A stretch of 39,614 nt of DNA from Chloroflexi bacterium HGW-Chloroflexi-8. GTDB lineage: Bacteria; Chloroflexota; Anaerolineae; Anaerolineales; Anaerolineaceae. Location: positions 1-39,614 of the forward strand of contig PHBS01000013.1 in NCBI GenBank assembly GCA_002841995.1. Reading direction: 5' to 3'. A program made the position numbers and the translations under genes. A model generated the notes under the pieces. It saw only the letters and a program-made list of their open reading frames with translations, was not told the DNA's origin and did not search any database. Shown in pieces: positions 1-39,614 of this stretch (the stretch's first letter is position 1; every line of letters begins with the position of its first letter).

Positions 1-344
1 GATACAAAATGGCAATTCTTACAATTCTGGTTCTTTATCCAACCTTACTGGGTCTCAGTACACTCATTGCATTTATTTTTCATGGTTTTCCAAGACCTTT
101 ACTAATTTTGATTACATTGGTCGTGTTGGTGCCGATTATGACCTATTTCATCATGCCATGGGTTACCCGCTTGTTCCGTTTTTGGCTCTATCCGGGAGAT
201 ATGGTGAAAAAAGTGGTTGAAAAGGGTTGCACACAAAGGGGAATTTATTCAATTTGTGAAAAAATCGCTAATGAAATCAAACATAAGTTAGTGCTAATCC
301 TGAGCACTAATTCAATTTTTGAAGAGATTATGTCGTTTCAATGA
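1..344 (+). CDS. Membrane protein fragment, C-terminal part (ABM-monooxygenase-associated tail type)
   Basis: The reading frame is already open at the left edge (codons from position 3), so the gene begins outside the window; the ATG at 9 is probably internal. The visible part has two hydrophobic segments (about residues 3-25 and 30-52 counted from that ATG) and the pattern YPTLLGLS...MPWVTRLFRFWLYP. From memory this resembles the two-helix membrane tail of antibiotic-biosynthesis-monooxygenase-like proteins, where a small soluble ABM domain precedes the helices. The soluble part cannot be seen, so the family call is an inference. About 45 residues continue past the usual WLYP end. The next gene starts 35 bases downstream on the same strand. 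Confidence 0.55.
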   Translation, partial: YKMAILTILVLYPTLLGLSTLIAFIFHGFPRPLLILITLVVLVPIMTYFIMPWVTRLFRFWLYPGDMVKKVVEKGCTQRGIYSICEKIANEIKHKLVLILSTNSIFEEIMSFQ

Positions 345-379
345 CTCTCAATAAAAAATTACCAGGAAGGAGATCGACC

Positions 380-1612
380 ATGGTCACAAAGATAGAAACA
401 ATCATCGTTGGTGGAGGACAGGGCGGTTTATCCACCAGCTATTTCTTATCCCAACTAGGTCTGGAGCATGTCGTACTAGAACAGGCTGGTAAGGCGGGAA
501 ACGTTTGGCGAAACGACCGATGGGATTCTTTTACCTTGCTTACACCAAATTGGTCTTTCCGGCTGCCAGGTGCAGAGTATCAAGATAAAGATCCAGAAGG
601 TTTTATGGCGCGGGATGAAATCGTCACTAGATTTGAACAATATGTCGAGCATTTCCATCTACCAATCCAATACAATGTTCGCGTAAACTCAATTGAACAA
701 AATGAGCTTTCCGGTGGATATCGCGTGAATACAGGAGACTCTACTTTGGAAGCAAGAAACGTTGTAATTGCTACTGGTCTTTTTCAGAAACCTAAAACCC
801 AAACAATTTCGCTCGATATACCTGAAAGAATTACCCAAATTCACTCAAGCGAATATCGAAATCCTGTGTCACTGCCAGATGGTGAGATACTGGTTGTAGG
901 TAGTGCCCAGTCTGGTTGCCAGATTGCAGAAGAATTGTATCAAAGCGGACGCAAGGTCTACCTGAGTATCGGTAGCGCAGGAAGGGCACCTCGCCGTTAT
1001 CGGGAGAAAGATGTATATGAATGGTTAAATCTGAGTGGTTTTTTAGATCGAACTGTTGATAAACTTCCATCTCCAAAGGCAAAGTTTTCAGGTAATCCGC
1101 ATGTTTCCGGGAAAGATGGTGGCAAGACACTAAATTTGCACAAATTTGCCCGTGATGGAGTCCAATTGCTCGGACGAATGCAGAGCATACATGATAATAC
1201 AATTTATTTATCATCGGATCTCAAAGAAAATCTTATCAAAGCAGATAAATTTGAGAGTGAGATCGTTAAGATGGTTGATCAATATGTTCTACGAACGGGG
1301 ATGTCAGTTCCCGAAGAGCAATTACCTGTTTTCCTTGATGGGTTTACTCAAAAAGAGATCACAGAAATAAACTTAGATTCAACCAATATTTCGACCATTA
1401 TTTGGGCGAATGGCTACAATTTTGACTTCTCCCTGGTCAAATTACCTGTTCGTGATGAGGATGGCTTTCCAATCCAAAATGGTGGTGTGACGGAATTCCA
1501 GGGATTATTCTTTGTTGGTCTTCCGTGGCTTAATAAACAAAAATCGGGACTACTTATTGGTGTTGGGGAAAATGCTAAATTCGTTGCCTCAGTTATTGCT
1601 TCAAGAAGATAG
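380..1612 (+). CDS. Flavin-containing monooxygenase-like FAD/NAD(P)H oxidoreductase (CzcO type)
   Basis: A 410-residue two-dinucleotide-domain flavoprotein. The FAD motif GGGQGG is at residues 11-16, followed by an acidic strand end (VLEQ) and GNVWRNDRWDS, typical of class B monooxygenases. A second Rossmann motif, VVGSAQSG, is at 172-179 and should bind NAD(P)H; IHSSEYRNP (154-162) sits where FMO-type enzymes have their linker. The frame is open from an ATG at 341, but the ATG at 380 is chosen because a strong Shine-Dalgarno, AGGAAGGAG, precedes it by a normal distance. Such enzymes hydroxylate or sulfoxidise small hydrophobic substrates with O2; the substrate is unknown. It lies just upstream of the cyclase-like cluster and could belong to the same pathway, although a gap of about 165 bases separates them. 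Confidence 0.85.
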   Translation: MVTKIETIIVGGGQGGLSTSYFLSQLGLEHVVLEQAGKAGNVWRNDRWDSFTLLTPNWSFRLPGAEYQDKDPEGFMARDEIVTRFEQYVEHFHLPIQYNVRVNSIEQNELSGGYRVNTGDSTLEARNVVIATGLFQKPKTQTISLDIPERITQIHSSEYRNPVSLPDGEILVVGSAQSGCQIAEELYQSGRKVYLSIGSAGRAPRRYREKDVYEWLNLSGFLDRTVDKLPSPKAKFSGNPHVSGKDGGKTLNLHKFARDGVQLLGRMQSIHDNTIYLSSDLKENLIKADKFESEIVKMVDQYVLRTGMSVPEEQLPVFLDGFTQKEITEINLDSTNISTIIWANGYNFDFSLVKLPVRDEDGFPIQNGGVTEFQGLFFVGLPWLNKQKSGLLIGVGENAKFVASVIASRR

Positions 1613-1778
1613 TATGATTTCTCTTTTTTTAGTATCTCAAAGCATGAATATTTAGAATCCCCCCAAGAATCCGCAGGAAAAAAATGACCACAGACATAAA
1701 GAAGCACCCCGAATCGAAATCTCGGGTAAAATTATTTATTAGATTTCTTATCTTATTGTTATAGGTGATTGTTTGTTG

Positions 1779-2246
1779 ATGCAAAATATTGAGGGCTCAA
1801 ACAATACTATTGTTGAACCATTAACAGTCGATACTATTCGCCATCTTTGGTCGAAAACTTACAATCCATATGGGAAACCTGATTGGTCCCATATATTTCC
1901 TTATTATCACGAAGATATTGTTTTTGAAGACAGTATTCAAAGGATTGATGGAATTAAAGAATTTACCCAAATGTGCAATCGATTAACGAACCGATGTGAA
2001 CAATTAAACATGGAAATTCAATCCATCGTCATGGAATCCAATATCGTGTTTTTCCAGTGGAAAATGGAAATGAGTTTTAAAAAGTACCCAATTACACCTG
2101 TTTATGGCTGTACAAAATTAACGATAGGAAGTGACAACCGAATCATCCACCAAAGGGATTATTTTGATCTATGGGGAGATATTTTCAATGCAATTCCATG
2201 GTTCCATCGCATGTACCGAAAGTTTTTACACAATAAATTTGGCTAA
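1779..2246 (+). CDS. SnoaL/NTF2-like small protein
   Basis: A 155-residue protein with the make-up of the NTF2/SnoaL cone fold: an N-terminal helix with HLW...YNPYGKPDW, then HEDIVFEDSIQRIDG, a central strand IVFFQWKMEMSF, and a final Y-D-x-W segment (RDYFDLWGD). Members of this fold act as isomerases, cyclases or hydratases on polycyclic or lipid substrates, or have no known activity. A TTG at 1773 is possible, but the ATG at 1779 is preferred because AGGTGA lies 10 bases before it. It is the first gene of a plus-strand run with an SDR, a desaturase-like flavoprotein and a tocopherol-cyclase-like protein, so it probably acts on their shared intermediate. That role is inferred from context only. 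Confidence 0.7.
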   Translation: MQNIEGSNNTIVEPLTVDTIRHLWSKTYNPYGKPDWSHIFPYYHEDIVFEDSIQRIDGIKEFTQMCNRLTNRCEQLNMEIQSIVMESNIVFFQWKMEMSFKKYPITPVYGCTKLTIGSDNRIIHQRDYFDLWGDIFNAIPWFHRMYRKFLHNKFG

Positions 2247-2274
2247 TTGTTTACCTGAAAAAGGATAACTCTTC

Positions 2275-3201
2275 TTGAAATTACCTGAAGAACTACAATT
2301 TATTGCAAATTCACGCATGCATCAAAAAACCACAACAACCCGCATGGATGGTAAAGTTTGTGTTATCACAGGCTCGACATCTGGAGTAGGGTATCAAGCG
2401 GCAAAGCACCTGGCTCAAGGTGGAGCAGATATCGTAATGGTCTGCCGAAACCCACAAAAGGCTACCGCAGTTCGAGATGAACTGCAGCTCCAATTTCCGA
2501 TTAATATTGATGTCATTCAGGCAGACTTTTCGAGATTTTCAGACGTGCGCAGAGCCGCTGATATGATCTGTAACCAATACCCAAAAATTGATGTGCTCAT
2601 CAACAACGCTGGCGTGCATTACACTCACCGAACGCTCAATGAAGAAGGAATTGAGATGGTGTTCGCAGTAAATCATCTGGCATCTTTTCTTTTTACCCGA
2701 TTGCTTCTCAATAAATTAATCGAAAACGCTCCCGCTCGAATCATCCAGGTTAATTCACAAGGTCACCGATTTGGTGGTCTCGATCTGGATGACCTTAATT
2801 GGGAGCATCGTCATTATCAAGGTCTGAAGAGCTATGGTGCGTCGAAGATTGCACAACTGCTTACTGTCTGGGAATTATCAGACAGACTTAATGGTTCGGG
2901 AGTTACGATCAACGCGGTGCATCCTGGCGAAGTGAAAACCAACATAGGAATGAATAATGAGCTAATCTATCGTTTATACAAAAGATACTTTCTTTGGTGG
3001 ATGTTAAAAGATCCCGAAATTTCCGGAAATGCGATCTATTTTCATGCTGCGGCTCCAGAAATGGCAAACGTAAGTGGAAGATTTTTTAACCTGACGATTG
3101 ATGAAAAACCTGCCAAGTACGCTGTAGATCGCTCACTCAGTACAAAAATCTGGAAAATCAGTGAAGAAATGACCGGATTAAGTGAAAAGGATGGTTTATG
3201 A
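2275..3201 (+). CDS. Short-chain dehydrogenase/reductase, retinol-dehydrogenase-like
   Basis: A 308-residue classical SDR. The cofactor motif TGSTSGVG is at 32-39, NNAG at 110-113, the catalytic serine at 161 (VNSQGH) and the YxxxK pair at Y187 and K191, so the active site is complete. The CRNPQKA segment after the second strand (arginine, no acidic residue) suggests NADP(H). The chosen start is TTG at 2275, preceded by AAGGA with a 9-base spacer; no nearer ATG has a ribosome site that would keep the N-terminal extension. Within the SDR family it looks closest to the retinol dehydrogenase/WWOX-like group that handles hydrophobic alcohols. It begins 28 bases after the NTF2-like gene, which fits one transcript. 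Confidence 0.88.
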   Translation: MKLPEELQFIANSRMHQKTTTTRMDGKVCVITGSTSGVGYQAAKHLAQGGADIVMVCRNPQKATAVRDELQLQFPINIDVIQADFSRFSDVRRAADMICNQYPKIDVLINNAGVHYTHRTLNEEGIEMVFAVNHLASFLFTRLLLNKLIENAPARIIQVNSQGHRFGGLDLDDLNWEHRHYQGLKSYGASKIAQLLTVWELSDRLNGSGVTINAVHPGEVKTNIGMNNELIYRLYKRYFLWWMLKDPEISGNAIYFHAAAPEMANVSGRFFNLTIDEKPAKYAVDRSLSTKIWKISEEMTGLSEKDGL

Positions 3202-3289
3202 AAATTGTACAAGCCATTCTTTTTGTACAGAAATATCAAGATGATAATTAAAAACACAGCTTAACTTATCACCACTTTAAGGAGATCTA

Positions 3290-4870
3290 ATGAAATACGA
3301 TGCGATTGTCGTGGGAGGCGGGATTTCTGGATTAACTGCAGCAGCATTTTTAACCAAAGCCGGTTATCAAGTACTGTTATGTGAAAAAGAGAATAAATGC
3401 GGCGGACTTGTTAATTCATTCGAACGCGATGGATTTACTTATGATGGTGGTATCCGTGCGATGGAGAATTCTGGTGCAATGTTCCCCATGTTGAAATTAC
3501 TGGGAATAAATATCGAGTTTGTTAAAAACCACATTTCTCTTGGAATTGAAAATAAAGTGATCAATGTAAATTCAGAAGAGGATATTACTGCCTATCAATC
3601 GCTTTTATGTTCTCTTTATCCTGAAAACACGCAGGAAATAAACACAATAATCCATGAAATCCAGAAAATTATGCACTATATGGATGTCCAATATGGTATT
3701 GATAATCCGATATTTCTCGATTATAAGAAAGATCAAGCGTACATGGCCAAGGTTGTCCTACCCTGGGTTTTTAAATATGCTTTTACTGCCCCAAAAATAT
3801 CAGCTTTGAGCGAGCCAGTTGTTGATTTCTTAAAAAAATATACCCAAAATCAGGCTTTGCTGGATATTATCAGCCAGCACTTTTTCCATGATACACCAGC
3901 TTTCTTTGCCCTGAGTTACTTAAAACTTTATATTGATTATTTTTACCCGATGGGTGGAACCGGAAAGTTACCCCAAAGGTTGGTTTCTTTTATTGAATCT
4001 CACAAGGGCGAAATAAAAACAAATTCAGAGATTAGAAGTGTGGATCCCGATACAAAGACGATCTGGGATTCGCAAGGTAATGTTTATGAATATGAGCGCT
4101 TGATTTGGGCAGCAGATCTGAATTTATTGTACCGAATCATCAACCTTGAGAATATTACAGATCACAAAATTAGCCAGTCTATTAGCGCAAGACAGCAAGA
4201 GCTTCAGGAAAAGACGGGAAATGATTCGGTCTTTACATTGTTTCTGGGTTTGGATCTGCCAAAAGAATATTTTTCTGCCATTGCTACTGAACACTTCTTT
4301 TATACCCCCAGTCGACTAGGTCAATCTGAAGCGGGTGAGATCCCAAAAACCAACAACCGGGAGACAATTGAGAAATGGCTTGAAAAATTTTTTGCGTTGA
4401 CAACCTACGAAATTTCCTGTCCCGTTCTGAGAGATGATTCGCTAGCCCCAGCCAACAAAACGGGTTTGATCATTAGTGTTTTATTTGATTATGACCTCAC
4501 CAAGTCCATTGAGCGTGATGGGTGGTATGAAGATTTTAAAACATACTGTGAAACCCTCATAATTGAGACATTGAATGCGTCCATATACCCAGGAATCGCT
4601 CAGAAAATCATTCATCAGTTCTCCTCAACGCCACTCACCCTGGAAAAATACTCTGGTAACTTCATGGGTGCAATCACTGGATGGGCACTTAATAACAAAC
4701 CGATCCCTGCAGAAAGCCGAATTCCAAAGATCATGAATGCGGTTAAAACCCCAATTCCAGGAATATTTCAGGCAGGTCAATGGACATATAGCCCAAGCGG
4801 TCTACCAATTTCTTTCATTACTGGAAAAATTGCTGCAGATAAAGTTATTAAGGAAATCGGTAAACGTTAG
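3290..4870 (+). CDS. Phytoene-desaturase/carotenoid-isomerase-like FAD oxidoreductase
   Basis: A 526-residue flavoprotein of the amine-oxidase/CrtI-CrtISO superfamily (COG1233 type). The N terminus carries the dinucleotide motif GGGISG (9-14), then CEKENKCGGLVNSFERDGF, the usual second FAD contact. The C terminus has GIFQAGQWTYSPSGLP, matching the family's terminal FAD-contact segment, followed by the closing helix. The start at 3290 has a near-ideal AAGGAGATCTA leader. Known relatives desaturate, isomerise or saturate polyenes and retinoids; the substrate here is unknown and no phytoene synthase or polyprenyl synthase is nearby. It sits between an SDR and a tocopherol-cyclase-like gene, so a long-chain prenyl or polyene substrate is a reasonable inference. 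Confidence 0.85.
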   Translation: MKYDAIVVGGGISGLTAAAFLTKAGYQVLLCEKENKCGGLVNSFERDGFTYDGGIRAMENSGAMFPMLKLLGINIEFVKNHISLGIENKVINVNSEEDITAYQSLLCSLYPENTQEINTIIHEIQKIMHYMDVQYGIDNPIFLDYKKDQAYMAKVVLPWVFKYAFTAPKISALSEPVVDFLKKYTQNQALLDIISQHFFHDTPAFFALSYLKLYIDYFYPMGGTGKLPQRLVSFIESHKGEIKTNSEIRSVDPDTKTIWDSQGNVYEYERLIWAADLNLLYRIINLENITDHKISQSISARQQELQEKTGNDSVFTLFLGLDLPKEYFSAIATEHFFYTPSRLGQSEAGEIPKTNNRETIEKWLEKFFALTTYEISCPVLRDDSLAPANKTGLIISVLFDYDLTKSIERDGWYEDFKTYCETLIIETLNASIYPGIAQKIIHQFSSTPLTLEKYSGNFMGAITGWALNNKPIPAESRIPKIMNAVKTPIPGIFQAGQWTYSPSGLPISFITGKIAADKVIKEIGKR

Positions 4871-4982
4871 GCTGGTAACACCTAAAAATCTTTATGGTGG
4901 ATTTAATTCTTCTTTCTAATGACAGAAACTTAATTGATAAAATATATCGGAATAAAAAAGAAAATGATGAGGTAAATCAGAA

Positions 4983-5954
4983 ATGCGATTTCGAGCAGTA
5001 CTCAACCCTGCCACATACCATGGCTCTCATCAAAAGCCTCCATTTTTTGAGGGTTGGTACTTTAAATTGGTTAGCCTGGACGAAAAAAGCAAAATTGCAA
5101 TCATTCCGGGTGTCATTCTTGGCAAGGATGCACATGCTTTTGTGCAAATAATTGATGGCTCGGATGGAAAAACAGAATACTTCACCTTCCCATACGATCA
5201 ATTCCAGGCAGAGTTTCCACAATTTAAATTAAAAATCGGCAAGAATGAATTTGATTCAACTCGTCTTCTGGTGGATGTCAAGCAACCTGAGGGTCAATTA
5301 TTTGGTGAAATTAATTTTGGCAAATTAAATCCCTGGCCGGTGACTTTTCTTTCTCCTGGTGTTATGGGGTGGTACGCCTGGGTTCCGGGTATGGAATGCT
5401 ACCATGGTGTGCTAAGTTTTGATCACTCAATTTCAGGCAAAATTACCTTCAACGGAAAAGAAATGGATTTCAGCGGAGGTCGTGGGTACATTGAAAAGGA
5501 TTGGGGCAAAAGCTTTCCTTCAGCATGGGTATGGTTTCAAAGCAACCATTTTTTAAATAATTCCGCTTGCATCACAGCATCTGTAGCAGAAATTCCATGG
5601 ATAGGTAACAGCTTCAAGGGTTTTATTGTCGGCTTTTGGTTGGAAGGTGAGCTATATCGATTCACCACTTATCGAAGCAGTAAAATTGAATCTCTTGAAA
5701 TTTCTGAAGATCAGGTAGCCTGGGTGTTACGAAACCGCACTCACCGTTTGCGGTTGAAAGCTGTTCGTTCTCATGGTGGTTTACTGCGTGGTCCCACACC
5801 TCTGGATATGGGGAAGCGAGTGATGGAAACACTGAATGCTTCGATTCACGTGAGGCTTGAGACATTGAAAGGTGCTGTTCTTTTTGAGGGAATTGGCGAA
5901 AATGCAGGGCTAGAAGTGATTGGTGACCTGCAACGATTATTAGCGGATAAATAA
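4983..5954 (+). CDS. Tocopherol-cyclase-like protein (VTE1 family)
   Basis: A 323-residue protein with two hallmark blocks of the tocopherol cyclase family: near the N terminus NP...YHG...PPFFEGWYFKLV (8-30), and in the middle EKDWG...FPSAWVWFQSNHF (171-190), which matches the plant VTE1 block EKNWGxxFPxxWxWxQxN. In plants and cyanobacteria the enzyme closes the chromanol ring of tocopherols. Bacterial homologues outside phototrophs have no established function as far as I recall. The length is a little under the cyanobacterial type. There is no signal peptide. The start at 4983 has GAGG 10 bases upstream. It lies 112 bases after the flavoprotein gene and 11 before the hydrolase gene. The family call is secure; ring closure on a prenylated substrate is inference. 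Confidence 0.88.
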   Translation: MRFRAVLNPATYHGSHQKPPFFEGWYFKLVSLDEKSKIAIIPGVILGKDAHAFVQIIDGSDGKTEYFTFPYDQFQAEFPQFKLKIGKNEFDSTRLLVDVKQPEGQLFGEINFGKLNPWPVTFLSPGVMGWYAWVPGMECYHGVLSFDHSISGKITFNGKEMDFSGGRGYIEKDWGKSFPSAWVWFQSNHFLNNSACITASVAEIPWIGNSFKGFIVGFWLEGELYRFTTYRSSKIESLEISEDQVAWVLRNRTHRLRLKAVRSHGGLLRGPTPLDMGKRVMETLNASIHVRLETLKGAVLFEGIGENAGLEVIGDLQRLLADK

Positions 5955-5965
5955 TAAGGTCGGTT

Positions 5966-6847
5966 ATGACCAGTATTCAAGCAAAAATCATGATGAAGAT
6001 TCTTCAGCTCCGGGCTTTCAGCTGGGCCAATGGATCGATCGCAGAACAGAGATCAAGGCAGGAAAAAACAGCCAGGTTTTTTAAGATTCAAAGCGATGTC
6101 ATCATCACAGATCAAAACATAGATGGAATTCGAGCGGAATTAATCGATAGAGAGAGTACAAAGAAAGGTATCATTCTTTATCTTCACGGGGGTGCTTATG
6201 CTGTAGGATCCGTCAATGTCCATCGGGAATTTCTCGCGAGGTTGGGTAAAGCCTGTCAAATTAAAGTATTGGCAATTGATTACCGCCTTGCTCCTGAAAA
6301 CCAGTTTCCTGCGGCATTGGAAGATTCCTTAGCAGCCTATAGTTGGTTAATATCAAAAGGTTATGATCCATCAAATATCGTTATAGCTGGAGATTCCGCC
6401 GGAGGTGGTTTGGCGATTGCCACTCTGATTTCACTTCGGGATAGGAACAAGCCTCTTCCTGCCTGCGCCGTTTGCATCTCTCCTTGGGTAAATCTGTCTT
6501 ACACTTGTAAAAAAAGCAATAACAATAACGATCCAATTTTAAATCCTGAAATTCTAAGCACTTACTCGAGCTATTATGCAGGTCAATCTGATTCCTCTAA
6601 TCCACTGATTTCGCCAATATTTGCAAATTTACAGGGTTTGCCTCCGATGTTAATTCAAGTGGGTACAAATGAAATTCTTTTAGACCAAGTCCAACAATTC
6701 GTCGAAAAAGCCCGTCAGGCAGAAATTGAGATCCTAATTGATTTTTGGCAGGGATTGTTTCATGTGTTTCAAATCATCCCGATTATTCCGGAAACAAAAC
6801 TCAGCCTGGAAAAAATCGCGAATTTTATTGCAAGTAAAATTGAATAA
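5966..6847 (+). CDS. Alpha/beta hydrolase, hormone-sensitive-lipase family
   Basis: A 293-residue HSL-family (family IV) carboxylesterase. The oxyanion motif LHGGAY is at 73-78, the nucleophile elbow GDSAGGG has S144, the acid is probably E236 in VGTNEILLD, where many relatives have Asp or Glu, and the base is H266 in LFHVF. DYRLAPE (105-111) is also a family hallmark. It begins 11 bases after the tocopherol-cyclase-like gene with AAGG upstream, so the two are almost certainly co-transcribed. Enzymes of this family cleave short to medium acyl esters; here it may release or remodel an acyl group on the cluster's product. There is no signal peptide, so it should be cytoplasmic. Confidence 0.88.
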   Translation: MTSIQAKIMMKILQLRAFSWANGSIAEQRSRQEKTARFFKIQSDVIITDQNIDGIRAELIDRESTKKGIILYLHGGAYAVGSVNVHREFLARLGKACQIKVLAIDYRLAPENQFPAALEDSLAAYSWLISKGYDPSNIVIAGDSAGGGLAIATLISLRDRNKPLPACAVCISPWVNLSYTCKKSNNNNDPILNPEILSTYSSYYAGQSDSSNPLISPIFANLQGLPPMLIQVGTNEILLDQVQQFVEKARQAEIEILIDFWQGLFHVFQIIPIIPETKLSLEKIANFIASKIE

Positions 6848-6919
6848 CATACTTGAAAATATAAAGTTGTATACAGTCTTAAAAAAGATCAGGAATTTAA
6901 CCACCCGAAATGGGATGTA

Positions 6920-7027
6920 ATGGGAATTTTGAGAATGACACTTGAGATGATGTGCCATCATCCGGAAGTGATGTATCATAAAAAGTTAGAAGCCATGAAT
7001 TACGATTTGAAGCTTATTAAAAGTTAA
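6920..7027 (+). CDS. Very small hypothetical ORF or 3' gene remnant
   Basis: An ATG at 6920 opens a 35-residue frame ending at 7027 with composition MGILRMTLEMMCHHPEV...LKLIKS. The same frame is open back to 6857 (after a TGA at 6854) and upstream codons read as protein-like (KDQEFNHPKWDV), but no ATG, GTG or TTG lies there. It may therefore be the tail of a decayed gene rather than a complete small protein. It lies between the hydrolase and the YdeI-like gene on the same strand. No family was recognised and there is no clear Shine-Dalgarno. Confidence 0.25.
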   Translation: MGILRMTLEMMCHHPEVMYHKKLEAMNYDLKLIKS

Positions 7028-7048
7028 CTCAAAAAGGAAAAGAATTTT

Positions 7049-7627
7049 ATGAATCCTAAGGTTGATTTCTATTTTACTAATGAAGAAAAATGGCAAGCGG
7101 AAATTAAGAAATTGCGAACGATTATTCTTGATTTACCTTTGACTGAGGAATTGAAGTGGGGAGTTCCATGTTACACATTTCAAAAGAGCAACATCGTATT
7201 AATTCACGTTTTTAAAGAATACTGTGCATTACTCTTTATCAAAGGTGCATTGCTAAAGGATACGAATGGAATTTTGATTCAACAAACCGAAAATGTACAG
7301 GCAGCCCGCCAGGTTCGGTTCACCAACCTTCAGGAAATTGTTGAGTTGGAACCAATCTTGAAAACTTATATTCAAGAAGCCATTGAAGTTGAAAAATCCG
7401 GATTGAAAGTGAATTTTAAAAAGGCCACTGAATTCAGCATACCGGATGAATTTCTTAAAAAATTAGAAGAAATCCCTGATTTGGCTACTGCTTTTTATGC
7501 ATTGACACCCGGAAGGCAGAGAGCATACCTTCTTTATTTTTCTGCACCTAAACAATCGATAACCCGGGAATCAAGGATTGAAAAACATATAGAGCAAATT
7601 CTGGATGGTAAGGGATTAAATGATTAG
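7049..7627 (+). CDS. YdeI/OmdA-like protein with DUF1801 domain
   Basis: A 192-residue protein. Residues 15-115 match the DUF1801 (YdhG-like) pattern: LRTIILDLPLTEELKWGVPCYTFQKSNIVLIHVFKEYCALLFIKG is recognisable in pieces, with the central WG-P-CY motif. The C-terminal third, PDEFLKKLEEIPDLATAF followed by LTPGRQRAYLLYF and the arginine-rich SRIEKHIEQILDG, is the YdeI/OmdA helical domain. This two-part layout is typical of Bacillus YdeI-like proteins, whose biochemical role is not established. The start has AAAGGAAAAG at a usable distance. It follows the cyclase cluster on the same strand, 200 bases after the hydrolase; membership in that operon is uncertain. Confidence 0.8.
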   Translation: MNPKVDFYFTNEEKWQAEIKKLRTIILDLPLTEELKWGVPCYTFQKSNIVLIHVFKEYCALLFIKGALLKDTNGILIQQTENVQAARQVRFTNLQEIVELEPILKTYIQEAIEVEKSGLKVNFKKATEFSIPDEFLKKLEEIPDLATAFYALTPGRQRAYLLYFSAPKQSITRESRIEKHIEQILDGKGLND

Positions 7628-7987
7628 GATTTTGTAAAAATTAAAAATATGAATGTGGCATTTACAGGTAAGATCAAAAAAACTGAGATCCTCCATATTC
7701 AATTGGGTTCTAAAACGTAAATTTTCACAAGACCCAATTACGAAAAGCTTTCATATGATTTCCAGGTACTGATCCCATTCACATCCCGAATTAAGATTTG
7801 GAAAATGGATTTATACGGTTTATTTTATGGCAGGATTATAATTTTTATATATAAAATTTCCGTCAATAGGAATATCCTATAACATTACTTTTTTTGTTTA
7901 ATGTATGGCTGGAGTCTACTTGCGTTCAACATAAATATTTTATTAAATTTTAAAATCAAATCAAGATTGTTGGAGGTCGAGCTCAAT
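7628..7987. other. Intergenic region with a weak hairpin
   Basis: No convincing gene in about 360 bases. An inverted repeat, AATTGGGT (7701-7708) with ACCCAATT (7732-7739), could form an 8-bp stem with a 23-base loop downstream of the YdeI-like gene, but it is not followed by a T tract. The rest is AT-rich and leads to the GGAGG at 7972-7976 of the next gene. Confidence 0.4.
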
Positions 7988-9214
7988 ATGGATTTACTGC
8001 CCTGGGCGGTCATGGCAATTTTATCTACTCTGACAGGAATCCTTTTGGTCCTGTTTCTGGTCTCATCTCCCTTAAGGATGAGCTTCTTTCTATTTCTTTT
8101 CCTGATTCTACTCGGTGGGGCAATAGCTTGGGCGGTGATCTTTTTCACATCGCCGCAATTATTCTTAGTGATCATCTTTGGTTTGGTTTTTTTCATCGGT
8201 GGTTTTTTAGGTTCGACATTAGGCTTTCTCAATCAAAATGAAAATCGTGATTTACCAATGCTTACCCGTCAACCAGGAGAAAACGGTTTGGGTCACACAG
8301 CGGTGATTTACTTCACTCACGGAGAACCACCCGGATACGATCCATTTCCCTGGTTGGAAACGATTCGTGAATTTGACCATGATAACGTACCATTTATACC
8401 CTTCCCCTTTCGTCCATTCTTTTTCCACGGTATCAGAAAGGAATACTTACAAGCAGGTGGAAGTTCCCATAATCAGATCCATGGCTACATATTTCGTGCA
8501 CTACAGGCTTCTTTTTCCGAAACTGAAAAAGCAAAGTATCGATTTTTTCTTGCTTTCCTGGATAGCAATCCGCGCCCTGATGAAATGGTAATCAAGGCCA
8601 TCAATGAAGGTGCGGATCGAATTATTCTGCTTCCGATTTTCATTACAATATCAAGCCATACACTGGCAGGCCAAGAGATGGTGGCAGCGCTGGATCCAGA
8701 AAAATATGGTGTGATCGTTAAAATGGCTGAACCTTTGTGGAATTCATCCATATTAAGAGAACATTTCATTAAAAAAGCCGAGGTTGCCCGCGGGAACACC
8801 GATAGAGATCAAATTGGAATCCTGCTGGTTGGACATGGACAACCGAAAGCCTGGGATGGAATTTATCCGACTCAAACGGAGCAGGAAAATCTCTACCGGG
8901 ATGGAATCAAACAGACTTTTGTCAGTCAGGGTTACAAAGACGAAAACATTTTTTCTGCCTGGATGAGTTTCAAGAATCCTTCCATTGAAGAAGGATTACA
9001 CGCTTTAACCAGAAACAACATTTCAAAGATTTTGGTTTTCTCGGCCAGTATTAGTGCTGCTTCGTTACATAGTGAAATTGATGTCCCGAATGCAATAAAA
9101 AAAGCCAAAATCAGTCGAAGTATCCAGGTAATAAATATGGGCGCATTCGGAGATCCATTGGATCCACTCGTAATCAACGCAATCCGTGAAAGAATTCTAT
9201 CTTGTGCTGTGTGA
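7988..9214 (+). CDS. Membrane-anchored ferrochelatase/CbiX-like protein
   Basis: The frame is open from 7901, but the ATG at 7988 is preferred: GGAGG lies 11 bases upstream and the protein then starts at its first membrane segment, giving 408 residues. Three hydrophobic segments (about 6-25, 32-52, 57-80) precede a soluble part of two related halves. The first half has YFTHGEPPG (108-115), GGSS (157-160) and LPIFITISSHTLAG with H224 where ferrochelatases have their catalytic His. The second half has LVGHGQP (280-286) and HSEID (361-365), which resembles the ETLEEID block containing the catalytic Glu. Ferrochelatases insert metal into porphyrins; CbiX-type relatives insert it into sirohydrochlorin. 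No other haem or corrin gene is nearby, so substrate and metal are unknown. Confidence 0.72.
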   Translation: MDLLPWAVMAILSTLTGILLVLFLVSSPLRMSFFLFLFLILLGGAIAWAVIFFTSPQLFLVIIFGLVFFIGGFLGSTLGFLNQNENRDLPMLTRQPGENGLGHTAVIYFTHGEPPGYDPFPWLETIREFDHDNVPFIPFPFRPFFFHGIRKEYLQAGGSSHNQIHGYIFRALQASFSETEKAKYRFFLAFLDSNPRPDEMVIKAINEGADRIILLPIFITISSHTLAGQEMVAALDPEKYGVIVKMAEPLWNSSILREHFIKKAEVARGNTDRDQIGILLVGHGQPKAWDGIYPTQTEQENLYRDGIKQTFVSQGYKDENIFSAWMSFKNPSIEEGLHALTRNNISKILVFSASISAASLHSEIDVPNAIKKAKISRSIQVINMGAFGDPLDPLVINAIRERILSCAV

Positions 9215-9311
9215 TCGCTTTTTTTAAAAAAATATTGAGGCTACCTGTTTTCTCAATGCTGTTACAAATTGGCAGTTAAGTTGTGTTTTAAGGTACAAAT
9301 AATAATCACAC

Positions 9312-9342
9312 CAAAAGTCTGACCATGCGTATTAGACTTTTG
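9312..9342. terminator. Candidate bidirectional terminator between convergent genes
   Basis: CAAAAGTCT (9312-9320) and AGACTTTTG (9334-9342) form a perfect 9-bp stem around a 13-base loop. It lies between the ferrochelatase-like gene (plus) and the YajO-type aldo/keto reductase (minus), which converge here. The T-run is part of the stem rather than following it, so efficiency is uncertain. Confidence 0.45.
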
Positions 9343-9453
9343 AACATTGTCCTGGTTGGGGATTACCCCATTATTCCAATTGTTTGCGTTTCAACAATAA
9401 TGGATGTATATAATATCGAATTTTAAGTGATCAACAAACCAGCTTTATTGAAA

Positions 9454-10431
9454 TTACATATGACCCATTATTGGGCGAGGTTGATATGCCTCCTCCAAAA
9501 GTCGGATCTCGTCCGGAGTAAGTTGAACTGATAAAGAAGCGACAGCGTCTTCCAGGTGATGAGGTTTGGTGGCACCTATGATTGGGGCGGTAATAAATGC
9601 TTTAGACAACATCCAGGCTAGAGCCACCTGTGCCATCGGTAGACCGCGGTTTTCAGCCACATCACTTACCCTTTGAGCAGTTATCAAATCTATGTCCGAG
9701 GAATATCGTTTGCCGAACCCTTCTGAGCGAGAACGAAGCGTTTCATTTTGCCAATGTGATGACTTACGCGCCAGCTTCCCTCCAGCTAATGGCGACCAGG
9801 GGATCACAGCGATCTTTTGGTCCTGACAGAGTGGAAGCATTTCCCGTTCTTCTTCCCGGTAAACCAGGTTGTAATGCGGTTGCATGGAAACAAAACGAGT
9901 CCATCCATGCAGATCTGAGGTGAAAAGTGCTTTGGCAAATTGCCAGGCGTACATTGAAGATGCGCCGATATAACGGGCTTTACCAGCCCGTACCACATCA
10001 TTCAATGCTTCAAGTGTTTCCTCGATCGGCGTGTCATAATCCCAACGATGGATTTGATACAGGTCGACATAATCTGTTCTCAGACGTTTTAGACTGGCAT
10101 CAATCGAGCTGAAGATATGTTTACGGGAGAGACCTCGATCGTTGGGACCTTTACCCATCTCAGCGTAGACTTTTGTGGCAATGACCAATTCTTCCCGTGA
10201 AGCGAAATCTTTTAAGGCTTTACCAACAATTTCTTCGCTAGACCCATTTGAATAGACATCCGCAGTGTCAAAGAAATTGATACCTAACTCCAGTGCGTGC
10301 TTAATAAATGGCCGGCTTTGCTCTTCATCCAGCACCCATTGCCAGTGCTCTGACTGAATTCCGTAACTCATACAACCCAGACAAATACGGGAAACTTTTA
10401 GGCCAGTTGATCCAAATCGAACGTATTCCAT
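9454..10431 (-). CDS. Aldo/keto reductase (YajO-like)
   Basis: A 325-residue NADP-dependent aldo/keto reductase with the full catalytic tetrad D55, Y60 (FFDTADVY), K87 (IATKVY) and H128 (YQIHRWD). The N-terminal LGCMSYG and the dipping RWDYDTPIEETLEALNDVV segment are of the IolS/YajO group that reduces aldehydes and ketoses. The start has AGGAG in a good position on the minus strand. It is the last gene of a minus-strand trio (aldo/keto reductase, DUF2255 protein, this gene), with a 106-base gap to the DUF2255 gene. Base composition is visibly more GC-rich than in surrounding intergenic DNA. Physiological substrate unknown. Confidence 0.92.
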   Translation of the reverse strand: MEYVRFGSTGLKVSRICLGCMSYGIQSEHWQWVLDEEQSRPFIKHALELGINFFDTADVYSNGSSEEIVGKALKDFASREELVIATKVYAEMGKGPNDRGLSRKHIFSSIDASLKRLRTDYVDLYQIHRWDYDTPIEETLEALNDVVRAGKARYIGASSMYAWQFAKALFTSDLHGWTRFVSMQPHYNLVYREEEREMLPLCQDQKIAVIPWSPLAGGKLARKSSHWQNETLRSRSEGFGKRYSSDIDLITAQRVSDVAENRGLPMAQVALAWMLSKAFITAPIIGATKPHHLEDAVASLSVQLTPDEIRLLEEAYQPRPIMGHM

Positions 10432-10537
10432 ATTTACTCCTATCCTCTAATTTTGAAATTGAAACGTGAGCTAATTTGATTTGATAGAATCTTGTAGTCA
10501 GGATGGCGCCGGTTGAATTTTTTTTTGCTACAAATAT

Positions 10538-10915
10538 TTACTTTGGAACCAGTTTAATTGTCGCGGCTTGTGCTTTAGGTACTAGCATGGGATTAACATA
10601 TTGTGCTGGGTAGCGCTTGTATTTAGTAAGATAAGCATTGTCGATCTGATCAATGATATCAGTATCGGAAACATCTATAAAGGTAACATCTTTATCCACA
10701 CCACCTGCTTTTATCTGACCGCTGCGGGAAGTCTGAGTACCACGGAACCAGACTGATGAGCGGCCATTGACAGATCGAATATAGAGCTCATCATCGACAC
10801 GTACAACCCAAATTGTCACCAGGTTTCGGAGGGTTCCATTTTGACGTAGGGATGCGATCTGCAATTCATCAGCATTTCCAATCTTATCAAGTTCATTTTC
10901 TGTCCAAAGGCTCAT
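10538..10915 (-). CDS. DUF2255 family protein
   Basis: A 125-residue protein that I recognise as DUF2255: W-x-x-x-E-L at the N terminus, then ELQIASLRQNGTLR, VTIWVVRVDDELYIRSVNGRSSVWFRGT, and FIDVSDTDIIDQIDNAYLTKYKRYP. The strand pattern suggests a flavin-reductase/PNPOx-like split barrel, but the function is unknown. AAAGGAGAATTACCA precedes the ATG. It sits 42 bases downstream of one aldo/keto reductase and upstream of another. In other genomes I remember such proteins near oxidoreductases and small regulators, which fits but does not define a role. Confidence 0.82.
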   Translation of the reverse strand: MSLWTENELDKIGNADELQIASLRQNGTLRNLVTIWVVRVDDELYIRSVNGRSSVWFRGTQTSRSGQIKAGGVDKDVTFIDVSDTDIIDQIDNAYLTKYKRYPAQYVNPMLVPKAQAATIKLVPK

Positions 10916-10957
10916 TGGTAATTCTCCTTTTTTGTAATACAGATTAATGATTTCTGG

Positions 10958-11989
<1,032 letters not shown>

Positions 11990-12028
11990 TCAAAATGACC
12001 AAAAATCACCCTTATATTTATTCTGTAA

Positions 12029-12421
12029 TTAAATTTCAATTTTGACCATTTCTTTCTTTTTTTTCAAAAGTGTATCTTCATACTCCCAAATTTTATAGTC
12101 CAATTAATCCAAAGTAATTTGTATTTCTTTTATCTTTGTTGAAAGCTGCTCACAATGCTCTTTTAAAATATCTCGACGAGCTTCTTTTGTTATTTCATAC
12201 TGTTGAACTAATCCGAAATAATCAATCAATACTTCACTGGGAAAACCAGTTTTCCGCATATATTTAATAAAATCAACCTTTTAAAGATCTGTTTCGTCAT
12301 TTTCCGGATACCACCTTCAGTTCGATGCACCTGTGGGATCAATCCAACACTTTCGAAGTAGCGCAATGGTTCCGAAGAGGTGACATATTTTCACTGAAAT
12401 CTGCAATTTACATATACTCAC
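12029..12421 (-). pseudogene. Decayed MerR-family transcriptional regulator
   Basis: Read on the minus strand, three frames together spell a MerR regulator. One frame gives SICKLQISVKI (from a GTG at 12421), the next gives SSEPLRYFESVGLIPQVHRTEGGIRK, the classic MerR wing (LRYYE-GLI-P-R-GGyR). After a frameshift the third gives VDFIKYMRKTGFPSEVL, then AIDYFGLVQQ-like and EARRDILKEHCEQLSTKIKEIQ, and LDYKIWEYEDTLLKKKK. There are at least two frameshifts and in-frame TAA codons, including one before LDYKIW. MerR proteins of this type commonly sit beside aldo/keto reductase genes and activate them in response to electrophiles. The gene is clearly no longer functional as read, unless sequencing errors caused several independent breaks. 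Confidence 0.8.
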
Positions 12422-12731
12422 TTTTTGCTAATAGTTTAGCACCTGGAATCAACTCCAAGTCAAGTATTGTTCGAAAAACGTGTAACAATTTTAGTGATGA
12501 GGAATGATTTGAAATGAATAATTGAAAGAAAGTTAATAGGTACTAAGATTAATTAATTTCCTGAGGAGACCTTAGAATTTAGATCCATAATTTTTAATGA
12601 TCTTTTTGTCAGGTAGTAATTGATGTAATGTTTGATTTGATATTATTTTTGAAAAGTTGGAAATTCGTGATAACCTTGTTTATGGGATTTATTTTACGAT
12701 CTTTATTTTGAGTTATTAAAACGTTCCAGAA
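12422..12731. other. Intergenic region
   Basis: About 310 AT-rich bases between the MerR relic and the end of the large membrane protein gene. No gene, strong hairpin or promoter was recognised. Confidence 0.4.
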
Positions 12732-14717
12732 TTACGGAGCAAGTTTTTTTAGCTGATCAAATATTTTTTCGTTTCCGCGTGGAATGAGAACATTAACATT
12801 TCGATCCTGTAATGTGTAAACCGGTTCATAGTATTGTAGTAGAGGTAGAATTACTTTATCTACCCATAGGTTATTCTCCACCCAAAATGAATCTTCTGGA
12901 TCCTGAATAATTTCACTTAGTGAATCAATGATAATTGCTGAATATGTTTCTTGCTCAAGTTTTTGATGAAATTTATCCAGATATGGTTTGTTATTTGCCA
13001 TCACCATTTCCATGAGAAAAACTTTCTCATAATCCGGAACCAATTCAATGCCGTGAATATTTCCAAATGATAGCAGTTGTCTCTCAGAGATGAAGAGGAT
13101 TGGACCAGGAAGTTCATTCTTCAGGACATCCAATCCTTTTTGGAGTAATTGAACATTTGCTTTCGCGGATTGGGTATCTTTGATGTTCCAGGAGACGCCA
13201 TTTTGAAAAGTAAAATATAGTGGTACAAATAGAACCGGTATCAATAATAAGAATGGAATTTTGATCTTGTTTTCAATGTAATCTGATTGTGGAACATAGC
13301 GGTAAAAAATCAGATAGGTGGAAATTATTGCAAGGAAAACAAGGTATGCATCCAGATTATGTAAATCGCCACCACCGCCAATCTTCACACTGACGATGAT
13401 TCCTCCCAGTGCAAATATTGCTAGGATGGCTGTAAGTCCCAAAACACGTACCCAATGCCAGTAATATTTCCATCCATTGTGTCGGATAGTTATCCAGGCT
13501 AGGATTACGGAGGGTAATGAAACCAACAAAAAAGCAAGTATGATACCTGGTGTGTAAGTGGAATTGGGTAATAAACGGCTCCAGATCATATAGGAAGAAA
13601 AACTTGAGGAGAATTGAGAAACGTCATTACCTGAGAGCAAGGCATAAATTCGATTGGATAAATAAGCGGTAACGAAACCAGAAACAGCCCATATTGCCGG
13701 TTTCTTCAGATAGATGATCCAATTTCGGTTTAAAACAGGTTCTTCTAACAAATAAATGCTGACAGCTAATAATGCTGGGACAGGATACCAGTTGACTCTA
13801 CTTATTCCGGCCCAAATTGAGGAGAGTAGAACAAAAACCAAGGTTTTCCAAAATGAATCCTTGTTGTAACCCAACATCACGAGAATGACACACCCCATTA
13901 AATGGTAATAGACTGCGCCCTGAAAAAAGAACAAAAACAACCAAAAGGTCAATGCAACCAGATCTGATTGGTTTTTATTGGAAATGCGTCGGGCGACGCT
14001 ATATGCACCTAATAAAGTCATTCCAATCCACAGAAAGATCTGCCAAATTCTGTGCACGAGAATATTTTGGGGTGCAAAGAGAAAAGGAACAGATTGCATT
14101 AGATATCGGGATGGATGTAAAACTGGTAGTGGGTAATTTGATCCATAGATCATTTTAGAAAAATACAATGAGGCATTGTAATAGCGACTGCTTTCTGACC
14201 ATCCTAAAGAAAAAGGATAGGTTTGTATCTCGGGTAAAAAAATCCCGATACGATATAGAACACCTGCAATTAATAAGAGCACGATAAAATTGTTTACCGG
14301 ATTTTTATAATCATTGCTCTTCGCTAAAATCCAGGTACAAGCTCCACAAATTAACACATATAAAGCCATCCGACCAGTACCATTCCAAAGAGCTGTATGA
14401 GGGGTTAAAAATAAGTAAACGGTGGTTCCTAAGAGTAAAACGAGAGTAAGTCCCCAGCTAACAAAACGAGGAATTAAGATTTGACGACTATTTTTCAAAC
14501 CAGGTTTGAAAACAAAAGTAGAAATTAAAAGAATAATAGCCAGAATAATAAAAATCTGAGCAACCCCGGTTGAAGGTAAATTTTTTTGTTGAAGGGATGT
14601 TATCGGTTCGGTAGCCAGAGCTTGCAAGGCAGATCTTTGAACAAAAAAGAACCAAACAGAGAGAAAAAGAAAAACAAATCCAAAATAACGCCAGAAATTT
14701 TCAGATCGAATTTGCAT
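12732..14717 (-). CDS. Large polytopic membrane protein, GT-C-glycosyltransferase-like
   Basis: A 661-residue protein with about a dozen hydrophobic helices over the first 500 residues and a soluble C-terminal domain of about 140 residues (from about SWNIKDTQSAKAN). The layout of many helices followed by an outside domain, and a conserved-looking acidic loop LGWSESSRYYNASLYFSKMIYG after the fifth helix, resembles GT-C glycosyltransferases that use polyprenyl-phosphate sugars. No definitive active-site motif was found, so this is a structural inference. It is co-oriented with, and starts 2 bases after, a flippase-like protein, which suggests the two form one envelope-glycan or glycolipid module. 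Confidence 0.65.
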   Translation of the reverse strand: MQIRSENFWRYFGFVFLFLSVWFFFVQRSALQALATEPITSLQQKNLPSTGVAQIFIILAIILLISTFVFKPGLKNSRQILIPRFVSWGLTLVLLLGTTVYLFLTPHTALWNGTGRMALYVLICGACTWILAKSNDYKNPVNNFIVLLLIAGVLYRIGIFLPEIQTYPFSLGWSESSRYYNASLYFSKMIYGSNYPLPVLHPSRYLMQSVPFLFAPQNILVHRIWQIFLWIGMTLLGAYSVARRISNKNQSDLVALTFWLFLFFFQGAVYYHLMGCVILVMLGYNKDSFWKTLVFVLLSSIWAGISRVNWYPVPALLAVSIYLLEEPVLNRNWIIYLKKPAIWAVSGFVTAYLSNRIYALLSGNDVSQFSSSFSSYMIWSRLLPNSTYTPGIILAFLLVSLPSVILAWITIRHNGWKYYWHWVRVLGLTAILAIFALGGIIVSVKIGGGGDLHNLDAYLVFLAIISTYLIFYRYVPQSDYIENKIKIPFLLLIPVLFVPLYFTFQNGVSWNIKDTQSAKANVQLLQKGLDVLKNELPGPILFISERQLLSFGNIHGIELVPDYEKVFLMEMVMANNKPYLDKFHQKLEQETYSAIIIDSLSEIIQDPEDSFWVENNLWVDKVILPLLQYYEPVYTLQDRNVNVLIPRGNEKIFDQLKKLAP

Positions 14718-14719
14718 GT

Positions 14720-15673
14720 TTAAGAATCCACATTTTTATTTTTGGATAATTCCGTATAGGTGTCTCCGCTTAAAATACTGGAAACAAAAAATGCGCCGGG
14801 CAAACTGCCGATGATCCATAAAGCTCTACAAATAAGTGCAATGCTCAAACTGGTTGCATGTGTTAATCCACCAAAAAGCTGAAAAACACTAGTTATTGAT
14901 ACCTCTTGCAATCCAATTCCATTAATTGAAATTGGCATCAGCGAAATAAAATATGTCAAACTCCACAATCCAACTAATTTCCAAAAAGATATCGACTCTC
15001 CCATTTCGATAACCAGGATTTGAATAATTAGAAATATGCATATCATATGAATAAAAGTAAACAAAAAGGCCAGAATAAGATACTTGGGGTGACGATACCA
15101 ATAGGCCAAAGCTTGCATGATTTTCGAAAATACTTCTTTAATCTTTCTCCAAAAAACCTTACTGCTCATCACGAATCCAAAGGTTTGGCTGACACCGTGT
15201 ATGGAAGATTTATTAATATTCATGAGAGCTGAGAAAGGGGTGATGGCAAATGGTAATGCACATGCCATCCCGGCCATTCCAACCAGGCGGTCAACGATCA
15301 GAGATGCAGCTGCCAAAGAACCACCCACGCCAATCCTTATTGCCCCGGCTAATCGAACAACGTCTCCTCCAATTGTGGAGGGAAGAAAATTAGCTGCGAA
15401 AAGACCTGCAAATGTTAATCTCAAGCTGTCTCGCCAATTGACCTGAATTTTATCAATTTGCAATAACACATGCCAGCGAGCGAAAGTGGCAATACGAGAA
15501 AGAAAAATTAAACCAGTGACCGCCAGAATAGTTCCAAAAGACAACTTGCCCAACGAATGAATTATTTCATCGATTCCGGCAGTTATGATCAGGTAAACCA
15601 TCAAGAGCACCGAAAGAAGGGTGCCGATCCAGCGAATTATTAATTTCCAATTAGTTTGAGGTTTGTTCGACAA
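14720..15673 (-). CDS. Flippase-like domain protein (UPF0104/LPG-synthase TM family)
   Basis: A 317-residue integral membrane protein with about eight helices. Family markers are ARWHVLLQ near residue 65, FAANFLPSTIGGDVVRLAGA (about 91-110) with the conserved FLP-T-GGD-VR core, VDRLVGM, and MPISINGIGLQEVS near the C terminus, where the family has P-G-lG--E. The proposed start is TTG at 15673 with AGGAAA upstream on the minus strand. Relatives include the AglD2/flippase-like and lysylphosphatidylglycerol synthase membrane domains, implicated in moving or modifying lipid-linked substrates. It is upstream of and probably translationally coupled to the GT-C-like gene. Confidence 0.85.
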   Translation of the reverse strand: MSNKPQTNWKLIIRWIGTLLSVLLMVYLIITAGIDEIIHSLGKLSFGTILAVTGLIFLSRIATFARWHVLLQIDKIQVNWRDSLRLTFAGLFAANFLPSTIGGDVVRLAGAIRIGVGGSLAAASLIVDRLVGMAGMACALPFAITPFSALMNINKSSIHGVSQTFGFVMSSKVFWRKIKEVFSKIMQALAYWYRHPKYLILAFLFTFIHMICIFLIIQILVIEMGESISFWKLVGLWSLTYFISLMPISINGIGLQEVSITSVFQLFGGLTHATSLSIALICRALWIIGSLPGAFFVSSILSGDTYTELSKNKNVDS

Positions 15674-16268
15674 CCAGTTTCCTGAGACGAAAAGAGTAAT
15701 ATAATTATTTAGGCCTAAAATAGATTTATTCGATTATAACTTAGATCGAAATTCAACTGATTAAATTTTGTTCAAAATTCTTTATTTGATATTTTTGAAA
15801 ATTACTTTGATCCATGGACAAATCAGATTCATAGTTGCCCTTCGACACAATGCGTGATCTAAGTGTCTTAATTGTTTGCATGTAGACCTGGGGTTTGGGC
15901 GAGGGCTTATTTTTTTTTCCTAATATCACTCCAACTTTGGAATGTAAACTCAATCCTGATTTGTCCTGTGTTATGTGTATTGATGGATCCCATCACATTA
16001 GTGCAGACCCTACCAAAGTATTTTTCAGATCGTTCAGGACTTGGCGTTGCGTTTCGTGCTGGTTATTTTCTATAGACAGGCTGTGGAGCTGGAAGTTCAA
16101 GATACTTTTTTTGATTTTGTAGGTTGACAATAATTCTATCGACTATTAAACATCGCAGTAAAATCCCATTCTTGTGTCCAAACACTATGCTAAAATTTCA
16201 AATAAGACCACGATGATTAAGAAATCTCCAGTAAAGTCGAAGTATATTTCTAAATTCAGGAGCATCTA
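15674..16268. other. Intergenic region, divergent
   Basis: About 595 bases between the divergent flippase-like and GH3 genes. Weak minus-strand frames (about 15753-15953) and plus-strand frames (about 15872-16122) exist but resemble no family I know and lack ribosome sites; they may be relics. A good -35-like TTGACA is at 16124-16129, but the matching -10 is poor. TCAGGAG at 16256-16262 serves the GH3 start. Confidence 0.4.
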
Positions 16269-18455
16269 ATGTCAGATATTTCCTTAAAATTTTCACCTGC
16301 TTACCGCAATCCATCACTAACAATTGACGAACGTGTCGCAGATTTGCTTGGACGAATGACCCTGGAGGACAAAGTTGGTCAACTCATGATGTTGGACGCA
16401 CGTAGCGAGGACCTTTCGTTCATTAACACGCTACAACCCGGTTCCATTCTTCACATACTTGGGGCGAAAGTCAATCGGGCTATAGATCTCGCTGCCCAGA
16501 ATCGATTGGGCATACCCCTGCTCATTGGCGAGGATGGTATCCATGGCCACTCATTCTGGAAAGGTGCTACTATTTTTCCAACACAACTGGCACTTGCTGC
16601 TAGCTGGAATCCAATACTGCTTGAACAAGTTGCCCGTGTCACTGCAGAAGAAATGGCACCAACAGGGATTCATTGGACATTTTCACCCGTACTCTGTCTT
16701 ACAAGAGATCTGCGTTGGGGTCGAACTGGTGAAACATTTGGAGAGGATCCTTTTTTGATCGGTGAATTTGGCTCAGCTTTCATTCGAGGCTATCAAGGCA
16801 AGGGTCTTGAGGATCCTACAGCAGTTCTCGCCACAGCCAAGCACTATGCTGGTTACTCCGAGACGCAGGGCGGTCGCGATGCTTCTGAAGCGGACATCTC
16901 ACGTCGGAAGCTTCGGAGCTATTTCCTACCTCCTTTCGAGTGTGCCGTTCGTGCCGGGGCAATGACTTTTATGACTGGCTACCAGTCGATGGACGGTGTG
17001 CCCTCAACAGCTAACCGATGGCTTCTCCACGATGTATTAAAGGAAGAGTGGAATTTCCAGGGTGTACTTGTGACCGATTGGGATAACGTGGGTCGCCTTG
17101 TTTATGAACAAAAGGTTTGTGCATCTTATTCTGATGCTGCGATTATGGCAATCCGGGCAGGCAATGATATCATGATGACCACACCATTATTCTATGAAGG
17201 ATCCATTGAGGCCGTAAACAGCGGTCGACTGGCTGAATCCGAAATTGACACTCCATGTGCCCGTCTGCTCGCGCTAAAATTCCGTATGGGTCTTTTTGAA
17301 AATCCACGTCGTCCCGACCTTGAGCTTGCTGCCCTCGAGATTGAAAGACCAGATCATCGCGCCATTAATCTTATCGCTGCACGTCAGAGTCTTGTGCTTC
17401 TCCAAAACAACGGTCTGCTGCCGCTGGATCCGGCGAAGGTGAAGTCGATCGCAGTGATTGGTCCCAACGCCGATGATGACCTTCAGCAGCTTGGTGACTG
17501 GTCTCTTGGCTCGTCACAGCATCCACCAGAGGCTGGCAAACATCCACGCGAGAAGACAATGACCGTGCTGGATGGTATTCGTGAACTCGCACCTGCCGGC
17601 ACATCGGTTTACTACGAACGGGGTTGCTCAATTGTTGACGAAGATCTCTCCGGCCTTCCCGCTGCGGTTGAGATTGCTCAACGAGCTGACGTAGTGGTAG
17701 CGGTTGTCGGCGATCACCTGAATTTCATAGGCGAAACCCAAAGTACCGCTACGCTTGAGTTGCAAGGCGGGCAGATTGCTTTGCTGGATGCAATGGAAAA
17801 GACAGGCACACCGGTGATTGTTGTACTTATCAATAGCAAACCACTCGTACTCCCAATGTCTGCCAGGCGTGCTGCAGTGATTCTCGAAGGTTTTAACTCT
17901 GGCATGGAAGGCGGACGTGCGCTCGCTGAGGTGTTATTTGGGCTGCAAAATCCCTCAGGGAAACTCACGATTTCAATCCCGATTCACGTTGGTCAACAGC
18001 CTATTTTCTACAATCAGGTGCGTGGTCAGCATGGCAATCGTTATGCAGATCTTACCCAGGAACCTCTCTTTCCTTTTGGACATGGGCTAAGTTTCACGAA
18101 GTACAGATATTCAAATCTGCATCTTTCCAAAACCAACCTTGTGCACGGTCAATCTGTGGTTGTCACCGTCGATGTTGAAAATATCGGAACCCGGCAAGGT
18201 GATGAGATTGTACAGGTTTATGTCTCCGACATTGTGACTTCGGTAACCTGGGTAAATAAAGCGCTCAAAGGGTTTACCCGTGTATCGCTAACGCCTGGTG
18301 AGAAGAAGTCTGTCCAAATTGAATTGCCATGGCAGGCTTTTCAGCTTGTGGATTCAAAAGGAAATTATGTGGTTGAATCTGGAGGATTTGAGATTCTTGT
18401 AGGTCCGTCATCACGCGATTGCGACCTATTGAAGGTGACATTGCAGGTAGATTGA
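16269..18455 (+). CDS. Glycoside hydrolase family 3 beta-glycosidase
   Basis: A 728-residue GH3 enzyme with the usual three parts: TIM barrel (about 18-330), alpha/beta sandwich (about 365-590) and C-terminal fibronectin-III-like domain (about 630-725). Visible active-site elements are GED (88-90), RDLRWGR (147-152), KHYAGY (191-196), and LVTDWDN with nucleophile D270. GETQSTATLELQGGQ (488-502) carries E489, the likely acid/base. No signal peptide, so it hydrolyses imported oligosaccharides in the cytoplasm. The start has AGGAG in good position. Third codon positions look richer in G and C than in the neighbouring ABC and flavoprotein genes, so later acquisition is possible. Beta-glucosidase is the commonest activity; xylosidase is an alternative. 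Confidence 0.93.
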   Translation: MSDISLKFSPAYRNPSLTIDERVADLLGRMTLEDKVGQLMMLDARSEDLSFINTLQPGSILHILGAKVNRAIDLAAQNRLGIPLLIGEDGIHGHSFWKGATIFPTQLALAASWNPILLEQVARVTAEEMAPTGIHWTFSPVLCLTRDLRWGRTGETFGEDPFLIGEFGSAFIRGYQGKGLEDPTAVLATAKHYAGYSETQGGRDASEADISRRKLRSYFLPPFECAVRAGAMTFMTGYQSMDGVPSTANRWLLHDVLKEEWNFQGVLVTDWDNVGRLVYEQKVCASYSDAAIMAIRAGNDIMMTTPLFYEGSIEAVNSGRLAESEIDTPCARLLALKFRMGLFENPRRPDLELAALEIERPDHRAINLIAARQSLVLLQNNGLLPLDPAKVKSIAVIGPNADDDLQQLGDWSLGSSQHPPEAGKHPREKTMTVLDGIRELAPAGTSVYYERGCSIVDEDLSGLPAAVEIAQRADVVVAVVGDHLNFIGETQSTATLELQGGQIALLDAMEKTGTPVIVVLINSKPLVLPMSARRAAVILEGFNSGMEGGRALAEVLFGLQNPSGKLTISIPIHVGQQPIFYNQVRGQHGNRYADLTQEPLFPFGHGLSFTKYRYSNLHLSKTNLVHGQSVVVTVDVENIGTRQGDEIVQVYVSDIVTSVTWVNKALKGFTRVSLTPGEKKSVQIELPWQAFQLVDSKGNYVVESGGFEILVGPSSRDCDLLKVTLQVD

Positions 18456-18933
18456 TCCTTTCGAAAAGAACTGGAAGAATTTGAATAGTATGGTATTACA
18501 TTGTTAACCGATGCATTTATTCTCTCTTCCTCTATTTCCAATCTACTTTCCCGATCAACAATCTGGTTTATCAATTGTTTTATACAATAAATTAACGCTT
18601 TTTTTGCAACAGGTGGCAATCTGTAAAAAAAATGACATCTATATGAAACCAGGGCTGATTTTCGTTTCAATAATCCCACCGAATTTAAGCATCTTTGCAT
18701 GAAACATATCGGGTTATTCTTGAGCGGTGGATTACTCTGAATTCTCAATTGAAAAATAGTTGAGTCTAAAAGGAAAGGGGCATCTTTTTCAAGTTTTGCA
18801 CATGTTCAATTGGATAATTTGTCACATCATGATCAAGGAAATTACAGCGGTCGGCATATCTCTTTAATACCGACCGCTGATCATATTGTTTATTTTATTG
18901 TTGTTAAGTTGTCTTATCAAGAACTTCCGATCT
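18456..18933. other. Intergenic region between convergent genes
   Basis: About 480 bases between the GH3 gene (plus) and the M20 hydrolase gene (minus). Apart from the hairpin at 18845-18879, nothing was recognised. Short frames on either strand are not protein-like. Confidence 0.4.
18845..18879. terminator. Strong hairpin, probable bidirectional terminator
   Basis: CAGCGGTCGG (18845-18854) pairs perfectly with CCGACCGCTG (18870-18879), a 10-bp GC-rich stem around a 15-base loop. On the plus strand a T-rich stretch follows. It is 55 bases past the end of the minus-strand M20 gene and about 390 past the GH3 gene. Confidence 0.65.
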
Positions 18934-20151
18934 TTACAAAGATTCCTTAAGACTTTTAGGGAGGTAAGCATAGAACTCTGTCGCGTTAACCACATCATCC
19001 AGAGAAACATTTTCTATAAATGTGTGCGCTGTTATTTCGTCGCCCGGTCCAAAGCCAATCGATGGAATTCCAGCTTTACCAGCCCAATAGGTGCCATTTG
19101 TGGAAAAATCCCAGGTTCCCAAAGGGCGGGTTTCTCCCCACAGATCCTGAACACATTTCTGGCCAGCTTGAACCAGGGGATGAGATTCTTCCTGGAGCCA
19201 GGATGGAAAGTATTTATTCAATGGGAAGGTAAACCCTGTATAAGAAGGGGTGTCGTAAAATAATTCCTCGACCAAGATCTCTTTCTGCAGATAATCGGGA
19301 ATCAAACCTTTGATCTGGTTGATTACGTCATCATGTGGCTCGTTAATGGTGATCCTGCGGTCAATAAAAATCGTGAATTGGTTTGGCACAGCATTCAAGG
19401 AATTTGTTCGGGCAGATACATCGGTCACAGCTATCGACGGGTTCCCAAGGACCGGATGACCACCCATACCAAATCGAAAACGGCGATCCAATTCACGAAC
19501 AAGGTTGATAATCGAGTTCATCTTATAAACTGCATTGTCACCGATATAATGTACTGCCGCATGAGCCGAACGTCCGGAGGCTGTAATCTTTAATTCGATA
19601 CGACCTTTATGTCCACGATAGACCCTCATCTTAGTAGGTTCACCGATTACGACGAAATCCGGTTTAACTTTCGGATCAGACTCAACAAACGCGTTAGGAG
19701 CAATACCATCGCACCATTCTTCCATATTTCCGAAATAGTAGACAGTATATCCTTCCAATAATCCCAGGTCACGCGCAATTGCTAATCCATACACCATTCC
19801 AGGGGTGCTGCCTTTTTCGTCACAAGCTCCGCGAGCGTATAAAACTCCGTCTTCTACTTTCCCGATAAAAGGATCCCAACCCCATTCATTTTTGTCTCCT
19901 ACACCGACAGTATCAATATGGGAATCATAAACAAGAACCTTCGGACCATTGCCGATACGGCCAAGAGTGTTGCCCATTTTATCAAATCGAACTTCATCAT
20001 AACCAAGCTTAATCATTTCAGCCTGGATACGATCACCGACTGGTCCTATCAACGAATCCATTGATGGAATGGCGCAAATCTCGCGCATAAACTGAATAAT
20101 TTCATTTTTATTTTCCAAAACTCTTTGTTTTATCTCTGTTCGAATGTCCAT
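18934..20151 (-). CDS. M20 metallohydrolase, YgeY-like (selenium-metabolism-linked type)
   Basis: A 405-residue M20-family di-zinc hydrolase. Metal and catalytic residues are visible: SHIDTV (H78, D80), GACDEKG (bridging D111), MEEW (E144, E145) and the C-terminal AHTFIE histidine. VVIGEPT (about 166-172) and RGHKGRIELKI lead into the dimerisation domain. The overall sequence resembles YgeY, annotated from genome context as linked to selenium-dependent purine/pyrimidine metabolism, more than ArgE or DapE. The substrate is not proven for that group; a carbamoyl or N-acyl compound is likely. GAGGAAAA precedes the ATG. A promoter with a palindrome in its spacer lies just upstream. No selenium genes are in the window. 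Confidence 0.85.
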   Translation of the reverse strand: MDIRTEIKQRVLENKNEIIQFMREICAIPSMDSLIGPVGDRIQAEMIKLGYDEVRFDKMGNTLGRIGNGPKVLVYDSHIDTVGVGDKNEWGWDPFIGKVEDGVLYARGACDEKGSTPGMVYGLAIARDLGLLEGYTVYYFGNMEEWCDGIAPNAFVESDPKVKPDFVVIGEPTKMRVYRGHKGRIELKITASGRSAHAAVHYIGDNAVYKMNSIINLVRELDRRFRFGMGGHPVLGNPSIAVTDVSARTNSLNAVPNQFTIFIDRRITINEPHDDVINQIKGLIPDYLQKEILVEELFYDTPSYTGFTFPLNKYFPSWLQEESHPLVQAGQKCVQDLWGETRPLGTWDFSTNGTYWAGKAGIPSIGFGPGDEITAHTFIENVSLDDVVNATEFYAYLPKSLKESL

Positions 20152-20176
20152 TTTTCCTCGCTAATTATTGGCGGTA

Positions 20177-20206
20177 ATTATAACGCAGGCTTGATCAAGC
20201 TGACAA
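20177..20206 (-). promoter_or_regulatory. Promoter with palindromic operator in the spacer
   Basis: On the minus strand TTGTCA (20201-20206) and TATAAT (20177-20182) are separated by 18 bases. Transcription would begin about 20 bases before the M20 gene's ATG. The spacer contains the perfect 12-bp palindrome GCTTGATCAAGC (20189-20200), well placed for a repressor, or for an activator that corrects a long spacer. Confidence 0.65.
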
Positions 20207-20281
20207 ATCTCATTATTGCACATCATTTTTTGTATACTTTACGTCTGTAGGATGAACACAATATTTATACCGGTATTCGGT

Positions 20282-20311
20282 TTCACTCTAAACGATATTT
20301 ATCTGTATAAT
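20282..20311 (+). promoter_or_regulatory. Candidate promoter for the ABC operon
   Basis: TTCACT (20282-20287) and a perfect TATAAT (20306-20311) are 18 bases apart. The -35 is a 4/6 match, so the call is tentative. If it is used, the leader before the binding-protein gene would be about 420 nt and would include the heptamer repeats as RNA. Confidence 0.4.
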
Positions 20312-20357
20312 TATTAATATCAGATGTAAAAGCTAAAACCAACTAATTTAATTACTA

Positions 20358-20429
20358 GCCAAATATCTTCCAACCAATTTGGCAGGAACAATTATTGCCA
20401 AAATGACAAGGATAAGAAGAGGATTTGGC
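20358..20429 (+). repeat. Four alternating inverted heptamers (GCCAAAT / ATTTGGC)
   Basis: GCCAAAT at 20358-20364, ATTTGGC at 20377-20383, GCCAAAA at 20397-20403 and ATTTGGC at 20423-20429. Neighbouring copies are in opposite orientation, so the second can pair with either the first or the third, and the third with the second or the fourth. This may be a mutually exclusive hairpin set or an array of protein half-sites. Confidence 0.6.
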
Positions 20430-20682
20430 GTTTTGTGTACTTTTGAAAACCATCTGATGTGCGTAATAAACTCAAGGTACGTATAAGAAAATAATAAAAA
20501 GTTGTTAACCGGGAAGTTTTTAATTCAAATCAGCAGTGGAAAAATCATAGAAAGGAGAAGATAAAAAAATAATTATTCGTAAATAGATGAATTTTTTTTA
20601 ACCTGCTATGTCGCAAAGGTCAGGACAGATAACATCATTGAAGTCAATTTTTGGAAGAGAAGAGTTGATTACCAACAAATAA

Positions 20683-20712
20683 TGGATAAATTCGTCGAAA
20701 ATATTTTATCCA
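20683..20712 (+). promoter_or_regulatory. Hairpin directly before the binding-protein ribosome site
   Basis: TGGATAAA (20683-20690) and TTTATCCA (20705-20712) form a perfect 8-bp stem; the loop has an inner TTCG/CGAA pair. The A-rich AAGGAAA ribosome site starts only a few bases after it. It may protect the mRNA or tune translation. Confidence 0.5.
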
Positions 20713-20736
20713 CCAGAAAAAAAAAGGAAATAAAAA

Positions 20737-21834
20737 ATGCAAAAGATAAGCTTGTTTAAAATCGTTTTATTATTGGCCATTTTCTCAATGGTTATTGCTG
20801 GCTGTGGTACTAAAGCCGGAACAGAGACTGTTAACTTAAATGAAGCAACTCTGGATGCAATCATAGCTGGCGCAAAAAAAGAAGGTCATGTTGAATCCGT
20901 TGGTATGCCAGATTCCTGGGCAAACTGGGGTGAAACCTGGCAAGAATTGACTGCCAAATATGGTATTACACATGCCGATACGGATATGAGTTCAGCAGAA
21001 GAACTCAATATGTTCGAAAATGAGAAAGATGCCCCAACCAAAGACATTGGTGACATCGGTTTGGGTTTTACAGCCGATTCTATCACTCGTGGTCTTGTGC
21101 AGGGTTATAAGACCTCCTATTGGGAAAGTGTTCCGGATTGGGCAAAGGGCGTGGATGGCAAGTGGATGATCGCATATACCGGTGTTACCACCTTCATCTA
21201 TAATAATGACGTTTCTACTGATCCCGCTCCAACTTCATGGGCTGATGTCCGTGCAGGTACATACAAAATAACAATTGGTGATGTTATCGGTGGTGCTACC
21301 GGTCAGGCTAACGTTCTTGCAACAGCTTATGCATTCGGTGGTGGTATGGATAATTTGGACCCGGCATTCGAGTTCTGGGCTGAAATGGCCAAGGCTGGAC
21401 GTATTGACCAGGGCGACATTCTCCTTCAGAGAATCCAGGCTGGTGAGGTTCAATTAGGCGTCACCTGGAGTTACAATGCACTGACTTATCGCAACGAAAC
21501 CCCAAATTACAAATTCACAGTCGGTGTTCCCTCTGATGGCTCTATTCTCAGTGGTTATGCCTCAGTTATCAATGCTTATGCGCCACATCCCTATGCTGCC
21601 GCTTTAGCCCGCGAATTCATCTTCAGTGATGAAGGCCAAATCAACCTTGCAAAAGGTGGCGCAATCCCGACCAGAACGGATATTGTTATCCCACAGGAAA
21701 TTCAGGATGCGACCCTGCAGCAATCTACTTATGCAAATTCAATCCCGGTAAAAGATGCTGCTGCCTATGCCGCAGTCGGTGCCCAAATTGCTGCTCGTTG
21801 GGAAGCTGAAATTATTCCTCTCATGAGCAAGTGA
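20737..21834 (+). CDS. ABC transporter substrate-binding lipoprotein
   Basis: A 365-residue extracellular solute-binding protein. The N terminus is a lipoprotein signal with lipobox IAGC, so C23 is the likely lipidated residue. The mature part has the family-1/Fbp-ThiB type layout: LDAIIAGAKKEGHVESVGMPDSW, a central TGVTTFIYNNDVSTDPAPTSWADV, and a late HPYAAALAREFIFSDEGQ. Proteins of this kind bind iron, thiamine, 2-aminoethylphosphonate, polyamines or phosphodiesters, and these cannot be separated by eye. AAGGAAATAAAAA precedes the ATG. It is the first gene of an operon ending with a glycerophosphodiester phosphodiesterase, which favours a phosphorus-containing ligand. A hairpin after the stop should make this gene's mRNA more abundant than the rest. 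Confidence 0.88.
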   Translation: MQKISLFKIVLLLAIFSMVIAGCGTKAGTETVNLNEATLDAIIAGAKKEGHVESVGMPDSWANWGETWQELTAKYGITHADTDMSSAEELNMFENEKDAPTKDIGDIGLGFTADSITRGLVQGYKTSYWESVPDWAKGVDGKWMIAYTGVTTFIYNNDVSTDPAPTSWADVRAGTYKITIGDVIGGATGQANVLATAYAFGGGMDNLDPAFEFWAEMAKAGRIDQGDILLQRIQAGEVQLGVTWSYNALTYRNETPNYKFTVGVPSDGSILSGYASVINAYAPHPYAAALAREFIFSDEGQINLAKGGAIPTRTDIVIPQEIQDATLQQSTYANSIPVKDAAAYAAVGAQIAARWEAEIIPLMSK

Positions 21835-21875
21835 TCGCTTTTGGATAAACATATTTAGGATTTGAATAAGAAAAG

Positions 21876-21903
21876 ATGGGGCGTATCAACAAATACGCCC
21901 CAT
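21876..21903 (+). terminator. Intra-operon hairpin (partial terminator or mRNA stabiliser)
   Basis: ATGGGGCGTAT (21876-21886) and ATACGCCCCAT (21893-21903) form a perfect 11-bp stem with a 6-base loop, followed only by TCTT. It sits between the binding-protein and first permease genes. Such hairpins usually raise the level of binding protein over the membrane parts. The in-frame ATG at 21876 is inside the stem and is probably not a start. Confidence 0.75.
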
Positions 21904-21923
21904 TCTTGGAAATAGGAGATTTC

Positions 21924-22784
21924 TTGAAAAAAAAGACAAATACAAAACTTTATTTTCTTGTGATTCTTCCCTTTCTTGTGATAGTTTTTCTTTATGAAAT
22001 ACTGCCGCTTGTGATGATGATTCTCAGCAGTTTCAAATCCGAAACTGAGAGCAGTATTCTTTTTACACTTGAAAATTATATAAGTGCGTTCACTAAGCTG
22101 TCTTATCAAAGAGCCATAATCAATAGTATAAGAATTACGTTACTATCCACACTTTTTGGGATCATAATCGGATTTATTGGTGCTCAGGCTGCCCACAATT
22201 CCCGTGGAAATTTCAAGAACACGTTCTTAACTGTGTTAAATATGACGTCAAACTTTGCTGGTGTTCCCTTAGCCTTTGCCTATATGATCATTTTGGGTAA
22301 TTCAGGGGTCCTCATCATGCTCGCGAAAACTTTGGGGTTGGAGGCACTCGCTAATTTCGATTTATACACTGGCAATGGCCTGATTATGATGTATGTATAT
22401 TTTCAGATCCCATTATCCACGCTATTATTAATTCCAGCTTTTAATGGAGTCCGAAAGGAATGGCAGGAAGCAAACACACTTTTGGGTGGTTATCCATTTA
22501 CATTCTGGACAAAAGTAGGTATTCCCGTCCTGTTGCCGAGCATCTTTGGTACGATGAGTGTTCTTTTTGCAAATGCTCTGGCTGCGTATGCGACTGCATA
22601 TGCGTTGCTGATGAATAACTATTCATTACTGCCAGTCAATATTACGGGTATGTTTACAGGTGATATGACAACACGCCCGCACCTTGGAGCTGCTCTATCG
22701 GTCGTCATGATGCTGATGATGTTAGCAGCGATTTTGATCAATAATTACATTAATCGTCAAACAACAAAGTGGAAGGGAGGATAA
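21924..22784 (+). CDS. ABC transporter permease, subunit 1
   Basis: A 286-residue MetI-type permease with about six membrane helices, the first at about 7-30 (YFLVILPFLVIVFLYEILPLVMM). The cytoplasmic EAA loop is QEANTLLGGYPFTFWTKVGIP, which contacts the ATPase. The frame is open from an ATG at 21876, but that codon lies in a hairpin stem; TTG at 21924 is preferred because AGGAG (21914-21918) is 5 bases upstream and the protein then starts MKKKTNTK at the first helix. It ends directly before the second permease's ATG (TAA then ATG), so the two are translationally coupled. It resembles the PotB/ThiP-N-terminal type of importer. Confidence 0.88.
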   Translation: MKKKTNTKLYFLVILPFLVIVFLYEILPLVMMILSSFKSETESSILFTLENYISAFTKLSYQRAIINSIRITLLSTLFGIIIGFIGAQAAHNSRGNFKNTFLTVLNMTSNFAGVPLAFAYMIILGNSGVLIMLAKTLGLEALANFDLYTGNGLIMMYVYFQIPLSTLLLIPAFNGVRKEWQEANTLLGGYPFTFWTKVGIPVLLPSIFGTMSVLFANALAAYATAYALLMNNYSLLPVNITGMFTGDMTTRPHLGAALSVVMMLMMLAAILINNYINRQTTKWKGG

Positions 22785-23588
22785 ATGAAAAAAAATCATA
22801 TTTCTTCATTCATCATTGTTGTCATCATTATTTACCTGCTTATTCCACTTCTAGCTACCGCAGTTTATTCCATGTTTCAGAAATGGACAGGGATCCTGCC
22901 GGAAGGCTTCACATTAGGACATTACCAATCCTTGCTATCCAATAAAGCTTTCTTGTTGACCCTGGGTCGCACGATTTTAGTCTGTATTATTCCGATTGTG
23001 CTGACCGTATTTCTGACTTTATTGGCACTATTCGCTGTTACAATTTATTTTCCAAAATTTGAAAAATATATCCAAATTCTGTGCATGATCCCCTATACAA
23101 TCCAGGGAGTAATCCTTTCAGTGAGTATCCTTTCGCTTTATGCTGGTGTCAAAGGATTTCTTGGATTACGTTTGGTAATGCTGATTGGAGCATATTGCAT
23201 CATAATTCTACCGTATGTATACCAGGGAATCCGCAATAGTATGCAAGCCATTAACATGCCAATGCTGATTGAGGCAGCAGAAATGCTGGGAGCAAGCAAA
23301 CTGAATGCCTTCTTTAAGGTGATTGTTCCCAATATCATTGCCGGTATTACGGTTTCTTCTCTCTTGTCAGTTGGCATTATTTTTGGTGATTATGTGCTAA
23401 TTCGAAATATTACAGGAAGCTCTTTCCAGAATGTTCAGATTTTTCTGTTCCTCGCTATGAAACGTTCCAGTACGGAAGCTTCTGCTGTTTTTGTCATCAT
23501 AATGGCAACCACATTCTTAATTGCTGCATTGGTCCTCTATCTGCAGAGCAGAGATAACCGGCAGAAAATAGAAAATAGAGGTAGGTAA
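22785..23588 (+). CDS. ABC transporter permease, subunit 2
   Basis: A 267-residue permease with six predicted helices; the first is about residues 6-28. The EAA loop is IEAAEMLGASKLNAFFKVIVPNI, an excellent match to the EAA--G consensus. GGGAGG lies just before the ATG, inside the end of the preceding gene. With subunit 1 it forms a heterodimeric pore for the solute delivered by the lipoprotein. It ends two bases before the ATPase gene's ATG. It belongs to the PotC-like group; sequence alone does not define the ligand. Confidence 0.9.
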   Translation: MKKNHISSFIIVVIIIYLLIPLLATAVYSMFQKWTGILPEGFTLGHYQSLLSNKAFLLTLGRTILVCIIPIVLTVFLTLLALFAVTIYFPKFEKYIQILCMIPYTIQGVILSVSILSLYAGVKGFLGLRLVMLIGAYCIIILPYVYQGIRNSMQAINMPMLIEAAEMLGASKLNAFFKVIVPNIIAGITVSSLLSVGIIFGDYVLIRNITGSSFQNVQIFLFLAMKRSSTEASAVFVIIMATTFLIAALVLYLQSRDNRQKIENRGR

Positions 23589-23590
23589 TC

Positions 23591-24598
23591 ATGCCTTATA
23601 TCCGCTTTGAAGAACTTAATAAGTTTTACGGGAATAATCATGTATTAAAAGATATTAATCTGAGTGTTGAAAAAGGGCAGTTGGTTACCCTATTAGGACC
23701 CTCTGGCTGCGGAAAAAGTACATTGCTTCGCTGCCTAGCAGGTTTGGAAGCCGTATCCTCCGGAAAAGTGTTTCTGGATGGTAATGATGTAACCGAGGTT
23801 GGTGCCCGAGATCGTGGAATAGGTATGGTCTTCCAACAATATTCACTTTTCCCAAACCTGACTGTAGCTCAAAACGTGGCATTTGGCTTGAAAATGAAAA
23901 AAGTACCAAAAGATGAAATCGATAGAAAAGTAAAAGAAATCCTGGGCTTGGTTGGACTCTCTGAAAAAATCGATCAGTATCCAAGCCAGCTCTCCGGAGG
24001 ACAACAACAGCGCGTGGCATTAGCTCGTGCTATCGTAACTGAACCTAAAGTTCTACTCCTGGATGAACCGCTTTCTGCGATTGATGCACTTTTACGTCGC
24101 AATCTACGAATTGAAATTCGTCGAATCCAAAAGGAACTTCAAATTACCACAATTTTTGTGACTCATGACCAGGATGAAGCGATGGTCATGTCGGATGTTA
24201 TTCACCTGTTGAGTGCAGGTTATATCGAGCAAAGTGGGACACCTATCGATCTTTACTCAAAACCTCGCACCTTATTTGCTGCAACTTTTATCGGAAACTA
24301 CACAATTCTCCCGGCAGCTGATTTCAGTAAAGCCATCGGTGAGAAGCTAGACTGCAAGGATGTGGCCATACGCCCGGAAATTGTCCATTTGAGTAGCAAA
24401 CCGGAAGAGGGCGAGGATAAATATCATTTACAGGGTACCATTACGAGTAGTTTCTGTCACGGAAATATTTTTCGATACAATGTTCATTGCGAAGGAATTC
24501 AGATCAATGCTGATGTGATTTACGAAGGCGGGTTGCCCTTGAATGATAATGAATTGGTGTTTCTGTCTATTAAGAAGGATCAGGTTATTGAGTTGTAA
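23591..24598 (+). CDS. ABC transporter ATP-binding protein (Pot/Fbp/PhnT type)
   Basis: A 335-residue importer ATPase. Walker [10 protein letters not shown] (36-44), Q-loop VFQQYSLF, signature LSGGQQQR (134-141), Walker B VLLLDEP (154-160) with catalytic E159, and switch H192 (VTHDQDEA) are all intact. The C-terminal 100 residues form a TOBE-type regulatory domain with the typical VAIRPE segment. This layout is shared by the polyamine, iron, thiamine, 2-aminoethylphosphonate and sugar-phosphate importers. The gene follows the second permease by two bases. The following GDPD gene starts 78 bases later. Confidence 0.93.
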
Positions 24599-24676
24599 AA
24601 ATAACGCTTGTAGCGGACCAATTCTAAAAGCAACTTGTTATTCGGAGTACAACATAAAAATCTCAATGGAGTAAAC

Positions 24677-25411
24677 ATGACGATAAACATCGCTCATCGC
24701 GGTTTCTCAGGAAAATATCCCGAAAATACGATGTTGTCCTTTCGAAAAGCGCTTGAGTTAGGTGTGGATGCTATTGAGCTGGATGTGCAGCTTTCCAAAG
24801 ATGGAGAAGTGATGATTTTCCATGATGAGGATTTGATGCGTGTCACAGGTGAAAACGGTCTGTTAATGGAACGAACTTGTTCGGAGTTGCAGTCTTTGGA
24901 CGCTTCCGGGAGCTTCCGATATAAATATGGAATAAATTTCATACCCACCTTGACAGAATACCTGGAATTCACAGAAAATATTGAAATACTCACATTTCTG
25001 GAATTGAAGAACAGTATGATTCCATACCCCCATTTAGAAGAAAAAGTAAAGGATGTCATCTACCGGTATGGTCAACAGAAAAAGATTATTCTCTTTTCTG
25101 CCAACCATCCTTCAGTCATCCATTTTGGACGGCTTGCTCCGGATGTGAGAATTCTTTTCCCTTTTGATAACTGGATCTACGATTATGGCGCTTATTGTCA
25201 AAAACATGGTGTGTCAGCTTGCATGCCTTATTTTCACGCACTAACACCAGAAGTCGTCACAGAGATTAAAGCTCATGAGGTCGCTATTTATCCCTGGATC
25301 ATTGATGAGCCTTCCGATATGGTTGCCCTTCTTTCCTTAGGCGTGGATGGAATATTAACGAATTTTCCGGATCGTCTAAAAGTTTTCCTTCAGGGCAAAG
25401 AAAACTTGTAG
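24677..25411 (+). CDS. Glycerophosphodiester phosphodiesterase (GDPD)
   Basis: A 244-residue GDPD-fold enzyme. Catalytic and metal residues are visible: AHRG (H7, R8), AIELDVQ (E34, D36) and FHDE (H49, D50), then FLELKN as the fourth strand acidic site and YPWIIDEPSDM with DGILTNFPD at the end. It hydrolyses glycerophosphodiesters to glycerol-3-phosphate and an alcohol. The frame is open from 24635, but the ATG at 24677, 5 bases after GGAG, is the natural start because AHRG normally lies 5-10 residues in. No signal peptide, so it acts on imported substrate. As the last gene of the ABC operon it suggests uptake of deacylated phospholipid head-group diesters. Confidence 0.92.
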   Translation: MTINIAHRGFSGKYPENTMLSFRKALELGVDAIELDVQLSKDGEVMIFHDEDLMRVTGENGLLMERTCSELQSLDASGSFRYKYGINFIPTLTEYLEFTENIEILTFLELKNSMIPYPHLEEKVKDVIYRYGQQKKIILFSANHPSVIHFGRLAPDVRILFPFDNWIYDYGAYCQKHGVSACMPYFHALTPEVVTEIKAHEVAIYPWIIDEPSDMVALLSLGVDGILTNFPDRLKVFLQGKENL

Positions 25412-25464
25412 TGGGTTTGAAGTTTTAAATTTATTGATCCATGTTTTAAAAATATGCCAAAAAG

Positions 25465-25483
25465 AGACTAATTTTCTTAGTCT
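25465..25483 (+). terminator. Weak terminator-like hairpin after the ABC-GDPD operon
   Basis: AGACTAA (25465-25471) pairs with TTAGTCT (25477-25483), a 7-bp stem with a 5-base loop, about 55 bases past the GDPD stop. A short T/A-rich stretch follows. Confidence 0.4.
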
Positions 25484-25629
25484 TATAATCGATACCAATG
25501 AGTTGCCCGATAATAATCCAATAATTCTATGGGTGAATAAAAAAACCAAAGAGATGTGATATTTCTTGATTCAACAATATCAGAAACGAACCAAATTCAT
25601 GAATTCGTTATTTGTATTTAGTGTTCAGA

Positions 25630-25995
25630 TCATCCGATAATAATTTTACTATTAGGCAAAAAAAATTTCATCACCTTTGGATCCTGCTTTTCGATCCCTT
25701 CAAAAGCGTAAGGGGGATCATGTAGCGGTAGAATTTGTGAGATCAATGGTTCGATTCGAAACTGATCACATTTGCAAAATTAATTGCCTGGATTGAAAAA
25801 AGAACTGGGGTATTGGAAGAAACCAGAGTCAAACTTTTTATTGAAAATTTCAAAAGCATTCAACTCCATCTTCTTTCCTGCAGGAGGGATGCCAAAATAA
25901 AAATAGACTATCCCTCGTATCCAGGTGATATTAATGAAATAGTTCATGATTGGAATGACTCTGGTTGAGTCCATGGCCACATCGTGTTTATTCAA
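25630..25995 (-). pseudogene. C-terminal relic of a zinc-binding alcohol dehydrogenase
   Basis: Read on the minus strand in one frame, with one internal TAA (at about 25777), the translation gives RGIVYFYFGIPPAGKK, ELNAFEIFNKKF and then, past the stop, RIEPLISQILPLHDPPYAFEGIEKQDPKVMK. These are the late part of medium-chain zinc alcohol dehydrogenases (GGivvyFGvPp, iNpfeI, epLIsh-lpLdd-pyAFe). The upstream two thirds (cofactor and zinc-binding domains) are missing or unrecognisable in 25996-26240. The remainder is therefore a gene fragment inside an approximately 1-kb gap. Confidence 0.7.
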
Positions 25996-26411
25996 ATCAG
26001 ATCGTCAATTTGGGTCACCGAAAGATCTGACTCCATTTGGTTGGCAAGATCAACATTTTATGTGCTAAAGAGGTTCTGATATTTCGTGTTCGGAAAGCAA
26101 TTTTTCAAAAGAATTGCTTTTAGAGGTGCTGTATAACATTACCTGGATGCCAGTGATTGATTTTGGCCTGAATCATGCAATGAGTGTTCCAGTTATTTTC
26201 TCCTGGATAAGGGATTAAAACAAAAAATAAATACAAGGAATAATTAAATATTGTACATATAGATTTTAATAAATTAACCTATCCTTTATTATTAATTCAA
26301 TAGTTTTACACTGTTATGTTAAAGTAAAAAAATATCGAGGATTATTTTGGAACAAATTTCTCTGATTTTCGTCAATAGTAAATAATTGAACTTCATCTTG
26401 TTAGGCGAACC
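25996..26411. other. Intergenic region upstream of the secreted M23-like gene
   Basis: No intact gene. The stretch to about 26240 may hold further decayed alcohol-dehydrogenase sequence that I cannot align by eye. The part next to 26412 is very AT-rich, but no clear promoter pair was found. Confidence 0.35.
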
Positions 26412-28499
26412 ATGGGTAGAAACCGTTTACTGATTTTATTATTTCTGTTTTTCTCAACATTTATTCTCGTCTCTGCTGATGTTCCTCCTCCCTTTCCGGT
26501 TACTCCGGAGACTGAAGCCGAACTATCGGCAGCATTTTTCAATAGGCTCGAAACCAAATCTACGACAAAATCACTGACTTTTGATCTTTTCACTCCAGAA
26601 GTAGATTCTGCATATACAAGCCCGGATGGTAGAACTGCTGTAATCTGGTTAGCACTGCGAGATGACTCGGGCCGATTATTGGCGACCGAACCGGGATTGG
26701 TTCTTGGGGTTCTTACGGATAACGGCTGGCAGGTTCTCTTACCCGGAGACCCGGGTTGGGATGAAACATTTATCAACTTACCCAAAGGATTACTCCCTGC
26801 AGAGCTAAGCCCAACACCACCGGATAGTAAGGTCGCACCAAATGTTGAGATCCAAACATTAAATGGATATTATCTGCCATATGCCGCTGATACTTCGCGC
26901 TGGTTGGAAGGATCTATAAGCCACTTCCAATCTATTCCGGAATTAGGTTATCCTTCCTGTACAGAATATTATTGCCGCTATGCGTTTGACTTTACTGATT
27001 CTGATCATTTTCCGCTGCTGGCTTCCAAAGGCGGAACTGTATTTGCTACTCGCGATAGCTGCTCTGACGGAGACGGAACCTGTACAAATTATATAGTTTT
27101 ATACAATGCGAGTGATAATGCTTATCAAATTTACCTGCATCTTGCTCACGGTACGATACCGGATAAACTCCAAAGTGGACAACCGACCGTTGTTCGTGGA
27201 CAATACCTGGGTGATACAGATGATACCGGTTATAGCACTTCCCAACATGTCCATTTTATGGTCGTGAACACAATATGGCCTGCCAGCGGTTATTATTGGG
27301 GACGATCCATTGATATTCGGTTTGCAGATGTGGGGATTAACAATGGTCTTCCCCGTACCTGTTATGAAGTTACTCATTTCCCTATCTATGATGGTGCGAC
27401 TGTATGCCTTGGAAACAGGTCTGATCCTCGCAACCCGAATAACGATTGGTTTGAATCTGGCAATGTCGGTGCTTTTCCCCCAACTGGAACATTGGCCCGT
27501 CCGGATTCAGGGGCCATTGTAACGGTAGGAGCAAATCCACTAATGGATGCCACAGCCACAACCGATGATGACGTTCGTGTAGCTGCTGTACGCATGGTTG
27601 CCAAATTGAATAACCAGTGGGTTGAGATTGGTCCAAAAGTCACGCAACCAGTTCGAACAAATTTTTATGACTGGGATGTAAATTTATGCGATGTTGGACC
27701 ACTCAATGGACCACTCGAAGTTGCTTTACGTGTCTGGGATCATGAAGGCAATGTTGCATCAGCACTTGATCCACGCACGATTCAGGTGGATCATGCCTGC
27801 CCACTCACCAGCCAACTCAATCCATCCACGACTTATGATTCAACCGCCGTTTTCTTGAATTGGAGTACCAATTATGATGGCTCGGATATTGGTTCATTCG
27901 ACCTTCAATGGCGCACTGATCCTGGAACATGGAATTCTGCCAACATGCTTAATGTTTCCGGCAGTCAGCGTTCCACCTGGTTTGTTGGTAATTTCGGAAC
28001 AAATTATGCTTTCCGGTTACGTGTTCTGGATAAGAACGGTGTGGTTGAAGCCTGGCCAGCAAATGACTCAGCAGAAACGACTGCCTCGTTACCTTCCAAT
28101 TGTAGTGAAGATGGATACGAACAGGATGACACAGTGGGTCAGGCTAAATCTTTGGCTTTGGGGACTTTGACCCAACATAACTTATGCGGAAACGCAGATG
28201 TCGATTGGATCAGGTTTAATGTGGTCAATCCCGGGTTTCATCAGATTCTGGCATTGTCGCAAAATGGTGGGGCGGCCGTGAAAATCACAGTTTATAATTC
28301 AACTGGGTCTACGGTATTGGCAAGTGGTCAGGCTTTCGGGATTGGCCAGCCGGCTAGTGTCCTTTTTAAACCCATGGCTTCAGGCACCTATACAGCGAAA
28401 ATCGAACCTCTGGTATCCAATTTAGCGGGAACAGGGGCAACCTATGGGATTAAGGTTTCGGAAGTGACCGTTTCTTACATGCCGCTAGTGTTCCGCTAA
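26412..28499 (+). CDS. Secreted multidomain protein: M23/LytM-like, Ig/FnIII-like and PPC domains
   Basis: A 695-residue exported protein. Signal peptide about 1-22. Residues 180-290 resemble an M23/LytM domain: D193 in RYAFDF, LLASKGGTVFA, YLHLAHG (H243, H246) and QHVHFMV (H279, H281). The position four residues before D193, where M23 enzymes have the first zinc histidine, is R189, so zinc binding may be altered or lost. Residues about 360-460 and 470-560 look like Ig/fibronectin-type beta domains. Residues about 565-690 match the pre-peptidase C-terminal domain (DGYEQDDT--QAKSL, DVDWIRFNV, SGTYTAKI). The chain ends in YMPLVFR, a tail I associate with secreted Chloroflexota proteins. Likely role: cell-wall or surface binding. 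A strong terminator follows. Confidence 0.8.
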   Translation: MGRNRLLILLFLFFSTFILVSADVPPPFPVTPETEAELSAAFFNRLETKSTTKSLTFDLFTPEVDSAYTSPDGRTAVIWLALRDDSGRLLATEPGLVLGVLTDNGWQVLLPGDPGWDETFINLPKGLLPAELSPTPPDSKVAPNVEIQTLNGYYLPYAADTSRWLEGSISHFQSIPELGYPSCTEYYCRYAFDFTDSDHFPLLASKGGTVFATRDSCSDGDGTCTNYIVLYNASDNAYQIYLHLAHGTIPDKLQSGQPTVVRGQYLGDTDDTGYSTSQHVHFMVVNTIWPASGYYWGRSIDIRFADVGINNGLPRTCYEVTHFPIYDGATVCLGNRSDPRNPNNDWFESGNVGAFPPTGTLARPDSGAIVTVGANPLMDATATTDDDVRVAAVRMVAKLNNQWVEIGPKVTQPVRTNFYDWDVNLCDVGPLNGPLEVALRVWDHEGNVASALDPRTIQVDHACPLTSQLNPSTTYDSTAVFLNWSTNYDGSDIGSFDLQWRTDPGTWNSANMLNVSGSQRSTWFVGNFGTNYAFRLRVLDKNGVVEAWPANDSAETTASLPSNCSEDGYEQDDTVGQAKSLALGTLTQHNLCGNADVDWIRFNVVNPGFHQILALSQNGGAAVKITVYNSTGSTVLASGQAFGIGQPASVLFKPMASGTYTAKIEPLVSNLAGTGATYGIKVSEVTVSYMPLVFR

Positions 28500-28526
28500 T
28501 ACATTCTTGAAATAAAATAGAAAATA

Positions 28527-28568
28527 AAAAAGATAACCGATTAATTTATATTATTCGGTTATCTTTTT
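28527..28568 (+). terminator. Strong rho-independent terminator
   Basis: AAAAAGATAACCGA (28527-28540) pairs perfectly with TCGGTTATCTTTTT (28555-28568), a 14-bp stem with a T-run on the 3' side, 28 bases after the stop of the secreted M23-like gene. Confidence 0.85.
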
Positions 28569-28951
28569 AAATGATTTTGTGATTCGAATTTGATAGCTTT
28601 GGATTAAACGAGACTGAAAATAAGCTGAACCTCGGGAGCGTAAACGATATTCAATTAGTGGCCAATGTTTAATATTTGGAGTTTAATTTTTTCTCATATA
28701 TTCATATTTGGCTTTTCCAATTGGACAGTGTTGGAATTAAAGATACCGATTAAGGAAGAATTGAGTTTAAATATTTAATGACTAAGATTTATAAGGATTG
28801 AGACTTGAATTTGTTTCAATATTTGAACCCGTGATAAATAATGGAAAAACAAATGGTTGTATATTAAAGGAAGAGACCTATCCGTTTCAGCAGATTTGAA
28901 GTACTTCATGTAAAATTCTAAATAACTAAAGTTTTTTTAAGGGAGAAAATT
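28569..28951. other. Intergenic region
   Basis: About 380 AT-rich bases between the terminator and the hydrolase gene. No gene relic or clear promoter was recognised; AAGGGAGAAAA at about 28940 is the ribosome site of the next gene. Confidence 0.4.
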
Positions 28952-29599
28952 ATGGAGGGAAAAAACAAATTTGGTTTCTCGGCTAAGCCCAGTATTGGTC
29001 AGGGTGCTGGAATTCTGGTTTTGCATGCTTGGTGGGGCTTGAATAATTTCTTCAAGGACTTTTGCACCCGATTGGCGGACGAGGGATTTGTGGTTTTTGC
29101 ACCAGACCTTTATCATGGCAAAGTTGCAACTACTATCGATGAAGCAAAACTACTTCGTTCAAAATTGAGTTCTAAACAAGTAGAATTTGAAATACTTTCA
29201 GGATTGAACCACCTACGCTCCACACCTGGCGTTTCAAAAAATCCGCTTGGACTAATTGGTTTTTCATTAGGAGCAAGGTGGGCATGTTGGTTATCATTGG
29301 AAAAACCGGATGAAGTTGGTGCAGTAACGATCTTTTATGGATCGAAGATTATGGATTATTCAAATTCCAATGCTGCATATTTGGGACATTTTGCTGAAAA
29401 TGATGAATGGCAAAGCATTTCTGGTGTCAGGAAACTTGAAAAATGTCTTAATATAGCAAATCGGCCGGTAACTTTTTATGTGTATAAAGGAACAGGACAT
29501 TGGTTCTTTGAAAAAGATCGTTTAGATGCATATAACCCTAATGCGGCTGAATTAGCCTGGAATCGAACTGTAGAATTTCTAAAAACGCAACTGAAATGA
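28952..29599 (+). CDS. Dienelactone-hydrolase-family protein with serine nucleophile
   Basis: A 215-residue alpha/beta hydrolase of the DLH family: LVLHAWWGLN (22-31) forms the usual oxyanion region, followed by RLADEGFVVFAPDLYHG (40-56). The nucleophile elbow is GFSLGARW with S105, where classical dienelactone hydrolases have cysteine. The acid is probably D151 (AENDEW) and the base H183 (GTGHWFF), both in family-typical contexts. GGGAGAAA precedes the ATG. The enzyme is cytoplasmic. With serine in the elbow it is more likely a general carboxylesterase than a true dienelactone hydrolase. Confidence 0.85.
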   Translation: MEGKNKFGFSAKPSIGQGAGILVLHAWWGLNNFFKDFCTRLADEGFVVFAPDLYHGKVATTIDEAKLLRSKLSSKQVEFEILSGLNHLRSTPGVSKNPLGLIGFSLGARWACWLSLEKPDEVGAVTIFYGSKIMDYSNSNAAYLGHFAENDEWQSISGVRKLEKCLNIANRPVTFYVYKGTGHWFFEKDRLDAYNPNAAELAWNRTVEFLKTQLK

Positions 29600-29723
29600 T
29601 CAGCCGTTTTGAATCCACAAAAAGTAAAAAAGATTAAAACTGCCGGGGATATTGAAATGTTGGTTTCACGTGCTTGCCAGGATTGTTTAATTTGGATCTG
29701 TGAAGACTTGTTGGGGAAATTGT

Positions 29724-30245
29724 ATGTCTAATGAAGGACAACCGGTTTCTCATAAACGCATATTTTGGGTGTATATCAACGCTTCGCAAAAAAACATCTG
29801 GGACGCAATCACAAAAGCTGAATGGACGCAGCAATTTGGGTATGGCTGGAGAATAGAATATGATCTGCGACCTGGTGGAGGATTTTGGGTTTTCACAAGT
29901 GAGATGATTAAACAGAACGGAGCAATAAGTGGGATTAAAGTTCCGGACCTAATGTTCAAGGGAGATGTGGTTGAAATGGATGCTCCCCATCTGATTACAC
30001 TCCAGTGGAAAATCGAGTTCGACCCACTAAAATATGAGAATAGTATTACTAATCTCACATTCGAGATTGCAGAGGTTCACGATGGTTTTTCAAAACTCAC
30101 ACTCACATTTGATAAAAAATATTCAGTAAATTTTCCTTTGATTCAACCTGTTGGAATGATAAATGGGTTTGAAGGATTCGATTGGCGCTTGATACTTTGT
30201 GATCTCAAATCACTTTTGGAGACAGGAAAAGGATTTATGATCTGA
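29724..30245 (+). CDS. SRPBCC/AHSA1-type small-molecule-binding protein
   Basis: A 173-residue START-like protein: INASQKNIWDAITKAEWTQQFG (19-40) is the AHSA1 opening, then YDLRPGGGFWVF, GDVVEMDAPHLITLQW and a late SKLTLTFDKK strand before the closing helix. A GTG at 29700 keeps the frame, but the ATG at 29724 has GGGGA at a good distance and is preferred. Such domains form a hydrophobic pocket; some act as Hsp90 co-chaperones, many are uncharacterised. It follows the DLH-like gene by 125 bases. Another SRPBCC protein is encoded at 34721-35161, but the two are not close copies. Confidence 0.82.
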   Translation: MSNEGQPVSHKRIFWVYINASQKNIWDAITKAEWTQQFGYGWRIEYDLRPGGGFWVFTSEMIKQNGAISGIKVPDLMFKGDVVEMDAPHLITLQWKIEFDPLKYENSITNLTFEIAEVHDGFSKLTLTFDKKYSVNFPLIQPVGMINGFEGFDWRLILCDLKSLLETGKGFMI

Positions 30246-30359
30246 CCGTGTACAATATATATTGTTGAAACACGAGCTGTCGATGAAACATATTTCTGAT
30301 TTGTTATTTTAAATAAGGAATGGCGATCATTCAACCATATCTATCTAAGAAAGAAAAAT

Positions 30360-31019
30360 ATGACTGACTTAAGAACACTGGCAATTTTTGATTTGGATAA
30401 CACTTTACTCGCAGGAGATTGTGAACTGATTTGGTGTTCTTTGATTGCTTCCAGAGGATTGGTAGATACCAAGTACATTGAGGAGATCAGTCAATTCTTT
30501 TTGGAATACGAATCAGGATCAATCAACTATGTTGAATATGATAAGATTCTATTACGTCCGCTCATTGGCTTATCTAAAAACCAATTAGATGATCTTGTTA
30601 AAATCTTCCTGGGGCAAATTCAACATTTATTCAGACCTGAAATACTTCGGCAATTAGAGCATCATCGTCAAGTTGGAGAAACGATTCTCCTTGTGACCGC
30701 TTCTATCAGTTTGTTGGCAGCACCTATCGCTCAACTGTTGGGAATCCCAAATCTGATTTGTACACAAATCGAAATAAATAATGGTTTGCCAACAGGCAAT
30801 TTGGTGGGAAAGCCAGTCTTTCATGAAGAAAAGGTATGGAGAGTAAAATCCTGGATTGAACAAAACTCAGTCACATTGGAAGGCAGTTGGGCATGGGGTG
30901 ATTCAAATAATGATATTCCTATATTGAGCTTGGTTGATCATCCAGTTGCAGTTTACCCGGACGATCTGCTTCGTAAACATGCAGTGAGAAATCATTGGCA
31001 GATTATAGAAAATAACTGA
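30360..31019 (+). CDS. HAD-superfamily phosphatase, subfamily IB (SerB/CicA-like)
   Basis: A 219-residue HAD hydrolase with all four motifs: I FDLDNT (D11 nucleophile, D13), II LLVTAS (T113), III K158 in HEEKVWRVK, and IV GDSNND (180-185). The helical cap between motifs I and II, with the EYESGSINYVEYDK segment, is of the IB type seen in phosphoserine-phosphatase-like enzymes. Substrate not defined; TIGR01490-type relatives are often annotated only as HAD-IB hydrolases. The A-rich AAGAAAG before the ATG is a modest ribosome site. Confidence 0.9.
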   Translation: MTDLRTLAIFDLDNTLLAGDCELIWCSLIASRGLVDTKYIEEISQFFLEYESGSINYVEYDKILLRPLIGLSKNQLDDLVKIFLGQIQHLFRPEILRQLEHHRQVGETILLVTASISLLAAPIAQLLGIPNLICTQIEINNGLPTGNLVGKPVFHEEKVWRVKSWIEQNSVTLEGSWAWGDSNNDIPILSLVDHPVAVYPDDLLRKHAVRNHWQIIENN

Positions 31020-31206
31020 TCCCAATACCTCTGTAATTTGAGTGAGAAGCATATAAGATGCAAAAAGATAAAAAAAAAGGAATTTTTGCTGTCTTTTTTT
31101 CATTAATTACAGTGATGGAATCTGATAAGATCAAAGAGTCGAATTTTATCTGACATTTCATTTAAAAGATTAATCAACCGGAATGTATTATTCATCTCCG
31201 TGAGGA

Positions 31207-32133
31207 TTAATTTTTCCTCTCTACCAGAAACCTATTTATCGTTTCTAATGTGGGTAAAGAAGGCTGGGCACCCAGTTGAGTAGCAGCCAAAGCACCTGCA
31301 GCGCAGGCAAATTCCACGGATTCCGTAGTCGATAAGTCTTCCGAAAGTGCAACAGCAAAAGCACCAACAAAAGCGTCCCCTGCTGCTGTGGTATCAACAG
31401 TTTGTACTTTAAATGCTGGTTGGTAAAATTGCTGATGGCTGGAGAAAAAACGGGCTCCTTGAGCACCGAGAGTCAGAATAACCATCTTCACGCCATCATC
31501 CAACAAGGATTTGATGGAGTTGAGTAATTTGCCTTCGTCATTCATTGTCCGGCCGCCGATAATTTCCATTTCAGTTTCATTCAGGATGAGTACATCGGTA
31601 TTTTTCAATAAGGCTATGGGTAATTGTTGTGCCGGTGCCGGGTTTAGGATGACCTGCATTCCACATTCTTTTGCTTGTTGAGCTGCAAAAAAAACCGTTT
31701 CCAATGGAATTTCCATTTGTAATATGAGAATATTGCCAGGTTTAAATAGAATTTTTGCGTTTTCTACATCCGGATTTTTTACCAGCGCATTTGCTCCCGG
31801 ACTTACCACGATGCTGTTTTGACCATGTTTATCCACCAGAATAATGGCCGTTCCGGTAGGAACATCTGAGCAGTGGGCAACCGCTTCTGTATTAATGCTT
31901 TCATGGGTGAAAGATTGTAGATGAAAATCCGCATAAACGTCATTCCCAACCCTGCCGATAAGAGACACATTACCACCTAACCGTGCTGCCGCAACTGCCT
32001 GGTTAGCACCTTTGCCACCTCCTGCAGTTTGAATATCTGCACTTAAGATGGTCTCACCGGGTGCTGGTAAGTGATCAACCCGCATGACCAGATCCGTGTT
32101 GATACTGCCTACAACGATGATGGATTTTTTCAT
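31207..32133 (-). CDS. rbsK: Ribokinase
   Basis: A 308-residue PfkB-family kinase that matches ribokinase closely: GSINTDLVMRVDHLPAPGET (9-28), GGKGANQA (39-46), NETE (185-188) and DTTAAGDAFVGA (247-258) with catalytic base D253. It phosphorylates D-ribose to ribose-5-phosphate in the cytosol. GAGAGG precedes the ATG on the minus strand. A perfect inverted repeat 32-47 bases upstream of the start codon looks like a LacI-family operator. No ribose transporter or RbsD lies in the window, so the gene stands alone here. Confidence 0.93.
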   Translation of the reverse strand: MKKSIIVVGSINTDLVMRVDHLPAPGETILSADIQTAGGGKGANQAVAAARLGGNVSLIGRVGNDVYADFHLQSFTHESINTEAVAHCSDVPTGTAIILVDKHGQNSIVVSPGANALVKNPDVENAKILFKPGNILILQMEIPLETVFFAAQQAKECGMQVILNPAPAQQLPIALLKNTDVLILNETEMEIIGGRTMNDEGKLLNSIKSLLDDGVKMVILTLGAQGARFFSSHQQFYQPAFKVQTVDTTAAGDAFVGAFAVALSEDLSTTESVEFACAAGALAATQLGAQPSLPTLETINRFLVERKN

Positions 32134-32165
32134 GGATAACCTCTCATAAATAAACGAACAGAGGA

Positions 32166-32181
32166 TCGAAATGGTTTTCGA
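32166..32181 (-). promoter_or_regulatory. Candidate LacI-family operator upstream of rbsK
   Basis: TCGAAATGGTTTTCGA is TCGAAA-N4-TTTCGA, a perfect 6-bp inverted repeat located 32-47 bases before the ribokinase ATG. Its symmetry and G/C-containing core resemble LacI/GalR-family sites. The regulator is not encoded here. Confidence 0.5.
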
Positions 32182-32290
32182 CTCATTTTTAATATTGTAT
32201 GCCTTTTCGAGTATTAAGAGGATTTATTCTGGAGGAAAAAATTTCTTATTTTATGTAAACTTTTATTTAATAGAAAGTTGTCCTGCCTTC

Positions 32291-32328
32291 AAAAAAAACA
32301 ATCAGGCTGTTTCTTATAGCCTGATTGT
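32291..32328 (-). terminator. Strong rho-independent terminator (minus strand)
   Basis: On the minus strand ACAATCAGGCT (from 32328) pairs perfectly with AGCCTGATTGT (to 32298), an 11-bp stem with a 9-base loop, followed directly by a run of seven further T (plus-strand A at 32291-32297). It terminates the quinone-reductase-like gene, whose stop is 87 bases upstream. Confidence 0.88.
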
Positions 32329-32414
32329 AGATAGAACAGTTTACAAATATTGTTTATGATTTTTTTTGAATTTTTACAACCCGATTTGAACAACAAGCGA
32401 AATCAATTCTGAAT

Positions 32415-33329
32415 TTATTGTATTGTCAGAACAACTTTTCCTGGAACCTTAGTTTGCATACGATATGACATTGCAGTGTTTATCTCTTCCAAAGGAAAAG
32501 TGCGATTCACGAATACCTGAACTATTCCAGAATCAATTTTTTCTGCAATTTTTGCCAGAATGTCAGCATTAGGCCAGGCACCAAGACCCATGCTGCGAAT
32601 TCCGCGTCGCTGAGGTTCATCTTGTGGGGTTTCTGCTAAAAGAGATGTGACATAACGGCCGCCGGAATTGAGTACATTATAGGATCTTTCCATATACTCT
32701 CCACCAACCAAATCAAGAACAGCATCGACATTCATAACAATGTTTTCGAACTTTTCCTGGTTTGAAATAAAATGATCGACCCCCATTTTTTGGATGTGGT
32801 CTTGTTTTTCAGGAATGTCAACCCCATAGACAAATGCACCTTCAGCCTTGGCAAGTTGCAAAGCCATACCTCCAACATTACCTGCAGCGCCATGGATTAG
32901 CAAACGTTCCCCGTTTTTCACTTCCAATAAATTAAAAAGCGAAATCCAGGCAGCCATGGCGGGTAGGGGAACGGCAGCGGAATAAATATAATCCAGTGAC
33001 TTTGGTTTTTTGGTGACCTCATGCGCTTTAACGGTAATGTACTCAGCGAAAGCGCCAGGTCCGAGGGGACTAAGCCCATAGACGGCGTCTCCAGGTTTAA
33101 CATGCAGTATTTCTTTACCTACAGCCACTACATCGCCAGCAAAATCAGTTCCCATGGTCAAAGGTACCTTCGCCATGCTCTGCAGATAGCCTGCCTGTAT
33201 GGCAGCGTCGAATGGATTGATCGATGCGGCATGAACGCGCACTAGAACTTCATTGTCATTTGGTTCAGGCTGGGGGACATCTTCTACATCAAGTGCCTTT
33301 CCCCAGTCATTAAGTCGCACAGCTTTCAT
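32415..33329 (-). CDS. NADPH-dependent quinone-reductase-like oxidoreductase (MDR family)
   Basis: A 304-residue zinc-free medium-chain reductase. N-terminal GroES-like domain with VRVHAASINPFDA (31-42) and MGTDFAGDVVAVG (59-71); NADPH-binding motif HGAAGNVGGMALQLA (146-160); C-terminal FPLEEINTAM. The usual zinc cysteines are absent, as in quinone oxidoreductase/zeta-crystallin relatives. AGGAGA lies before the ATG. It probably reduces quinones or alpha,beta-unsaturated carbonyls with NADPH. It is monocistronic, bounded downstream by a strong terminator. Confidence 0.92.
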   Translation of the reverse strand: MKAVRLNDWGKALDVEDVPQPEPNDNEVLVRVHAASINPFDAAIQAGYLQSMAKVPLTMGTDFAGDVVAVGKEILHVKPGDAVYGLSPLGPGAFAEYITVKAHEVTKKPKSLDYIYSAAVPLPAMAAWISLFNLLEVKNGERLLIHGAAGNVGGMALQLAKAEGAFVYGVDIPEKQDHIQKMGVDHFISNQEKFENIVMNVDAVLDLVGGEYMERSYNVLNSGGRYVTSLLAETPQDEPQRRGIRSMGLGAWPNADILAKIAEKIDSGIVQVFVNRTFPLEEINTAMSYRMQTKVPGKVVLTIQ

Positions 33330-34381
33330 ATCGATATTCTCCTATAAAGTGAATAACTTTTGATACGATATAAAAATAAGGTTATGGAATATTGGATTTG
33401 GTAGCGCTCCTTTCCGTTCTATCAATAAGAATTAACGTCTTTTGACAGATTGAGAAATTCTCTCGCCACCCTGGTTACAATGCGGACGTTGTTCCAGCAA
33501 TAGTTAATTTGAAAATATTATAAATCTTGCGCTTATAATACGACTAATATTATCCAAATAATACAAATATATTCAGTTTGTATAATCACAATATTTTGGT
33601 AAAGCATGATTTAGAAGATGATACTGGAAGTATCCAGGGGATTATTTTAATTCCCTTTTCATGGGTATTTTGAATTCAATGATTAATCAAATCCTGATAT
33701 GGGAGAAGTCTAAAAAAGGTGGAAAGGTGATACATATTTTATTCAAATTTTTACTCTAATTAATTGCAGACCAAGATTAGTGGGACTACATCTAAATTAT
33801 CAGAAGTTGTATCAAAAAAAATAAAATCCTAGAACTAGCAAGGTATAACCAATCAAAGATAGGACTGTAACTTCGAGCGGAGACAGACTTAGTGCTTACA
33901 CTTGGTCAGACTTGTGCCTAATCATTTCTCAGCACAAGGCCTAATCAACCATCGATGCGACCGGGTTTTAATTTGCGCTTGGTTCTTCCGAGGTGTTGTT
34001 TGTTTTTTCTCGTGATTGACAGGAATTTCATAATCGAAGAATGGCGTTCGACATCAGTCTCGATCAATTAGGTATTCCCTGAGATTGATTAACTAAAAAA
34101 CTTTTTCTTAGTCGAGTAGAGAATGATTTTATTGAACGGAATCCGAGTCATCAATTTTAAGTGTCTTTGCCTTTCTTTATGATTATTGAGGGTCTTTGAT
34201 GAGGTCCATGTTGATACTTCTAATAATGATTCAGCAACAAATCCCTTGGAGGATCAGGAGGCACATGATTAAATACTTTCATCCACCAGGATAATTAATT
34301 GGTGGATGAAAATTGGATATTAAACTTATCGGTAAATGAATTTTTTTCGAGTTTATTTAAATCGTGATTCTCAAGAATTTC
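33330..34381. other. Long intergenic region without recognisable genes
   Basis: About 1 kb, AT-rich, with no intact frame of gene-like quality on either strand. Minus-strand fragments near 33440-33500 read briefly like protein but cannot be assigned. The only clear structure is the hairpin at 34277-34311. Confidence 0.4.
34277..34311 (-). terminator. Perfect hairpin downstream of the GlsB/YeaQ-like gene
   Basis: TTTCATCCACCA (34277-34288) and TGGTGGATGAAA (34300-34311) form a perfect 12-bp stem around an 11-base loop. It lies 71 bases beyond the stop of the minus-strand GlsB/YeaQ gene. No long T tract follows on that strand, so it may be a terminator of moderate strength. Confidence 0.5.
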
Positions 34382-34627
34382 TTATTTCTTGATGAGACGA
34401 TAAATGAATATTACCAGAATTGATCCTAGCAACGCGACGATAATACTTGTGAGGTTAATGGCGCCAACTAAATTTACGCCAGTGAGGAGAGAGGATATCC
34501 AACCACCTAAAATAGCTCCGACTACTCCCAGAATCAAATTTGTTATCAGGCCAGTTTTAGCCTTCATGATTTTGGAAGCACCCCATCCAGCGATTAAACC
34601 GACAACGATTACAGCAAACAGACTCAT
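34382..34627 (-). CDS. GlsB/YeaQ/YmgE family stress-response membrane protein
   Basis: An 81-residue, very hydrophobic, glycine-rich protein with three predicted helices and the family pattern GLIAGWGASKIMKA...LILGVVGAILGGWI. Often annotated as transglycosylase-associated; no enzymatic activity has been established for the family as far as I recall. AAGGAGAAATAATC gives an excellent ribosome site. It sits downstream of the SRPBCC gene on the same strand with a gap of about 90 bases. Confidence 0.9.
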   Translation of the reverse strand: MSLFAVIVVGLIAGWGASKIMKAKTGLITNLILGVVGAILGGWISSLLTGVNLVGAINLTSIIVALLGSILVIFIYRLIKK

Positions 34628-34720
34628 GATTATTTCTCCTTGATTGGTTCCAACACTTTATTTGTCTTGCTTATATATTAAATAACACTAAGACAGAAGG
34701 AATGGTTCGAAAAAACGAAA

Positions 34721-35161
34721 TTAGAGACTTTCCACCAATTTTCTAAACATAACCATTGCTTTTTTGACACGTAATGCGTCTCTTGGGTTCCCACCTGCGA
34801 CAAAGCTGCTAAGAATACCACCACCCATTAGGGTATCTAATGTATATTCTACCTTGCACTCATCTGCGTTCAATCCAAAAAAACCACCGCTTGATCGCAG
34901 CTTAAAAACATGCGAATCTTTGTCATCACCCATTTGAGTCATTATTTCCAGACGCTTCGTCGGTTCAACATTAACTAAAGTACCTTTGCCGGTTTTACCT
35001 TCATCAGTCCATTCAAACGTTCCACCTGTAGTCGTCGATGTGACGTTTAGGACACTTTCAATACCTGGAAACCACTGTGGCCATTGATTGGGATTTATCA
35101 ATACTTCCCAAACTTTTTCAATTGGAGCATCGATTTCCACTTCACGTTCAAATTTTGGCAT
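34721..35161 (-). CDS. SRPBCC/polyketide-cyclase-like (CoxG-type) protein
   Basis: A 146-residue START-like protein: EREVEIDAPIEKVWEVLINPNQWPQWFPGI is the family opening in pieces, followed by GGTFEWTDEGKTGKGTLVNVEPTKRLEI, and a C-terminal amphipathic helix ALRVKKAMVMFRKLVE. Likely binds a hydrophobic ligand. AGGAGGT gives a strong ribosome site. A perfect 9-1-9 palindrome in the promoter region points to control by a dimeric repressor. It may be co-transcribed with the GlsB/YeaQ-like gene downstream. Confidence 0.85.
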   Translation of the reverse strand: MPKFEREVEIDAPIEKVWEVLINPNQWPQWFPGIESVLNVTSTTTGGTFEWTDEGKTGKGTLVNVEPTKRLEIMTQMGDDKDSHVFKLRSSGGFFGLNADECKVEYTLDTLMGGGILSSFVAGGNPRDALRVKKAMVMFRKLVESL

Positions 35162-35615
35162 ATTTTATTACCTCCTGAATGTTAACAGTATAGCACTTTA
35201 AGGTAACGCATATAACAACTTGTTATATATGATGATCCTTTATTGGATCATACTAATATGGTTATTCAACTATCTCCAAATGTTACCATTGAAAAAGCAT
35301 GCTACTTCAAACTTTTTGAACGAAGTTCATTGTATACTTGACTCGAGGATTTGTCGTATTAATAAAGGGAAACGATTTGTCTGATTTTAAAATCGATTAT
35401 TTAGAAATTTATTAAAATGGAAGAAACCAACAGGGTAAAGCTTGAGTCAAAAGAAAACGTATGATAATCCCCTGGTTTTGTATCAGAGCTTTTAGTTCAG
35501 ATCCACATCTTAATAATAGACACACATTCCACTGGAACCAACTCAAAGGAGATCAATTGTTGTCTAATCGATAAGGTCATTATCCTTCATACTAAATCTT
35601 TGGCAGTTTGGTAAT
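35162..35615. other. Intergenic promoter region
   Basis: About 450 bases without a gene. It contains the palindrome at 35210-35228 and a second, shorter inverted repeat TGATCC-N6-GGATCA (35233-35250). The rest is AT-rich and unremarkable. Confidence 0.4.
35210..35228 (-). promoter_or_regulatory. Perfect 9-1-9 palindrome, candidate operator of the SRPBCC gene
   Basis: ATATAACAA-C-TTGTTATAT, 49-67 bases before the ATG. On the minus strand it overlaps a weak -35 (TTATAT) set 17 bases before TATACT. It resembles ArsR/MarR-type sites. No regulator gene is adjacent in the window. Confidence 0.6.
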
Positions 35616-37346
35616 TTAATTTAATTCATAAGCACCAATATCATATGCACCGCCTGTTGGCCTTATTGTTCCAATAAAATCTGTCTCAACAATTCCAATG
35701 GTTACACCTGTATTAATTGCAGCAGCCCCATTCTTCAAGCGTAAATCAATAGAGTTTATATTTAAAAAAACAGTCGAAGGGACCGCAGAAAGTCGGTTGC
35801 CAACTTCAACACATGCAGGAAATTCTTGCGAACAAACTTGAGGACCATAAACCAAATTATGATCTGCCAATATTTTAGAAGCAATTGTTGAATTTCCAGC
35901 TCGAATTTGTCCAACGGAGCCGCCGCCGTTATAAAGGAAATAAAAGAAGGAAATATTATTGCGGATAATTACTGGTGCTTCTGAATTATTGCTGCCAAGG
36001 TTATCTGTCGTGACATAAATTCCTGCACCGCCATTTCCCCCTGCCGGCAATGCTCCATAAATCGTATTGTTATAAATATTGATGTTTTTTCGTAACCCAT
36101 CACCATATGCGCCACGAACCTCGATTGCAGAATATGAAGCATTTATAATGAGATTATTGAAAATATTGATATATTCCACAACGCCATCAGCTAGTTCACA
36201 ACCTACAGTTATCCCTCCACCATTACTGACCTGGTTTTGATAAATGTCAATGTGATTTAAAGTCGATGTTCCATTTGACCCAGAATCCCAACCATCAATA
36301 TATATTCCAGCCGCATTCATATTTCGCACTGAATTGTGATGAACTATTCCATTAAAAGAGCTGGTTTTGACATCAATTCCAATCTTTTCTGCAGTCTCAC
36401 AAAAACCAGAAGGTGGAGTCTCTGTATTATCAAGTGTGTTAAATGCAACTTCAAAGTTGTTTGTGCCTGCAATCGTGAGGGCTTCTTCGTATGCACCCTG
36501 ACAAAAATGGTAATAATGTGCGTTAGTGATTGAGTTATTGTTAACGATAACATTTTTTGACCACCAGACTCCGATACCGGACGAGTAATTGACGTGGTTG
36601 ATCTGGTTATTCTCAATTAATAAATAATCACTATTGCTAGCACGAATGCCAGTCAAGTTACAGTTTTGGATTATAAGGTTCCTGATATCAATATGGCTGG
36701 GGCGTAAACCTGTTGAATTTGAAGAGATGTTTACACAGTTAACAGATGCATTTTTAAGTGTTAGATTTTCAATCTTAATAAAGCTCTTTCCAAGAATTTG
36801 AACCAACCCATCCCCATTGGCGTCATTTGTCATGGATATTCCAGTCCCATCTAAGGTTACTGTTCCAGGATCAGCAGTATATGTAATAATGGCATCTGCA
36901 GTACCAGAATTCTTGGGAATTAATTTTTCCGAATAGGTGCCAGGTAAAAGCTTTACCGTATCGCCTGCTATCGCTGTACTGCCTGCTTTTAAAAGTGTTC
37001 TCCAAGGTTTTGATAGAGTGCCGGGATTGGAATCGTTACCGAAGGGAGAAACGAAGTAACCCTCATTCTCCTTTGTGATGGAGTTAGTGATTATGAATGG
37101 CAGATAAATGTTATAAGGGTTTTGGTCATCAAATTTTTGTTCTTCCATGTCAGTTGTGAGAGGAAAGAGATCTTGTGATTTTTGCTCTTTTAACTCAGTA
37201 CCGGTTAAATAAATTAGGTGAATCCCATTTGAATTGGTGTTAACACTATTCCTAATCCCTTTTGACGCCTGTACATTTTCTGATGGGAAAATGAGTATTC
37301 CGATTAATACTATGGCGATTATAGGATTATGTTTTTTTTTGTTCAT
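35616..37346 (-). CDS. Secreted right-handed parallel beta-helix protein (choice-anchor-Q type)
   Basis: A 576-residue protein with a signal peptide (about 1-27), a Ser/Asn-rich linker containing YNIYLPFI (78-85), and GYFVSPFGNDSNPGT--KPWRTLLKA (96-121), the DUF1565-like entry of parallel beta-helix proteins. The following 400 residues have repeated N-rich turns (IENNQINHV, NVIVNNNSITNAH, INIYNNTIYG) typical of pectate-lyase-like coils. The C-terminal GGAYDIGAYEL is the ending found in choice-anchor Q domain proteins. No catalytic motif was identified; a polysaccharide-binding or -cleaving surface protein is likely. AAGGAAA precedes the ATG. It lies divergent from the Wzz-type gene, which fits a cell-surface polysaccharide role. 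Confidence 0.85.
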   Translation of the reverse strand: MNKKKHNPIIAIVLIGILIFPSENVQASKGIRNSVNTNSNGIHLIYLTGTELKEQKSQDLFPLTTDMEEQKFDDQNPYNIYLPFIITNSITKENEGYFVSPFGNDSNPGTLSKPWRTLLKAGSTAIAGDTVKLLPGTYSEKLIPKNSGTADAIITYTADPGTVTLDGTGISMTNDANGDGLVQILGKSFIKIENLTLKNASVNCVNISSNSTGLRPSHIDIRNLIIQNCNLTGIRASNSDYLLIENNQINHVNYSSGIGVWWSKNVIVNNNSITNAHYYHFCQGAYEEALTIAGTNNFEVAFNTLDNTETPPSGFCETAEKIGIDVKTSSFNGIVHHNSVRNMNAAGIYIDGWDSGSNGTSTLNHIDIYQNQVSNGGGITVGCELADGVVEYINIFNNLIINASYSAIEVRGAYGDGLRKNINIYNNTIYGALPAGGNGGAGIYVTTDNLGSNNSEAPVIIRNNISFFYFLYNGGGSVGQIRAGNSTIASKILADHNLVYGPQVCSQEFPACVEVGNRLSAVPSTVFLNINSIDLRLKNGAAAINTGVTIGIVETDFIGTIRPTGGAYDIGAYELN

Positions 37347-38576
37347 TATTTTCCTTATGATTGCGATCGTTAAGGCTCACTTTTGCTACGATAAATATAT
37401 CTATTGATAGAAACATCGACAATAGAACAAAAATTGACATTTCCGATAGGTTACATGTGATATTATTTTGTCCTACCTTGCAGACTCTTAACAAGACAGG
37501 AGTCATGTTAATTTTTAGAAATCTAATTAATAAAAAGTCATTAATTTAAGTATATGATATGGCTCTGTATTAGTGATAAAAGGTTAGAATTGCCATTGGT
37601 TGTTTTATCAACCCGTATCCTAATTATTTTTTAAGGAATGGGCTAAGATCACTTGTGCGAAAATTCTTTGAGAGATTGGCATAAAGATTGACCCCAAAAA
37701 ATGAAATAGTATTCTGATTTCTAATTCAAAAAAAAGGATATTAATTAATATTAATTATAGGAAGAAAACAAAAGGGTAGTGCCTGAATGTTAACGAATCT
37801 ATATTTTTTAATGATGGGCAAAGAGGTTTTTGGTCAAGCGCAGTTGGACTACCCCTAAGTAATGGGCATAATAAATCGAAGTATTAATTTAATCCGCGTC
37901 GTATGGGAACGTATTGGTTTTCCAAATAATGGTTTATTATTTTATTAAAATTTTACGGGGTCATATTGACTTGATCTCCGGAATTTACTATAATGACATT
38001 ACTTCATTCATATTTTTTCTTTTTGAATTTTTTTTATTCTCCCCAGACAACGTTATAGAGGTAGTCCTAGTAAGGGGGTTGTGATCTGATGATCGAGATT
38101 GGTCGCACAGCCAGCTTAAAGCACTTAAATTTAAGCTTGCGTAGATCTTCAGGGAGCCAGTTGCGAACCCGACCTTGTTGGAAAATGAATCCATATTCAT
38201 TTGTCAGGACCAGGATATTTTGCGTTATTACCTGGTACAAGTTTAGCCAACCTTATTATTCATTTATATTACTCCCAGTTTCACTCGCTGTTACGTAAGT
38301 TATAAAAAGTGCATTTATTGCACGTCCTTTAAAACCGTGATATTTTGTCGGAGTGGCGGAGCATTGAAAAAATTCGGCTAGAAAAGTAGATCGTATATGT
38401 TGAATTTTCCCGCTAATTATTTATAGGTCATATTCTGGTGGTTCTTTCAAAAAAAAAATAAACATAAAATGCAGAAATTACAAATAAAATTAATATCTTA
38501 TTTTCGGTAAGAATTGATCCATCTGCATTTAGGTGGATTGTTTGGCATTTGAATCAAGGCGGAGTTGAAAACATAT
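37347..38576. other. Long intergenic region with promoter and structured leader
   Basis: About 1.2 kb with no gene of coding quality. It holds a strong promoter at 37966-37994 and, in the predicted leader, hairpins AGCTTAAA/TTTAAGCT (38113-38137), AATGAAT/ATTCATT with a 4-base loop (38184-38201), ACCAGG/CCTGGT (38209-38236) and GTGCA/TGCAC (38309-38323). Confidence 0.55.
37966..37994 (+). promoter_or_regulatory. Strong sigma70-type promoter
   Basis: TTGACT (37966-37971) and a perfect TATAAT (37989-37994) are separated by exactly 17 bases. The only plus-strand gene it can serve is the Wzz-type gene starting about 570 bases downstream, which implies a long untranslated leader. Confidence 0.75.
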
Positions 38577-39095
38577 ATGGATCTTAAAAGTTATCTCGCC
38601 ATACTTAAGGGGAATTTTTGGGTTATCCTAACGACTTTTATTGTTACATTGGCTGTAACAACTGGCATTACATTCTTGATAACACCTACCTATACTGCTT
38701 CGACTACATTAAGGGTGGCAACAGCATCCAGTGGTACTGTGAGTTATTCTGACTATATGTATGCAGATCGACTTTTAAATACATATATTAAGCTTGCAAC
38801 AAGCAGACCTGTATTGGAAGAATTAGCCAATAATCTTAACTTGCAAAAAATACCAGTGACAAAAGTAGAGACGATTCCAAACACTGAACTCATTAGAATA
38901 TCGATTGATTCTCAAGATCCATCTGTTGCTCAAAAAGCGGCTAACTCACTGGCAGAATTATTAATTGAACAGGGAAGAGAATTGTATTCACGCGGGGGAC
39001 AGAGTGCCTTGGCGATCCTGAGCGCGCAATTATCACAAGCAGAAGAAGAACTTACTCTTGCTCGAAAAGAATATGACACGTATCGAAAAGGATAG
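38577..39095 (+). CDS. Wzz-type polysaccharide chain-length determinant, truncated
   Basis: 172 residues from the ATG at 38577 (a TTG at 38565 abuts GGAG and is less likely). It has the family opening LKSYLAILKGNFWVILTTFIVTL with the first membrane helix (about 12-34), PTYTASTTLRVA, a DRLLNTYIKLATSRPVLEE segment, then SIDSQDPSVAQKAANSLAELL and the start of the long coiled coil (SQAEEELTLARKEYDT). Full-length relatives have about 250-700 residues, with a second helix and sometimes a tyrosine kinase. Here the frame ends at TAG 39093-39095 soon after the coiled coil starts, exactly where an unrelated gene begins. The protein would regulate exopolysaccharide polymer length or export at the inner membrane. 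Truncation by an assembly joint or recombination is likely. Confidence 0.8.
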   Translation: MDLKSYLAILKGNFWVILTTFIVTLAVTTGITFLITPTYTASTTLRVATASSGTVSYSDYMYADRLLNTYIKLATSRPVLEELANNLNLQKIPVTKVETIPNTELIRISIDSQDPSVAQKAANSLAELLIEQGRELYSRGGQSALAILSAQLSQAEEELTLARKEYDTYRKG

Positions 39096-39614
39096 TTTGG
39101 GAGAAATAGAAGTCCCGGATAATGTATATTATGGGGCGTTCACAACTCGTGCATCAAAGAATTTCAAGATAAGCGGGATAAAGGCCGATCCAATTTTCAT
39201 AAGATCGCTTGCCACCATAAAAAAAGCATGCGCAAGAGCCAATATCAAGCTCAATATGCTTGATAAGATCAAAGGGGATGCGATAATCCAGGCAGCTGAT
39301 GAGATAATAGTCGGAAAATACACTGACCAGTTCATTCTTGACGTGTTCCAGGCAGGAGCAGGCACTCCTTTTAACATGAACATGAATGAGGTGATCGCTA
39401 ATGTTGCTATAATGAAATTAGGAAAGAAAGTGGGCGATTACTCAATAATTCATCCAAATAACCATGTGAACATGGCGCAATCCTCAAACGATGTTATCCC
39501 GACCACAATTCGTTTGAGCGTCCTCCTCAAACTTGAACCTTTAAAAAAAGAAATTGAAAAAATTATATCTGCATTTCATATAAAAGCCAGGGAATATGAC
39601 CATGTGATCAAGGT
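39073..39614 (+). CDS. Class II fumarase/aspartase family lyase, N-terminal part
   Basis: The frame runs from the ATG at 39073 off the right edge (180 codons). It opens MTRIEKDSLGEIEVP-NVYYGA, the standard N terminus of class II fumarases and aspartate ammonia-lyases, and continues with QAGAGTPFNMNMNEVIAN and HPNNHVNMAQSSNDVIPT, the substrate-binding blocks. The GSS-MP-K-N signature would lie beyond the window. Fumarate hydratase and aspartase cannot be separated here. The start overlaps the truncated Wzz gene by 23 bases without a good ribosome site. Codon use is unlike the rest: 12 of 25 isoleucines are ATA and 3 of 6 arginines AGA/AGG, whereas ATA is rare in, for example, the ABC ATPase gene. 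The gene may come from another organism. Confidence 0.85.
   Translation, partial: MTRIEKDSLGEIEVPDNVYYGAFTTRASKNFKISGIKADPIFIRSLATIKKACARANIKLNMLDKIKGDAIIQAADEIIVGKYTDQFILDVFQAGAGTPFNMNMNEVIANVAIMKLGKKVGDYSIIHPNNHVNMAQSSNDVIPTTIRLSVLLKLEPLKKEIEKIISAFHIKAREYDHVIK

Follow-up and report, generated by a model that had tools for sequence, protein, structure and literature searches.

The chemistry of the tocopherol cyclase VTE1 (Pfam family PF14249) is established, and no paper on bacterial PF14249 proteins was found among the matches listed from the open-licence literature. In the CrtC/AttH/kievitone hydratase superfamily, catalysis by RgCrtC involves D268 with W110, W283 and W285 (PMC12402844). 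Carotenoid- and staphyloxanthin-type clusters combine CrtI with a CrtQ/CruG glycosyltransferase and a CrtO acyltransferase. The cluster of Vibrionaceae, seen in Salinivibrio (L124), has the order phrB-NTF2-SDR-FAD-DUF1365-CFA-DUF2878-x-DUF3833 (phrB, photolyase; CFA, CFA synthase), and is presumably of the ChrR/RpoE type. UfaD is presumably the FAD enzyme of such NTF2-SDR-FAD clusters. UfaD is a fatty-acyl desaturase (PMC7380195) and acts on methylated acyl chains.

We analysed a stretch of 39,614 nucleotides (the window) from an Anaerolineaceae-like Chloroflexota MAG whose genome is 93% complete. It carries five intact, co-oriented + strand genes and an upstream neighbour:

341..1612, + strand: FMO (MSMEG_0569/ArsO-like), upstream neighbour, second ATG at 380 (the start given in the initial annotation)
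1779..2246, + strand: NTF2/SnoaL-like protein, 155 aa, first in the recurring NTF2-SDR-AO block
2275..3201, + strand: SDR oxidoreductase, PRK06197-like, 308 aa
3290..4870, + strand: CrtI-superfamily FAD oxidoreductase (AO), 526 aa
4983..5954, + strand: PF14249 tocopherol-cyclase-like protein (TC), 323 aa, CrtC/AttH fold
5966..6847, + strand: HSL-family esterase, 293 aa

The intergenic gaps are 28, 88, 112 and 11 nt in order, and the window ORFs and Pfam matches confirm the initial annotation of a five-gene run with gaps of 11 to 112 bases. All five genes are real, as homologues of each were recovered in other genomes (best identity elsewhere 71% for NTF2, 70% for SDR, 63% for AO, 82% for TC and 72% for HSL; 61–82% overall). 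Across positions 1–9500, neither promoter-like sites (21 vs 26.3 in shuffles) nor terminator-like sites (6 vs 8.0) were in excess.

The NTF2-like protein matched the Pfam families SnoaL_2 (37.3 bits; gathering cut-off 27) and DUF2358 (33.1; 24.3), and its predicted model (pLDDT 54.7) was too poor for use. The SDR scored 120 bits against adh_short (Pfam gathering cut-off 26.6) and 197.5 bits against PRK06197, under the cut-off of 268. Among solved structures, the one SDR relative at E 1e-20 is 3rd5, whose name gives no function, and an assignment of the SDR as a DHRSX-like polyprenol dehydrogenase was set aside as a lead from literature abstracts. AO matched the Pfam families Amino_oxidase (67.8 bits; gathering cut-off 19.8) and NAD_binding_8 (57.1; 21.9), and its best PDB match was the gamma-carotene desaturase 4rep (E=2.4e-13). 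Its earlier description as phytoene-desaturase-like holds at the level of the superfamily but not of the family, as it scored 85.4 bits against NCBIfam crtI_fam, where the cut-off is 238.1. The HSL esterase satisfied both domain and motif criteria (Abhydrolase_3, 196.2 bits vs a Pfam gathering cut-off of 25; HGGA and GDSAG). Together with TGSTSGVG, NNAG and YGASK in the SDR and GGGISG in AO, these bear out the intact enzyme motifs already noticed for SDR, AO and HSL.

TC scored 84.7 bits against Tocopherol_cycl (PF14249), above the Pfam gathering cut-off of 26.6, but aligned only to the C-terminal part of the profile (145–335 of 335); it also departs from the VTE1 family in that some genomes encoding it have no quinone prenyltransferase that could be recognised. 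Its EKxWG...W.W.Q.N motif is presumably present in VTE1 too. The predicted structure (pLDDT 94.4) adopts a two-barrel calycin/AttH fold, and its 18 best PDB matches in a structure search (E 1e-10 to 8e-6; query TM 0.44–0.58; rmsd 6–10 Å; identity 10–14%) comprised kievitone hydratase, AttH NE1406, pericyclases and 25-phosphosteroid lyase. A sequence search of the PDB returned no relative (best E 0.5). TC and PF07143 proteins have in common, in the same order, E-x-W-Y and then [YW]-x-[DE]-[RK]-x-[WF]-G...W-x-W. The latter pattern, which was composed after both families had been viewed and in which Glu stands for Asp in TC, is found in 67 of 68 TC rows (L070 being without it) and 7/7 PF07143 rows; 70 of 1116 neighbourhood ORFs carry it, and all 70 match TC. 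The candidate acid E171, W25 and W184 are invariant in the 68-row alignment (A2), and W182 is variable.

TC shares with the CrtC/AttH superfamily its fold and motif order and possibly an acid-plus-Trp signature, while differing in the Glu for Asp and in sequence profile similarity that is not significant. No Pfam CrtC (PF07143) match was obtained at E 0.001, hhalign aligned 5 columns, and a TC–CrtC link by sequence profile was dropped since this comparison was not significant. As far as the alignments go, the Glu171/Trp25/Trp184 signature resembles the catalytic Asp/Trp of CrtC, and because of the CrtC/AttH fold and the Glu/Trp signature we suggest that TC performs acid-catalysed addition of an oxygen nucleophile onto a prenyl double bond. 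The predicted model and alignments, with matching fold and motif layout, support the kinship with prenyl-double-bond enzymes proposed for TC in the initial annotation.

Parts of the run recur elsewhere, and the complete five-gene set was found in the window genome only, among the loci scanned. We recovered 22 AO loci, of which 11 were close and 9 of the rest formed a more distant group. SDR adjoins AO in 20 of the 22, including 11/11 close loci, although in L117 the contig end truncates it; NTF2 lies near SDR/AO in 10 of the 11 close loci, the eleventh (L117) ending at the contig edge. The more distant loci have the SDR and one small hydrophobic protein (9/9). AO and TC are adjacent at four loci (the window, L117, L050 and L116), HSL adjoins AO at three (among them L141 and L145), and HSL homologues adjoin TC at two further loci (L019 and L092). 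Among 80 named TC loci, 67 had no other tested query protein in the available stretch, some of these being short contigs. Co-occurrence of the same five families, named earlier as the mark of a pathway, was therefore borne out for the blocks NTF2-SDR-AO, SDR-AO-TC, TC-AO and HSL with AO, and not for all five together in distant taxa. CrtI-like FAD genes around TC numbered 4 within 3 kb vs 2 farther away (80 loci; L060 and L050 fed the profile), and an excess near TC was dropped as these counts are too small. The FMO lies 166 nt from NTF2, scored 426 bits against TIGR04046 (cut-off 498) and had no match in the available stretches of the other AO and TC loci scanned. It is probably outside the recurring gene set; we ruled it out as a member on this absence, and the enzyme proposed to supply a hydroxylation is no recurring partner.

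At the genome level, AO and TC occurred together in 4 of 400 Chloroflexota genomes vs 0.15 expected (p=2.9e-6; p=7.8e-5 without the window genome), where the p-values ignore kinship and 2 of the 4 genomes belong to one genus. Three candidates were scored per genome in this survey, and AO may therefore be undercounted. Within the family the overlap was 9/37 vs 5.7 expected (p=0.026), with no rise for the distant AO group (4/9, p=0.46).

We tentatively favour reading the run as a composite lipid-modifying operon, in which a carotenoid-style module acts on a polyprenyl-type or other unsaturated lipid. The run probably reworks a hydrophobic lipid, likely an isoprenoid. CruF close to TC and the MsrAB, SOUL, thioredoxin and AhpC/TSA genes close to AO modules, both described below, also speak for this reading; the greater frequency of SQS_PSY where AO and TC co-occur, the MenA of the window genome and the many partnerless TC loci speak against it. 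Around a putative NTF2-SDR-AO core, the SDR would interconvert alcohol and carbonyl on a hydrophobic chain, AO would insert, remove or isomerise double bonds, and the NTF2-like protein may aid a double-bond shift or binding step. In the CrtC/VTE1-like TC, an acid, most likely E171, would protonate a trisubstituted prenyl double bond, conserved W25 and W184 would stabilise the cation, and water or an internal hydroxyl would add to yield a tertiary alcohol or cyclic ether; the HSL esterase may free or trim an ester of substrate or product. The genes, TC fold, motif layout, recurring blocks and absence of a PF00494 match are computed; the substrate, step order, redox direction, product and any stress role we infer.

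What the substrate could be was approached through phytoene/squalene synthase (SQS_PSY, PF00494) and quinone genes. If TC cyclised menaquinol to a menachromanol-type antioxidant, with the trio tailoring the prenyl tail, its PF14249 match and the established VTE1 chemistry would be accounted for. The window genome encodes MenA (341 bits; cut-off 264), so menaquinol is available, along with two heme O synthase matches above cut-off. We nevertheless consider this rather unlikely, as TC also occurs in Flexilinea flocculi, whose sole PF01040 (UbiA) match is the non-quinone DPPR synthase, and in G016, which has the trio with TC and where the UbiA matches are DPPR synthase only; moreover, no quinone gene was noticed adjoining TC in the listed loci, where neighbours are partly classified. 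Carotenoid or squalene tailoring, with AO as desaturase or isomerase and TC as hydratase/cyclase of a terminal prenyl end, agrees with the CrtI-superfamily membership of AO and with CruF lying immediately downstream of TC in 6/80 loci and 2.3 kb away in a seventh (SQS_PSY in 5 of 6 such genomes tested). SQS_PSY was also present in 7/12 AO + TC genomes vs 1/10 AO-only genomes (Fisher p=0.03, kinship not corrected), including 2/4 genomes with adjacent AO and TC (G012 and G451, weak matches of 79 and 54 bits), and therefore such a role of TC is possible there; TC may follow squalene or carotenoid capacity. For the run itself this is distinctly unlikely, since no SQS_PSY match was found in the window genome (7/14 control genomes match), in four AO + TC genomes (G016, G019, G394 and G233) or in Flexilinea flocculi, and AO falls under the crtI_fam cut-off. 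A carotenoid reading is thus disfavoured for the window genome, while other TC genomes may differ. AO relatives in G363 and G233 do adjoin GT2 and PF18927 (CrtO) genes, as in staphyloxanthin-type clusters, but neither genome has an SQS_PSY match, and a CrtO acyltransferase route was ruled out for the window genome, where PF18927 had no match. Because SQS_PSY gave no match in 14/22 AO genomes and the Flexilinea flocculi UbiA is non-quinone, the substrate need be neither a carotenoid nor a quinol. Of the initially proposed prenyl/polyene or quinone-derived lipid, the prenyl character is upheld by the fold and motifs of TC, and the need for a carotenoid or quinone is not.

Fatty-acid modification under oxidative stress, as a counterpart of the Vibrionaceae/Rhodobacter NTF2-SDR-FAD clusters, would fit the activity of UfaD, the MsrAB and thioredoxin genes (with SOUL and AhpC/TSA) close to AO modules in two congeners, and the shared NTF2-SDR-FAD order, with homologous NTF2 (30% identical to Salinivibrio; SDR 25%). 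This likeness also substantiates the initial annotation's statement that such a trio occurs in proteobacteria with other partners. We regard this explanation as unlikely, because the FAD enzyme is of another family, its alignment with AO being limited to the dinucleotide motif, and the run has TC and HSL but lacks DUF1365, CFA, DUF2878 and DUF3833. A chance neighbourhood of functionally unrelated, independently acquired genes would explain why the full set is seen in one genome among the loci scanned and most TC loci are partnerless, yet it is improbable given the repeated AO-TC, AO-HSL and TC-HSL pairings and the phylum-level co-occurrence of AO and TC.

Under the favoured reading of a composite lipid-modifying operon, the candidate substrate in the window genome is most likely a polyprenol/polyprenal-type isoprenoid rather than a carotenoid, and it need not be a quinol. 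That carotenoid-style tools working on a polyprenyl-type lipid without phytoene/squalene synthase yield an isoprenoid not yet described (hydroxylated, cyclic or glycosyl-acylated), which may serve anaerobes as a membrane antioxidant, is a speculative and unlikely extension. If true, Anaerolineaceae would possess an isoprenoid pathway distinct from that of carotenoids, and a phylum about which little is known would gain a lipid class. The tool set would comprise a CrtI-superfamily FAD enzyme, an SDR and a CrtC/VTE1-fold enzyme, joined in some genomes by a CruG-like glycosyltransferase and a CrtO-like acyltransferase. The mechanism proposed for TC, in which a prenyl bond is protonated as in CrtC, can be tested, and Flexilinea flocculi is a cultured host in which its product could be looked for. 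TC relatives are encoded in 380 stretches of one genome collection, in Chloroflexota and in loci whose titles name Actinomycetota, Ignavibacteria and further groups, and two annotated plasmid records name TC-type genes merely 'tocopherol cyclase family protein'.

We found all five genes of the proposed run intact and co-oriented at the coordinates below, separated by gaps of 28, 88, 112 and 11 nt, with each family scoring above its Pfam gathering cut-off.

1779-2246, + strand, NTF2-like protein (NTF2)
2275-3201, + strand, SDR
3290-4870, + strand, CrtI-superfamily FAD oxidoreductase (AO)
4983-5954, + strand, tocopherol-cyclase-like protein (TC)
5966-6847, + strand, HSL-family esterase (HSL)

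The 3.95-Mb genome to which the window belongs, as contig C232, is 93% complete and gave a single TC match; the closest named TC relatives are from Anaerolineaceae MAGs (80% identity to UBA6133), which very probably places the host in this Chloroflexota family. At 7901-9214 lies a gene for a Ferrochelatase/CbiX-like protein, its N-terminal region hydrophobic as judged by eye. The run is a real, partly conserved and uncharacterised gene set, probably directed at lipids. Co-occurrence across genomes, which the initial annotation had put forward as support for a pathway, was borne out for recurring blocks and not for the full run; among the genomes searched, the five genes were assembled only here.

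At E 1e-40 or better, AO relatives turned up in 10 of 400 phylum genomes, a survey in which only three candidates were scored per genome. Of 61 close relatives, 15 had one, four of these being common to both sets. The resulting 22 AO loci (L050 included) fell into three gene contexts. In context (i) (window, L050, L108-L112, L117 and L141-L143; n = 11; 52-63% identity to the window AO), SDR adjoins AO at every locus, with a CrtISO-like FAD gene between the two at L143, and NTF2 is present in 10. At L117 the contig edge cuts inside SDR and the order from there is SDR-AO-TC, L050 reads TC-AO followed by convergent SDR-NTF2, and the remaining eight loci carry NTF2-SDR-AO in one direction. Context (ii) comprises more distant AO proteins (L114, L115, L134 and L144-L149; n = 9; 42-46% identity), and here SDR-AO is accompanied at all nine loci by a small hydrophobic protein; two copies, of 139 and 156 aa, were scanned and neither matched Pfam. 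In context (iii) (L113 and L116), AO lies with a CruG/HpnB-like glycosyltransferase (GT2) and a PF18927 CrtO acyltransferase, joined at L116 by TC. This layout resembles that of staphyloxanthin clusters with no C30/C40 synthase: neither genome has a phytoene/squalene synthase (PF00494) match.

Two genomes of the window's genus, G007 and G004, bear on the place of HSL. In both, the AO module has an HSL-DUF4256 pair on one side and a fused MsrAB gene on the other; the flanking genes are 79-82% identical, whereas the AO proteins share only 44%, one module being type (i) and the other type (ii). Because the two types occupy like surroundings, we suggest from gene order that they are interchangeable and that HSL goes with them. 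TC-HSL pairs also occur at L019 and L092. Near AO modules also lie a SOUL gene, at L141, and genes for thioredoxin and AhpC/TSA, at L145; the hint of oxidative stress that they give is suggestive only.

TC itself mostly stands apart. From 380 TC neighbourhoods found we retained 80 named loci, and in 67 of these none of the other query proteins tested turned up within the stretch examined. CruF lies directly downstream of TC in six loci and, in a seventh, at a distance of 2.3 kb; AO occurs in one and HSL in two. In the TC tree, an eight-row clade (100/100) unites the window and L117, with L050 and L116 placed elsewhere and CruF-linked rows at more than one place; a single origin of the AO-TC or CruF-TC link may be compatible with its starred branches. 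Treating counts as drawn from the same 400 Chloroflexota genomes (shared handles), TC (E at most 1e-20) was found in 6, AO in 10 and both in four (G000, the window's own genome, G016, G394 and G233), on separate contigs in G016 and G394 (hypergeometric p = 2.9e-6, rising to 7.8e-5 when the own genome is left out, ignoring kinship; G016 and G394 are one genus). At family level (37 genomes), TC occurs in 14 and AO in 15; they coincide in 9 genomes where 5.7 would be expected (p = 0.026), an excess stemming from the close AO group (5/6) and not the distant one (4/9; p = 0.46). Partial TC matches were seen in G004 (29 residues), G005 (158 residues) and G027 (L118:17215-17421), where a second, partial copy adjoins the full one; TC looks prone to decay or is split by assembly. 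In a Monoglobus plasmid record (L127:5695-7783), the genes for a PF14249 protein and a DAO-Rieske FAD oxidoreductase overlap.

By score, TC is a PF14249 member. A PDB sequence search returned no chain that was a credible relative. Its structure model (pLDDT 94.4; pTM 0.92) gave, as the 18 best PDB fold matches (TM 0.44-0.58; rmsd 6-10 Å), kievitone hydratase, AttH NE1406, pericyclases (CghA, Phm7 and kin) and 25-phosphosteroid lyase. Kievitone hydratase hydrates a double bond of a prenyl group (PMC5805349), and CrtC likewise adds water to lycopene's terminal prenyl unit, with D268 as the acid and W110, W283 and W285 needed (PMC12402844). TC carries E23-x-W25-Y and Y169-x-E171-K-D-W174-G with W182-x-W184, and seven Chloroflexota PF07143 (CrtC/AttH) proteins carry EWWYY and WMD[RH]E[WF]G, the two Trp of a W-x-W following the Asp by 15 and 17 residues, the spacing of D268-W283-W285 in CrtC. 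A signature pattern, composed after both families had been seen, matched 67 of 68 TC rows (L070 missed) and all 7 PF07143 rows. Among 1116 neighbourhood ORFs it picked out 70, each of which matches TC; profile alignment of TC with PF07143 gave no significant link. We therefore call TC CrtC-like, in modelled fold and probably in mechanism, and do not claim chromanol synthesis. The own genome also carries a PF07143 match (G000:C113:164-688; 201 bits).

The window NTF2 matches seven plasmid-collection records from Salinivibrio, Photobacterium and Aeromonas. In the one record inspected, from Salinivibrio proteolyticus, the homologue lies within phrB-NTF2-SDR-FAD-DUF1365-CFA-DUF2878-x-DUF3833, a cluster we take to be ChrR-type. 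The SDR proteins match at 25%, and AO aligned with the FAD enzyme at the dinucleotide motif only. The trio of NTF2-like, SDR and amine-oxidase-type genes that the initial annotation had pointed to in proteobacteria does recur there in layout and with a homologous NTF2, but with a different redox enzyme, and the Vibrionaceae cluster is, as judged from these alignments, a parallel to the run and not a member of the same set. Rhodobacter UfaD is presumably the FAD enzyme of such an NTF2-SDR-FAD cluster. It desaturates methylated acyl chains (PMC7380195).

The initial annotation had proposed that the run makes or modifies a prenyl/polyene or quinone-derived lipid, possibly an antioxidant; the general direction towards lipids stands, and the particular substrates named there are not required. 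PF00494 is commoner in AO genomes with TC (7/12) than in those without (1/10; Fisher p = 0.03, ignoring kinship), and in some of the genomes that carry it TC may therefore track the capacity to make squalene or carotenoids. No PF00494 match was found in 14 of the 22 AO genomes, the own genome among them, and the four with adjacent AO and TC gave two matches, both weak. Menaquinol is a possible substrate in the own genome, since its six UbiA-family (PF01040) matches include MenA, besides two heme O synthase matches and DPPR synthase. The run may instead act on fatty acyl chains or on an external compound. Flexilinea flocculi (TC 62% identical) and G016 (trio plus TC) both lack a PF00494 match and have DPPR synthase as their sole PF01040 match, which would leave polyprenyl phosphate as the remaining known isoprenoid stock; it is on this basis that we favour a substrate that would be a polyprenyl-type lipid.
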